Shown: in pieces, positions 1 to 51,630 of the stretch
Layout: each line of letters opens with the position of its first letter
Numbering within the stretch: position 1 is the stretch's first letter
Origin: Arcobacteraceae bacterium
GTDB taxonomy: Bacteria; Campylobacterota; Campylobacteria; Campylobacterales; Arcobacteraceae
Direction of reading: 5' to 3'
DNA length: 51,630 nucleotides
Assembly (NCBI GenBank): GCA_028687375.1
Contig: JAQUAG010000015.1
Span: 1 to 51,630 of the forward strand
The notes under the pieces: generated by a model
The model's database searches: none
The model's input: only the letters and a program-made list of their open reading frames with translations
What the model was told of the DNA's origin: nothing
Made by a program: the position numbers and the translations under genes

Positions 1-50
1 GTTTTTTTATATATAATTCTATCCACAAAAGCAGACAAGCTTTTAAACAT

Positions 51-125
51 TCCGGATTAGCTCAGCGGTAGAGTAGATGACTGTTAATCATTTGGTCGCT
101 GGTTCGAACCCAGCATCCGGAGCCA
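51..125 (+). tRNA. tRNA-Asn (GTT)
   Basis: The 7-bp acceptor stem TCCGGAT/ATCCGGA closes, the anticodon loop CTGTTAA places GTT at 83-85, the T-arm GGTTCGAACCC is canonical, and the 3' CCA is encoded (123-125). It serves as the integration site for the elements that follow: its 3' part is repeated downstream at 22650-22699, and shorter pieces at 28094 and 36564. Confidence 0.97.
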
Positions 126-127
126 CT
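78..127 (+). repeat. att site 1 (attL of element 1, inside tRNA-Asn)
   Basis: A 50-bp stretch from the anticodon stem through the CCA end to the following CT is identical to 22650-22699. Integration here leaves the tRNA intact because the element supplies the same 3' half. Confidence 0.9.
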
Positions 128-194
128 CAAAACCCCCACAAATACGACTCTCAAAGCACTTTTAAAAAGAAACTCAAAAAGAAATCAAAATTTA

Positions 195-221
195 TTTTTA
201 CCACATTTTTACCACAAAATT
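195..221 (+). repeat. Left arm-type integrase site of element 1
   Basis: Two tandem copies of TTTTTACCACA, followed by AAATT, form a 27-bp stretch identical in sequence and orientation to 22500-22526 at the other end of the element. Paired arm repeats near both att sites are typical of tyrosine-recombinase binding sites. Apart from this, 128-317 shows no gene. Confidence 0.7.
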
Positions 222-317
222 ATTTTTATTGATATAAAAATATGATGTTTTAATGCTATACAAACAACAGACTAAGTGATATAATATTTCAAATAAAAAC
301 ACTTAAAGGTATAGAAA

Positions 318-496
318 ATGAAAAAAATAGCAACAAAAATATTATTAGCTGGATTACTTTTAACAAATTCCTCAGCTCTTATTGAAATAGAAAGAACTGA
401 TAGTTTTGCTGGTGGTATCTATAATCTTAAGTTTGAAAATAAAGAGTCGTTCAAGGTGATATTATAGATATTTTGAAAAGTTCACAATCAAGATAA
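318..496 (+). pseudogene. Frameshifted or truncated signal-peptide protein remnant
   Basis: ATG at 318 with AAAGG upstream opens a 49-codon frame starting with a clear signal peptide (MKKIATKILLAGLLLTNSSA) and stopping at 465-467. The +1 frame continues after the region around 450-455 and ends at TAA 494-496 with residues SSQSR. The 27 bases around the start match those of the DotA-like gene at 4373 on the opposite strand, including the preceding in-frame LKV-stop. This suggests the remnant of a second, inverted copy of that gene junction. No family recognised. It may instead be a real 49-residue exported peptide. Confidence 0.45.
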
Positions 497-499
497 CAT

Positions 500-521
500 A
501 AGCCCCTATTCTTAGGGGCTT
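500..521 (+). terminator. Hairpin terminator of the repeated cassette (copy R4)
   Basis: AAGCCCCTA-TTCT-TAGGGGCTT forms a 9-bp stem. The same hairpin occurs at 5727-5748 and 11827-11848, each time just after a gene end and before a promoter region. Confidence 0.7.
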
Positions 522-531
522 ACTATAATCA

Positions 532-558
532 GGAAAAATTTATAAAAAAATTCCTTTT
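532..558 (+). promoter_or_regulatory. Repeated promoter-proximal dyad, copy R4 (plus-oriented)
   Basis: An imperfect palindrome with arms AGGAA and TTCCT around an AT-rich centre matches the corresponding part of the cassettes at 5618, 11718 and 18684, but in opposite orientation. A possible -10 element, GATATAA, lies about 20 bases downstream, before the small gene at 640. Confidence 0.5.
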
Positions 559-639
559 TCAAAAATTTAATTATTTGATATAAATTCATCATCTTTCAAG
601 TTTCAAGATTTGGGAGAAATACATAAAAAAGGTAAGAAC

Positions 640-849
640 ATGAGAAAAACACTATTACAACAAGGAAACGAGAGTATGTCAGCAGAACAATATAAAAAGT
701 ATGACGAGATGATGTGGTTCTTAATTGAAAATTTATCAGCACATAAAGAGGGAAAATTAAGTGCTGACAAAGTTGAATATTTGAATAAAAATATACCAAA
801 CTGGATAGAAGAAACTCAAGAAGTAATAGATGCTATCATAGCAGCTTAA
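640..849 (+). CDS. Small acidic protein of element 1, function unknown
   Basis: 69 residues if started at ATG 640, which has AAAAGG about ten bases upstream; a TTG at 610 would add ten residues but lacks a ribosome site. The sequence is predicted mostly helical with no membrane segment, cysteine pair or recognised domain. It is the first plus-strand gene after cassette R4 and ends at a bidirectional terminator, so it is probably transcribed alone under the same control as the transfer operons. I do not recognise its family. Confidence 0.6.
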   Translation: MRKTLLQQGNESMSAEQYKKYDEMMWFLIENLSAHKEGKLSADKVEYLNKNIPNWIEETQEVIDAIIAA

Positions 850-855
850 ACCCAT

Positions 856-884
856 AAGAAAACCATTTATCAGATGGTTTTCTT
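856..884. terminator. Bidirectional hairpin terminator
   Basis: AAGAAAACCAT and ATGGTTTTCTT form a perfect 11-bp stem with a 7-base loop and T/A runs on both sides. It separates the convergent genes at 640-849 (+) and 894-1601 (-). Confidence 0.8.
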
Positions 885-893
885 ACTCTTAAA

Positions 894-1601
894 TCATGAT
901 AATCCTCCAGCTTGATACATTTTAACTGCACTTTTACCAGCTTCAATTAGACTTTCAACCACATACACTTTAAAAACATCATAAACACCACCAGCTGGGT
1001 GATTGAAAATATTCTTAGTAGCTTCGTTATAAAAAATTACACTAAACCAGCTTATAGTTAGAGTTACAATCGTTTTTAAAGCTACACCCATTATTGAATT
1101 TGTTTGAGTATCATCAGAATAATTTGAAATTATAGAGTTTGAAATTTGGACTGATAAAATCATTATAACTGCAACTAAAACAAAACACATTGTTTTTGCA
1201 AACATACCTATAATTTGGATTGCTTGCATCATGCTAATAATAGCTCTTCTTTCGTATTCAAAATCTCCATCTAATCCGCTCGCTTTCATCATCCAAAATT
1301 TTTGAATAATTCCACCGCCACCCGTAATCTGTCCCCAATCTGGGAATACAATATTAAATATTCCAACAATAAAAAAAAATGTAAGATAAGAGATAGATAA
1401 TATTATTGTGGAGCTTATAATATAATCTATATTACTCCTACCGCTTACATGTTCTTTTGCCTCATTGCTTCCAAATTTTTCAAACTGTCTCATTAGAATT
1501 ATCAGCATTGGCATAAATGTAAAGAATATTGCTAAACTACCAAAAGTTAGCAAAATTCCAGCATCGCTGAGTTCCATTGACATAGGGTCTGTAACTATCA
1601 T
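894..1601 (-). CDS. Polytopic membrane protein, possible transfer component
   Basis: 235 residues with four predicted membrane segments (about 15-37, 62-84, 127-150 and 172-192) and short loops. GGAG seven bases before ATG supports the start. It is last in a three-gene minus-strand operon (411-aa membrane protein, DotA-like protein, this gene), 42 bases after the DotA-like gene. Size and topology would suit a small inner-membrane component of a type IV secretion apparatus, but I cannot assign it to a family, so the role rests on context only. Confidence 0.6.
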   Translation of the reverse strand: MIVTDPMSMELSDAGILLTFGSLAIFFTFMPMLIILMRQFEKFGSNEAKEHVSGRSNIDYIISSTIILSISYLTFFFIVGIFNIVFPDWGQITGGGGIIQKFWMMKASGLDGDFEYERRAIISMMQAIQIIGMFAKTMCFVLVAVIMILSVQISNSIISNYSDDTQTNSIMGVALKTIVTLTISWFSVIFYNEATKNIFNHPAGGVYDVFKVYVVESLIEAGKSAVKMYQAGGLS

Positions 1602-1643
1602 TTTAATTCTCCTTTTTTAAGAATGTAAATCAGCATTGCCGAT

Positions 1644-4373
1644 TTACATATATTTTCCAACACCAGCTGTTTTTCCTTGAGCTTGTTGAATTGTGTCTAT
1701 CATTTTGTCGCCCATATCTTCAACTTTAGCATCAATCAATTCATAAAAATATCCAGGAAGTTTGAATATTATTGTGACGATTAACACGATTTTTACAAAA
1801 ATAAAAACTATAAAGCTAACACCTAAAAAAATGTATTGTGTTAAAATACGGTCCGCAAATGACATAAAGTAAGTTATCGGATTCCAAGTATCTGCAAGAG
1901 GAGTTGATTGAATCGTGACAAAGAAATCATTAACAAGTCTTAGTTCTAGTGTTTCAAACAAACTCAAACTAAAAATAACTAAAAACATTGTAATTGTTAA
2001 AAGAACTGTTTTAAATGCTACTGCAATAATTTTTCCAGCTGCTGCAATTACTTTTTCTTCTTGTTTTGGATGGAAAGCATAGATAGGAATAAATATCACT
2101 GACATAAAAGCCCAAAATTTTTGCAAAAACAAAAGTGTAAATGCAAGTATTGAAGATGTTATCATTACAACTAGAACTAATGTATTGAGAAATCCTACAA
2201 TTCCTTTGTAGATAAGAGTATATTCTGCTAAATTTACACCTGCTTGAATTGTCACTTTAGCGGCTGCACCACCTACCTTGTCTATCGCTGAGCCAATTAT
2301 CGATTTTTCGTAAGACTCTCTCACCGCGGCAAAGGGCATAGCAAGGGTTTGGTCGAGGATTTCTTTTATTTTAGATCCATTAAATACTGATAATAAAACG
2401 ACTGATTTCCCGATACTCATGTCGAGTGATTCATTTGCCAGGTTCTCCTCGTCTCTCTTGTATTTATCGCCCAAAACACCCCTTGAGTCTATTAAAAACG
2501 CATTTGCTGGTAAAAAAGCAACAGATATATATCCTAACTCATGATAATTTTTCCACATAATGTTATAAGCTTTTTTTACATTTTCAATGTTGTTTGTATC
2601 TTGGAAATCTGCTTTTATTTTTTTTATAATCTCTTCGACCTCTTTCAATCTACCATTGTTTTCGAGTATTTTCTGCCTAGTTGAATAACAACCACTTAGT
2701 GACATGAACATAGGTTTGACACCACCTGTTAAAATTCCAGCTTCACTAGAATATGGATTTAAAGGACTATCGTCATTATCAAAAGTTTGGAATGCGATTT
2801 CTTCTGTTTTTGGAAACGGGTTAAGCTCCAAATCCAAGGCAGCTGTAAAATCTTTAGTTTCAGGCTTTTGTTGTTTAAGTGTTGTAAGGATTGCCTGTAG
2901 TGCTGTAGCTTCTTCACTTGTTGCAGTTTGCTCTTTTTTAAGCTTTGCGTTTTTTTCCATCAGCACTTCTTTGTATCGTTCGGTATCATATATACCACAC
3001 ATTGAAGCTTCTATATTTTTTAATAATATATTTTCATTTGTTAATATCTGTTTTTCTGATGTGTACCCATCAATTCTATCAACTCCACTAGCTCCGCTTG
3101 TGGTCGCGATATATTTTAAATATGAACCGATTCCTATTCGAGCTAATTCATCACTTACATCATTAGAAACACTAAATACCCATCTTATAATATCCCTAAT
3201 TCTTTGCTCTTTAACTTCTGCCTCCAAAGACGAACCATTTGTAACATCTCTTATTTCGTACCGTTCTACAGATCCACTGAAAAAAGTGATAATAATTCCA
3301 ACGCCCATAATGAGTCTGTGAGCATGATTGTGAGGTGCACCACTTGTTTTGTTTTTATTCAAAATAGAAGTGAGCCTTTGTGAAGCAGATTGACCTATCC
3401 AATTTACAAATATATTGTACATTAAGAATATTGCAACAATTCCTGAAAGTACAGTAGTAATAGCTTTATCTGCTTGAACAAAATATCCTAGAAACATAAT
3501 ATATTGACTATTTGCTATATTCTTGTTCCTGTCTCTTAAAATACGAGCATTATTAATAATCTTATCTATTTCGTTGCTTGATAGGGCTTTATTTTTACTT
3601 GTAATAAGTGTCCGTATATCTCCTTCAAAATTTGTAAAGATTCCAGCTGAGGGTTTTATCGTGTATTTTGCTGTTGTAGTAACTTCACTTTTAGCTAAAC
3701 TTCCTTGTATATCTATCTTTTCACCGTCGATTGTCGCAAGTGCATCTAGCCAATCACCTAAATCCATATACTTTTTTCCGCCAGCTGCTTGAATTTCACC
3801 ATAAGAAACAACGATATTTTCAAGTTGCTTGTTTCTAGCTTTTGCTTGAGCACGAAGCTGTTCTGTTGCTTTATCTTGTACAATATTATTTGAGGGTAAA
3901 AATTCTTTCACACAAGCTTGTCTAGTAACAATTTGAGAAACAACAGGGATACCTAAATTATCCCCATTTCTTGTTTCGAATAGGTCATTGGCTGGGTCAT
4001 AGACAGTACAGCCGATTTTCCCCTCAGCTGGAGAGACATAGGAAATCATTGTGACATACCCAGCTCCAGAATATTTTGCTTTCAATGGTGGACATTTTAA
4101 TGCCTCCGCACTACAATTAGAAGCCGCACTTTGTTCAAAAAATTGTTCTTGATTATCAATCGCTCCACCGCTTATTTCGTCCTTTGTAGCATTTGATTTT
4201 GCTTTTGAACTAGCCTTAGCTCCAGCAACATTTCCATTTGTCGTTAATGTTGGTTCAATGTAAGGTGCCGAGGTTTTATCCCCAGCACTATTTCCACCGC
4301 CACTGCTACTGCCTGGAATGGCACCAAATAGACATCCATATAGTAAGAATATTAAAAGTAGTATTTTTTTCAT
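1644..4373 (-). CDS. DotA/TraY-like (or VirB6/TrbL-like) polytopic membrane protein with signal peptide
   Basis: 909 residues. It begins with a signal peptide (MKKILLLIFLLYGCLFGA) followed by a Ser/Gly-rich linker and a soluble stretch with several cysteines. Two membrane segments lie near 300-322 and 350-366, then a long soluble region (about 370-700), then four or more C-terminal segments (about 715-880). This layout, signal peptide plus large periplasmic part plus C-terminal membrane cluster, resembles DotA/TraY of type IVB systems. VirB6/TrbL is the alternative. The start has AAGG upstream. It lies 3 bases after the 411-aa gene, in the same operon. No sequence motif proves the family. Confidence 0.55.
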   Translation of the reverse strand: MKKILLLIFLLYGCLFGAIPGSSSGGGNSAGDKTSAPYIEPTLTTNGNVAGAKASSKAKSNATKDEISGGAIDNQEQFFEQSAASNCSAEALKCPPLKAKYSGAGYVTMISYVSPAEGKIGCTVYDPANDLFETRNGDNLGIPVVSQIVTRQACVKEFLPSNNIVQDKATEQLRAQAKARNKQLENIVVSYGEIQAAGGKKYMDLGDWLDALATIDGEKIDIQGSLAKSEVTTTAKYTIKPSAGIFTNFEGDIRTLITSKNKALSSNEIDKIINNARILRDRNKNIANSQYIMFLGYFVQADKAITTVLSGIVAIFLMYNIFVNWIGQSASQRLTSILNKNKTSGAPHNHAHRLIMGVGIIITFFSGSVERYEIRDVTNGSSLEAEVKEQRIRDIIRWVFSVSNDVSDELARIGIGSYLKYIATTSGASGVDRIDGYTSEKQILTNENILLKNIEASMCGIYDTERYKEVLMEKNAKLKKEQTATSEEATALQAILTTLKQQKPETKDFTAALDLELNPFPKTEEIAFQTFDNDDSPLNPYSSEAGILTGGVKPMFMSLSGCYSTRQKILENNGRLKEVEEIIKKIKADFQDTNNIENVKKAYNIMWKNYHELGYISVAFLPANAFLIDSRGVLGDKYKRDEENLANESLDMSIGKSVVLLSVFNGSKIKEILDQTLAMPFAAVRESYEKSIIGSAIDKVGGAAAKVTIQAGVNLAEYTLIYKGIVGFLNTLVLVVMITSSILAFTLLFLQKFWAFMSVIFIPIYAFHPKQEEKVIAAAGKIIAVAFKTVLLTITMFLVIFSLSLFETLELRLVNDFFVTIQSTPLADTWNPITYFMSFADRILTQYIFLGVSFIVFIFVKIVLIVTIIFKLPGYFYELIDAKVEDMGDKMIDTIQQAQGKTAGVGKYM

Positions 4374-4376
4374 TTT

Positions 4377-5612
4377 CTATACCTTTAAGTTTGTGATTTT
4401 ATAGACTCTAAAATCTGTAAGATTTCCATCTACATAGTAATATTCATCCTCTTTAATGAAAACGGCAACTTTTTTATCAGCATCAAATTGTTTTATTTCA
4501 TAAGTTATATAAGCATCATAAAACTGTGTAAGAGAATAATCAAAATCATCATCAACATTTATGTTGTTTTTTCTTAGCTCTTCCACTGTAGCTTTAAGAA
4601 TTATAGGGTTAGTTAAAAATTCTCTCTGGTGTAACCCTTTTTTTAAGCCCTCATACCCATTTACAAAATAATAATCGTGTTTTTTTCTCCAAATCTCTCT
4701 ATATCTTTCGTGTTCTTTTGTTGCTTCTGTTGTGAAAGCAAGATAATATTCGCTACCTTGCGGGATTGCTATAGTTTCATATTGTTCAATTCCATCAAAT
4801 ATAGGATTGTCAACTCTATGCCATTTCGGAGATTTTAAAGTTTCCGCTTTCCAATCTAAGTGACTAAGATATTTTTCTGATTTAGTGTCTGTAATATCCA
4901 TATGTGCATTTACTCTTTCTACGGTGTTGTTATATGTAACTTCGTGGATAATTCCAATTGTTGCGAATAGAAATGAAATAGTCATAATTGAAGAAACTGT
5001 TAATTTTGATACGAACTCAATCTGTCTTTTTGTTTTATCTGAGAAAGAGATATTTTCTGATTCTTCAACGATTTTGAAAAATTTAAAAGCTTTTTGCTTT
5101 ACACTGTAATACCCTTCAAATCCTTTGTTTACAAAGTCTTTATAAACCATGTGAATGAAATAAATAGCTAAAATATACTGAAATAAATAATTGAGAATCG
5201 CTCCAAGTTCGAGAGGGTCTTGAAATTTATTTTCAAAAATATATACAAGATATGCTGCTGGAAAAAGCAATATCACACTTACGACTGATGTTCTACTCAT
5301 ATTATCTTTGTATGTTAAAAATCCAACATAGCAAATAATAGATAGAAAAACCGCTGTCATTGATGGGAAATACAAATTTACATCATAGACAACGAACCAA
5401 GCCAATAAAAGCAGTGGAGCATACTTTAAAGATATTATTTCCAAGATGCTTGCTTTTTTGATTGAGCTATCAACATTCACATACTTTAAATGTGTTTTTT
5501 CTTCATTTATTTCGACATCATCGGTCTTAAAACCTCGCCACAAAAATGCTGGAATTTTATTCCAAGTAATTTTCGTGTTTTCTTTGTAGTTTAGTTCTTG
5601 TTCTGGTTGCAT
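4377..5612 (-). CDS. Membrane protein with five N-terminal TM segments and soluble C-terminus
   Basis: 411 residues. Predicted membrane segments at about 62-82, 84-101, 108-127, 137-160 and 205-225 are followed by a soluble domain of about 185 residues rich in charged and aromatic positions. The start ATG has AGAGGAAA upstream and directly follows promoter cassette R1, so this is the first gene of the operon that continues with the DotA-like and 235-aa proteins. I do not recognise its family. A part in conjugative transfer is inferred only from its operon partners. Confidence 0.65.
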   Translation of the reverse strand: MQPEQELNYKENTKITWNKIPAFLWRGFKTDDVEINEEKTHLKYVNVDSSIKKASILEIISLKYAPLLLLAWFVVYDVNLYFPSMTAVFLSIICYVGFLTYKDNMSRTSVVSVILLFPAAYLVYIFENKFQDPLELGAILNYLFQYILAIYFIHMVYKDFVNKGFEGYYSVKQKAFKFFKIVEESENISFSDKTKRQIEFVSKLTVSSIMTISFLFATIGIIHEVTYNNTVERVNAHMDITDTKSEKYLSHLDWKAETLKSPKWHRVDNPIFDGIEQYETIAIPQGSEYYLAFTTEATKEHERYREIWRKKHDYYFVNGYEGLKKGLHQREFLTNPIILKATVEELRKNNINVDDDFDYSLTQFYDAYITYEIKQFDADKKVAVFIKEDEYYYVDGNLTDFRVYKITNLKV

Positions 5613-5617
5613 AATTT

Positions 5618-5716
5618 CCTCTTTTTTTTAAAATTTGTTTTCTTTATTTAAAAACATTATGAAACTTTAGAAAAAAGAGAGAAATAACACAAAGGAATTT
5701 TTTTATAAATTTTTCC
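5618..5716 (-). promoter_or_regulatory. Repeated promoter/leader cassette R1
   Basis: About 98 bases nearly identical to 11718-11816 and 18684-18781. On the minus strand it holds the AGGAA...TTCCT dyad, a possible -10 (CATAAT) and an A-rich leader ending in AGAGG before the ATG at 5612. It probably drives the membrane-protein operon 5612-894 and shares its regulator with the other copies. Confidence 0.6.
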
Positions 5717-5726
5717 TGATTATATT

Positions 5727-5748
5727 AAGCCCCTAAGAATAGGGGCTT
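5727..5748 (-). terminator. Terminator after the relaxase gene (cassette R1)
   Basis: AAGCCCCTA/TAGGGGCTT 9-bp stem with loop AGAA, 3 bases beyond the relaxase stop codon. Confidence 0.7.
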
Positions 5749-5751
5749 ATG

Positions 5752-8700
5752 TTATCTTGATATTGAGTGAGATTGTGTTTGTGTTTTATTTATATAAGTT
5801 TCGAGGAAATCCTCGTGTGCTTTGATTTGAGTCTTAATCAAAGATTGATTTGCTGTCATTCTTTCTATAATTTCAAGCATATCTCCCTTATCTCTTGTGT
5901 TACTGTTAGGTTCTCTTCTATAATCTCTTTCAAGGATGGTCCTTTGGATGGTGGAGTTGTCAATTTCTCTGATATTTCTGTTAATGCTTTCAATATCAAC
6001 TCTTGCTGCTTCATTAATTCGATTTGTTGCTTCACTAATTCCTGCAATAGCTCGTTTTGTAATGCTTTGTCTAAACTCATTTGTTACTTCCTCATCTTTG
6101 TGTAATTTAATATTTTCAACGATTTCCAATAAATCAACTTCTTCGGTTTGCCCTTGTATGTTTTCTAGATCTGACAATTTGTTTGAGAGTTCATTTGTAA
6201 ACTCTTTTAGATACTCCAAAGTAGAACTTTTTTTTGATTTTTCTGTTACTTTATCTTTCAAAAGTTCCAAATCATCAGTGAAAATTTTCACTGATTGCTT
6301 TGCTCTTGTTATTTGAACATAAAAAGAGTTATTTGTTGCCATTTGTGCATTTGCTGCAATAAGTACATGTTCCGCCGTTGCACCTTGTGATTTGTAGTCT
6401 GTTGTACAATAACCATAATCGAAATAGTTGTATTTGTTTGTGTCGATTATGATAGATTTTCCATCTTTATTGACGGTGATATTGTCCTTGTCAATATTGG
6501 TAATTATGGCGGTTTCACCATTTTTGACATTGTAATTTTTATCATTTTTAGTAAACATAATCTTTTCATTAATACCAAATTTCTTATCTGTAATATCATA
6601 AACAGATAGAAAATTTCCAAATTTTTTGATGTCAATTTCCCTTTCATCTTCTTTTGCTCCTTTAACTGTTAATTTTTGATTTTCTATATCAATATTTGTG
6701 ATTTTGTACTCACTTCCTACTTTAAGCCCTGGGATATTTTTGTTAGGACTTAATATTTGTTTTTCTTGATAATTTTGTGCAAAAAGTTTATCAACACCAT
6801 TTAATGATGGTGTTTCTCTTATCTTGAAGACTGTTTGATTTTCGTGATTATGAAAATCTCTTATTTTTTCATTGAGTTCATTTCTTACCTTATTAGTAGA
6901 TGCTATGATTAAAGCATCTGGTTGTTCTTTGTAAGCTTCAAAAATATCAGATACTAAATCCGTCGTTTCGCTAATAAGGGTATTTCCCTCTTTTTCTAAA
7001 AGTTCAAAGGCTAGGTTTGTGTTGCTTTGTTTTATTTGATGTACGACATCTTTCAAAATTTGTGTTTTTTGTCTCAAAGCTTCACTCATATTTGAGGTAC
7101 TCATACCATGATTTTGAAGTTGGTGAAATATCCCTCCAGCTGAGATTGAAGCAAATTGTTTTGTATCTCCTACTAAAACAACTCTCCCGTTTTCTGCCTT
7201 TGCTTTTTCTATTAGTTTGTCTATCTGTTTACTTCCTACAAGAGAGGCTTCATCAACTAGAAAGATTTTTGTTTTTTCCGTTTGTTTGATTGGTTTTGTT
7301 AAATAGGAATGTAGTGTTGTAGATTTTATACCACTCTGTTCTTCTAGTTCTCCAGCTGCTTTACCTGTAAAAGCAAGTCCAACGATTTCAAAATGCTCTT
7401 TTGGTAAATATTCGTTAAGTGCTTTCATCATAAAAGTTTTTCCTGTTCCCGCATCCCCTTGAATCCCTATAATAGAATCTTTTGTTGTTAAGATTTGAGA
7501 TAAGCTCTCTTTTTGTCCTTTGGTCATTGTGGAGTATTTCTCCTCAATGTAGCTTTCTACTTTATCAAGTTTTGAGATAGGTTTAACACTTCTTTGCCCT
7601 TGCCACATTTCACGGATTATTTTTTGTTCGATAGCTATCATTTCTTGTGTAGAATAACTATTATCATCAAGTTCGATTAAAGATGATTTTTCGTTTTTAA
7701 TATGTTCAAATAGTTCTTCTGATTTGATATTTCCCAGATTGATTTTTGTTGCAGTCATTACAACATCTTCAACAGAAAATACAGATTCTTGCTCTGTTAG
7801 GATTTCAGAAGCTTGTTTGATTAAATTGTCGAGGTCCTGTTTTTCTACTATGATTTGATTTTTGTTAGATACATTTAAAAGCAAATTATCTACATCAATA
7901 ATGGCTTCGGCTCGCTTGAGGTTTTCTTGATAGATTTTTTCTCTATCAACTTCTTTTTTTGATTGCCTTGAATTTAAAGTTGCCATTTGCTTAAGTTCGA
8001 CTAAACTCATTTTTGGATACTGCTGTTTAAGTTTTTCAACTTCATCTTTGATTTGTTCAGCTCGTTTTGAAAATTCATCAATCAAAGTCTTATCAATATC
8101 TTTAATCTCGAAAAGTCCTTGTTTAGTGTTTGTAATTTCAATATCAATCCCAAGTTCTTGTTTTAACAAAATCGCTAGCTCGCTTCTATAATACAGTCCG
8201 TTTGACATTTTGTTGTCATACAAGAGTTCGTTTGAGATAGATACCCATTCTCCGTCTTCTCTTTGAGTCAAATTTGCAATAACACAATGGGTATGAAGTG
8301 TTGGGTCTAGTTCACGGCTAGTATCGTGTTCAAACTTAGCAGCTATCATATTGTTTGTTTGTACTTGTATTCTATCTCCACCAGTCCTTACCCGTGTTTG
8401 AATATAGTTATCTTGAATATGTGTTAAAGTGCTGTTAACTGCTTTATCGTGAATATTCCGTATAGTTTGAGATAATGCTTTATCTCCTTTTGCTTCTGCC
8501 ATCTCTAAAAGAATTGATAAAGATTTTGGAGCTGTGAAAGTATGATCATATCCAGCTCTTGTTTTCCCTGTTTCTTTTTCTCTTCTTAAGTTATTACCGT
8601 TACTATCTCTACCATTTAGCATATTTATAAAGTTATCGTGTGTTAGCTCTTCGGTAAAGCCTAGATTTTTTATCGCCTTCCCAAAGAACTCACCTCGCTC

Positions 8701-8772
8701 TTTTGTATAGTAATTGTCTTGTTGGTAATATGTAGCAGCTTGTTCAATCGAAACATTTGATATAGATAACAT
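5752..8772 (-). CDS. traI: MobF-family conjugative relaxase-helicase (TraI/TrwC-like)
   Basis: 1006 residues. The N-terminal relaxase carries paired tyrosines Y15Y16 and Y21Y22, as in F TraI, and a three-histidine metal site H149, H160, H162 (FEHDTSRELDPTLHTH). A RecD-like superfamily 1 helicase follows, with Walker A GDAGTGKT near residue 440, a DEAS motif, and C-terminal motifs DYKSQGAT and VQITRAKQ. The family nicks oriT, stays covalently bound to the 5' end, and unwinds and pilots the strand into the recipient. AAAGG precedes the ATG. The gene follows the 84-aa gene by 9 bases. Its last residues TQSHSISR match the end of the primase at 11853, because the repeated cassette extends into both genes. 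Confidence 0.93.
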   Translation of the reverse strand: MLSISNVSIEQAATYYQQDNYYTKERGEFFGKAIKNLGFTEELTHDNFINMLNGRDSNGNNLRREKETGKTRAGYDHTFTAPKSLSILLEMAEAKGDKALSQTIRNIHDKAVNSTLTHIQDNYIQTRVRTGGDRIQVQTNNMIAAKFEHDTSRELDPTLHTHCVIANLTQREDGEWVSISNELLYDNKMSNGLYYRSELAILLKQELGIDIEITNTKQGLFEIKDIDKTLIDEFSKRAEQIKDEVEKLKQQYPKMSLVELKQMATLNSRQSKKEVDREKIYQENLKRAEAIIDVDNLLLNVSNKNQIIVEKQDLDNLIKQASEILTEQESVFSVEDVVMTATKINLGNIKSEELFEHIKNEKSSLIELDDNSYSTQEMIAIEQKIIREMWQGQRSVKPISKLDKVESYIEEKYSTMTKGQKESLSQILTTKDSIIGIQGDAGTGKTFMMKALNEYLPKEHFEIVGLAFTGKAAGELEEQSGIKSTTLHSYLTKPIKQTEKTKIFLVDEASLVGSKQIDKLIEKAKAENGRVVLVGDTKQFASISAGGIFHQLQNHGMSTSNMSEALRQKTQILKDVVHQIKQSNTNLAFELLEKEGNTLISETTDLVSDIFEAYKEQPDALIIASTNKVRNELNEKIRDFHNHENQTVFKIRETPSLNGVDKLFAQNYQEKQILSPNKNIPGLKVGSEYKITNIDIENQKLTVKGAKEDEREIDIKKFGNFLSVYDITDKKFGINEKIMFTKNDKNYNVKNGETAIITNIDKDNITVNKDGKSIIIDTNKYNYFDYGYCTTDYKSQGATAEHVLIAANAQMATNNSFYVQITRAKQSVKIFTDDLELLKDKVTEKSKKSSTLEYLKEFTNELSNKLSDLENIQGQTEEVDLLEIVENIKLHKDEEVTNEFRQSITKRAIAGISEATNRINEAARVDIESINRNIREIDNSTIQRTILERDYRREPNSNTRDKGDMLEIIERMTANQSLIKTQIKAHEDFLETYINKTQTQSHSISR
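5865..6080 (-). CDS. Candidate overprinted small coiled-coil protein inside the relaxase gene
   Basis: A 71-codon frame in another phase on the same strand, inside the region coding the relaxase C-terminus. GAGGAAG sits six bases before its ATG, a better ribosome site than most genes here have. The product looks protein-like: a heptad-patterned helix rich in Gln, Leu and Glu, then a TTPPSKGP linker and a second helix. It may be a real nested gene or a chance frame; composition and ribosome site are the only support. Confidence 0.35.
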   Translation of the reverse strand: MSLDKALQNELLQELVKQQIELMKQQELILKALTEISEKLTTPPSKGPSLKEIIEENLTVTQEIREICLKL

Positions 8773-8781
8773 ACTGAGCCT

Positions 8782-9036
8782 TTAAAATTTTAGATATTTC
8801 ATATCTTCAAACTTCACTTTTTTATCAGTATCAGCATCTCTTATATTTTTCTTTAACTTTTCAAGTGTTGTGTCTCCTGTTAATTTAATATTTGTGTAAT
8901 AATCAATCTCATGAAGTTCTCCTCTGCTTGACATACAAAGCAAGTCCCCGTCTTGGTCAACATAGAGTTCATCTTTTGTTATCTCAAAAATTTCTACCCC
9001 TTGGCAATCCTCTGCAAAAAGTTTTAGTGTTTCCAT
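8782..9036 (-). CDS. Small protein upstream of the relaxase, unknown
   Basis: 84 residues starting METLKLFAED; AAAGGATAAG lies just before this ATG. A longer frame exists upstream to 9177, but it would run through the hairpin and hexamer array and lacks a ribosome site. The product is acidic and has no membrane segment. It lies between the TGTCAA array and the relaxase, where MobF systems often encode a relaxosome accessory protein; that role is inferred from position only. The motif with Gly-Val after a short helix (AEDCQGVEI) loosely recalls the repeated domain in the proteins at 14318 and 14720. Confidence 0.6.
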   Translation of the reverse strand: METLKLFAEDCQGVEIFEITKDELYVDQDGDLLCMSSRGELHEIDYYTNIKLTGDTTLEKLKKNIRDADTDKKVKFEDMKYLKF

Positions 9037-9070
9037 AATTCTTATCCTTTTTTTTAAGTTCTTTTTTACG

Positions 9071-9105
9071 CCTGTTGCCCTTTGATTTATCAAGTGGGCG
9101 TCAGG
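9071..9105. other. Three-part hairpin beside the hexamer array
   Basis: CCTG/CAGG, GCCC/GGGC and TTGAT/ATCAA pair in nested order with 1-2 base internal loops and a TT apex, giving 13 base pairs over 35 bases. It lies upstream of the relaxase accessory gene and next to the TGTCAA array, so it may be part of oriT or a 5' leader structure. Confidence 0.5.
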
Positions 9106-9120
9106 TGTAGTGTTTTTATT

Positions 9121-9254
9121 TGTCAATTTTGTGTCAAAATTTGGCAAAATTTGGCAAACATTGTCAACTCGTGTCAATGTTTGTCATTCTCTGTCAAACT
9201 CTGTCAATTCTTGACAAAGTTTGGCAATTTGGTGTCAATGTTTGTCATTGTCAC
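9121..9254. repeat. Helically phased TGTCAA-type hexamer array (iteron/centromere/oriT candidate)
   Basis: Hexamers TGTCAA or one-base variants (TGGCAA, TGACAA, TGTCAT) start at 9121, 9132, 9142, 9152, 9162, 9172, 9182, 9192, 9202, 9212, 9222, 9233 and 9243, with a last TGTCAC at 9249. Ten consecutive copies are exactly 10 bp apart. Such spacing puts every site on one face of the helix, as in centromere arrays bound by ParB/ParR-type proteins, Rep iterons or relaxosome accessory sites. The array lies just after parA and before the relaxase operon. Confidence 0.8.
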
Positions 9255-9260
9255 CAATTT

Positions 9261-10040
9261 TTATACTAAAACTGAAAAATTTGATAAAATTTGTTTAGTT
9301 ACCAAATTTGCATCGATGGAATTGAGATATGAAGCAAATGATTGCTCGTATCCCTCGACATCATTATTTTTAATGATGTGTTCTTCTCTAAATTGATTTG
9401 CAGCTGTTTCAAAATCTAGCTCTTGAGATAATTTTGCTAAATCTCCAATATACATACCGTAAGCATCAGACAGCTCATAAAAAACTGAGTAAGGTAAGGA
9501 AGTGAACGGATAGTTAAATTGTTTTTTAAAGCTTGTAATTTGTCGTTTTTTATTGCCATAGAAAAACATAAATTCATCTTCTATTTTTTTAGGGTCAACC
9601 ACTTGATTTAGTACAAAATATATCTCTTTATCTTTCCCTATCAGTTCTATTGTTTCAACAACATTTTTAAGTGATTTGAGCGATTTAGAGACGGGGATAA
9701 TATACTTCACTTGAAAGTTTGTTTTTGCTAGCATATTTGACACATTAATAGCATCTGCTCCCCCACCAACATCTATTATGATGTTGTACTCTTTATCAAG
9801 ATAATCAAGTGTTAATTTAGCAAGGTTCATCATATCTTCTGTATTTGATATATTGATAGCTACATCTTCGTTAAAATATTCACTGTTTTCGTAGTTATAA
9901 GAAGAATTACACAAATCAAATTCATAGATTTTATATTTCTCGCCGTTTTCTGCTAAAGCATATGCTAAAGCTTTAGTGATTTCCGTTTTTCCAACTCCAC
10001 CTTTTGTGTTCATTACACAATACAAATTATTACTATTCAT
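9261..10040 (-). CDS. parA: ParA/MinD-type partition ATPase
   Basis: 259 residues. The deviant Walker A motif KGGVGKT at residues 13-19 and the IIDVGGGADA motif near residue 90 (Walker B position) identify a P-loop ATPase of the ParA family, which positions plasmid or element DNA along the nucleoid with a site-specific partner. GGAG precedes the ATG. The start overlaps the preceding HTH-like gene (10033-10407) by 8 bases, the usual coupling of partition genes. The phased hexamer array directly downstream is a candidate cognate centromere. Some conjugative systems use ParA-like proteins for relaxosome positioning, so that role is possible too. Confidence 0.88.
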   Translation of the reverse strand: MNSNNLYCVMNTKGGVGKTEITKALAYALAENGEKYKIYEFDLCNSSYNYENSEYFNEDVAINISNTEDMMNLAKLTLDYLDKEYNIIIDVGGGADAINVSNMLAKTNFQVKYIIPVSKSLKSLKNVVETIELIGKDKEIYFVLNQVVDPKKIEDEFMFFYGNKKRQITSFKKQFNYPFTSLPYSVFYELSDAYGMYIGDLAKLSQELDFETAANQFREEHIIKNNDVEGYEQSFASYLNSIDANLVTKQILSNFSVLV

Positions 10041-10407
10041 TTTTTTCTCCTATTTGTTTTGAAGCCTCTATCACATCGATTGGCTTTTTGTTTAAAAAGA
10101 AATCAACTGACTTCTTTTTCTTGTCATCGGCTGACGACACCGCAGTTTGAATTTTTTTTGCTGAGTCGCTTTGCTCCTCAGCAGGTTTTTTTAAAAAAGA
10201 ATTTTTGACTGTTAAGCTTTCTTTAAGGTTTAGAATTCTGTACACTGTTCTAACTGTTGTTTGAATATCATGAAATTTTTCACAATATTCCAAAATTGCA
10301 TCCGCATGTAAACCTTTAGAATACAGTTCTTTAATCTTATTTTCTAAAGAAAAAAGTTTTTTTGCTTTTCTCTTTTTTGCTTTTTTAATCCAATCCAATT
10401 CTTCCAT
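10033..10407 (-). CDS. Basic DNA-binding protein, possible ParA partner
   Basis: 124 residues. A lysine-rich N-terminus is followed by a predicted HTH (about 15-65: a helix with KELYSKG, then AILEYCEKF, then a TVRTVYRIL recognition-like helix) and a Ser/Lys-rich flexible tail. It overlaps parA by 8 bases. A small HTH protein next to ParA is typically the centromere-binding partner and repressor, and the hexamer array nearby would be its natural target. No family is certain; a plain transcription regulator is the alternative. Start supported by AAGGG. Confidence 0.65.
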   Translation of the reverse strand: MEELDWIKKAKKRKAKKLFSLENKIKELYSKGLHADAILEYCEKFHDIQTTVRTVYRILNLKESLTVKNSFLKKPAEEQSDSAKKIQTAVSSADDKKKKSVDFFLNKKPIDVIEASKQIGEKNE

Positions 10408-10446
10408 CTTTTAGCCCTTAACTTTTAAATCTTCTTTACACATCTT

Positions 10447-10737
10447 TTACTCCTTTACTCTCTTTAATTTTTTTACTAAAAATAAAATAATATTAATAAT
10501 AATCCAGCTCCAGATCAACAATCCCCATGCAAATACAAATGGATAAACCCATTCAGCAGGAACTAAAAAAAATACCGTATCAGTGAATAATTTAAAAAAT
10601 TCAAAAGGATTAATCTCTAAATGCTCTACATTTGGTTTAATAGTTGTTATTTCTATATTTAAAAGAAATAAAATTCCTACGACCATCGTCAAAGAGCAAC
10701 GAGAAATTTCCCACCAAATTTCAAACTTTGTAAACAT
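10447..10737 (-). CDS. Small two-TM membrane protein
   Basis: 96 residues with predicted membrane segments at about 15-32 and 62-85 and a short basic C-terminus. AGGAG precedes the ATG. It follows the 227-aa coiled-coil membrane protein by 14 bases in the operon 11712-8782. No family recognised. Confidence 0.6.
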   Translation of the reverse strand: MFTKFEIWWEISRCSLTMVVGILFLLNIEITTIKPNVEHLEINPFEFFKLFTDTVFFLVPAEWVYPFVFAWGLLIWSWIIINIILFLVKKLKRVKE

Positions 10738-10751
10738 CTTTTACTCCTCTT

Positions 10752-11435
10752 TTATTTTCTTGTTATTTTTATAGTGATTGGGTCGTTTTTGCTTTTTTGA
10801 TTTGCAACAGCTTTAAAATCCCTTGAAAGTTGCATTGACAAAACATCGCTTTCACCATCTTTTTTCTCCATACTAATATCAATAAAAGCCTTTTTAACAT
10901 TTTCAATATTTTCATCCTTAACAAAGTAAGACATATAGCCAAACATCAAGCAAGCACCTAAGACTATCCCAGCCCCAACATTAAAAATTCCGTAAGATTT
11001 TTTATACTTGGAAACATTACTGCTCAATTCCGCTGTCTTCTGGAGCAAAATATCTATCTCGTGATAGTTGTCTATTACATCTTGTAGATCCAAAACTTTT
11101 GCACCAAGTAAATCGTGTGTTTTTGATAGGCTCTCGGCTATCTTGTGAGTTTGCCCGTTTACTTTCATTAGTTCTGCTTTTGTAGAATCAAATAACCCCT
11201 CTGTAGTGTGTTTAAAATCAATATTTCGTAAAGTTTTTTCGACTTCTGTTTGAAACTTAACCGTATAGTCTTCAAAGTTAAGATATTTAATTTTGTCAAT
11301 TCGTTGTAAAAGCTCTGCAATATTGTCTGTTCTTGATAGTTTTTCAACTGCTTCATTTACATTTTTAGAAGCAAGCGACATAGCTGCTATTAAACTTTCG
11401 GCTGAATCAATATCGATTTTAATTTGATTTGGCAT
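10752..11435 (-). CDS. Coiled-coil protein with one membrane segment
   Basis: 227 residues. Helical coiled coil over about 10-140, one membrane segment near 150-172 (GIVLGACLMFGYMSYF), and a short C-terminal domain. AAAGGAGG before the ATG is one of the strongest ribosome sites in the element. The domain order resembles small conjugation accessory proteins such as TraM-like or mobilisation-associated membrane proteins, but there is no diagnostic motif. It lies 16 bases after the HTH gene in a run leading to parA and the relaxase. Confidence 0.6.
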   Translation of the reverse strand: MPNQIKIDIDSAESLIAAMSLASKNVNEAVEKLSRTDNIAELLQRIDKIKYLNFEDYTVKFQTEVEKTLRNIDFKHTTEGLFDSTKAELMKVNGQTHKIAESLSKTHDLLGAKVLDLQDVIDNYHEIDILLQKTAELSSNVSKYKKSYGIFNVGAGIVLGACLMFGYMSYFVKDENIENVKKAFIDISMEKKDGESDVLSMQLSRDFKAVANQKSKNDPITIKITRK

Positions 11436-11451
11436 CTTAAACCTCCTTTGC

Positions 11452-11712
11452 CTATTTTGCTAAGAACTCTGCGACATCGTAGAGATTAAATTTGTATTTA
11501 ATGTAATCTTGCCCATCGGCTCTTTTGTAGATTGTTTTCTTGAATTTTGGAATTGAGTTAAATTCCTGATTTTCAACATACTTTGCGAAAGTTGGAGCTG
11601 AGATACCTATTAATTTATAGACATCTTTTGCATTTAGCACTTCTTTTTTAAAACGAGTTTTTAGCTCATTAATATAAAAATCGAATTTTTCTTTATTGAT
11701 AGGTTGTTGCAT
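11452..11712 (-). CDS. HTH DNA-binding protein, first gene of the parA-relaxase operon
   Basis: 86 residues. A predicted winged or Xis-like HTH (VYKLIGISAPTFAKYVEN) is followed by a C-terminal strand-helix unit ending YKFNLYDVAEFLAK. The 93-aa protein at 18398 has the same ending (YQFNIYDVAEFLSE) and HTH position, so the two are paralogues, and both directly follow a copy of the promoter cassette. A regulator acting on those cassettes is the obvious hypothesis, not shown by the sequence. Confidence 0.7.
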   Translation of the reverse strand: MQQPINKEKFDFYINELKTRFKKEVLNAKDVYKLIGISAPTFAKYVENQEFNSIPKFKKTIYKRADGQDYIKYKFNLYDVAEFLAK

Positions 11713-11717
11713 ATTTT

Positions 11718-11816
11718 CCTCTTTTTTTTAAAATTTGTTTTCTTTATTTAAAAACATTATGAAACTTTAGAAAAAAGAGAGAAATAACACAAAGGAATTT
11801 TTTTATAAATTTTTCC
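11718..11816 (-). promoter_or_regulatory. Repeated promoter/leader cassette R2
   Basis: Nearly identical to R1 (5618-5716) and R3 (18684-18781): AGGAA...TTCCT dyad, possible CATAAT -10, A-rich leader. It precedes the HTH gene at 11712 and so should drive the HTH-parA-relaxase run. Confidence 0.6.
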
Positions 11817-11826
11817 TGATTATATT

Positions 11827-11848
11827 AAGCCCCTATTTTTAGGGGCTT
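11827..11848 (-). terminator. Terminator after the primase gene (cassette R2)
   Basis: AAGCCCCTA/TAGGGGCTT stem with TTTT loop, 4 bases beyond the primase stop codon. Confidence 0.7.
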
Positions 11849-11852
11849 ATAG

Positions 11853-13901
11853 TTATCTTGAGATTGAGTGAGATTGTGTTTTAGTTAGTTCTTGAGTTGT
11901 TTCTTGTGTTTGATTTGCTGTATTTTTTATAGCATTTTGAACTTCTTCAAATTTTTCAAACACTTCAAAAGTTTTAGAAATATCATCATATGTAGTTTGG
12001 ATTAGCCTACTTGATAAATCAAGGCTTCCTTTTAATAGCAGGTCATTTACATCTTGCTTGTACTCGTTTAATCCATCATACTTCAAAAAAGTAAATGTTT
12101 GAATACCAGCTGTTTGAGATACATCTTTCACGAACTGATACCCAGCTTTATCGTTCTGATTAAAAAATGTTATTTCGTTGATTGCATTATCAACAAGTAG
12201 TTTACCAATACTTTTTGCTTGAGACACTCCATTTGCAATAATTACATTATCATCATGTAGCTTATCATCTTTTTGAAATGCAGCTGCATAATCCATTTTT
12301 GATTCAAAAATATTTGCTTTGCTGGAGTATTCATTTGGATAAAAAGATAGGTCTTTTTTACCAAAACTCATAGTTTTCATAGAGTTTGTATGTTCTTTAT
12401 TTAAAAAGTGAATATCAGCTCCAGTTTCATTGACTGTTTGCACTCCTACTCCAAAAGCTTTCCCAATCGTTCCATCTTGTTTAGTGAACTCGCCCGTGAT
12501 GATTTTCATTGCAGGTGGAATTTTTTCTATCCCTCGTGATTTTAGATAATCAATTGCTTTTTCGTTTGTTGAAACTTCATAAGTATTTGTTACCTTAGAA
12601 ATTGGGACACTTTGCTCTTTAAGTTTGTTTTCTTCTTGTTTTTGTTTCAAGACTTCTGTATTGAAATTAGGCTTTTCTTTAGAATTTAAAGCTATAGATA
12701 GCTTATCTTCTACCCCCAAAGTATCAAGGGTTAACCTCATAGAATCTTTGAAATCGTTTCCTGTGTAATCCATAACAACATTAACGATTGTACCCCCTTT
12801 ATTAGCTCCGAAATCTTTATAATTCCAGCTTCCATTTTTTAAAGTGATGTATGCGGATGGTGTTGATTCCCCTCTTAAATTCATCAAATAGGAATCGTTT
12901 CCAGCTTCTTTGTATGGTATCCCTAATCTATCCAATACAGGCTTAGGGTCGGTTGCTTTCATTTCAGCTGTGGTTTCTCTTTTGAATGTGTCCAACTCAG
13001 ATTGAGTGTATTTTAAATTTACTTGACTATTTTGTGTATTTATTATACTTTTTGATTTTTTCATATTTTCCTCTGTAGCTTTAGTAAAATTTTCTAATTT
13101 TTGAACATCTAGTTCATCTTGAGTATCTTTCATTTTTTCAAAGTTTTGAGTACCAATAACCTCTCTTAATCTTTCAATGAGTTCTTCTTTTGAATAATCC
13201 TCTAACTTTTTATATTCTTGAGCTATAGCTTTGGCTTCTTCTACTCTTTCATTCATAGTAGGTTTTTGAGCTTCAATCTCTTTTTCTCTTTCTTCCTCTC
13301 TTTGTTCAATTTTCTCTGCTTTAGTTTCCTGCTCAATTTCTTCACTATTGAGCAGTGTATCAATGTTTTTATTCATCGTGCTATCTTGATTATTTTTCAA
13401 ATCCATCTGTGCCTGTAGATTATTAACTTTTGATTGAAGTCTTTCAATTTCAATATTTTTATCAATAATATTTGCGATACTGTTCGTTACTTTTGCAAAG
13501 GCTTTATTGGAAGCTTTAACGGTTGCACTTAGAATTTTTCTTATCCCTTTAGGAGCTGTCATAATCTCAACAAATTGTTTTTTTGAGTTCTCTGGTACAA
13601 GCCCAGACTGTGAAAATCTTTCAAGTCTTGCTGTATCTTTTTTAGCAAGAGCGATTTCAAGTTGTCGATTGATGTGAATTGATAAACCTCTTTTGACTTC
13701 TTGATTGTCTGCGAAACTTTGAGCATTGATTGTTTTTGATTTGAAATTATGTAAATTTTCAATCACATTTCTTGGTAAGCTGAAATCAATTCTTTTACCC
13801 ATAAATTCAGATTTTCCTAAAAGGATTTCATTATTTTTGACATAAAAAGTGATTGGCTCGTTTCCTATTATCATTGTATATTTTTTTGCTATTAAATCCA
13901 T
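11853..13901 (-). CDS. Toprim-domain primase-like protein
   Basis: 682 residues. The N-terminal 300 residues are basic and coiled-coil. Residues near 320-400 resemble the CHC2 DNA-binding region of DnaG primases (PSAYITLKNGSWNYKDFG... GGTIVNVV) but lack the zinc-binding cysteines. A Toprim-like segment follows at about 520-600 (ANIFESKMDYAAA, then VIIANG, then ITFFNQNDKAG). Mobile-element primases of this kind prime the transferred strand, and some are themselves sent through the T4SS. The last residues TKTQSHSISR match the relaxase C-terminus. It is followed by the cassette terminator. The exact family is uncertain. Confidence 0.7.
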   Translation of the reverse strand: MDLIAKKYTMIIGNEPITFYVKNNEILLGKSEFMGKRIDFSLPRNVIENLHNFKSKTINAQSFADNQEVKRGLSIHINRQLEIALAKKDTARLERFSQSGLVPENSKKQFVEIMTAPKGIRKILSATVKASNKAFAKVTNSIANIIDKNIEIERLQSKVNNLQAQMDLKNNQDSTMNKNIDTLLNSEEIEQETKAEKIEQREEEREKEIEAQKPTMNERVEEAKAIAQEYKKLEDYSKEELIERLREVIGTQNFEKMKDTQDELDVQKLENFTKATEENMKKSKSIINTQNSQVNLKYTQSELDTFKRETTAEMKATDPKPVLDRLGIPYKEAGNDSYLMNLRGESTPSAYITLKNGSWNYKDFGANKGGTIVNVVMDYTGNDFKDSMRLTLDTLGVEDKLSIALNSKEKPNFNTEVLKQKQEENKLKEQSVPISKVTNTYEVSTNEKAIDYLKSRGIEKIPPAMKIITGEFTKQDGTIGKAFGVGVQTVNETGADIHFLNKEHTNSMKTMSFGKKDLSFYPNEYSSKANIFESKMDYAAAFQKDDKLHDDNVIIANGVSQAKSIGKLLVDNAINEITFFNQNDKAGYQFVKDVSQTAGIQTFTFLKYDGLNEYKQDVNDLLLKGSLDLSSRLIQTTYDDISKTFEVFEKFEEVQNAIKNTANQTQETTQELTKTQSHSISR

Positions 13902-13911
13902 TTTGAACCCC

Positions 13912-14148
13912 TTATTTTAATTCATCAAGGTTATCAATGATCACACGAGCTGAAACAATATACTCTTCGATTTCGTCGCTTATCTTTGATAATTCTTTTT
14001 CTGTTATATCTTCTTCTAACAAATCTAAATAATTTGTTCCAATCTGCTTTAAATCGATTATTTTCCATTTTTCAGTCCAAGCCACTTTGTTATCGTCAAG
14101 CCCTTTTACTGTTGTTTTTAACATTGTTTCTAATTGTTCTTTTTTCAT
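13912..14148 (-). CDS. Small acidic protein, unknown
   Basis: 78 residues, largely helical, no membrane segment. AAAAAGGAT precedes the ATG. It lies 14 bases after the small membrane protein gene and 10 bases before the primase, in the same run. No family recognised. Confidence 0.55.
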   Translation of the reverse strand: MKKEQLETMLKTTVKGLDDNKVAWTEKWKIIDLKQIGTNYLDLLEEDITEKELSKISDEIEEYIVSARVIIDNLDELK

Positions 14149-14162
14149 AATTTTTATCCTTT

Positions 14163-14321
14163 TTAAAATAACTTTTGTTCAATGGAGAATATTAACCCCA
14201 CCAACACCACTACGAGAAGATAAAGAAAACTTTTTGTCAATTTATTTCTATCTTCACATTCTGCTAGTTCTGTTTTCAAATCTCTTATGATTGTAGATTC
14301 TGTTTCATTATCTTTTTTCAT
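14163..14321 (-). CDS. Tiny single-TM membrane protein
   Basis: 52 residues. A charged N-terminal helix (about 1-28) is followed by one membrane segment (about 30-47, FLYLLVVVLVGLIFSI). AAGGAG precedes the ATG, and the start overlaps the stop of the 113-aa gene by the ATGA quartet, which supports translation. It resembles the small lysis-like or Rz-like proteins of mobile elements only in general shape. Confidence 0.6.
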   Translation of the reverse strand: MKKDNETESTIIRDLKTELAECEDRNKLTKSFLYLLVVVLVGLIFSIEQKLF

Positions 14322-14659
14322 TTTTTACTCCTTATTTTTTTTGGTATGTAAGGTTTGTTTAGTGTTTCTTGTGATATATGCTTACGGACGAAACGAATAT
14401 ATCTTTTTTTTCCAACACGAATTAGCCCATCATCAAAATGAAGATGTTGATAAGTCCTATTTATTACGTTTAATAGGATTTTCAAATTTACAAATTTTTT
14501 CCTTTTTTTGCCTGCAACTCGGACAAATAAGTCTTTTTTGTTTGTCTTTATTTCAACATTTTCGACATGTTGATAGAACTCCGCTATCTTTTGTTTAATC
14601 TCTTTCAAATTAATTATTTTTACTTCAACTTCTAAATTATCAGCCCAGCAACAAATCAT
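14318..14659 (-). CDS. Basic protein with an LKEIKQKIAEFY domain, unknown
   Basis: 113 residues, highly basic in the second half (KKRKK, GKKRYIRF). Residues about 15-50 (INLKEIKQKIAEFYQHVENV) match two segments of the 174-aa protein encoded just upstream (NDLKQKAADFHGV and ENLKQKIAYFYGV), so all three are copies of one small domain. The basic tail suggests nucleic-acid binding. AAAGG precedes the ATG. A GAAA-capped hairpin lies 30 bases before the start. Its stop overlaps the tiny membrane gene. Confidence 0.6.
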   Translation of the reverse strand: MICCWADNLEVEVKIINLKEIKQKIAEFYQHVENVEIKTNKKDLFVRVAGKKRKKFVNLKILLNVINRTYQHLHFDDGLIRVGKKRYIRFVRKHISQETLNKPYIPKKIRSKK

Positions 14660-14690
14660 CTTAAATCCTTTTCGTTATTTATTTATATTA

Positions 14691-14704
14691 GAGGCTTTCG
14701 CCTC
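14691..14704 (-). ncRNA. Intercistronic RNA hairpin 1 (GAAA tetraloop)
   Basis: On the minus strand GAGGC-GAAA-GCCTC forms a 5-bp stem with a GNRA loop, flanked by AAAGGT and TCTAA. A second copy at 15275-15288 has a changed but still paired stem. Each lies about 30 bases before a start codon. Confidence 0.55.
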
Positions 14705-14719
14705 ACCTTTATTCTTCTT

Positions 14720-15244
14720 TTAATGCTCATTGATAAATAAAAGGTCATTTTTATCACTATCAAAACAACGAAATTTTTTAATTCCAAGATTATTAAATTT
14801 GTTTAAAATTTTCGCTATTTTCTTTGAAGATATTACTTTATTGTTTACCACAACTTCTTTCCAAACATCTTTTTCGTTACGGTCTTCAAAAATAAAAATG
14901 ACCTTTTCTATATTGACACCATAAAAATAGGCTATTTTTTGTTTTAGATTTTCTACAGAAATTTTAAACCATCGTCTTGGAAGTTTTGCATACCTATTTT
15001 TTAAACGACCTGTAATTTCAACTTCAACACTATTGTCAATAATTTTTATTTTATTGAAAAATTCATTTTTATCTAAAGCTAGAATTTTATACAAAGACTC
15101 GCTGTCTTCATGTATGACTTCAATTATTCCGTTGCTATCAATTTCTATAAAATCACTTCCAAATGAAATACATTCTTCTTTAACACCATGGAAATCAGCT
15201 GCTTTTTGTTTTAAATCATTTATGCTTATTGTTATTTTTTTCAT
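14720..15244 (-). CDS. Protein with two copies of an LKQK-x-A-x-F-x-G-V domain
   Basis: 174 residues. Residues about 5-40 (ISINDLKQKAADFHGVKEE) and 95-130 (ISVENLKQKIAYFYGVNIE) are internal repeats, and each is followed by a strand-rich acidic part. The neighbouring 113-aa protein has a third copy. I do not recognise the domain. The lengths and strand pattern suggest a small alpha/beta unit. GAGG precedes the ATG. The gene lies between the coupling protein and the 113-aa gene. Confidence 0.6.
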   Translation of the reverse strand: MKKITISINDLKQKAADFHGVKEECISFGSDFIEIDSNGIIEVIHEDSESLYKILALDKNEFFNKIKIIDNSVEVEITGRLKNRYAKLPRRWFKISVENLKQKIAYFYGVNIEKVIFIFEDRNEKDVWKEVVVNNKVISSKKIAKILNKFNNLGIKKFRCFDSDKNDLLFINEH

Positions 15245-15274
15245 CTTTAACCTCTTTATATTTTATATTTGTTA

Positions 15275-15288
15275 GAGATTTTCATCTC
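15275..15288 (-). ncRNA. Intercistronic RNA hairpin 2 (GAAA tetraloop)
   Basis: On the minus strand GAGAT-GAAA-ATCTC. Compared with hairpin 1 the two inner pairs changed from G-C/C-G to A-T/T-A on both sides, so pairing is kept. It lies between the coupling-protein stop and the start at 15244. Confidence 0.55.
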
Positions 15289-15332
15289 ACCTTTTATTCT
15301 TTTTTGGTCTTACATTAAAAAAAGCCAAACAT

Positions 15333-17273
15333 TTAAGCCCATGAGCTTGACAATTGATCTGGTGTAAATTCAAAGAATCCTGGAAGTGCACCCCATAGTT
15401 CATGTTTGTTTATAAACTCAAATTTTGCAGTGTAATCATCAGCATCAATCATTGTAAACTCAGAGAAAATCGCTAGCCTTTGTTCCAAATTGAAAATTGA
15501 CATTTTGTTTGCTACTACTTCTTTATTTTGTGTTAAATCTTCAAAGAGGAGTTTCATTTCAGATTCTTTCAAGTTGTATTTTCTTTTAAATTTAAGCTTC
15601 GCATTGTCTGTAGTTAGTTTTTCGTATCTATCCCATAACTTATATCTCTCTTCTTTAGAAAGCTTCGTGTTGTCTTTGTAGAGGTCTGCAAAAGACATAT
15701 TGTCGAGGTCCTCTTGAGATAGTTCATACTTATCAGGATATTTTATTTTGTAAAATTCTGTAAAATCAGTATTTTTTAAATCATCGTGTTTTTGGATAAG
15801 TTCTGGCTGAGGGGTGTATGCTCTAAATAATATGTTATATGTTGGGATATAGCAAATGTACTCAAAATTTTTACCAAGTCCGTCTAACATTTCTTTTGTG
15901 ATTGCAGTACCTTTTTTTTGCTTTTTAGAGTTATCATCACTTCTTTTTTTAAAAAGTATTTTTTTCTCATTGGTTTCTTTATACCAGCTCTCATATTCCG
16001 TTTTTTCGATTAACTTCATTTTTGTATCATCTTCGATTGTGGAGAAAAATATCCAAGCAAAAGCTGATGATGTTAAATCCAATAGCAAATCTTTATCTGC
16101 TGGTAAATATTGCATACCAGCACAAAGAATCCCTCCGTGCCCTCTAATAAGCGTGTGTAAAATCCTTCTGGCTGCTTTATCAATAATTTCAACAAAACTC
16201 ATATACTCATCCAACTTGTAAAGTGTTATATTCGTTTTTGTTTCTGGTAACGATGTGTGATATTTTGCAAATGCAGCTGTGAATGCTGCAAAAAGAGGGG
16301 TGAGCTTATCTTGATATTTGGTTTGGTTAGAAAGAAATAGCTTTGCTTGGTTTTCCATTTTAAAAAACTCTTTGATAGTGAAAGTTTTTTTTCTATGGTC
16401 TTCAAGTTGCCAAGCTATCATTTCAAGAGGTTCAATCATGGACTGCATAGTTTGTGCCACCGACGCTTTAGGGTCTCTATCAGATAGTCCCTCCACTTCA
16501 TAAAAGAAATCTTTGTAAACTTTTATAAATAAAAGCCATTTTTGGGCTGGAGTAGCGTGTGAATAATGAGTTTTTACAGTGATCATCATTTCGTTAAAAA
16601 ATCGTTCTGCTGTTGCACTAAAAAAATCCACCTTATCGCCAATTGTGCCTTTAAGAAAATTCATAAAAAAAGTTTTAATAGTCCCTTCTTCTTCTGACAT
16701 AATGTCCCATATGTGCGATTTTTCAAGATATGGGTTTAATATAATTGAATTTCTGTCGTAAAAATATTTTTCAAAAGATATTTTAATCGAATGAATGATT
16801 GCTCTATCATAGAAATCTTGCTTGAGTAAGTGGTTAAAAAACTCTGTTTTCCCTGATTTCATTTTTCCAATAACAAGCATTGATTCGACAAGGTCTTGTT
16901 TATTTATTTTAATTTGAAGTTTTTCAAGGTACTTTTTATACCATTTTGGCATTTTTACTTTTTTAGCAAAATTTTCATCAACTCTGAAATCGCCTAAATA
17001 ACAGTCTCGTCTGTTTCCATCTCTCATAAACTTTTTTAGCTTGTCTATACTGCTCCATCTGTATCCATTCACTAGGTTTATTGGATTAGCTGCTGATGTG
17101 TTTGCAAATTTTGTGTACCACATCCCATTTTCTTGATAGCTATTAGGCACTAGGGCTTTAATTGCGAAATAAGACAAGGTTAACCCTCCGATTAATAAAA
17201 ATGGCTCTGGATTGCTCATAGCCACATAGAATGGTGCTTTTATCCATTGCATAAGTGAAAGATTATTTTCCAT
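15333..17273 (-). CDS. Type IV coupling protein (VirD4/TraD-like ATPase)
   Basis: 646 residues from ATG 17273, which has GAAGGAA upstream and overlaps the preceding gene by 11 bases; an ATG at 17300 is less likely. There is an N-terminal membrane segment (about 22-40). Walker A VIGKMKSGKTEF lies near residue 135, and the Walker B-like LYKLDEYM near 352 is followed by the RGHGG region typical of these ATPases. It has a long charged C-terminus. Coupling proteins are hexameric inner-membrane pumps that link the relaxosome to the type IV channel. It is the upstream gene of a run that ends with the primase. Confidence 0.85.
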   Translation of the reverse strand: MENNLSLMQWIKAPFYVAMSNPEPFLLIGGLTLSYFAIKALVPNSYQENGMWYTKFANTSAANPINLVNGYRWSSIDKLKKFMRDGNRRDCYLGDFRVDENFAKKVKMPKWYKKYLEKLQIKINKQDLVESMLVIGKMKSGKTEFFNHLLKQDFYDRAIIHSIKISFEKYFYDRNSIILNPYLEKSHIWDIMSEEEGTIKTFFMNFLKGTIGDKVDFFSATAERFFNEMMITVKTHYSHATPAQKWLLFIKVYKDFFYEVEGLSDRDPKASVAQTMQSMIEPLEMIAWQLEDHRKKTFTIKEFFKMENQAKLFLSNQTKYQDKLTPLFAAFTAAFAKYHTSLPETKTNITLYKLDEYMSFVEIIDKAARRILHTLIRGHGGILCAGMQYLPADKDLLLDLTSSAFAWIFFSTIEDDTKMKLIEKTEYESWYKETNEKKILFKKRSDDNSKKQKKGTAITKEMLDGLGKNFEYICYIPTYNILFRAYTPQPELIQKHDDLKNTDFTEFYKIKYPDKYELSQEDLDNMSFADLYKDNTKLSKEERYKLWDRYEKLTTDNAKLKFKRKYNLKESEMKLLFEDLTQNKEVVANKMSIFNLEQRLAIFSEFTMIDADDYTAKFEFINKHELWGALPGFFEFTPDQLSSSWA

Positions 17274-17475
17274 TTGTATTTCCTTCTTTTTTTTGAACAT
17301 AATTAAAAAAATAAGTTATGAACTCCTCTTTTGAAAATTCGTAATTGTTTTCATCCCTAAAAGCTTTCATTTCATCAAGATTTATTTTTTCAAAATCATC
17401 TGGTATGTTTTTGGCTTTTTTAAAAAGTTCAAAAAACTCTTCAAAGCTTATTTTTGTTGTTGGTATAGTTGCCAT
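17263..17475 (-). CDS. Small acidic protein upstream of the coupling protein
   Basis: 70 residues, acidic and helical (EEFFELFKKAKN and KEEFITYFF), no membrane segment. AAGGA precedes the ATG. It overlaps the coupling-protein start by 11 bases, so translation is probably coupled. No family recognised; an accessory of the coupling protein is possible. Confidence 0.55.
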   Translation of the reverse strand: MATIPTTKISFEEFFELFKKAKNIPDDFEKINLDEMKAFRDENNYEFSKEEFITYFFNYVQKKEGNTNGK

Positions 17476-17480
17476 TTTTA

Positions 17481-17735
17481 CTATCTTCCTTGTTGTAGTG
17501 TTTGGTTGTTTTCTTTTACTAAATGTTTTTTCATCACTTTGTAAAAATCAATCATTAGCCCTATTGCACTGATTGGTAGCTGCACTTGTGCAAATTGTTC
17601 ATTAACATCGTCAAGACTAAAACCCAAAGCATCTTCTAGGTCCTTTTGTAGTTTTTCATCTAAGTCTGTTTTTTTTAATAATTCTTCTGCTGCTAGTTCT
17701 CCAGCAGTTTTAACAACTTCTAATTTGATTCCCAT
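17481..17735 (-). CDS. Small helical protein, unknown
   Basis: 84 residues from ATG 17735, chosen because GGAGG lies eight bases before it; an upstream ATG at 17756 has no such site. It is helical with an acidic centre and a basic end. It overlaps the end of the replisome-organiser gene by 26 bases. No family recognised. Confidence 0.55.
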   Translation of the reverse strand: MGIKLEVVKTAGELAAEELLKKTDLDEKLQKDLEDALGFSLDDVNEQFAQVQLPISAIGLMIDFYKVMKKHLVKENNQTLQQGR

Positions 17736-18408
17736 CGAAATACCCTCCATTTTCAAATATTTTTAATTTTTGTTCAAGTTGCTCACAACTAAAAAATTTT
17801 GATATTTTGCTTTTCAAAATCTTTTTATCAAAAGAGAATAAAAGGATTTTTCCCTCTTCAATTTCTTCAATATTTTTGATAGTGATAAATTCAAAATCTT
17901 TACCCACATAATTACTATAGATAGAAGATAGAGAACACTCTCTCTTTAGAGAGAGTTCTCTCTCTATGTTGCCATTTGTTGCCGTGGTGTTGCATTGCAA
18001 CATTTTTTGTTCTTTTTTCCCTTTTCTTGACTTTTGAGAACGCTTTGTGCTCGCTGTTTCTGAGCCAATACAATTTTTTACATCTGTAAGAAGAAAACTA
18101 TCACTAGCAAGTTTTACTATCATCTTTTGTGCGTACAAATAATCCAATACAACTTGTATGTTTTTGCTATCTTCATCAATCTTCAATTCCAGTTCATCAG
18201 CTAGATTTTTTTCAATATTTTGAAACTTATACACACCATTATTTGTTATGGTTTCAAGCATAATTTTTAAAATAATAACGATGTATGTATCGCCCCCAGC
18301 CATTCGTTTTAACTTCTTGATTTTTGGGTCTTGAAAAAAGTTATTAAAAAGTTTCATCCAGTAATAACGAGGATTTTCCTTTTGTCTTTCAGCAGGATTA
18401 TTTTCCAC
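17710..18408 (-). CDS. Phage replisome organiser-like replication protein
   Basis: 232 residues with a GTG start preceded by AAGGAGG; it overlaps the upstream HTH gene by 11 bases. The N-terminal 110 residues match the phage replisome organiser N-terminal domain: YYWMKLFNNFFQDPKIKKLK, then AGGDTYIVIILKIML, then a NNGVY segment and a winged-helix part (VVLDYLYAQKMIV). This domain binds the origin and recruits the replicative helicase in Gram-positive phages. A basic linker and a separate C-terminal region follow. It implies the element can replicate after excision. Confidence 0.75.
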   Translation of the reverse strand: MENNPAERQKENPRYYWMKLFNNFFQDPKIKKLKRMAGGDTYIVIILKIMLETITNNGVYKFQNIEKNLADELELKIDEDSKNIQVVLDYLYAQKMIVKLASDSFLLTDVKNCIGSETASTKRSQKSRKGKKEQKMLQCNTTATNGNIERELSLKRECSLSSIYSNYVGKDFEFITIKNIEEIEEGKILLFSFDKKILKSKISKFFSCEQLEQKLKIFENGGYFDGNQIRSC

Positions 18409-18679
18409 TGTTTGCCTCCTTTTCTGATAAAAATTCAGCTACATCGTAAATATTAAACTGATAGAGTTCATAATTTTTGTCTTTTGTTACCCCCTTGTGT
18501 TGATAAAAACTTTTTTTAGAATAGCTTACAGTTCTAAACGGTGGTAATTTGTACAAGTGGTTTGTAGTGATAATATTGTTGAATGTTGAACTTGAAATAT
18601 TTAGTATTTCTAATATCTCTTTTCTTGAGAGTAGATATTTTTTGTATTTCTTTAGTAGTTCTGCTAAAATAGTTTCCAT
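18398..18679 (-). CDS. HTH DNA-binding protein (paralogue of 11452-11712)
   Basis: 93 residues. A predicted HTH (RKEILEILNISSSTFNNI) and C-terminal YQFNIYDVAEFLSE are shared with the 86-aa protein at 11452. It is the first gene after cassette R3 and overlaps the replisome-organiser start. AGAGGCG precedes the ATG. Likely an operon regulator or replication accessory protein; the sequence does not decide. Confidence 0.7.
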   Translation of the reverse strand: METILAELLKKYKKYLLSRKEILEILNISSSTFNNIITTNHLYKLPPFRTVSYSKKSFYQHKGVTKDKNYELYQFNIYDVAEFLSEKEANSGK

Positions 18680-18683
18680 TTCG

Positions 18684-18781
18684 CCTCTTTTTTTAAAATT
18701 TGTTTTCTTTATTTAAAAACATTATGAAACTTTAGAAAAAAGAGAGAAATAACACAAAGGAATTTTTTTATAAATTTTTCC
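18684..18781 (-). promoter_or_regulatory. Repeated promoter/leader cassette R3
   Basis: Nearly identical to R1 and R2 over 98 bases, but without the terminator hairpin; the sequence beyond 18782 is unique and belongs to the divergent promoter of the plus-strand gene at 18878. It should drive the replication/coupling-protein run 18679 to 11853. Confidence 0.6.
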
Positions 18782-18839
18782 GTTTATTATATTGTTTCAA
18801 ATAGTTATAACAATTAAATATATTTTAAGATTAAAGTAT

Positions 18840-18845
18840 TATAAT
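18840..18845 (+). promoter_or_regulatory. -10 element (TATAAT) of the 18878 operon
   Basis: A perfect TATAAT lies 32 bases before the start codon, in an AT-rich stretch with no strong -35, as is usual in this group. Confidence 0.55.
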
Positions 18846-18877
18846 TAGGTATAACAAAATGAAATAAAGGACTAGCA

Positions 18878-19918
18878 ATGATAAAATACGATGTAAAATA
18901 TAAAAAAGCAATAGATTCTCTTATTGATAAATTTGAAAGTGCAAATCTAGAGATAGAAGAAGACTCGATTGAATTGGAATTGTTTTATGCAAAGTTTAAA
19001 GAAGAACTTAATGATTGTGAATTATTTTTCTTATTTTTATATGCTTTTCAAGTTGAAAATTTAAGAGATAAAGATAGAGAATATCCTAAAAATATGCCGC
19101 TACAAGAGAGATTAGCTAGAGAAATAAAAAATACTTATGAGCCAACTGAATACTATGAATTTAAAGACAAAATGCAAAAGAAATGGGATATATTTAGTAA
19201 TATAGATAAGACTAGAATCCTATTATTCTTTCCAGAGTATATACTTAAAGCTCTTTCTAAAGTATATAAAAATCATAATGATAATTTTACCTTTATTGAA
19301 AAAAGTATGTATTTCCAAATTCCAACGAAGCCATTATTGAGAGAAAATGACAATGTTGAATTAAACGAAATTGAAAGACTAAATTATGCTTATGCAATGT
19401 GTATTAAAATACAATATTTGCTATCCACGAAAGATGGGATAGATGGCTTAAATGTTTGGGCATTAGCAAATGAGTTTGTAAATGATTATTTAAATATCCC
19501 ATTAGAATATTATCAGCCCGCTTTTTGGTCTGTTAAAACAACTAAAAGAATAAATTCTCAAAACAACACAAAATTTAAAATGATGAATAAAAGTATTGAA
19601 ACCATAGATGATTTCATAAAATTAATGCAAAAAGAAATTTTAGCATTCGCACTAAAATCAATCTTCAAAATACCTCTCGATTCTCCAAATACAGTGGCAT
19701 ATTTTGATTATATACAATTCAATAATGATAATTTCCAAGATACGACAACAAATAAAAAAGCTTGTTTAAGCCTACAAAAAACGGCTAATCATATATTTAA
19801 ATACCTAGATGTAAATGAACACATTAAAAATATTTGGTTGCGACAAGAAAGAGTATATTGTTATTCTAATGGACTAGATTCCAATAATCTTAAATTCCCA
19901 AGCAGGGAAGAATTATGA
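18878..19918 (+). CDS. 346-residue protein of element 1, unknown
   Basis: Acidic, helical, no membrane segment or signal peptide; no P-loop, HUH or nuclease motif that I can see. AAAGGA precedes the ATG. It is one of the few plus-strand genes of the element, divergent from cassette R3 and overlapping the next gene by ATGA, so the two form a two-gene operon. Its partner looks like a DNA-binding protein, and a noncoding region with repeats and an oriT-like structure follows. A replication, stability or defence role would all fit; none can be shown. Confidence 0.65.
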   Translation: MIKYDVKYKKAIDSLIDKFESANLEIEEDSIELELFYAKFKEELNDCELFFLFLYAFQVENLRDKDREYPKNMPLQERLAREIKNTYEPTEYYEFKDKMQKKWDIFSNIDKTRILLFFPEYILKALSKVYKNHNDNFTFIEKSMYFQIPTKPLLRENDNVELNEIERLNYAYAMCIKIQYLLSTKDGIDGLNVWALANEFVNDYLNIPLEYYQPAFWSVKTTKRINSQNNTKFKMMNKSIETIDDFIKLMQKEILAFALKSIFKIPLDSPNTVAYFDYIQFNNDNFQDTTTNKKACLSLQKTANHIFKYLDVNEHIKNIWLRQERVYCYSNGLDSNNLKFPSREEL

Positions 19919-20214
19919 GAATAACAATAAATGAAGAAGATTTACAAGGGATAATTTCATTTTTAAAAAAACACAATAAAAATGAATATGTGTCAATTTT
20001 AGAAAGTGAATTTGAGAATAATAAGAGTAGGGATATTACAAATAAACAAAAGTCTATCCTTGAAGCTCGAAAAGAGAGAACCAATAAATTAAAAGAAAAA
20101 ATTGAAAATGCAATGAATTTATTGAGGCTCGAAAATAAAGAGATAACGGCTTATTCTGTTTCTAAGGTTGCTGATATTTCTTACAATAGTGCTAGAAAGT
20201 ATCTTGATATTTAA
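19915..20214 (+). CDS. Small HTH-type protein coupled to the 346-aa gene
   Basis: 99 residues. A coiled-coil middle part (about 45-70) leads to a C-terminal HTH-like unit (ITAYSVSKVADISYNSARKY) in which the last helix resembles a recognition helix. Start overlaps the preceding stop by ATGA. Probably a DNA-binding regulator or partner of the 346-aa protein. The repeated TACTCTAA boxes just downstream are possible targets. Confidence 0.6.
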   Translation: MRITINEEDLQGIISFLKKHNKNEYVSILESEFENNKSRDITNKQKSILEARKERTNKLKEKIENAMNLLRLENKEITAYSVSKVADISYNSARKYLDI

Positions 20215-20230
20215 TAATAAATAGCTGAAT

Positions 20231-20432
20231 TACTCTAATTTATTCCATAAAAGTATAAAAAAGGGGGATTTTCTTTTTTTAATGGGAAAAAAGTTAAAAA
20301 GTTGATATAAAATTCCCTTTTTTAACGGAAAAAACAACTTTTTTACACAAAATGCGGATACTACTCTAATATTACGCTAAATAAGGGGTAATAATGAGTA
20401 GTTTTAGAGTAAATTATGAGTACTACTCTAAT
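20231..20432. repeat. TACTCTAA boxes
   Basis: TACTCTAAT or close variants at 20231-20239, 20362-20370 and 20424-20432, and one inverted copy TTAGAGTA at 20404-20411. The second and fourth are extended to CTACTCTAATATTAC. Possible operator or initiator sites. Confidence 0.5.
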
Positions 20433-20578
20433 ATTACTATAAATCCGTTACAAATACCTTATTAAAGGGATTTTAAGAGGCTATTTTTTAAAAATAAGCA
20501 AAATGTCAATCCCTTATTTTAGGGATTTATTTGATTGTTTCGTAGCAAAATTTTTTTATGAAAATTTCTAGTATTTTC

Positions 20579-20678
20579 CAACTTGTTTGAAAATGTAGCA
20601 AGTTGCCCCAAAGGAAACCAAAAAAAATTTTTTGTTTACTTTGGACTTGTTAAAGGGTTGCACCCTTTAAAATCCTGC
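20579..20678 (+). other. oriT-like structure with IncP/MobP-type nick motif
   Basis: In order: CAACTTG/CAAGTTG inverted repeat (20579-20605), a long imperfect palindrome starting CCAAAGGAAACC and ending TTTACTTTGG (20608-20644), a perfect 8-bp hairpin TTAAAGGG-TTGCA-CCCTTTAA (20650-20670), and one base later ATCCTGC (20672-20678). Hairpin plus ATCCTG|C is the layout of MobP/IncP-type oriT nick regions and T-DNA borders. The relaxase of this element is MobF, so the match is unexpected. Confidence 0.45.
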
Positions 20679-20731
20679 GAACTTGACACCAGCTCCCTTT
20701 CGGTCGGTTGGATAGTCTAACTAGTTCGCTT

Positions 20732-21274
20732 TCAAGTGACGCTTTGCTGCAATTCTTGTTTTGTTACAATTTCTAACTCAATATGGTTATGAAACAAAAT
20801 AATATTATTAATTTCTTCTATTTTAAAAGCAAAAAGATAAAGTCCAGATTTGGTTCCTGGATAGATTCTGCTTTCCCAGTAACCTTGATGTTTTTTTGAT
20901 AAAGCTGGACAATTACCACTAAGATGATAAAGAATATCTTTTTCCATGTATTTTTTATCATCACAAGCTAACATTTGTTTGCCAGCCCACTTAAAATATA
21001 ATGTAATCCCATTTTCACATGGCATATTATAACTTCCTGTTGGTATTTCAAAATGTGCAGCTTTATTTGTATCATTTCCAAACATTTGCTTTGTTTTTAT
21101 TATGTTTAATGTGCTCTTTAAAGATGTTCTGTGTTGAATATAATTTATATCAGTTTCAACACTTTCCCAAAAATTATAGCTTTTTAGTGGATAATATTTT
21201 TCATAAAAATCATTTTTATTAATTATTGAATATTCAATGCCCAAATCATCAATTTCTTTTATTTGTTCATCCAT
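20732..21274 (-). CDS. 180-residue protein, unknown; faint ADP-ribosyltransferase-like pattern
   Basis: No membrane segment. GGAG precedes the ATG. The centre reads HRTSLKSTLNIIKTKQMFG, then AAHFEIPTG, then strands ending SRIYPGTKSGLYLF. A H-x-T-S...I...G start followed by strands is seen in small ADP-ribosyltransferase-fold proteins, but the resemblance is weak. It lies alone between the oriT-like region and the integrase, a typical cargo position. Function not assigned. Confidence 0.55.
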   Translation of the reverse strand: MDEQIKEIDDLGIEYSIINKNDFYEKYYPLKSYNFWESVETDINYIQHRTSLKSTLNIIKTKQMFGNDTNKAAHFEIPTGSYNMPCENGITLYFKWAGKQMLACDDKKYMEKDILYHLSGNCPALSKKHQGYWESRIYPGTKSGLYLFAFKIEEINNIILFHNHIELEIVTKQELQQSVT

Positions 21275-21354
21275 CTTTATACTCCATTTTTATATAGTTT
21301 AAAATTTTTTAATTTTTATAATAAAAATTATTTTGTGTCAATTTCCCAAAATTT

Positions 21355-22461
21355 CTAAAAACTTATTTTATTTGTTGCCAAGTGTCGTGTATCATCGATT
21401 AAATGAGCGTATCTCATTGTTGTTTCTATTTTCTTGTGTCCTAGCTGCTGCTTGATATGGAGTATATCTACACCAGCTTGAGCTAACCAACTCGCATGAG
21501 TATGTCTTAGGCTATGTGTAGTTATCTTGTTTCTCCCAGCTTTGCTGTTGTTTCTGATCAACTTATCAACTGCTGCCTGCCATTGTTTTGGCATCTGAAC
21601 ATATTGAGTTCCAAGAGAATTTGGAATAACAAGGTCCGTATTGTGTTTTTCAAGTTCAAGTTCTTGCAGGATTGATTTCACTCGGTCTGTTATTGTTATG
21701 TATCTGTCGTTTCCATCTTTGGTTTTTTTAAAATAAATTTGATTTATGTTCCAGTGGATATCGCCCCATGTTAGGCTACAAATTTCTATAAATCTCGCTC
21801 CTGTAAAAAGCATAAGGGCGGTTAATTGATAAAGTCTTTGATTATCTTGCTCTTGAAAATAATCCAAAATAGTTTTTGCTTGGTCTTTAGACAAAAAACC
21901 TAGTTGTTTGTTGTCTACCGTTGGCATTCTTACTTTACCGTTAGAAATCGGATTTGCAAATCCCTTTATAAGTTCGTTTCTGATGGCATGATTAAAGATT
22001 GCTCTTGTGATAGCTAGGATATTTTCAACGGTTCGTGGTGAACTGTCTTTGAGCTTCTCGTTTTTTAGATCTTCAAAGTCTTTTGCTTTGAGTTGCTTTA
22101 CATCTTGTTTGTGAAATCTTTGCAAATGATTTAGAAAGATACCTCTATCTTTTTCCCAGCTCTTTTTATTATTTTGAGCCCATTTTTCGTAATCAAGATA
22201 AATATCTTCTAGGGTTATTTTCTTTTTGGTCATTAAAATTTTTGGAAGTTCTTCGTTTGTTCTGATGAGATGTTTTGCTTGGATTAAATAATCATAGGCA
22301 TCTTTTACCGTAAAATTTGATTGCTTTGTTTTGATACCAACTTTCTTTTTAACAACATTTCCTGTATCATCTCTATAATTAATGTAGTAAGCTGTGTTTC
22401 CATTTTTTAGTTCATTTACCCAGACACCATCATATTTTCCACCAACACTTTTTAAACCCAT
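21355..22461 (-). CDS. int: Tyrosine integrase of element 1
   Basis: 368 residues, full length for the phage-integrase family. A SAM-like/arm-binding N-terminal region (about 1-170) is followed by the catalytic domain with Arg in TGARFIEICSLTW, the HSLRHTHASW box, LGHKKIETT and the nucleophile in MRYAHL. It catalyses site-specific recombination between attP and the tRNA-Asn 3' end. AGAGG precedes the ATG. The gene points inward from the right end, 39 bases from the arm repeat. It is clearly different from the integrases of elements 2 and 3, consistent with its different arm sequences. Confidence 0.93.
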   Translation of the reverse strand: MGLKSVGGKYDGVWVNELKNGNTAYYINYRDDTGNVVKKKVGIKTKQSNFTVKDAYDYLIQAKHLIRTNEELPKILMTKKKITLEDIYLDYEKWAQNNKKSWEKDRGIFLNHLQRFHKQDVKQLKAKDFEDLKNEKLKDSSPRTVENILAITRAIFNHAIRNELIKGFANPISNGKVRMPTVDNKQLGFLSKDQAKTILDYFQEQDNQRLYQLTALMLFTGARFIEICSLTWGDIHWNINQIYFKKTKDGNDRYITITDRVKSILQELELEKHNTDLVIPNSLGTQYVQMPKQWQAAVDKLIRNNSKAGRNKITTHSLRHTHASWLAQAGVDILHIKQQLGHKKIETTMRYAHLIDDTRHLATNKISF

Positions 22462-22499
22462 TTTGAACCTCTAAATTTTCTTTTTTGAAGTGTAACATT

Positions 22500-22526
22500 T
22501 TTTTACCACATTTTTACCACAAAATT
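22500..22526 (+). repeat. Right arm-type integrase site of element 1
   Basis: Identical to 195-221 in sequence and direction: two TTTTTACCACA units. It lies in the integrase promoter region, so integrase may repress itself here. Confidence 0.7.
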
Positions 22527-22649
22527 TGAAAATGTATTATAATTTATTTAATTTTATTTCAATGTATAGAATGCCTAAAAGTTCCTATTTTATAGTATTT
22601 CTGTAATACTTTTATAATCTTTTTAAAAGTCTTAAAATCTTATTGTAAG

Positions 22650-22699
22650 TGACTGTTAATCATTTGGTCGCTGGTTCGAACCCAGCATCCGGAGCCACT
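22650..22699 (+). repeat. att site 2 (right end of element 1, left end of element 2)
   Basis: 50-bp copy of the tRNA-Asn 3' part. The 5' half of a tRNA is absent, so this is not a second tRNA gene. It continues with CAAATAAATCCCTAAAA, which is also found after att sites 3 and 4 with small changes. Confidence 0.9.
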
Positions 22700-22726
22700 T
22701 CAAATAAATCCCTAAAAATAGCATTC

Positions 22727-23875
22727 TTAAGCAACTTTTTTAAACTTCGGTGCCAATTTGGTGACACTTTGGAACATTGAATCATTCAAGAAACTAGCTC
22801 TTTTTTTTCTATCCCTTTTAATATATCTAGCATATTTGGATAATGTCATAGTAGCATCTTTATGTCCCAACATATTTGATACCCAAAGCATATCTTCATT
22901 ATTAGATAGCATCAATGTAGCAAAACTATGTCGAGTGTGATAAATTGGTCTATACTCTAAACCAACAGCTTTTAAAACTTTTTTCCAATGAGTATCTCTA
23001 ATTCTTTTAATATCGTAGTAATGTTCATTATCAGAATTTAGAAAAATATAAGAATCTAAGTGATCCGTTAGTTTATATTGTTCTTTCAAATATGGGATTA
23101 AAGTATCAAGGATATCAAGTGTCCTAACACTATTTACTGTTTTTGGTACATCAATATCACCCATTTTAATTCTTCTATTAATATGTATCTCATTATTAAT
23201 AAAATCTACATCCGACCATTTTAAACCAATTAACTCCCCACTTCTCAATCCTGTAAAAAATGCAGTTGCATAAAAGTTTTTAAATTGACCCTCTGCATGA
23301 GTTAAAATTGCTTGAATCTCATGAAGAGTAAAAGGATTAATGTCAGTTTGTGAAATCTTTGGCGATTTTACAACCATCAAAGGATTTTTATCAATTATTT
23401 CATCTTTTATCGCATCATTGAACATCGTGAATAATACAGAGCGAATAGTATGTATTCTTGCAGGACTAATCCCTTTATCTAAAAGATAATTTTGCCAAAG
23501 TTCTATATGTGATGGTTTTATCTCATTTAGTTTTTTATTTTGGAAAAAATCTTTTATATGGTTTTGAAAAATTCCTATACAATCATTTTGTGTTTGAATT
23601 TTTCTTTTATGCTTATGAAGTTCAAGAGATTTTACTATAAACTCATCTACTGTTGGTATCTCTTTTGTGTTTTTAAATAACTCGTCATTTTTCATTTTGA
23701 CTAACAACTCTGGAAAAATTTCATTTTCTACAAATTTTCGATTGGCTTTTGTGTCATCCAATCCCAATGGTTTTCTAACTCTTTTTCCATTTTGAGTATA
23801 AGAATACCATAGCTCAATTTTAATAACTTTTCCAGTTTTATCTTTTCTTACTTTTTTACTTATGTTAAATTTCAT
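22727..23875 (-). CDS. int: Tyrosine integrase of element 2
   Basis: 382 residues. The catalytic Arg lies in TGLRSGELIGLKW, then HTRHSFATLML, LGHKDATMTL and the tyrosine in SKYARYI. The N-terminal part has an AP2-like arm-binding region (KVIKIELWYSYTQNGKRVRKPLG). AAAGGA precedes the ATG. It is closely similar along its length to the integrase of element 3 (28187), including the block HKRKIQTQNDCIGIFQNHIK against HKSTRTASTHNDCIGIYKNH, so the two elements share an integration module. Its 3' end overlaps the left GGTGCCAATTT arm repeat. Confidence 0.93.
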   Translation of the reverse strand: MKFNISKKVRKDKTGKVIKIELWYSYTQNGKRVRKPLGLDDTKANRKFVENEIFPELLVKMKNDELFKNTKEIPTVDEFIVKSLELHKHKRKIQTQNDCIGIFQNHIKDFFQNKKLNEIKPSHIELWQNYLLDKGISPARIHTIRSVLFTMFNDAIKDEIIDKNPLMVVKSPKISQTDINPFTLHEIQAILTHAEGQFKNFYATAFFTGLRSGELIGLKWSDVDFINNEIHINRRIKMGDIDVPKTVNSVRTLDILDTLIPYLKEQYKLTDHLDSYIFLNSDNEHYYDIKRIRDTHWKKVLKAVGLEYRPIYHTRHSFATLMLSNNEDMLWVSNMLGHKDATMTLSKYARYIKRDRKKRASFLNDSMFQSVTKLAPKFKKVA

Positions 23876-23948
23876 ATTTTAAATCCTTTAGATTTGAAAT
23901 ACTAGAATAACCATAAATACAACAATAAATATTGTATTGTATTTTTCA

Positions 23949-24269
23949 TTAAATATTTGAAGTCAATTTTTCTAGTATTTGCCGTTTTAGTAATTCATTT
24001 TTCTTTGAGAGCTTATTATTCATAATCCACTCATCGATTTTGAACTTATCAAACATCCTAATTTTGTCATTTTGATAAAAATGCACACCACAGATAAAAG
24101 TTTCATCTTGTACTTTTTTATTTATGGTTTCTTTACTATATGGAATATATTTTGATAGTTCAGCGGTACTAAGCCATCTTTTTTCATGTTGTATTTTTGA
24201 TTCTAAAGAATCAATTTTATTTATTATATTAGATAAATTTTTTTCTAATTGTTCAAATGGATTTATCAT
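23949..24269 (-). CDS. Small HTH protein, probable excisionase/regulator of element 2
   Basis: 106 residues from ATG 24269, which overlaps the rep stop codon by ATGA. An N-terminal coiled coil (LESKIQHEKRW) leads to a MerR/Xis-like winged HTH (LSTAELSKYIPYSKETINKK) and a FDKFKIDEWI ending. The protein at 29344 in element 3 has the same design and ending (FDKNMIDEWI). Small winged HTH proteins next to integrase genes commonly direct excision. Confidence 0.75.
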   Translation of the reverse strand: MINPFEQLEKNLSNIINKIDSLESKIQHEKRWLSTAELSKYIPYSKETINKKVQDETFICGVHFYQNDKIRMFDKFKIDEWIMNNKLSKKNELLKRQILEKLTSNI

Positions 24270-25354
24270 GCCACACACCTACTAACTTCAAAATTATCAC
24301 ACTTCATATATAAAATCTCATCTCCATCTAACACTTCCATAATCTTATTTCTATCATCTTCTAAAACAAATATTTGCAGTTGTTTATTATTTACAGCATA
24401 GGTAAGTTCTTGAAGTGTAAATCTTCTATATAAAAGTCTATAGAGTTTCAAAGGTGCTAATGTACGAGAAGAATTAAATCTACTGATTTTATTTTTAGAG
24501 TACCAAGCATTGAGATATTTATCTTGTAAGGTTAATTTTTCTTGTTTTGAGTTTGGAAGTGTTTTATTGATATATTTCATAATATATGCACTTGCATTGT
24601 TTATATCTGTTTGAATATCATTTGCTTTTGTATCAAACAATCTTTTAAATGCTGTCACAACTCTTGTAACTGATTCTTTTGGAACATATAATAAAATATG
24701 AGTGTGTGGTGTTCCATCTTTGTGTGGCTCATTTACTCTATAATAAATACGATTTTCTTTTGAAAGTTCTTTTAAACTTCTATCGTGTCTAAGTCGTGCA
24801 AACATTTTAGTAAGTTCTTTTATTGCCACATTTGGCGGTAGGTTATTATATTTGTTATTTGGTGTTAATTGATTTGTTTTTTTATCAGTTTTCATTTGAT
24901 GATAACTACTTGGTAGTGTAAGGGTTAAAAATATTGGTATTAAATTTTTTGATTTGGCTTCATCTATTAAAGTGTTGATTCTGTTTTGAATTTCTGAATA
25001 ATATCTCTTTGGATTTATATTTGAACTTATTGTTACAGTGGAAAGTGGTATTTTATTATTTGATAATTTATCATAGATATAACTATTGTCTAAAAAGTGT
25101 TTTTGTTTTTCTAATTTGATTTGAACTTCATTGTATTCAAACATATTTAACCCATAATATTTAGGTTTAAAAATTTCATTTTTTGAAATGTCCACAACTG
25201 TTTTATAAATAGTCAAGAGCTCCATTTCATTTCGCTTTTCCGTTCCGTTGTACTCCTCCCGTGCGTGCAAGCGGTACTCAAAGCTCAATGAAGATGAATT
25301 TTTATCTATATTACTAGAATTGGGTATTTCAATATTATTTATTGTACAATTCAT
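24266..25354 (-). CDS. rep: Rolling-circle replication initiator, phage gpA-like HUH endonuclease
   Basis: 362 residues. The three motifs of superfamily I HUH initiators are present in order: FLTLTLPSS (motif 1), the metal-binding PHTHILLYVP (motif 2), and ASAYIMKYINK with two tyrosines four apart (motif 3), matching the YVAKYVNK pattern of phiX174 gpA. Such enzymes nick the double-strand origin, bind the 5' end and support repeated rolling-circle rounds by alternating the two tyrosines. GGAGG precedes the ATG. A 13-base motif in the 5' part of this gene (25253-25265) recurs in the hairpin loop at 26415-26427. Confidence 0.88.
   Translation of the reverse strand: MNCTINNIEIPNSSNIDKNSSSLSFEYRLHAREEYNGTEKRNEMELLTIYKTVVDISKNEIFKPKYYGLNMFEYNEVQIKLEKQKHFLDNSYIYDKLSNNKIPLSTVTISSNINPKRYYSEIQNRINTLIDEAKSKNLIPIFLTLTLPSSYHQMKTDKKTNQLTPNNKYNNLPPNVAIKELTKMFARLRHDRSLKELSKENRIYYRVNEPHKDGTPHTHILLYVPKESVTRVVTAFKRLFDTKANDIQTDINNASAYIMKYINKTLPNSKQEKLTLQDKYLNAWYSKNKISRFNSSRTLAPLKLYRLLYRRFTLQELTYAVNNKQLQIFVLEDDRNKIMEVLDGDEILYMKCDNFEVSRCVA
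25253..25265 (+). repeat. CTCCTCCCGTGCG copy inside rep
   Basis: Identical 13-mer to 26415-26427, in the same orientation. It is a GC-rich island in a very AT-rich region. In phiX174 the origin nick site also lies inside gene A. Confidence 0.6.
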
Positions 25355-25430
25355 CTAAATATCCTCCAATGGATGTTGAGAGCCTTTTAGTAAGCTAAGT
25401 TTGGCGACGAACTTACTAAAGGCTTGGCTT

Positions 25431-25700
25431 TTAAATTTCTGATAAATATATCGGACTTTTTGAAAAAGTGCTAACTGTGATATCTACATCTTTACCAATC
25501 ATAATTTTGTATTTTGCAACAGAATCAGATTTGATTTTAATATCAATCAATTCATTTTTTATCTCATCACTATTTTTAAGTCTAATTTCACTTAATAACT
25601 GAACAGCATACTCAGGCTCTTTTGGTTTATTTGTTTCTTTATCAATTACAGTTGGTTTTTTAAACACATTTAGTAATTTTCCATTTATTTTTACACTCAT
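25431..25700 (-). CDS. Small strand-rich protein, possible ssDNA-binding protein
   Basis: 89 residues from ATG 25700, which has AAAGGA upstream; an alternative start at 25715 lacks a site. It is strand-rich with alternating hydrophobic residues (YAVQLLSEIRLKN, DIKIKSDSVAKYKIMIG, DITVSTFSKS), as expected for a small OB-like fold. It lies directly upstream of rep, where rolling-circle phages encode their ssDNA-binding protein. No family is certain. Element 3 has a 74-residue counterpart at 31096 in the same position. Confidence 0.6.
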   Translation of the reverse strand: MSVKINGKLLNVFKKPTVIDKETNKPKEPEYAVQLLSEIRLKNSDEIKNELIDIKIKSDSVAKYKIMIGKDVDITVSTFSKSPIYLSEI

Positions 25701-25777
25701 TTGAAATCCTTTCAATTTATATTTTTGTTAGCCTATTGGCGACATTACTGTAGTTTATTTTTTAGTTTTTGGTTATT

Positions 25778-26167
25778 TCATTTTTTGCTCCTTATTTCTA
25801 ATTCTCTTTTTAAAGCATTAATACTTAATTTTGTTAATTCCATATCATCAATTAAATATATTGTAGTTCCATCTGTACAATCTAATGCTTCATCTCCAGT
25901 ATTTTTATAAACTTTTTCTAACTCTTGATAGTTTTTTTCAAGACTTTCAATTTTATTGATAATATTTAATGTAGATACATCAGTAACTCCTCTATCTTCA
26001 TCTATTGCAGATATAATTAATCCTAGTATCGTATCAGTCATTGAAACATTATTTTTTTCACATAACTCCTCAAATTCTTTTTTAATACTTACTGGAAATT
26101 GAAACCTAAATGGCACCTTTTCTTCACTTGCATTTTTTGCAAATTGTAATGCAGATTTTAAACTCAT
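25778..26167 (-). CDS. Ribbon-helix-helix-type DNA-binding protein
   Basis: 129 residues. Residues about 18-52 (VPFRFQFPVSIKKEFEELCE followed by NVSMTDTILGLI) fit a strand-helix-helix Arc/MetJ fold. A coiled coil and a C-terminal helix follow. AAGGAG precedes the ATG. It is the first gene of the minus-strand run and probably represses it or acts at the nearby origin/inverted repeats (26270-26452). Confidence 0.7.
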   Translation of the reverse strand: MSLKSALQFAKNASEEKVPFRFQFPVSIKKEFEELCEKNNVSMTDTILGLIISAIDEDRGVTDVSTLNIINKIESLEKNYQELEKVYKNTGDEALDCTDGTTIYLIDDMELTKLSINALKRELEIRSKK

Positions 26168-26269
26168 TTTTTCTCCTTTTTATAGTGTAAGAAATTATGT
26201 CATAAAAATATTATTATGTCAAGCCTAATTTAAAGCTTAAAATAGAGCCAATATAATTTGCAAGTGTTT

Positions 26270-26315
26270 CGCTCTGTAAAATATTAAGTTTTAATTGTAT
26301 ATGTAGGACAGAGCG
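26270..26315. repeat. 8-bp inverted repeat CGCTCTGT/ACAGAGCG
   Basis: Perfect arms at 26270-26277 and 26308-26315 with a 30-base AT-rich spacer, between the ribbon-helix-helix gene and the origin hairpin. Possible operator or accessory origin site. The 330 bases between 26168 and 26498 show no gene. Confidence 0.5.
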
Positions 26316-26389
26316 ACCAAAAGCTATGTATTGAATTTTTATGATTTATTTGATTTTTAATGTAGTGATTTGAAAAGTTCTATGACTGG

Positions 26390-26452
26390 AAAATAATAAA
26401 AAATAAATACGATGCTCCTCCCGTGCGCGTCGAGTTTATTTTTTATTATTTT
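26390..26452. other. Large cruciform, candidate double-strand origin of element 2
   Basis: Perfect 18-bp arms AAAATAATAAAAAATAAA (26390-26407) and TTTATTTTTTATTATTTT (26435-26452) enclose a 27-base GC-rich loop that holds CTCCTCCCGTGCG (26415-26427), the same 13-mer found inside rep. An AT stem exposing a GC-rich single-stranded loop is a plausible HUH nick site. Confidence 0.6.
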
Positions 26453-26498
26453 TTAGCTAGTATTTTGTAATTTAATTATGAAAAATAAGGAATTTTTT

Positions 26499-27221
26499 AT
26501 GGAACAAGAAACAGTACAACTAATTTTAACAACAAAAGATTGGTTTGAAATGGCTTATTTTATTACAGGTGGACCAGTATTAGCTACAATTGCTGCAGTT
26601 GGATTATATCAATTAAATTTAATGAAAGAACAAATAAAGAGTGATAGAGAAATATTTAAAATAAATTCAATAAGAGAATCAATAAAATTAGCAAATGAAC
26701 AATGTAATATTTATTTAACAACAATTATACAAAAAGCAGACAACTTAGATTCTTTACTGGAAAAGAAAAAAATGAATTATGTATTTGAAAAGAATCATAT
26801 ACCATATACAATTGAAAAAGATAAGATAAAATTTGAAAATCTGAATGAAAAACTTAAAAAACTAGCTGTCATTATAAATGATAAGGAAGTAGCAAAAGAA
26901 ATATTATCATTATTAAATTCTATTGAATCATTTTCAAATAATTTTACAAGTAAAGTTGCAGATGATGATACAGCTTATAAAGCAGTAGGAAAAACTTTCA
27001 CAGATACAGTTGAAAGATACATAAGTCTTGTTGTGCTACCTGAGAATAGTGCTAAAACAAAATATTATAAAAATATTATTGAACTCTTTTTATTATGGAA
27101 GAATAGACAAGAGCAAGAAAATTTAGAAAAAGAATTACAAGAAGATATAAAAAATCTTAAGGAAAAAACAGAAAGAATTGATAAAAGTAGAAAAGAAAAA
27201 ATTAAATCAATGGGAACTTAA
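26499..27221 (+). CDS. Membrane-anchored coiled-coil protein (cargo, possible defence effector)
   Basis: 240 residues from ATG 26499 (AAGGAA six bases upstream; ATG 26478 is an alternative). One N-terminal membrane segment (about 15-37, YFITGGPVLATIAAVGLYQL) is followed by a cytoplasmic helical domain and a charged coiled-coil tail. This resembles DUF4760-like membrane proteins often found in accessory regions. It is the first cargo gene after the origin hairpin, transcribed away from rep. Function unknown; an effector role is inferred from location and topology only. Confidence 0.6.
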   Translation: MEQETVQLILTTKDWFEMAYFITGGPVLATIAAVGLYQLNLMKEQIKSDREIFKINSIRESIKLANEQCNIYLTTIIQKADNLDSLLEKKKMNYVFEKNHIPYTIEKDKIKFENLNEKLKKLAVIINDKEVAKEILSLLNSIESFSNNFTSKVADDDTAYKAVGKTFTDTVERYISLVVLPENSAKTKYYKNIIELFLLWKNRQEQENLEKELQEDIKNLKEKTERIDKSRKEKIKSMGT

Positions 27222-27380
27222 TTTATAAAGTTACTTTTTAGTAATAGTATTTTTTATTTTCAAAAAGTTTGAAAAATATTCATTTTCAGACTAAAGTTCA
27301 TTAAATCAATATTAAGTTAAAAATATTCATTTAAGTATAAAAAATACATCGTATGCTAAAATACAAAAAAAGGATAGATT

Positions 27381-27593
27381 ATGTTAATTACATTAGATAT
27401 AAAAAATGAATCAATGAAAGATAGTTTTTTAAATTTTATTAAGACATTGGATTATGTAGATATCAAACAATCTACCGATGATGAAAAAATAGAGCATCAA
27501 TCTTCAAAAGATAAATTTAAAGAATTTAGCGGAATGTGGCAAGATAGAAATATCAATCAAGAAACTTTAAGAGAAAAAGCTTGGATAAGATAA
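27381..27593 (+). CDS. vapB: VapB-like antitoxin
   Basis: 70 residues. The N-terminal part is predicted strand-helix and the C-terminal part is disordered and charged, ending GMWQDRNINQETLREKAW, a typical VapB/DUF2281-like tail that binds the PIN toxin active site. AAAGGAT precedes the ATG. It overlaps vapC by 13 bases. Confidence 0.75.
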   Translation: MLITLDIKNESMKDSFLNFIKTLDYVDIKQSTDDEKIEHQSSKDKFKEFSGMWQDRNINQETLREKAWIR

Positions 27594-27952
27594 TCCTTGA
27601 TACAAATATCTTAATAGAGATATTGAAAAACAATAAAGCTACCATAGAAGAAGTAGAAAAATATCAAGTACACTATATTAGTGAGATTACAAAAATGGAA
27701 CTTTTTTATGGTGCATTAAACAAAGCAGAATTAGAAAAGTTACATAAATTTATCTCTTTATTTACAGTAATCCCTATCAATGAAAATATATCAGCAACAG
27801 CAAGCAATCTTATTTATCAATATGCAAAAAGTAATAATCTAAATATCCCAGATGGATTAATCGCAGCGACATCGCTAGAAAGTCGTATAAAATTATTTAC
27901 TTACAATATGAAAGATTTTAAATATATAAATGGGATTGATTTACATATCTAA
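27581..27952 (+). CDS. vapC: VapC-type PIN-domain toxin ribonuclease
   Basis: 123 residues starting at TTG 27581. PIN acidic residues: Asp in ILDTNILIE (N-terminal), Glu in TKMELFYG, Asp in IPDGLIAATS, and Asn/Asp in TYNMKDFKYI. Full-length for the family, whose members cleave tRNA or rRNA. It overlaps the antitoxin gene, the normal arrangement. Likely function here is stabilising the element. Confidence 0.88.
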   Translation: MDKIILDTNILIEILKNNKATIEEVEKYQVHYISEITKMELFYGALNKAELEKLHKFISLFTVIPINENISATASNLIYQYAKSNNLNIPDGLIAATSLESRIKLFTYNMKDFKYINGIDLHI

Positions 27953-27979
27953 AGTTGTACAATCCAGAGAACATATTTT

Positions 27980-28001
27980 GGTGCCAATTTGGTGCCAATT
28001 T
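27980..28001 (+). repeat. Right arm-type site of element 2
   Basis: GGTGCCAATTT occurs twice in tandem. The left counterpart at 22749 has one copy and a variant (GGTGACAC). The 234 bases 27953-28186 otherwise hold only att site 3 and the left arm of element 3. Confidence 0.65.
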
Positions 28002-28093
28002 ATACTAAATAAATCCATTTTTTGAGTTATTTAGAATTTTGAAAGTGTCGTATTTACGGTATCTAGTAGTATATTGATTACTTTTCAGGAATC

Positions 28094-28112
28094 CCCAGCA
28101 TCCGGAGCCACT
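28094..28112 (+). repeat. att site 3 (boundary of elements 2 and 3)
   Basis: CCCAGCATCCGGAGCCACT, the last 19 bases of the att core, then CAAAACAAATCCCTAAAA, similar to the flank of att sites 2 and 4. Confidence 0.85.
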
Positions 28113-28161
28113 CAAAACAAATCCCTAAAACAAGCCTTTTTCAAACGAAATTTTCTCCAAC

Positions 28162-28181
28162 TGTGCTAAAATTGTGCTAAA
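28162..28181 (+). repeat. Left arm-type site of element 3
   Basis: TGTGCTAAAATTGTGCTAAA, identical to 36450-36469 in sequence and orientation, just beyond the integrase stop codon. Confidence 0.7.
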
Positions 28182-28186
28182 TTGTG

Positions 28187-29278
28187 TCAAGCAATTTTTT
28201 GAAGAAATATAGCTCTATCTTTATTGGCTCTTTTTATATATCGTGCATACTTTGATAATGTCATCGTAGAGTTGATATGACCTAACATATTTGATACCCA
28301 AAGTATATCTTCATTATTTTCTATCATTACAGTTGCAAATGTATGTCTTGTCTGATAAATTGTTCTATATTCTATTTCTGCTTTTTCCAAAGCTTTTTTC
28401 CAATGAGTATTTCTAACTCGTTTAATATCATATAGATGTTCATTGTTATCATTTAAAAAAACATAACTTTTTTTTGCACCTGTTATTTTGTATTGATTTT
28501 TCAAATAAGGCAAAAGTGCATCCAAAATATCAATACTTCTAATACTACTATCTGTTTTAGGAGATGAAATTAGACCCATTTTTATAGTTCGTTCTATATA
28601 GATTTGTTTTCTTTCAAAATCAATATCTTCCCATTTTAGACCTATCATCTCTCCACTTCTTGCACCAGTAAAAAATGCAAGAGCTATAAAATTTTTAACC
28701 CATCCAGTTGTAACTAAAAGAATCTTTTGAATCTCTTCGAATGAGAATGGATAAACTTTAGTTTGAGAAATTCTAGGAGTTCTTACTAATGTAAAAGGAT
28801 TTTTAGAAATTATCTCATCTTCCAAAGCATCTTTATACATTAAAGTCATAACATTTCTAATAGTATGAATTCTAGCGGGACTTAAACCTTTTTCTAAAAG
28901 CGTATTTTGCCAAATTTTAATTTCTGATGGTTTCAATTTATCCAACATAATATGACCAAAATGTTCTTTTATATGGTTTTTATATATCCCGATACAATCA
29001 TTATGAGTTGATGCAGTTCTAGTTGATTTATGCATTAAAAATGATTTATGAATATACTCATCTATCAAAGGTATTTTATTTTTCTCTTCATTGTTAAAGA
29101 ACTCTCCAGTATGTACTTTTAAAAGCATTTGTGGAATTATTTGTGTTGTTGCTAACTTTCTATTAGGTTTCGTATCTTCTAAGTTTAAAGGCTTCCGAAT
29201 ATTCTCTCCATTCATCGAAAACCTTATCCAAAGTTTACTACCTCTATTAAAAAGTTTTGGTTGCGTCATTGTGTTCAT
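28187..29278 (-). CDS. int: Tyrosine integrase of element 3
   Basis: 363 residues, paralogue of the element 2 integrase. Catalytic Arg in TGARSGEMIGLKW, then YQTRHTFATVMI, LGHINSTMTL and the tyrosine in SKYARYI. AAAGGATTACATAA precedes the ATG. Like its relative it lies at the left end of its element beside att site 3 and reads towards it. Confidence 0.93.
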   Translation of the reverse strand: MNTMTQPKLFNRGSKLWIRFSMNGENIRKPLNLEDTKPNRKLATTQIIPQMLLKVHTGEFFNNEEKNKIPLIDEYIHKSFLMHKSTRTASTHNDCIGIYKNHIKEHFGHIMLDKLKPSEIKIWQNTLLEKGLSPARIHTIRNVMTLMYKDALEDEIISKNPFTLVRTPRISQTKVYPFSFEEIQKILLVTTGWVKNFIALAFFTGARSGEMIGLKWEDIDFERKQIYIERTIKMGLISSPKTDSSIRSIDILDALLPYLKNQYKITGAKKSYVFLNDNNEHLYDIKRVRNTHWKKALEKAEIEYRTIYQTRHTFATVMIENNEDILWVSNMLGHINSTMTLSKYARYIKRANKDRAIFLQKIA

Positions 29279-29343
29279 TTATGTAATCCTTTTTTGTATC
29301 ACATAAAAGCCAAATGCACTTTCTAATAAACGATAAAATTTTA

Positions 29344-29649
29344 TCATAGTAAATCTTTCAAAATATTTGACACAATCTCTTTTGCATCTACTTTTTTAGG
29401 ATTTGAAGTAATCCACTCATCAATCATATTTTTATCAAATAACAATTTCCCTTTTGTTTTGTAGTAGTGTTTATTTTCAATAAAATCACTATCTTTTAGA
29501 TTTCTAATATGTTCAACTGAATATCCAGTATAATCTGAAATTTCATTGATATTAAACCACCGTTTTTGACCTAATATTTTTGATTCTAGCTCATTGAGTT
29601 TGAGTAAAATATCGTTTATTTTTTCTAAATTTTCAAAGTTTATATTCAT
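29344..29649 (-). CDS. Small HTH protein, probable excisionase/regulator of element 3
   Basis: 101 residues. Coiled-coil start (LNELESKILGQKRW), winged HTH (INEISDYTGYSVEHIRNL) and FDKNMIDEWITSN ending, the same design as the element 2 protein at 23949. It overlaps the rep stop codon by ATGA, again as in element 2. Confidence 0.75.
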   Translation of the reverse strand: MNINFENLEKINDILLKLNELESKILGQKRWFNINEISDYTGYSVEHIRNLKDSDFIENKHYYKTKGKLLFDKNMIDEWITSNPKKVDAKEIVSNILKDLL

Positions 29650-30983
29650 AGTTCATCTCCATCAGCCAATAATCCTCTTTGTATCATCTCTTTTTTCGCC
29701 ACAAAATAGATATCTTTGTGATGTTGTGAATCATCTTTAACTTTAAGAGCTTTTTCATAGTGGAGTTGTAAGTCATAATCGCCAAGCGAATGAAGTGAAA
29801 TTGTATTTACTGGTTGGATTATCTCTTTACTCTCTTTTAAATATCGTAAAGTTTTACTAGGTTTATTGGGATAATCAATTTTTATATCAACATAACCTTT
29901 TTTGGTATCTTGTTTTGTGTGTGATTGTGTAAATGAATCTTTTGCTTTTTGATACAAAGAGTGGATATATTCATTATCTAAATTGAGATTATTGATAAGT
30001 GCTTTTCTAATAAGATAAATAAACTCTAACTCAAATTTATTTTCATCATAGATTGATATAGCTCGTTTGATTCTTTCAAGTGGGAGAGCGGTTTGATGAA
30101 ATTCACTAAAAGTATAATTTTCTTTTATTTGTTCCCATATTGGATGAGTTTGTGCTTTATACTTATTATGTTGTTTATCATTTTTAGAAATACTTTCAAG
30201 TTCAATCATTCGTATCTCATCAGCAGATATCCTAAAAAGTGCATTTACATTTTCAAGTAAACTATCAAGAGTTAATATCTCTAATTGTTTTAAATGTGTT
30301 CTATGAAGTTCAAACTCTATATTAAATATTGGTTCATCCAAACTAAGCCTATTATTTAAAAAGTATTCATTCATCATAAAGAGTTTTTTTGATTTTTTGA
30401 GTTCTTCAAGTTTATTATAGATTCTTAGTAAAAAAGGCTTTTTACCTACATAGATAGTTTGAGTGGCGTTTGATGTTCCAATTTCACTTACTGTTGCATA
30501 GTTTCTTTTTCTTGTTACAAACATCTCTTTAGTTAGAAATGAAAAGTCATAATTTACAAAACAATTTATATCAACCCTTGTAACTGGATAATCAGAAGTT
30601 GTGTAGTCTTTGAGAAGATTATCATTGATATATTCTAAAAGTGATTTAATACCAAGTGTATATATCCCATTTGCTTCAAGTTGCACATAAATATCATTTA
30701 ACCCTTGATTTGATTTAGTATCTTTAAATCCAATTTTAAAATATTCTCTATAATCTCTTAACCAATAAAACCCTTGAGCCTTACCAAGATATTTAAAAAT
30801 ATACTCATTTTGTAAAATGACATTGATATCATTATTTTCAAACTCAATATCTCTTTTTTCAAATCTACCTTTTTGAGATTCTATTTGGTCAAGTATCTCT
30901 AAAAATAAATCATCATAGTTTTCATTTGATTCACAAAAGTAATAAAGGGTATCAATGCCACATATCATTTTAATTTCGTTCAT
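29646..30983 (-). CDS. rep: Rolling-circle initiator of the Rep_trans/RstA type
   Basis: 445 residues. The family signature is visible: TRVDINCFVNYDF (conserved R-x-D), then TSNATQTIYVGKKP and LLRIYNKLEELKK, equivalent to the G-x-T-x-Y-x-G-x-R...R-I-Y-x-K block that contains the catalytic tyrosine region. Rep_trans proteins (RstA of CTXphi, RepC of pT181, NicK of ICEBs1) nick their origin and start rolling-circle replication. AAAAGGAAA precedes the ATG. It is unrelated to the element 2 initiator although neighbouring genes are homologous. Confidence 0.75.
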   Translation of the reverse strand: MNEIKMICGIDTLYYFCESNENYDDLFLEILDQIESQKGRFEKRDIEFENNDINVILQNEYIFKYLGKAQGFYWLRDYREYFKIGFKDTKSNQGLNDIYVQLEANGIYTLGIKSLLEYINDNLLKDYTTSDYPVTRVDINCFVNYDFSFLTKEMFVTRKRNYATVSEIGTSNATQTIYVGKKPFLLRIYNKLEELKKSKKLFMMNEYFLNNRLSLDEPIFNIEFELHRTHLKQLEILTLDSLLENVNALFRISADEIRMIELESISKNDKQHNKYKAQTHPIWEQIKENYTFSEFHQTALPLERIKRAISIYDENKFELEFIYLIRKALINNLNLDNEYIHSLYQKAKDSFTQSHTKQDTKKGYVDIKIDYPNKPSKTLRYLKESKEIIQPVNTISLHSLGDYDLQLHYEKALKVKDDSQHHKDIYFVAKKEMIQRGLLADGDEL

Positions 30984-31042
30984 TTATTTTTCCTTTTTGT
31001 GTTTAAGAAAGGGGTGTTACTAGAAACCCCTAAATCTTTTGG

Positions 31043-31084
31043 AAAAATCAACAGCACTCGTCCCCTCGTGCTGTCTTGATTTTT
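31043..31084. other. GC-rich hairpin, candidate origin or terminator of element 3
   Basis: AAAAATCAA plus CAGCAC pair with GTGCTG plus TTGATTTTT (two-base bulge TC), giving 15 bp with the loop TCGTCCCCTC. TCCCCTCGTGC here matches TCCTCCCGTGC of the element 2 origin candidate at 9 of 11 positions. T runs on both sides also fit a bidirectional terminator. Confidence 0.55.
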
Positions 31085-31095
31085 CTTACCAAATA

Positions 31096-31320
31096 TCATC
31101 CAACATAGTGATAATGTATCATTGGTACTACAGAGATACTTATCGTTTGACCTATTTTATTTTTGAATTTTTTAATAGTTTCAAGTGTTACTGGTATCTC
31201 AAAATTATTTTCTAGTTGGTTTATTAACCCTACCAAAGAATTATCTTTACTTTCTATATGCAAGACACCTACATCTTTTTGAACACTAATTTTTATAAGT
31301 ATTCCTACTATTTTTAACAT
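31096..31320 (-). CDS. Small strand-rich protein, possible ssDNA-binding protein
   Basis: 74 residues, strand-rich start (MLKIVGILIKISVQKDVGVL), a short helix and a strand-rich end. AAAAAGGAT precedes the ATG. It lies upstream of rep, as the 89-aa protein does in element 2 and RstB/gpV-like proteins do in filamentous phages. No diagnostic motif. Confidence 0.55.
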   Translation of the reverse strand: MLKIVGILIKISVQKDVGVLHIESKDNSLVGLINQLENNFEIPVTLETIKKFKNKIGQTISISVVPMIHYHYVG

Positions 31321-31438
31321 TTTTATCCTTTTTGGATAATCGATTATCTTTTGTATTTCAATATTGATAGGGGAAGTTTAGGAATATTTTAAAAAAATAG
31401 CTATTGAAAAAAGTGGTAGATTGAGTGTTTTATGTAAT

Positions 31439-32551
31439 TTAACTTTTGCTTAAATTTAGATGTTTTGAAAAATAATGGTTTAAATTATTGATATAATTTT
31501 GAGCTGTATCGATACTATCTTGTGATTGTTTTATTTGAAGTCTTTCATCTTTAAACTCCAATAATCGTAAATCATAATAACTTATTTTTTCTCGTATCTC
31601 TTTAGTTCGTAATTTTTCAGGAGTAAATATATACTCATCAGTCGTATCTTTGTATGCTATGGTTGTGTTTTTTGCGATTGCTCTAATAAAATGTGCTAAT
31701 TTTGTTTTGGGCATTTTAGAATGATTAAATCTATAGGCAATATAAGTAAGCCAACTATTAACGATATCTTTTTTTGTTACTTGATAATCACTATTTAAAG
31801 TATGTTTTACTTCGTGATATGCTCCGATAATATTTCGTGTGATATTATCTTTAAATGTTTTTTCATCATATTCTAAATTATTTATTGCACTTATAGCCCT
31901 TGCCATTGAAGTTTTGTCTTTTTCAAATTCAGGTATTATAATATTTTGTTCGATATTTTTTTGTATATTATGTGAATATGGATTGTTATTATAAAGTTTG
32001 TAAGAATCTTTTATAAATTTGAGTTGATTTTTAATTGTCGTATTTGAGTTATGAGATATATTGATATTATCTTCTATTTTTTCTCTTCTATTGTGTAATC
32101 TTTCCCATTGTTTATATCTTCTATAATGTTTTTTAAATAAGTATCCCAATATAGTAAAATTATAAAAACATTCTTCGCCATTATCAAAAATCATTTTTGT
32201 ATCGTATTTACATAAATCATAAGCCATCATAACCATATCAAGAAACTTTTTATCATCTTCATTTTCAGGTGTAGTATAAAGAAGTTCTCCATACAATTTT
32301 TCAAATAATCTTTTGGCTTCATCTTCTGAACTAAAAGCTTTTAATCTATACGAATCAATAATTGTAAGTGTTTTTGATAATTTTCTAATGATTGGAGTAA
32401 TTAGATATTTTTTAGCATTGGGCAATTCTTTTCTTATAGCATATTCAACGGCTTTAATAATCAAAATCTGTTTTTTATTTTCTATTGCAAAAGATAAATA
32501 TTCGTATAACTTTAATAAATCTTTTGAGCTTACTGATTGATATTCAAACAT
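31439..32551 (-). CDS. 370-residue helical protein of element 3, unknown
   Basis: Charged, helical, Lys/Asn-rich, no membrane segment and no recognised motif. The ribosome site is weak (AATATAATT before the ATG), so the start is less certain. It occupies the place where element 2 has its ribbon-helix-helix gene and reads in the same direction as rep. Candidate roles are replication/maintenance or defence; the sequence does not decide. Confidence 0.6.
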   Translation of the reverse strand: MFEYQSVSSKDLLKLYEYLSFAIENKKQILIIKAVEYAIRKELPNAKKYLITPIIRKLSKTLTIIDSYRLKAFSSEDEAKRLFEKLYGELLYTTPENEDDKKFLDMVMMAYDLCKYDTKMIFDNGEECFYNFTILGYLFKKHYRRYKQWERLHNRREKIEDNINISHNSNTTIKNQLKFIKDSYKLYNNNPYSHNIQKNIEQNIIIPEFEKDKTSMARAISAINNLEYDEKTFKDNITRNIIGAYHEVKHTLNSDYQVTKKDIVNSWLTYIAYRFNHSKMPKTKLAHFIRAIAKNTTIAYKDTTDEYIFTPEKLRTKEIREKISYYDLRLLEFKDERLQIKQSQDSIDTAQNYINNLNHYFSKHLNLSKS

Positions 32552-32669
32552 AATTATATTGTATCTAAAAATTCAAAGAAGATTTTAGATTATGTTTTAT
32601 ATATGTTATTTTCTATTTTAAGAATGTTTGATATAGAATGTTGTATATTTAGATTTGAATGGAGTAATA

Positions 32670-33365
32670 ATGGTATTAGTAAAAGAAATACTTGCTTGGT
32701 TGTTTAATAATAACAAACAAGATATTTTAAATAATGAAGTGGATAAATTTTTATTGAGTGCTAGAATTACTGTAAACTCAAGATACAATGCATCTGTAAG
32801 ATTACAAAGGCAAGGTAAATTTTCTTTTGTTACAATTATTATGTTATCACTAGGTCTAGTTTTCATTCCATTAATACAAAATGCAGGAATAAAACTTTCA
32901 TTATCAAGTAATGTAATTAATATGATACAAGTTTTTATAGCTGTAGCTGTTCTTGTATATTCAATTGTGATATCAACGGCTAGGTATGATTTAAGAGCTG
33001 AGACACTTAGGGAATGTGGTGATAAGTTAAAAGAATTAAGTCGTGAAGTATCAAAAGAAAAACAATATTCAGATATAGATAATGATAAATTAACAACTTT
33101 TCAAAAAAGATATACTGATATTACTACTGATACTGAAAATCATGAAGCTATTGATTTTCAATTAGCCACATTGACTATGCAAAGAGATTTTAAAATTACT
33201 GGAATATCAAGAGCAATCTTATATTTAAAATTAAAATTATGGGGGTTAAGTGTTTATTTTATTCCTATATTACTAATTTTATTTGAAATTATTTTCATTA
33301 CTGATATATTAGGAGTAACATCAATTTTTACTGAGTATTTGCAAGTCCAAAATATAGAGGAATGA
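32670..33365 (+). CDS. SLATT-domain-like membrane protein (probable defence effector)
   Basis: 231 residues from ATG 32670 (GGAG six bases upstream). The pattern fits the SLATT fold: a helix with ARITVNSRYNASVRLQRQ, two membrane segments (about 50-72 and 82-105), then ARYDLRAETLRECGDKLKEL, a Y-x-D-I-T...ENHEAIDF segment and a further C-terminal hydrophobic pair (about 190-222). SLATT proteins are predicted membrane effectors that cause cell death in nucleotide-signalling and other conflict systems. No nucleotide cyclase gene is adjacent, so what would activate it is unclear. A strong terminator follows it. Confidence 0.6.
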   Translation: MVLVKEILAWLFNNNKQDILNNEVDKFLLSARITVNSRYNASVRLQRQGKFSFVTIIMLSLGLVFIPLIQNAGIKLSLSSNVINMIQVFIAVAVLVYSIVISTARYDLRAETLRECGDKLKELSREVSKEKQYSDIDNDKLTTFQKRYTDITTDTENHEAIDFQLATLTMQRDFKITGISRAILYLKLKLWGLSVYFIPILLILFEIIFITDILGVTSIFTEYLQVQNIEE

Positions 33366-33449
33366 ATACTAAAATTCAAAACTAAAGAATATAGATAAAA
33401 TTAAAGTTAACTAGAGAAAATATTTAGTTGAGAATATAGTTATCTTGAC

Positions 33450-33484
33450 AAGGATAATTTTAAATTTTTTATAAAATTATCCTT
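33450..33484 (+). terminator. Terminator after the SLATT-like gene
   Basis: Perfect 13-bp arms AAGGATAATTTTA/TAAAATTATCCTT with a 9-base AT loop and trailing T run. It isolates the SLATT-like gene from the next one. Confidence 0.75.
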
Positions 33485-33564
33485 TTTCTATCATACGAAT
33501 TCGTTTGAGAATAAAAACATTAATTTCATTTAAATTTATTTTTTTCATTTTAAGTTCTTTTCTC

Positions 33565-33570
33565 TATAAT
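33565..33570 (+). promoter_or_regulatory. -10 element (TATAAT) of the 33604 gene
   Basis: Perfect TATAAT 34 bases before ATG 33604. It lies downstream of the more distal ATG at 33505 and so supports the shorter gene. Confidence 0.55.
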
Positions 33571-33603
33571 TGCGTCTTAAAATATATAATAAAAGGAATA
33601 ATA

Positions 33604-34662
33604 ATGTCTGATATTAATTCATTTGAAGAAGAAGGTCCTGAACACTTTGGAATAATGTTACCTTGCAAACCAAGTGATTTTGGAGAGTTTATCTCTGGTT
33701 TACTTGGAAAACCTCAAACAATTGAAAAAGCTTTTAGAGGGACATTTGAAATCAAAAAAGAAGATATTTTTAATACATATTATTTAATTGAACAAAGAAT
33801 TCAACAACAAAATGAAGCTCAATTAATACAATTTAGCGTAAAGATTTTTTATAGTGATGAATCGTCTATATTATTAAATTCCATTAAAGCTTTTGAACAT
33901 TATGCTGAAGTTAGACCATTAGAATCAATTAAGGTAGCATTATCATGGACATACTTGATAAAATTTAAAAATAAATCCGTTCCAGAAAAACAAGAAATAA
34001 ATTTGTCATTTGATTCAGATGCTGAATTAATACTAGATGCTGAAGAATTAAGATACAGATTTTATGGTAGGGGAACAAGTATTTTTTGTAGAATAAATCA
34101 TACAGAAAGAACATGGGGAGTTGATATTGAATCTTTATTGACTGGGCATGTACATTCATTAACAAAAATGCCGACTAAATTTGAACAATTTTTATATACA
34201 AATAGTACAATTATTGGATTTATGTCTGGATTATTATTTTTAGCAAGTTTACTTTTTGCTAGTTGGAATGCATATTCTATATATCGAGATAAATATTTAG
34301 AAAATATTAATACTATGGCAAATCAAATTACTGAACCAATGGAATTTATTACCTTTAAGCTTACAAATTTATTAAATTTTGTAATAAGTGGTACAGATAG
34401 TCAATTGTCTCAAATTTTTATGATAGCCATTTTGATTTCAATATTTTTATCAGTATTTTTTGGATCTTTAATATCTGATAAAGTTAATAATAGACCTAAG
34501 AGTTTTGTATTATTATCAGCATTAGCAGAAAAACGGCAAAAAGAATCAGCAGTAATCAGAAAGAATAATTGGATTTATTTCATTGTTACAATAGTAATAG
34601 GAGTAGGAACAAGTATCATTGGTAGTATCCTCTTTAAAAGATTTGTTGAAAATTTAATTTGA
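33604..34662 (+). CDS. Protein with N-terminal soluble domain and three C-terminal TM segments
   Basis: 352 residues from ATG 33604, with AAAAGGAAT upstream. Residues 1-195 are soluble and mixed alpha/beta. Membrane segments lie at about 200-222, 270-290 and 320-342. Sensor-like soluble domain plus C-terminal membrane hairpins is common among pore-type effectors. It has its own promoter and sits between the SLATT-like gene and the toxin-antitoxin pairs. I do not recognise the soluble domain. Confidence 0.6.
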   Translation: MSDINSFEEEGPEHFGIMLPCKPSDFGEFISGLLGKPQTIEKAFRGTFEIKKEDIFNTYYLIEQRIQQQNEAQLIQFSVKIFYSDESSILLNSIKAFEHYAEVRPLESIKVALSWTYLIKFKNKSVPEKQEINLSFDSDAELILDAEELRYRFYGRGTSIFCRINHTERTWGVDIESLLTGHVHSLTKMPTKFEQFLYTNSTIIGFMSGLLFLASLLFASWNAYSIYRDKYLENINTMANQITEPMEFITFKLTNLLNFVISGTDSQLSQIFMIAILISIFLSVFFGSLISDKVNNRPKSFVLLSALAEKRQKESAVIRKNNWIYFIVTIVIGVGTSIIGSILFKRFVENLI

Positions 34663-34802
34663 AATAAGGTTAAATGATTTCTACCGTATATATTGATAGA
34701 ATTTTGAACCCTTCTTTCTAATATAAATCATATAAAAATATACTTGTAAATTAACTATTAAATTCGCTATAATATTAACATATATAAAATAGGAGTTTTA
34801 AA

Positions 34803-35111
34803 ATGGTAAGTTATACTCAAAATGAATTATTATCAATCACAGATTTTGCAAAATCTTTAAGTAAAGTGCTTGGGGAGATAAAAGAGCAAACTTTAGAAAA
34901 AGTTGGTGTGCTAAAAAACAATAAACTTGAAGCTGTTGTTATCTCAACTGATGAATATGAAAGACTTAAAGAGATTGAAAATAAGATGGAAATGTTAGAA
35001 CATAAAGAGATTTTTGAGATTATTCAAAATAGAAAAGAAACTAATAAATCTGAATATATCTCAATCGATACTATGGCAGAGAAGTTTAATATCAATATGA
35101 GTGCTTTGTAG
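34803..35111 (+). CDS. Phd/YefM-like antitoxin
   Basis: 102 residues. The N-terminal half fits the Phd/YefM fold (LLSITDFAKSLSKVLGEI, then VGVLKNNKLEAVVISTDEYERL), which binds the operon promoter; the charged C-terminus should neutralise the toxin. AGGAG precedes the ATG and a TATAAT (34768-34773) lies 30 bases upstream. The toxin gene begins one base after its stop. Confidence 0.85.
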   Translation: MVSYTQNELLSITDFAKSLSKVLGEIKEQTLEKVGVLKNNKLEAVVISTDEYERLKEIENKMEMLEHKEIFEIIQNRKETNKSEYISIDTMAEKFNINMSAL

Positions 35112-35112
35112 T

Positions 35113-35406
35113 ATGTATGAGTTAAAAGTTCATCCAAAAGTAGAGGATGATTTAAAAGAGCTTGACCATTCACTAAGAGTTCAAGTCTTTAAAAAATTAA
35201 AACAAATACAAGAATCACCACAACTAGGACTTCCATTGGGTAATAAAAATAATATGGATTTAAGTGGTTTTAGAAAAGTTTATGTGGCTAAAAAGAAAGT
35301 AAGAATTGTGTATGAAATACAAGATGATATATTATCTATCTACACTATAGCTATTGGTAAAAGAGATGATATGGAAGTTTATAAAAAGGCATCAGATAGA
35401 TTATAA
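35113..35406 (+). CDS. relE: RelE/ParE-family toxin
   Basis: 97 residues from ATG 35113. Typical family pattern: YELKVHPKVEDDLKEL, a helix with RVQVFKKLKQI, SGFRKVYVAKKKVRIVYEI and an IAIGKRDDMEVYKKA ending. Most relatives are ribosome-dependent mRNA interferases; some target gyrase. Paired with the Phd-like antitoxin in one operon. Confidence 0.88.
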   Translation: MYELKVHPKVEDDLKELDHSLRVQVFKKLKQIQESPQLGLPLGNKNNMDLSGFRKVYVAKKKVRIVYEIQDDILSIYTIAIGKRDDMEVYKKASDRL

Positions 35407-35417
35407 AATTTTGTTCT

Positions 35418-35948
35418 TTATTTTAAGCCTTTGATAAAATTATTATATTTATCAATAGAAGATTCATTTTTAGACCATTTTTTTAACTCTTTAAAATTTA
35501 CTTCATTTTTTTGAGCTACCCAAATAGCTTGAGTTAAACTTTGATGGTCATCCCAATGATAATAAGCTGCAAGTCTATCTTTGATGCAGTCTGTAGGGGT
35601 TAATAGTTTCAGTGTGCCAAAAGATGTTCTTAATTCATTGATTTCCTTAACTGGTGCATCGCCAACACCAAGAGGACCACTTGGAAACTCTATAAAGAAT
35701 TTTGTTTCAGGATAGATAAAATATTTTCCCTCTTCGATAAAACCTAATGATTCCATCACTTTTTTTATTTTGAAGAAAACTTCATTGTATCGATTCACCA
35801 AATCAATATCATAAGAGGTGTAGTCGCCTTGAGAGTAAATCTCTACACATGAACCACCAGATAATACCACATGAATATTGTGGTTGTTTAATTGTTCACA
35901 AACATAACTTGCAAGTTCAGGCATAGTCATTTTTGAAATATCACTCAT
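35418..35948 (-). CDS. Nucleotidyltransferase-fold protein (AbiEii/DUF6036-like)
   Basis: 176 residues. VVLSGGSCVEIYSQGDYTSYDIDLV holds the GG-S and D-x-D of the nucleotidyltransferase fold; a helical part with LTPTDCIKDRLAAYYHWDD follows. The start overlaps the stop of the winged-helix gene by ATGA. wHTH plus nucleotidyltransferase is the AbiE type IV toxin-antitoxin order (AbiEi/AbiEii), though both proteins here are shorter than AbiE, so a related but separate pair is more likely. The first D-x-D residues are present, which suggests an active enzyme. Confidence 0.7.
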   Translation of the reverse strand: MSDISKMTMPELASYVCEQLNNHNIHVVLSGGSCVEIYSQGDYTSYDIDLVNRYNEVFFKIKKVMESLGFIEEGKYFIYPETKFFIEFPSGPLGVGDAPVKEINELRTSFGTLKLLTPTDCIKDRLAAYYHWDDHQSLTQAIWVAQKNEVNFKELKKWSKNESSIDKYNNFIKGLK

Positions 35949-36274
35949 AATGGTTTTCCTTGTCTTCGTGGTCTTTTTCTAATGTTTGTAAGTTGTTCAA
36001 TAAGTTCAGGTTTATAAAATTCTCTAGTTCTTAACAATAGTGATTTTAGTTCATTTAAAAAAGCATATCTTGGATTAAAACTATAAACAATAGCTTTACC
36101 AACATTCTGACTTACAAGCACTCCTCCAAACTCTAACTTTTCAAGTTGTTTTTGAACAGGGTCAAGACCGATACTATAAAAAGTTTTAATTTCTGTTGCA
36201 TAGCCAGTTTCAAAAGCTAAAATAAATTGTAAAACTTGTTCTCTACATAAGCTACCAAATAATGGTTCTAACAT
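35945..36274 (-). CDS. Winged-helix regulator/antitoxin partner of the nucleotidyltransferase
   Basis: 109 residues. Winged-helix pattern (REQVLQFILAFETGYATEI, then LDPVQKQLEKLEFGGVLVSQ, then a strand pair) and a basic tail RKRPRRQGK. AAAGGAAAG precedes the ATG. First gene of the pair; expected to bind the promoter and control the downstream enzyme. Confidence 0.7.
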   Translation of the reverse strand: MLEPLFGSLCREQVLQFILAFETGYATEIKTFYSIGLDPVQKQLEKLEFGGVLVSQNVGKAIVYSFNPRYAFLNELKSLLLRTREFYKPELIEQLTNIRKRPRRQGKPL

Positions 36275-36449
36275 TTTCTTTCCTTTAACATATAAAGTAT
36301 ATTTTATAACCTATATTATATGTTTATATTTTTTTATTGTCAAGTGTAATTTTGAAGATTTTCTGCGATATTTGTTTAAAATGAAAAAAATATTATTCCT
36401 TTTATGATGATAAGAGAGTGATTTGATAGGTTTCTGAGAGTATTTTTAC

Positions 36450-36469
36450 TGTGCTAAAATTGTGCTAAA
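36450..36469 (+). repeat. Right arm-type site of element 3
   Basis: TGTGCTAAAATTGTGCTAAA, identical to 28162-28181. The region 36275-36676 otherwise shows only att site 4 and no gene. Confidence 0.7.
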
Positions 36470-36563
36470 AACGACCAAATTTGACCATTTTTCAAGAGTA
36501 GTGTTTTATTAGAAAGTGCCTATTTATGGGCTTTTATGGTGTTTAATTTTTCTTAAAAGTAGC

Positions 36564-36582
36564 CCCAGCATCCAGAGCCACT
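36564..36582 (+). repeat. att site 4 (right end of the island)
   Basis: CCCAGCATCCAGAGCCACT, one mismatch to the other copies, followed by CAAATAAATCCCTAAAA as at att site 2. It marks the junction with chromosome-like sequence. Confidence 0.8.
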
Positions 36583-36676
36583 TCAAATAAATCCCTAAAA
36601 TAAAGATTTAATAAAAGACAAAAAAGTATAGGCACATTTATTGCATACACTAAAATAAACCTCTAAAAGTGATTCC

Positions 36677-37906
36677 ATGCCAAACAGTACTTACGAAAAT
36701 ATCTTTGCAAAGTTACGAATAAACTTTTTATTCAATCATCCTTTTTTGTCTGTTTTAGCATTGTCTATCCCTACTATTTTCACCAAAAATAAAAAAAGTC
36801 CATTTTCTACAGATGGGGCAACACTTTCAATTGATTTAGAAAAATTAGAAAAATATAACGAAGCAAATATCACTTATTTGTATGCTCATACTTTACTTCA
36901 TATTGTACTTAAGCACCCTTTTAGACAAAAAACAAGAGATGCTTATATTTGGAATATGGCTTGTGATTTGGTTATCAATAATATCCTTGCATCATTTACA
37001 AATGTTGGTGTCATACCAGATGATGAGATAGTTGACTTTGAGCTTAAGGAGAAATGTGTAGAAGAGGTATATGAGATACTTTATAAAAAAGAGGAAGAGA
37101 AAAAAAACGAAAATAGTCAAAATGAAAATGAAGATAATGAAGAGATAAAAACTACGCCAAATCAAAATGGTAAACAAAAAGCCTATATTTATGACAGTTC
37201 AAAACTTGATCTTGAAGAGGTTACAGATGAAAAAACATCAAAAGGTGACCAAGAGAAGCTAGATGGAATTATTATCCAAGCACTCTCAATAGCAAACAAA
37301 AATACCACTTTATATAGTGGTTTACAAATAGAGATAAATACTCTTATAAAGCCAAAAATAGACTTACAAGAGAGTTTAAAAGAGTATCTTATAAGTTCTA
37401 GTTTTGAAAAAAAAACATCATATAAAAGGGCAGATAAAAGATTTATTCATAGTGGGCTTTATTTACCAGGGAGTGAAAAAAATAATGAAAATATCGAAAT
37501 ATATGTTGCCATCGATAGCTCATCAAGTGTAAGTGTGGATGAATACAAAAAGTTTTTAGGAATCATAAAAGAAATTTGTGAGAGTTTTTATGAGTACAAA
37601 ATGGTGATTTTACCATTTGATTTAAAGGTAAAAGTTGATTTTATTAAAGAGTTTGATAGTTTTAATAGTATCAATAAAGATGATTTTTTGATACCAAAAA
37701 GCGATGGAGGGACAGATTTTGACGAGGTGATAAGATACCTTAAAAAATCAACTGATAGCAGAAGTGAAAATCTCCTTTTGGTTTTGAGTGATGGGGAATT
37801 TGAGCTGAATGAATCTTTAGTTTGTGAAACAGTTTTTATAATTAGTGATAAAAAAAATTTACAAAAATTTCAACACTATGGAAGAGTTATAGAGTTCATT
37901 CTCTAA
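36677..37906 (+). CDS. DUF2201-type protein: putative metallopeptidase domain plus VWA domain
   Basis: 409 residues. The N-terminal domain has HTLLHIVLKH near residue 72, the histidine spacing of the DUF2201 putative metallopeptidase. A charged Glu/Asn linker (about 135-175) follows. The C-terminal VWA-like domain has a MIDAS motif AIDSSSSVS near 279, then SDGGTDFDEV near 343 and LSDGEF near 370. Such proteins normally pair with a MoxR-type AAA ATPase to remodel partner complexes; no such gene is in the window. It is the first gene after the island. Confidence 0.85.
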   Translation: MPNSTYENIFAKLRINFLFNHPFLSVLALSIPTIFTKNKKSPFSTDGATLSIDLEKLEKYNEANITYLYAHTLLHIVLKHPFRQKTRDAYIWNMACDLVINNILASFTNVGVIPDDEIVDFELKEKCVEEVYEILYKKEEEKKNENSQNENEDNEEIKTTPNQNGKQKAYIYDSSKLDLEEVTDEKTSKGDQEKLDGIIIQALSIANKNTTLYSGLQIEINTLIKPKIDLQESLKEYLISSSFEKKTSYKRADKRFIHSGLYLPGSEKNNENIEIYVAIDSSSSVSVDEYKKFLGIIKEICESFYEYKMVILPFDLKVKVDFIKEFDSFNSINKDDFLIPKSDGGTDFDEVIRYLKKSTDSRSENLLLVLSDGEFELNESLVCETVFIISDKKNLQKFQHYGRVIEFIL

Positions 37907-37996
37907 TAAATTTGAATAATTTTTAAAATAAATTCCTTAAATATTACTACTCCTTGACTATTTTTTGTTATAATTTCCGATTAATGAAGGATCGAT

Positions 37997-40609
37997 ATGC
38001 AAAAATTACTATTAATAATATTCTTACTACTTATCTCATATATAAACTCCCAAGCCAATGAAAAGAAACATATTTTACTTTTAAATTCATACTATCAAGG
38101 GATGCCTTGGGTAGATGATATTACAAAAGGTGTAGATGATATTTTAGAAGTTGATAAAAATAATTTTATAGTACATATAGAAAATATGGATACCAAAAGA
38201 CATAATAGTGATGAGTATTTTACTTCACTTGCAAATATGTATAAAAATAAATATGCCAATATAAAATTTGATATTATTTTATCTTCTGATAATGATGCGT
38301 TAAACTTTTTAAAAAAATACAAAAATGATATATTTGGAAAAGATATACCAGTTTCATTTTGTGGTGTCAATAACTATAACCCTACTTTGTTAACTGGTCT
38401 TAATAATTATACTGGTGTTGCGGAGCTTTTTTCAGAGGCTGAAAATATTGAATTGATACTCAAACTTCACCCAAAAGCTAAAGAGATTTATATCGTAAAT
38501 GATTACTTATTATCAGCTAGAGCCGTAGAAGAAACCATGAAACGTAATCTTAAACAATATGAAAATAAAATCAAAATAACCTATGCTCCAAATCAAACGA
38601 TAAAAGAACTTCAGCATAGTATTAAAAACTTATCAAAAGATACTGTTATACTTATGGGTGCATATTATGCAGATAAAAATAAAAAGTATTTTACTTATGA
38701 AGAGATGAATAAAATACTATTGGATATATCTAGTGTTCCTGTTTATTGTTCTTTGGCTTATCATATCTCAGATGGTGTTATTGGTGGTAAAGTGATAAGT
38801 GGATATTACCAAGGGGCTACGATGGCAAAACTAGCCTTGGATATCCTTAATGGTGTTAAACCTAAAGATATAACTGTAATCACCCAAGGTGCAAATAAAT
38901 TTATCTTTAGCAAAAAAGCATTAGATAAATTTCATATTGATATAAAACAACTTCCAAAAGATAGTAAAATTATAAGTGATGACCAATCAATATATGAAGA
39001 ATATAGTTTAGCTATAACTCTTATTTTAATAATAATTTCTATATTTTTAGCCTCAGTCATTTCCTTATATTATTATAAAAAAAAGCTTACAAATGAAAAG
39101 TCTGCTGTAAAACTATTAGTATTTGGACCAATAATATTTATACCAACGATTATCTCCATTTTGGTATATGGTATAGTGACCAATAATGAGCAACTTCAGA
39201 AAGAAAATATTGAAAATGTTATCACAACAAATATGATAAACCAAAAAAACATCACAAAAAATGAAGTTGAACAGCTTGCAAGGATTAGTTATATATTTAA
39301 TAATGAGAAAGAGAAGTTATTTGAATATATAAACACAACAAGATATGGTAATAATGGTTATTTTTTTGCACTTGATATGGAGGGAAATATTTTAGCCAAT
39401 GGGAATGACCATAATTTAATAGGTAAAAATGTTTATAATTTAAAAGATGAAAATAATAACTATTTTACAAAAAAAATAATAACCAATGCAACTTCTAATA
39501 GTATAGAATTTGTAAAGTATAAATGGGAATATCCATCAACAAGTAAGCTAGCAACTAAATATAGCTATAGTAAGTTTTTACCACAATATAATCTAATAAT
39601 AGCTTCAGGTGTTTATGATGAAGATATAAATGCCATTATAGATAAAGAAACTAGTGAACTCCATATGAAAAATGAAAAACAAATCATACAAATATTATGG
39701 ATCTCATTTACAATAATCATCATATTTACAATTTTAGCTATTTTACTTTCTAATATGGTTAGAAAAATATTTGAAAATTACAATAATGAAATTAATAAAA
39801 AGAATCATGATTTAGAACAATTAAATCTTTCGCTTGAGGATAAAGTAAAAGAGGAGGTCAAAAAAAATCAAGAGAAAGATACTATTATGTTTCAACAAAC
39901 GAAAATGGCTGCAATGGGTGAGATGATAGAAAATATTGCTCACCAATGGAGGCAACCTCTTTCAATTATATCTACAGGTGCTACTGGTATGAAATTTAAA
40001 AAAGAGAACAGTGTATTAGAAGATAATGACTTTTTCAAAATTTGTGATATTATCAATGACAATGCACAATACCTCTCTCAAACCATAGATGATTTTAAAA
40101 ATTATATCAAAGATGAACGACTTAAAAGATATTTTTACATTAAAAATAATTTTGATAATCTTTATAAGATTATAGAAGGTTCCATCAAAAATAATAATAT
40201 TGAACTCTTTTTTGATGTTGATGAAACAATCCAAATAAATGGCTATCCAAATGAACTTATCCAATGTATGGTAAATATTGTAAATAATGCAAAAGATGCT
40301 TTAAAAGATATCAAAGGGGAAAGATTGCTCTTTATCTCTGCAAAAATGAATAATAACAAAGTGGAGATAATTTTTAAAGACAATGCAAATGGGATAGCTG
40401 AAGATATAATATCAAAAATATTTGAACCTTATTTTACAACAAAACACAAAAGTCAAGGGACAGGACTTGGACTAAGTATGACATACAATATGATAACAAA
40501 AGGGATGTATGGTTCTTTGGATGTTACAAATGCTTCATATCTTTACAACAATAAAAATTATATAGGTGCACAATTTACAATAACACTTCCTCTAAATGTA
40601 GATGAATGA
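37997..40609 (+). CDS. Membrane sensor histidine kinase with periplasmic binding-protein and Cache domains
   Basis: 870 residues. A signal peptide is followed by a periplasmic ABC-substrate-binding-like domain (about 25-320, HILLLNSYYQGMPWV), two membrane segments (about 335-358, 372-395), a single Cache-like domain (about 430-555, GYFFALDMEGNILANG), a third membrane segment (about 560-585), a coiled coil, a HisKA-type dimerisation helix with the phospho-acceptor near 650 (MGEMIENIAHQWRQPLS), and an ATPase domain with NIVNNAKDAL (N box) and GTGLGLS (G box). It probably senses a small solute. No response regulator is adjacent, so the partner is unknown. AAGGA and a TATAAT precede the gene. Confidence 0.9.
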   Translation: MQKLLLIIFLLLISYINSQANEKKHILLLNSYYQGMPWVDDITKGVDDILEVDKNNFIVHIENMDTKRHNSDEYFTSLANMYKNKYANIKFDIILSSDNDALNFLKKYKNDIFGKDIPVSFCGVNNYNPTLLTGLNNYTGVAELFSEAENIELILKLHPKAKEIYIVNDYLLSARAVEETMKRNLKQYENKIKITYAPNQTIKELQHSIKNLSKDTVILMGAYYADKNKKYFTYEEMNKILLDISSVPVYCSLAYHISDGVIGGKVISGYYQGATMAKLALDILNGVKPKDITVITQGANKFIFSKKALDKFHIDIKQLPKDSKIISDDQSIYEEYSLAITLILIIISIFLASVISLYYYKKKLTNEKSAVKLLVFGPIIFIPTIISILVYGIVTNNEQLQKENIENVITTNMINQKNITKNEVEQLARISYIFNNEKEKLFEYINTTRYGNNGYFFALDMEGNILANGNDHNLIGKNVYNLKDENNNYFTKKIITNATSNSIEFVKYKWEYPSTSKLATKYSYSKFLPQYNLIIASGVYDEDINAIIDKETSELHMKNEKQIIQILWISFTIIIIFTILAILLSNMVRKIFENYNNEINKKNHDLEQLNLSLEDKVKEEVKKNQEKDTIMFQQTKMAAMGEMIENIAHQWRQPLSIISTGATGMKFKKENSVLEDNDFFKICDIINDNAQYLSQTIDDFKNYIKDERLKRYFYIKNNFDNLYKIIEGSIKNNNIELFFDVDETIQINGYPNELIQCMVNIVNNAKDALKDIKGERLLFISAKMNNNKVEIIFKDNANGIAEDIISKIFEPYFTTKHKSQGTGLGLSMTYNMITKGMYGSLDVTNASYLYNNKNYIGAQFTITLPLNVDE

Positions 40610-40641
40610 CATTTTCTATCTAATATCGTTACCTATTTTGC

Positions 40642-40647
40642 TATAAT
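40642..40647 (+). promoter_or_regulatory. -10 element (TATAAT) of the 40665 operon
   Basis: Perfect TATAAT 18 bases before the ATG at 40665, with CCAAAGGA as ribosome site. Confidence 0.55.
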
Positions 40648-40664
40648 CTCTCCAAAGGATTACA

Positions 40665-40982
40665 ATGAAAAAAAGATTTGCATTAACGCATACAAAAAAA
40701 ACGCCCGAAAGAGTACTCGAAGGGATAAAAAATGATATACGAAAATATATCCAAAGAGAGAAAAAAAAACCTTTCCCAGAGAATACTGATTTTTGGAGAA
40801 TTGATTGTAAATTTGCAAAAAATGATGATGAACTTCAAGATATTAAATTTGAAGATATTATAAAAAATATCAATATAGCTTCACAAGAAAATTGTGAAAG
40901 TTTTATGATAGAGCTAGTCGCAGTTGCTATAAAAACAACACCAAAAGAGTTTGAAATTCTTCAACTAAAAGAGGAGGAATAA
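40665..40982 (+). CDS. DUF6172 family protein
   Basis: 105 residues. The opening MKKRFALTHTKKTPERVLEG and the following basic region with KYIQREKKKPFPENTDFW match the DUF6172 family, short conserved proteins of unknown function in Campylobacterota and other proteobacteria. The next gene starts 3 bases after its stop. Confidence 0.8.
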   Translation: MKKRFALTHTKKTPERVLEGIKNDIRKYIQREKKKPFPENTDFWRIDCKFAKNDDELQDIKFEDIIKNINIASQENCESFMIELVAVAIKTTPKEFEILQLKEEE

Positions 40983-40984
40983 CA

Positions 40985-41416
40985 ATGGCAAAAGGGAAAA
41001 AAACAACTATACAAGAGATCAAAAGATTAAATGACAATGAAGTTTTAGTCAATGGTAGAACTTATATAATCGTAGAAGATACGCAAGATATCGAAAAAGC
41101 TATCACAATGAAGATAACTTCTCACGGAAATCGAATATTGAGATTTGAAGACCCAACTAAAAAAGCTACTATTGATGTAAAAAGAGTTATCAATATTTTA
41201 AAATACACATTTAAAGATAATCATAGAGCAAAAAGATTTAGAGTGAGTTATGAAAAAACCATCCTTACAGTTGAAGATAAAGTTCAAATCATAGCAACAG
41301 CAACTTCTCATATCAACGCAAGGAAAATCTTAGCTAGCTATACAACAAAAGAGAGTCCAAATTACGATAAAGAATCTCAAACAACAACTGTATATCTAAG
41401 TGAAGAGGAAAAATAG
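40985..41416 (+). CDS. Conserved hypothetical protein
   Basis: 143 residues, basic, strand-rich (NDNEVLVNGRTYIIVEDTQD), no membrane segment. AGGAGG precedes the ATG. It lies between the DUF6172 gene and rlmF, reading the same way, so the three are probably one transcript. Family not recognised. Confidence 0.7.
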   Translation: MAKGKKTTIQEIKRLNDNEVLVNGRTYIIVEDTQDIEKAITMKITSHGNRILRFEDPTKKATIDVKRVINILKYTFKDNHRAKRFRVSYEKTILTVEDKVQIIATATSHINARKILASYTTKESPNYDKESQTTTVYLSEEEK

Positions 41417-41428
41417 TTTCCTAAATAT

Positions 41429-42322
41429 ATGATAGATAAGCAACAAATAAAAACACTTCATCCAAGAAATATACACAATAGTAGATATGATTTTACAGCA
41501 CTTTGTAAAACAAATCCAACTTTACAACAGTATGTTTCGTTGAATCAATATGGTGACTACTCTATAGATTTTGCCAATCCAAAAGCGGTGCTAACTTTAA
41601 ATAAAACCCTTCTCCAACATTATTATGGGATACAAAACTGGGAGATACCAGAAAATTATTTATGCCCACCAATCCCTGGAAGAGCTGATTATATCCACTA
41701 TATTACTGATTTATTAGGCAATAGAGAGAACATAAAAGGGCTTGATATTGGTGTTGGGGCGAATTGTATCTATCCTATTATTGGTGTTTCCGTTTATAAT
41801 TGGAAATTTACAGTATCAGATATCGACCCTATCTCTATTCAAAGTGTAGAAAATATTGTAAGTTCAAATGAAAAACTTAAAAACAATATCACCATAAAAC
41901 TCCAAAAAAATAAAAACAATATCTTCGCTGGTATCATTGAAGCAGATGATAGATTTGATTTTACGATGTGCAATCCCCCTTTTCATAAAAATGCAAAAGA
42001 AGCGATAAGTGGTAGCAATAGAAAAGTATCAAATCTTACAAAAGTCAAAACCTCAAATGCTACGCTTAATTTTGCTGGTCAATCAAATGAACTTTGGTGT
42101 GATGGTGGGGAGTTGGCATTTATAAAAAAAATGATAACCCAAAGTGAACAATTTAAAAACAACTGCTTGTGGTTTACAACACTTGTATCAAAAAAAGAGA
42201 ATCTTAAAGATATTTATAGAGCATTGAAAAAAGTAAATGCCCTAAAAGTAAAAACTGTCGAGATGAAACAAGGGCAAAAAGTCACAAGATTTGTCGCTTG
42301 GAGTTTTTTCGATTTAAAATAA
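41429..42322 (+). CDS. rlmF: 23S rRNA (adenine-1618 N6)-methyltransferase
   Basis: 297 residues, the usual length. LHPRNIHNSRYDF at the start, GLDIGVGANCIYP (SAM-binding), FTVSDIDP and the catalytic NPPF in FTMCNPPFHKNA are all characteristic of RlmF/YbiN, which methylates A1618 of 23S rRNA from SAM. The ribosome site is weak, and the gene follows 12 bases after the previous stop, so translation may depend on readthrough of the operon. Confidence 0.95.
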   Translation: MIDKQQIKTLHPRNIHNSRYDFTALCKTNPTLQQYVSLNQYGDYSIDFANPKAVLTLNKTLLQHYYGIQNWEIPENYLCPPIPGRADYIHYITDLLGNRENIKGLDIGVGANCIYPIIGVSVYNWKFTVSDIDPISIQSVENIVSSNEKLKNNITIKLQKNKNNIFAGIIEADDRFDFTMCNPPFHKNAKEAISGSNRKVSNLTKVKTSNATLNFAGQSNELWCDGGELAFIKKMITQSEQFKNNCLWFTTLVSKKENLKDIYRALKKVNALKVKTVEMKQGQKVTRFVAWSFFDLK

Positions 42323-42349
42323 TGGCATACAATATGCACACAATCCCTT

Positions 42350-43048
42350 ATGGAAGAACTATTTAATTTAAAATATCAAGAGGAAGTTGAAAAACTTAAA
42401 GATGAAGAGAACTTTGAAGCTCTTGGTGATGCCAAATATACCTATCACGAAGATATGGAAGCTAGACTCTATTGGGCTTTTTGCAGACCTTCAGGTTCAA
42501 GTAATGAGCAAATCTTAGACCCACATCCACTTGTATCTATTATGGCTTTTAATCACTCACGACTTGGTGCTTTGAAAAGATTTTCTTTAGTTCATAAAGA
42601 GGTGATAGAAAAAGATGAACTAAGAACAAAAATACGAAATCGAACAAGGATGTTATTTCGTGATTTGGTTGATAATGATTTTAAAGAGTTAAATCTTGTT
42701 TTGGAAATCGTCCCTGTATTTTTAGATGTGGCGATTGACCAGCTCAAAAATGGACGAAAATGGAACGATATAGTTGCTGATGATTTAGAAGCTTCGATTT
42801 TTTTAAATAAAGTGGGAGAGATAACAGATGAGTTTTTTGATGAGGCATTTTTTGCAAAATTGACAAACTTTGAGGAGTTTGAAGTAAATCAATTGAAAGA
42901 TTTTTTAACAAAAAAATATACACAAAAAGAGCAACTACATCCAAAAATACTCGATTTTTATAAACTACAAGCCAAAGAGTGGCTTGGAGATTCTGGGCTT
43001 CATCTTTTACAAAAAAAAGCAATAGAAAACTTAATAAATAAGCTTTAA
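42350..43048 (+). CDS. Conserved hypothetical helical protein
   Basis: 232 residues, acidic and helical, no membrane segment and no recognised motif. Weak ribosome site. It is tail-to-tail with the DEAD-box gene (1 base apart), so the two transcripts must end in each other. Role unknown. Confidence 0.7.
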   Translation: MEELFNLKYQEEVEKLKDEENFEALGDAKYTYHEDMEARLYWAFCRPSGSSNEQILDPHPLVSIMAFNHSRLGALKRFSLVHKEVIEKDELRTKIRNRTRMLFRDLVDNDFKELNLVLEIVPVFLDVAIDQLKNGRKWNDIVADDLEASIFLNKVGEITDEFFDEAFFAKLTNFEEFEVNQLKDFLTKKYTQKEQLHPKILDFYKLQAKEWLGDSGLHLLQKKAIENLINKL

Positions 43049-43049
43049 A

Positions 43050-44279
43050 CTATTTTTGTTCACTTTCCCTTAATTTGTCTTTTTTACTTTTTCTTTTCCC
43101 TTTTATTGGAGCATCTCCTTTTTGTTTCAAAGGCTCTACCACTTCAAGTTCAAACCCCTCGATAGACTCTTTTTCGATTTTCACATTACATCTTTTTTCA
43201 ATAAGTTTAAAATGAGGATATGTTTCATTATCGACAAAGGAGATAGCTACCCCACTCTTCCCTGCTCTTGCCGTTCGCCCTATTCGATGGATATAATCAT
43301 CCGCACTTCGTGGCAAATCAAAATTTATAACACAATCAATATCCTCAATATGAAGTCCACGACTTGCTATATCAGTTGAAAAAAGTATTTTTATCTTTTG
43401 ATTTTTAAAAGCTTCAAGGGTATAAATCCTATCTTCTTGAACCAAATCCCCATGAAAAGAATCAGCCAAAAAGCCATATTTTCTAAACTTCGCAGCGATA
43501 TTGTCACTTGCTCTTTTATTTGCCATAAAAACTAAAACTTTGCCAAATTTATTTTCTCTGATAAGCTTTTGTAGAAGTGGACTTCTTTTCTCTTTAGATA
43601 CAAAGATAGCTCGTTGAGTGATATTTTCTACTGTTTCGGTTTCATTTTCTATCGATACTTTTACTGCATCAGTTGTTATTTTTGATGCGATTGATACCAT
43701 TTTTGCTGGGTATGTAGCTGAAAAGAGGAGATTTTTTCTTTTAGCTGGTAATATTTTTAAAATTGCATCAAGCTCATCTGCAAACCCAAGGTCAAGCATC
43801 TTATCCGCTTCATCAAGGATAAAGTACTCCAAAGAGGATAAATCTATCTGTTTTTTATCAATAATCTCAAGAAGTCTTCCAGAAGTAGCCACAACAATAT
43901 GGCACCCTTTTTGGATATCCAAAAGTTGGTCTCCTATATTTTGTCCGCCAATAATTGTTGCTATTTTTGGTTGAGGCTCTAAATCTTTCCCAAAAAGTGC
44001 AAAAGTTTGTGCAACTTGTAGTGTTAACTCTCTTGTTGGAGTTATTACAAGCACTTTTATCTTTGCTCTTTTAGGTTGCTCTTTTTGAGAATATTGATGG
44101 AGTATCGGCAATACAAAACTAGCAGTCTTACCGCTACCTGTTTGTGCTTTCGCCATAATATCAAGCCCATCTAAAACAAGAGGGATAACAGCCTCTTGGA
44201 CTGGTGTTGGATTGATATAATCGTTGGTGGCTAATGCTTCGTTTATCTTTGGCGATAAGTTAAATTTGTCAAATGACAT
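43050..44279 (-). CDS. rhlE: DEAD-box RNA helicase, RhlE-like
   Basis: 409 residues from ATG 44279, which has TAGGAAACAAA upstream; an upstream ATG at 44324 is less likely. All motifs are present: Q motif (FNLSPKINEALATN...TPVQ), AQTGSGKT, PTRELT, DEAD in LDEADKMLDLG, SAT, HGDLVQEDR, STDIASRGLH and HRIGRTARAGKSG. Length and the basic Lys-rich tail suit RhlE. These helicases remodel RNA in ribosome assembly and cold adaptation. Confidence 0.93.
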   Translation of the reverse strand: MSFDKFNLSPKINEALATNDYINPTPVQEAVIPLVLDGLDIMAKAQTGSGKTASFVLPILHQYSQKEQPKRAKIKVLVITPTRELTLQVAQTFALFGKDLEPQPKIATIIGGQNIGDQLLDIQKGCHIVVATSGRLLEIIDKKQIDLSSLEYFILDEADKMLDLGFADELDAILKILPAKRKNLLFSATYPAKMVSIASKITTDAVKVSIENETETVENITQRAIFVSKEKRSPLLQKLIRENKFGKVLVFMANKRASDNIAAKFRKYGFLADSFHGDLVQEDRIYTLEAFKNQKIKILFSTDIASRGLHIEDIDCVINFDLPRSADDYIHRIGRTARAGKSGVAISFVDNETYPHFKLIEKRCNVKIEKESIEGFELEVVEPLKQKGDAPIKGKRKSKKDKLRESEQK

Positions 44280-44336
44280 TTTGTTTCCTAATAGGTAATT
44301 TCCACATTGTAGCTTATTATCCATTTAGGGTTGATT

Positions 44337-44564
44337 TTAAACTATCATATCCACTTCAATATGAAAATAATCCTCGATATTAGCATATTTCAAATCTTCA
44401 TATTCTCTTGAAACAACTTCAAAATTGAGTTTGATAATCTCATCAGCCAAACTTGTTTTTGTAAAATCTATCCCGTTTAAAAAATCAAATTTTTCACTCA
44501 AATATTTTACTGTAGGAAGGGGACTATCATCTGGCACAAAAACTGCATTTTTTTCTTTTTTCAC
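44337..44564 (-). CDS. Small acidic protein downstream of cowN
   Basis: 75 residues, acidic, no membrane segment. AAAGGAT precedes the ATG. It follows cowN by 29 bases on the same strand, so the pair may be co-transcribed. Family not recognised; a nitrogen-fixation link is only by position. Confidence 0.6.
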   Translation of the reverse strand: MKKEKNAVFVPDDSPLPTVKYLSEKFDFLNGIDFTKTSLADEIIKLNFEVVSREYEDLKYANIEDYFHIEVDMIV

Positions 44565-44593
44565 AAAAATCCTTTAAGTTGATTTTGTATTTT

Positions 44594-44893
44594 TTAACAA
44601 CACTCTAACTCAACTTGGTCAAGCACTTCAATCCCTTGATCAAAGTCGTACTCTTCAAATAAGTCACTAATATAAAAGACATTTGCACACACCAAATACA
44701 AAGTATCTTTCTCTTCCCCTTTACTCCAAACTTCTCGATAATTTTCGGGAATCTTATCCATAAAATTGAGCCATAAATTATTTTTAGACTCAGGTTTCTC
44801 TTCAAAAAGTGCAATCATCGCATCCAAAACCAATGCTGCATTTTCATAACAGTCTATATTTTCAAATGTTATATATCTATCTTTTATTTTCAT
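44594..44893 (-). CDS. cowN: N2-fixation sustaining protein CowN
   Basis: 99 residues. The start DRYITFENIDCYENAALVL and the ending DQVELECC match the CowN family, which protects nitrogenase from inhibition by carbon monoxide. AGAAACC precedes the ATG. Its presence suggests that the organism fixes nitrogen, although no nif gene is in the window and no clear sigma-54 promoter is visible in the upstream 100 bases. Confidence 0.88.
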   Translation of the reverse strand: MKIKDRYITFENIDCYENAALVLDAMIALFEEKPESKNNLWLNFMDKIPENYREVWSKGEEKDTLYLVCANVFYISDLFEEYDFDQGIEVLDQVELECC

Positions 44894-44998
44894 TGTGTAG
44901 GTTTCTCTTATAAATTTATATAACTAAGCTATACATAATCTATTCCGAGATTTTTAACACTCTTATTTTCACCTATTCAGTTCACCATCACAATCCAA

Positions 44999-46093
44999 CT
45001 ATCCTTTCCGATTCAACTCAGCTTCAATATCTTCAATAGCTGGTAAACTTCCCCTTAACTCTTCTGGCACAATATGCGTTAAATGATACTCTGATATCCC
45101 CATAGGTTTATGTATATCACTCAAACTATATTCTACCACTACCTTATCTTTACTTTTACACAACAATATCCCAATAGTGGGTTTATCCTCTACTGTTTTG
45201 ATTTGTTCATCAACTGCTTTAATATAAAAGTTTAGTTTCCCAGCAAACTCTGGTTCAAAATCAACAGTTTTTAACTCAACTACAACATAGCAGTGCATCC
45301 TTATATGGTAGAAAAGTAAGTCAATATAAAAATCTTTTTGCCCAACTTTAAGATTTTTTTGTTTCCCAACAAATGCAAACCCACTTCCAAGTTCTAATAA
45401 AAAACTTGTAATATGTTCCAATAAACCTGATTCTAGTTCTTTCTCTTTAAAGTTTTCACTTAAAGTTAAAAAGTCGAAGTTGTATGGGTCTTTTATAAGT
45501 TCATTTGCTAGGTCTGATTGTTCTTTTGGGAGAGTGATTTCAAAATTTGATATAGCTTTGCCACTTCTTGTATAAAGGTCACTCTCTATTTGATGAACCA
45601 AAACACTTCTGCTCCAACCATTTTCTATGGTTTTATTTACATAAAAAAGTGCTTCTTGGGTATCTTTACATTTTGAGATTATTTGTACATTGTGTCCCCA
45701 AGGGATTTGTGTCAATTGTGGTACAACTTGTTCCACAATTTCATTGTCTAAAAGGGCAACAAGCTGTTGCCCTTTTTCATTGTCTAAATTGGCAACAACT
45801 TGTTGCCAATTTGAATAAAATAGATACCATTGTTTTATATATTTAATATTTCTATATGAAAATCCCTTCATATCAGGAAATTCTCTCATCAAATCATCAC
45901 TAAGTTGTTGTAAAAATCCACTTCCCCAAGTACTATTTTTTTGTTTCTCAACTATCTCATTGCCAAGTTCCCAATAAAACTCAAGTAATACTGTATTTAC
46001 TTTTATAGAAGCTTTTATTTGAGCTTGTTTGAGTTTAGATTTCAACTCTTTCAACCAAAAGTTATATTCACTTGATTTTATAATACTGTTCAT
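44999..46093 (-). CDS. YhcG/DUF1016 family PDDEXK nuclease
   Basis: 364 residues. The N-terminal DUF1016 helical domain (about 1-150, LEFYWELGNEIVEKQ, FPDMKGFSYRNIKYIKQWY) is followed by the nuclease domain with IDLLFYH and VVVELKTVDFEPE, which gives the D...E-x-K core. Around residues 93-126 the protein has a repetitive insert (QQVVANLDNEKGQQLVALL...), encoded by three tandem palindromes. Related proteins occur in restriction and defence contexts; the cellular role is not settled. It stands alone on the minus strand. Confidence 0.88.
   Translation of the reverse strand: MNSIIKSSEYNFWLKELKSKLKQAQIKASIKVNTVLLEFYWELGNEIVEKQKNSTWGSGFLQQLSDDLMREFPDMKGFSYRNIKYIKQWYLFYSNWQQVVANLDNEKGQQLVALLDNEIVEQVVPQLTQIPWGHNVQIISKCKDTQEALFYVNKTIENGWSRSVLVHQIESDLYTRSGKAISNFEITLPKEQSDLANELIKDPYNFDFLTLSENFKEKELESGLLEHITSFLLELGSGFAFVGKQKNLKVGQKDFYIDLLFYHIRMHCYVVVELKTVDFEPEFAGKLNFYIKAVDEQIKTVEDKPTIGILLCKSKDKVVVEYSLSDIHKPMGISEYHLTHIVPEELRGSLPAIEDIEAELNRKG
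45714..45811. repeat. Three tandem palindromes inside the YhcG coding sequence
   Basis: Palindrome 1 (45714-45740, arms AATTGTGG/CCACAATT), palindrome 2 (45751-45775, AAAGGGCAACA/TGTTGCCCTTT) and palindrome 3 (45787-45811, AATTGGCAACAA/TTGTTGCCAATT) are separated by spacers that share TTCATTGTCTA or TCATTGTCTA. Reading frame is kept throughout. Confidence 0.85.
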
Positions 46094-46185
46094 CTTATGC
46101 CACCTTGATACTTTTTATTATCATATCAAGAAAAAATGATTTTATTTAAAAGTATTACACTTTGACATATTATTTAGAATTTTTT

Positions 46186-46746
46186 CTACTTTAACTCTTG
46201 AATCAGCTTCAACTCTTCATAACTTTGTGTTTGAGATTTTTTCTTTTGTGTACCATTTAGCATCTCTTCAAAAACCGTTTGAATCTCTTTCAATCTCGCT
46301 TCAAATTGAGCCAAAATAGAATCTTCAACTTTGTCTGTTTTGATTGAGGTATCCTCTTTTGCTTCAACTACAGCGATTCCTGTTCTACTTTTTTTGAGCT
46401 CAAGAATCATCCTCTCCACCTCTTTGAACATAGATTCGATTTCAGCTTGTGAGACATTGCGTGTTTTTTTCTCCTCGTCTATTTTCTCTCTAATAGCTTG
46501 GAGAAGTTTCTCGATGGCTTTTAGTTCCTCAACGGTAAATCCAGTACGAAGAACAGAGATGATATCATCTACCAAACTCTTAGTCGTCACTTGTGTATCT
46601 GCAACTACCGTTTTTTTCGACGACTCCTCTTGTGCCTTTTCGAGTGCCGTAGAGAAAGAACTCCCTTGTGTTTTCTCATTTTGAGATTGAGTTGTTTTTT
46701 GACTATTTGACTGAACACTACTACTATTATTTACAGATATCTCCAT
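46186..46746 (-). CDS. Low-complexity, coiled-coil protein, unknown
   Basis: 186 residues. A Ser/Gln/Asn-rich N-terminus (about 1-45) resembles flagellar hook-length or FlaG-like disordered starts, and a charged coiled coil follows (about 75-185). No membrane segment or signal peptide. Family not recognised; a flagellar or adhesin accessory role is a guess. Confidence 0.65.
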   Translation of the reverse strand: MEISVNNSSSVQSNSQKTTQSQNEKTQGSSFSTALEKAQEESSKKTVVADTQVTTKSLVDDIISVLRTGFTVEELKAIEKLLQAIREKIDEEKKTRNVSQAEIESMFKEVERMILELKKSRTGIAVVEAKEDTSIKTDKVEDSILAQFEARLKEIQTVFEEMLNGTQKKKSQTQSYEELKLIQELK

Positions 46747-46830
46747 TGTACACCTCTCTTTTTTTAAAATTTTAACAAAATTTTTTCATTTTATCTCAAA
46801 TTGTTTTAGTAAACCTCAAACTACTATAAA

Positions 46831-47502
46831 TCAGTAAAAAGAATTAATTGTCTTACAATTAAAATCTAAATTATGAAGAACTTGTTCACGAAATTTTAAA
46901 AGTCCTTCATCAAAATTATACTTATCGAAACTACTTTTATTAAAATTGATAGAATGTTGCTCTATAAAATTAAGAATCTCAATAATTTTTTTTCTATTAT
47001 CTTTAGGTGAATGTTTAAAAGAAAGAAGTTGTGATATATCTTTTCCAAATTTATTTTCAATACTATCAGCTGAAAATAATGGGATATGATTTTCTGCTCC
47101 CCATGCCGCAATTACCGTTCTTAAGCACCAAACTATTTTAGAGTTAGCATATGTATATGTTTTTAAGTTTTTATATTTATTATCTATTTCTTTTAAAAGT
47201 AGACAAGAAAAAGCTATCTCTTTACTATAGCTATCTCTTAAAGAAAATATATCAAATATATTTTCTCTTAAAATATTATTATCATCAGTTAAGATAACCC
47301 CTTCTGATACTAAATGATACACAAATAATGTTCCATCTATTGACATTTGTTTCATTTTGTCAACATTATATAGAGATAAGTTAACTTTTCCTTGAATAAT
47401 TTTATGTGATTCTTTTTCAGTTAAAGATAAGAGATCAACATCAGAATTTTTATGAGAATCACCTCTAGCTTGTGATCCATATATTAATAAATTACTTGTC
47501 AT
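46831..47502 (-). CDS. MNT-type nucleotidyltransferase
   Basis: 223 residues. LLIYGSQARGDSHKNSDVDLLSL is a textbook minimal nucleotidyltransferase motif (GSxARGxxxxxSDxDL), followed by a helical region of about 130 residues that could be HEPN-like or substrate-binding. The gene overlaps the end of the pentapeptide/channel-like gene by 11 bases, so the two are translated together. MNT enzymes of this type are often antitoxins (adding AMP to a HEPN toxin) or effectors. No separate HEPN gene is adjacent. Confidence 0.8.
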   Translation of the reverse strand: MTSNLLIYGSQARGDSHKNSDVDLLSLTEKESHKIIQGKVNLSLYNVDKMKQMSIDGTLFVYHLVSEGVILTDDNNILRENIFDIFSLRDSYSKEIAFSCLLLKEIDNKYKNLKTYTYANSKIVWCLRTVIAAWGAENHIPLFSADSIENKFGKDISQLLSFKHSPKDNRKKIIEILNFIEQHSINFNKSSFDKYNFDEGLLKFREQVLHNLDFNCKTINSFY

Positions 47503-48532
47503 CTTTACTCATTTTATTAAAAACAACAGGTATCAAACTAGCAAACCATATTGAACCAAAAAAGGCATTACAAAATATAATTAATTGTGTATAAATACTT
47601 AAATCTTGGAATGGATACTTCGTATATCCTATTAAAAACCAATACTCAAAAGACTTCAATAAATTTTCAATATATGATTTATCTTCAAAAACATACAAAT
47701 TATAAATCAAAGAAAATATGACAATACCAAATATTCCAATAAATGTAGTTTTACCAATCTTGTAACCCCATCCTGTAAGCCATCCAAATATATTAATAAT
47801 TATCCACTCTAAAATTGGGAAGAAAAAAGATAAAATATAAGGCATTTTGGACCAAAAAGACTCTGTCTTTATATGATTTAAGTTTCCGTATATAGAAGCT
47901 TTTGTCTCATAATTTCTAGCAACAGATATAGATTGTATTAACATAGATAAATCATTCATTACAGGAGGCATAGACATAATTTTTCTTGCAATAACTGATT
48001 TTGTTTTTATATGTCTATATTTTTGATAAAGTGGTGTTGTATTTTTTTCTTTTAAAAGATTTTTATCCTCATTCAAATAAGCATTATCCAATAATTTTTT
48101 AGAATCAATATAGCAATCATTAAAAATTGTTGTATTTCCAGATATGCCAATATCAATGTACTGACAATCTCGAAATTCACAGCTTTCAAAAGTTGAAAGT
48201 GAAAATGTTGTTTTATCAAATTTACACTTTTGAAATTTAATATTTTTAAAAATTGTTCCACTAAAACTTACATTTTGAAATGTACAATTACTAAACGATA
48301 TACTCTTTGTTTTTTCAGGTTCTAATGTACCTGAAAAATCTACTGTATTAAAAGTATAATTATCATATTTGCTGTATAAATCCAAAAATGATTTTAAATC
48401 TATAATTAACTCTTTCCAACCTGTTGTTTCATCAAAATCGTTTTTGCATAATATCTTTTCAATTAAGTCATTTTGAGATGGGTTATAAACAGGTTCCCAA
48501 TAATTAGTTTTTCTTTGTATATTTTTTATCAT
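47492..48532 (-). CDS. Pentapeptide-repeat protein with ion-channel-like C-terminus
   Basis: 346 residues. Pentapeptide-like repeats at about 60-130 (ISFSNCTFQNVSFSGTIFKN and similar A/C-x-F steps) form a beta-helix. Membrane segments follow at about 232-252 and 265-282, and a channel-like re-entrant stretch lies at about 295-345 (SFEYWFLIGYTKYPF), where the selectivity filter of two-TM channels would be but degenerate. First gene of a two-gene operon with the nucleotidyltransferase; a membrane effector controlled by a nucleotide-transferring partner is conceivable. Confidence 0.75.
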   Translation of the reverse strand: MIKNIQRKTNYWEPVYNPSQNDLIEKILCKNDFDETTGWKELIIDLKSFLDLYSKYDNYTFNTVDFSGTLEPEKTKSISFSNCTFQNVSFSGTIFKNIKFQKCKFDKTTFSLSTFESCEFRDCQYIDIGISGNTTIFNDCYIDSKKLLDNAYLNEDKNLLKEKNTTPLYQKYRHIKTKSVIARKIMSMPPVMNDLSMLIQSISVARNYETKASIYGNLNHIKTESFWSKMPYILSFFFPILEWIIINIFGWLTGWGYKIGKTTFIGIFGIVIFSLIYNLYVFEDKSYIENLLKSFEYWFLIGYTKYPFQDLSIYTQLIIFCNAFFGSIWFASLIPVVFNKMSKDDK

Positions 48533-48869
48533 TTAAAGCTCATTAGTATTAAAAATTTAATTTGCATACTACTATTATATATGTTTAAATTCGATTAATA
48601 TAACAAACAGAATTAATTGAAAAAATGTGATATGTATAATTGAATATTCTTATAATCCTCAACCCATAAATAAACTAGTTCCATAGTCCACCTTAAAAAT
48701 TTTATCTATATTATTCTACCATACCAATCTCACATCTATTGTCACGAAAATTAAAATACACTCTTCTATTTTTGTGAAATACGAGAAAAATTAACTAAAC
48801 TAGTTAACCAAAAGTTTATAAAAAACTTATTATAATCCCTCCAATGGATTGCACATTTGCGGTCGGCTT
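48533..48869. other. Gap of 337 bases, possible small transcript at its right end
   Basis: No gene seen. At the right end a TATAAT (48831-48836) on the plus strand is followed by a short ORF (ATG 48844, nine codons: MDCTFAVGF) and a hairpin AAGC..CAAC/GTTG..GCTT (48872-48895) with a T run ending about 48900. This would give a plus-strand transcript of about 60 bases that runs into the 3' end of the DUF3800 gene. Confidence 0.4.
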
Positions 48870-49577
48870 CTAAGCTTCAACTTTTGGTTGGGGCTTTTTT
48901 GCTTTATATAGCTTTTTTTCTATAATCTCATACGCTCTATTGTTTTCATTTGGATTTATAAAATTTCTCCCTATTGGTCTAGCTATCATATCTGATAATT
49001 GTAAACCTATGGAATTTGTTTTTTTATCTGCCAAAACAATATTAAGATTATAGTTGCGATTGTCACACAATCTTCTAAATTCAAGTTCTAACTCCGAATC
49101 TTCTTTATAACCTCTTTTTTCAACTACTATATGAGTATTGTTTTCACTCTGATTATGTTCATTTGTAAAATGATTAAATTGTGTTAAACAGCTTGTTAAA
49201 GCTATATGATAAGGATTTTCATTCAATTGTGTTTGTTTTAATTTTGTTTTATCTATAACACAAGTGATGATTTTAAAATCTACATCTTTTATTATTTGAC
49301 TTAAATCATTCATAAAATTTGTATAAATTTCTTTTGTATAAAGTTTTTGAAACATACCTTTTCTTCTTCTAATATCATTTTCATGAAATATAACAATATC
49401 ATGACCAAAATATTTAAACTTCAAAGCTTGAAATTTTGGAACAATATTTTTTATATATGTATCTTTATCAAAAATACTAAACGCCAATACAAAAATTGGA
49501 TAATCCTCATCTATTGAAGTTAAAGAATGATCACCACTTTCATCAACATATACTATATAATCACTAAAGTTTTTCAA
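48870..49577 (-). CDS. DUF3800 domain protein
   Basis: 235 residues. YVDESGDHSL near the start, a central helix region and LADKKTNSIGLQLSDMIAR towards the end match DUF3800, a family with an RNase H-like fold found near defence and mobile genes. The last codons (KPQPKVEA) are written by the hairpin at 48872-48900, so the stop codon lies inside a terminator-like sequence. AGAGGATAG precedes the ATG. Confidence 0.85.
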   Translation of the reverse strand: MKNFSDYIVYVDESGDHSLTSIDEDYPIFVLAFSIFDKDTYIKNIVPKFQALKFKYFGHDIVIFHENDIRRRKGMFQKLYTKEIYTNFMNDLSQIIKDVDFKIITCVIDKTKLKQTQLNENPYHIALTSCLTQFNHFTNEHNQSENNTHIVVEKRGYKEDSELELEFRRLCDNRNYNLNIVLADKKTNSIGLQLSDMIARPIGRNFINPNENNRAYEIIEKKLYKAKKPQPKVEA

Positions 49578-49646
49578 TTTCTATCCTCTTTTTTTTTGGT
49601 TATCGTAACATAAAAATAAGATTTCACTCAAAAACATTGCATTTTG

Positions 49647-50189
49647 TTATGCAAACACTATCTCACTATCTGAGATTCTTTTATAGAGTTTGAGTTTTTT
49701 GGTAAGTGGGAGCCATTTGATAAGGAAAGTTGCCATCGCTTCCCATAGAGAAACCCAGCCAGCTACGAGCATCCCTTCTGATAAGACTTCTACGAAAAAG
49801 CGTTCATCTTCCCCTGTCAAAAGGGACATTGTGGTGAAAAATAATCCTATAACGATAAAGATAAAACTATTTTTTATCTCCTCGTGCATCATCTTTTTCT
49901 TTAAATCTTGAAGGTAAAAGAAATACTGTCTGATACTATTTTTGACTTTATTTTGGAGTTTTTCATCTATCTCATCTTCCAAGTAAAACTTGATAAAAAA
50001 TCGTTCTTTTCCTATCTCATCGACACTATCGATAAGATAAGTGACGAGTTCTGAGTCCAAATCTTTTTTTGAAAAAGAGGATTTTTTATCAAACTGACTA
50101 TATAAATCTTCAACCCTCTCAGCCGAGATTTTGATGATAACTTCTCCATCATTACTTAAATCATATCTTTCTACAATTTTCTTTTTCAT
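49647..50189 (-). CDS. Two-TM membrane protein downstream of dnaB
   Basis: 180 residues. A soluble N-terminal domain (about 1-100) and two membrane segments (about 107-125 and 138-158) with a short basic end. Start overlaps the dnaB stop by ATGA, so it is translated with dnaB. Family not recognised; conserved-looking. Confidence 0.75.
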   Translation of the reverse strand: MKKKIVERYDLSNDGEVIIKISAERVEDLYSQFDKKSSFSKKDLDSELVTYLIDSVDEIGKERFFIKFYLEDEIDEKLQNKVKNSIRQYFFYLQDLKKKMMHEEIKNSFIFIVIGLFFTTMSLLTGEDERFFVEVLSEGMLVAGWVSLWEAMATFLIKWLPLTKKLKLYKRISDSEIVFA

Positions 50190-51625
50190 ATGTCAGGGAT
50201 ATCCACTATAGTAGGCACTTCAGCATCAGCAACACTCTCGTAAGTTGTGATAGTTGGGGCATTTCTACTTGGTTCATCTTTATCAACAAACATCGTAAGT
50301 TCTTTGTGAAAGTCAAGTTTGACTGTCCCAACTGGTCCATTTCTTTGTTTTCCGATGATGATTTCAGCTTCCTCAATTGGTTTATTGATAAAAGCACTTT
50401 TATAGCTATCCCCTTTATCTTTAGCCTCTTTCTCTTTTCGTTGCTCATCTCTCTCTTTATAAACATCATCTCTATAAACAAACATGATGATATCCGCATC
50501 TTGCTCGATTGAACCAGACTCTCTAATGTCACTTAACATCGGTCTTTTATCTGGACGGCTTTCTAGTCCACGATTCAGCTGAGAAAGTGCCAAAATAGGA
50601 ACTCCCATCTCTCTTGCTAACATCTTAAGTCCCCTACTTATCTCAGAAACTTCCAAGTGTCTATCTTTTCCACCCGTTCCTTGCATAAGTTGAAGATAAT
50701 CGATGATTACCATTTTGATATTGTTCTCTTTATTTCCAGCTATTTTTCGCACCCGTGCTCGAAGTTGGTTGATATTGACACTTCCACTATCATCAACAAA
50801 AAGTTTCTTTTTATTTAAGTCATCAAAAGCTTTTGTGATAGTACTCCACTGCTTATCATCCAAGTCCCCTTTTCTCACATTTTGGAGAGGGATTCTTGTT
50901 TTTGTACTAATTAACCTCATCATAAGTTGTTCAGCTGGCATCTCTAGGGAGAAAAATATCACCCCTGCTCCTCTTTCAACATTTTGCAAAGCTGTATTTA
51001 AAACAAAAGAGGTTTTCCCCATAGCTGGACGTGCTGCGATAATCACAAGGTCACCATTATTAAACCCTGTAGTTCTTCTGTCAAGTGCATCAAATCCTGT
51101 CGTTTCACCGATAAGATAACTATTTCCCCTTAGTTTCATCTTTTCCATATGAAGCAAAGTATCGGTTGTGATTTGATACATATTTTTGAGTTCACTACTT
51201 GCACTATCTGTTGTGATTTTATAGAGTGCATTTTGAACATAATCGACCGCTTCACTAGCAACCATCTCATCTTCGATGGTTACTTTTTTGATAGCTGTTG
51301 CAAGGGCTATCAACTCCCTTTTTACTGAACTATCTTTTATCTCTTTTGCATACGCCATCGTATTTGTGATAGCATTTGCTGAAAGTATCTCGATTAAAAC
51401 ACTATCATCCACCTCTTTACTATCAACTCTTCTTCTTATAAACTCTTCATCAATCGGCATATCTTCGCTATTAAGTCTCTCCATAGCTTCAAATATTTTT
51501 TTGTGAGCTGGTAGATAAAAATCTTTTGGTTTTAAAATTCCTAGTATATCTTCTATAACCTCTGGGCTAAAAAAAATCGAGCTTAAAACCGCTCTTTCTA
51601 TATTTATCGCATAAATATTATCCAT
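50186..51625 (-). CDS. dnaB: Replicative DNA helicase DnaB
   Basis: 479 residues from ATG 51625, five bases from the window edge, so nothing upstream can be judged. The N-terminal domain (about 5-100) is followed by a RecA-like helicase with Walker A ARPAMGKTSF, MVIIDYLQLM (Walker B), LSQLNRGLE and DIRESGSIEQDAD. Full family length. It unwinds the chromosome fork as a hexamer. The TraI and replisome-organiser genes of element 1 are distinct from it. Confidence 0.96.
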   Translation of the reverse strand: MDNIYAINIERAVLSSIFFSPEVIEDILGILKPKDFYLPAHKKIFEAMERLNSEDMPIDEEFIRRRVDSKEVDDSVLIEILSANAITNTMAYAKEIKDSSVKRELIALATAIKKVTIEDEMVASEAVDYVQNALYKITTDSASSELKNMYQITTDTLLHMEKMKLRGNSYLIGETTGFDALDRRTTGFNNGDLVIIAARPAMGKTSFVLNTALQNVERGAGVIFFSLEMPAEQLMMRLISTKTRIPLQNVRKGDLDDKQWSTITKAFDDLNKKKLFVDDSGSVNINQLRARVRKIAGNKENNIKMVIIDYLQLMQGTGGKDRHLEVSEISRGLKMLAREMGVPILALSQLNRGLESRPDKRPMLSDIRESGSIEQDADIIMFVYRDDVYKERDEQRKEKEAKDKGDSYKSAFINKPIEEAEIIIGKQRNGPVGTVKLDFHKELTMFVDKDEPSRNAPTITTYESVADAEVPTIVDIPDI

Positions 51626-51630
51626 CAATT

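Follow-up and report, generated by a model that had tools for sequence, protein, structure and literature searches.

The window, i.e., the whole stretch of 51,630 nucleotides that was analysed, carries near its left end an integrated element of 22.6 kb bounded by 50-bp direct repeats at a tRNA-Asn gene. The first copy, attL, is at positions 78 to 127 (plus strand), over the 3' end of the tRNA gene (51–125), and the second, attR, at 22650–22699 (plus strand). A tyrosine integrase (21355–22461, minus strand; Pfam Phage_integrase, 1.5e-30) adjoins the right end of the element. Other genes on the minus strand encode a MOBF (TrwC/TraI-type) relaxase-helicase (5752–8772; Pfam TrwC, 1.6e-74, NCBIfam MobF, 1.7e-75), a type IV coupling protein (15333–17300; TrwB_AAD_bind, Pfam, 1.1e-17), a ParA-like ATPase with the motif KGGVGKT (9261–10040; Pfam and NCBIfam matches) and a small HTH protein of 124 residues (10033–10407); the reading frames that an earlier note had named for the relaxase, ParA and the 124-residue protein are indeed present. 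A protein of 85 residues, encoded at 8782–9039 (minus strand) between the predicted oriT and the relaxase, gave no match in a family search, and a replisome-organiser-like protein is encoded at 17710–18408. A scan that covered part of the element's ORFs recognised no gene of the VirB4 type; therefore, the element may be mobilizable rather than self-transmissible.

Other features of the window were recorded along the way. A protein of 227 residues, encoded at 10752–11435 (minus strand) upstream of the HTH and ParA genes, shows by eye a coiled-coil-like region and a likely membrane segment, and proteins that look similar precede the HTH-ParA pair in relatives. Additional copies of the tRNA-Asn 3' end, at 22681–22728, 28094–28141 and 36564–36611, are accompanied by integrases at 22727–23875 and 28187–29278, so that two further elements probably follow in tandem at this tRNA gene. 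Within an ORF at 44999–46093 there is a 36-bp tandem repeat (45739–45807) with the inverted repeat AAGGGCAACAACCTGTTGCCCTT.

The phased array and the predicted nic

Between the relaxase and parA, at positions 9121–9254, the element contains a phased array. It is formed by 13 TGNCA units (9121–9248) and a fourteenth, out of phase, at 9249; the units start at 9121, 9132, 9142, 9152, 9162, 9172, 9182, 9192, 9202, 9212, 9222, 9233, 9243 and 9249. The first step is of 11 bp, the ten units from 9132 to 9222 are exactly 10 bp apart, as the earlier note had described, and the last steps are of 11, 10 and 6 bp. On the minus strand the unit reads TTG(A/C)CA; TG.CA is invariant in 13 of 13 units, the middle base is A in nine, C in three and T in one, and the bases that follow the unit are variable. 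The thirteen phased repeats claimed in that note are real and lie beyond chance, given that the longest chain of TGNCA with steps of 10 or 11 bp has 13 members and never exceeded three when the 51.6 kb of the window were dinucleotide-shuffled 200 times. A motif-free scan for a periodicity of 10–11 bp, using segments of 140 bp moved in steps of 20, ranked the segment 9121–9260 first in the 51.6 kb with a z of 9.3 (runner-up, 3.9). That all sites face one side of the DNA, as it had also been put, holds approximately: the mean step is 10.17 bp (122 bp in 12 steps) against 10.5 bp per turn, hence by arithmetic the sites rotate gradually about the helix axis, by roughly 140 degrees from one end of the array to the other.

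On its other side the array is bordered by a hairpin and the word GGTGT, an arrangement that resembles the nic of the F plasmid, for which the TraI substrate is GCAAAAACTTGTTTTTGCGTGGGGTGT^GGT (PMC5422253). The hairpin (GCCC..TTGA....TCAA..GGGC; 9077–9099, plus strand) was detected by DNA folding on the 5' side of nic. The predicted nic core GGTGT is at 9104–9108 (plus strand), within GGGCGTCAGGTGT (9096–9108) and in the same place as the core of relatives. Nicking would occur after 9108 on the plus strand, 12 bp ahead of the first unit of the array. If nic is at 9108/9109, as predicted, the stb-like genes (HTH and ParA) would be on its 3' or leading side, and the array would likewise belong to the side that enters the recipient first.

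Arrays in related elements

Homologues of the MobF relaxase, with about 30–47% identity to that of the window, were found in genomes that we read as Campylobacterota from their gene content and from a weak match of the window ParA to a Caminibacter plasmid. In most of the relatives examined, a ParA ATPase of the same family and a small HTH protein adjoin the relaxase, and the interval between them holds a phased array of 10–11 bp, then the hairpin and then a GGTGT-type core. At the position of the core the word is GGTGT, GGTGC or similar; the hairpin precedes it in most relatives, and L068 and L089 have GGTGT without a clear hairpin. The repeat word differs from one element to another; examples are TTGACA (window), GTGAAC (L053), GTAACC (L054), GC(N)ACC (L055), TTGAGAA (L061), TTGTCAA (L063) and TCAAGAA (L060). 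Conservation next to homologous parA genes therefore extends to the position and the 10–11-bp phasing of the array, and not to its word.

When whole loci were scanned in the motif-free manner, the array was the top periodic segment in 14 of the 16 loci with an HTH-ParA pair (this window, L052, L053, L054, L055, L060, L061, L063, L067, L068, L069, L070, L080 and L089). The arrays of the other two are weak, that of L059 ranking second and that of L064 not first. In L062, L065 and L066, which have MobF without HTH-ParA beside the relaxase, the top periodic segments are elsewhere. A strict test for chains of 6-mers misses degenerate arrays or those of mixed spacing (L052, L068 and L070), which the motif-free scan finds; array borders were picked by eye in one comparison, and the whole-locus scans are independent of those borders. 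A similar array was also seen in the Citrobacter braakii plasmid pF217-2 (L117, 2998–3434), between mobC and a StbA-like gene, as the top segment of the 7.2 kb read; the layout thus occurs with another type of relaxase.

Three loci separate the array from the relaxase. In L060 and L068 the array stays with the HTH-ParA genes, the relaxase being about 16 and 7.5 kb away, respectively; in L089 the array lies upstream of the HTH gene and the MobF relaxase of that genome is more than 10 kb away. In L060, the hairpin and GGTGT core are also beside the array, far from the relaxase. From the layouts of L060 and L068, it follows that the array goes with HTH-ParA and, mostly, with nic. These loci bear on the possibility that the array is an operator or promoter region in which TTGACA-like units control the operon of the 85-residue protein and the relaxase. 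The array of the window is upstream of this operon, and its unit on the minus strand equals a -35 hexamer; nevertheless, the distance to the relaxase in L060 and L068 and the quite different repeat words of other elements make this explanation very unlikely. The option of replication iterons, raised in the earlier note, found no support. Direct repeats in a mobile element that encodes a replisome-organiser-like protein could suggest it, but this gene is 8 kb from the array, and in relatives, several of which lack a gene of this kind in the examined stretch, the array goes with HTH-ParA and nic and is not tied to a replication initiator; an iteron function is thus most improbable.

Which of the neighbouring proteins reads the array is suggested by six genomes of one genus, in which a block of approx. 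350 bp, made up of the array and the half of the HTH gene that encodes the DNA-binding part, exists in two types that are about 70% alike (G454 and G348 versus G311, G331, G289 and G475). This cassette begins roughly halfway along the HTH gene, runs through the array and ends just before nic; its identity is mostly 95–99% within a type and about 66–80% between types. The flanking ParA and relaxase genes are mostly 80–95% alike across the six genomes and group differently from the cassette types, and nic and its hairpin are nearly identical in both. In the region taken by eye to be the recognition helix, one type has SRQSVKKFL and the other SRQQVQKFL, and the arrays are made of GTAACC and GC(N)ACC. 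By co-inheritance the array is therefore associated with the HTH protein and not with ParA or the relaxase, although a linkage over 350 bp could also come from a single recombination event. Since the array stays with HTH-ParA and varies as a two-type cassette with the HTH gene, the small HTH protein (124 residues in the window) is its likely binder. The version in the window is divergent, with 16–25% identity to other members of the family; a single-sequence search of 104 family genomes retrieved only the protein itself, so that a family profile was needed. A search of PDB sequences with the HTH profile gave nothing convincing, and AlphaFold without an alignment produced a poor model of the 124-residue protein (pLDDT of 53).

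The ParA partner is itself variable. In four relatives (G235, G415, G413 and G080) it lacks the N-terminal P-loop; the protein begins at the second strand and a P-loop, KGGVGKS/T, appears at residues 230–236 of about 250. When compared with an ordinary ParA profile, each of the four gave two matches in swapped order, and when the tail was moved to the front a single full-length match with a higher score was obtained (L053, 6449–7195, plus strand; L061, 8883–9638, minus; L063, 9257–10015, minus; L064, 8266–9027, plus). At the level of sequence, these proteins are circular permutations of ParA, for which no report was found in the open-licence literature searched. In searches of viral contigs, the window ParA had no match and the alignment of permuted proteins had one, L115, which is an ordinary ParA.

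Similarity to the Stb module of R388

The aligned HTH family (A1) matches StbA of plasmid R388 alone with an hhalign E-value of 3e-4, and a five-sequence StbA alignment with 7e-14; the latter value is partly circular, because four of the five sequences were collected with a Campylobacterota HTH query, and the former is not. In 100 column shuffles the best value was 0.17. The ParA family matches R388 StbB with an E-value of 1e-9. With the same periodicity metric, the stbDRs of R388 were the top segment of 12 kb. In this IncW plasmid (MOBF11), 9-bp repeats with a period of 11 bp lie 3' of nic and are bound by StbA; without StbA the plasmid is transferred 50-fold more and becomes unstable, and without StbB it is no longer transferred, StbB being dispensable for stability (PMC3098194). 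The window shares with the R388 stbABC-stbDR region a StbB-like ATPase of the ParA superfamily, an adjacent gene for a small StbA-like HTH protein, direct repeats by oriT (of about 11 bp in R388; mostly 10-bp steps in the window and 10–11 bp in relatives), which in the window would be on the leading side given the predicted nic, and a neighbouring MOBF relaxase (PMC3098194). In contrast with R388, the element has an F-like nic, a classical KGGVGK motif, an integrated state and a Campylobacterota host, and the repeat words are element-specific. The layout also differs: in R388 the repeats surround the stb promoter, whereas here the HTH-ParA operon points toward oriT and the array is behind parA or the HTH gene, being downstream of parA in the window and upstream of the HTH gene only in L060, L068 and L089. 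The promoter position was treated as a feature of R388 and not as one that defines the family.

Other systems share part of this arrangement. The F oriT contains sites for TraY and TraM, and is not known to have an HTH-ParA pair there; in R1, the small protein ParR is a ribbon-helix-helix protein and the ATPase, ParM, is actin-like. What F has in common with the window is a hairpin followed by the nic GCGTGGGGTGT^GG (PMC5422253), and what R1 has in common is parC, where a small protein binds direct repeats, in R1 two sets of five (PMC4949242). The F relaxase group is absent from those listed with the Stb module in a published survey (PMC3098194). According to the same work, RP4 TraK/TraL and pTF-FC2 MobC/MobD are related to StbA/StbB, are located next to nic and include a KGGXXK ATPase (PMC3098194); these plasmids differ in having MOBP relaxases.

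Centromeres often consist of phased repeats to which small proteins bind, and the array could be a classical parABS site at which HTH-ParA acts in partition, its closeness to oriT being incidental. The persistence of HTH-ParA and the array together where the relaxase is elsewhere agrees with this possibility. Against it, nearly all relatives, including L060, have next to the array a core that resembles nic, in most cases with a hairpin; an element integrated in a tRNA gene would need partition only after excision; and StbB is dispensable for the stability of R388. A centromere function alone is thus unlikely. The array is inside the predicted oriT, by nic, and goes with HTH-ParA, so that two options that the earlier note had kept apart, a site for ParA and its HTH partner and a relaxosome platform, merge into one.

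We consider it quite probable, by analogy, that the array and HTH-ParA form a Campylobacterota variant of the StbA/StbB/stbDR module, placed at an F-like oriT and working like the stbDRs of R388. The array would be the leading-side part of oriT, where the HTH protein would bind one unit per helical turn and so assemble, at least one turn away from nic, a multimeric nucleoprotein complex. The StbB-like ATPase would act on this complex and, as R388 suggests, the complex could determine whether the excised element is held or positioned or is instead docked to the transfer apparatus; in this sense we infer a function in both stability and transfer.

From these results an oriT can be predicted for MOBF elements across Campylobacterota, a family on which no oriT paper was found in the open-licence literature searched. 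More tentatively, and with somewhat less than even confidence, it can be proposed that the phased array and the DNA-binding half of its HTH protein are a cassette that sets specificity and can be exchanged while the adjoining nic stays constant; such a cassette would keep separate the transfer or positioning identities of related elements, driven in some lineages by the permuted ParA. The natural pairs of protein and site, including the two-type swap within one genus, may reveal how DNA is recognised by proteins of the StbA type and how a balance is struck between segregation and transfer.
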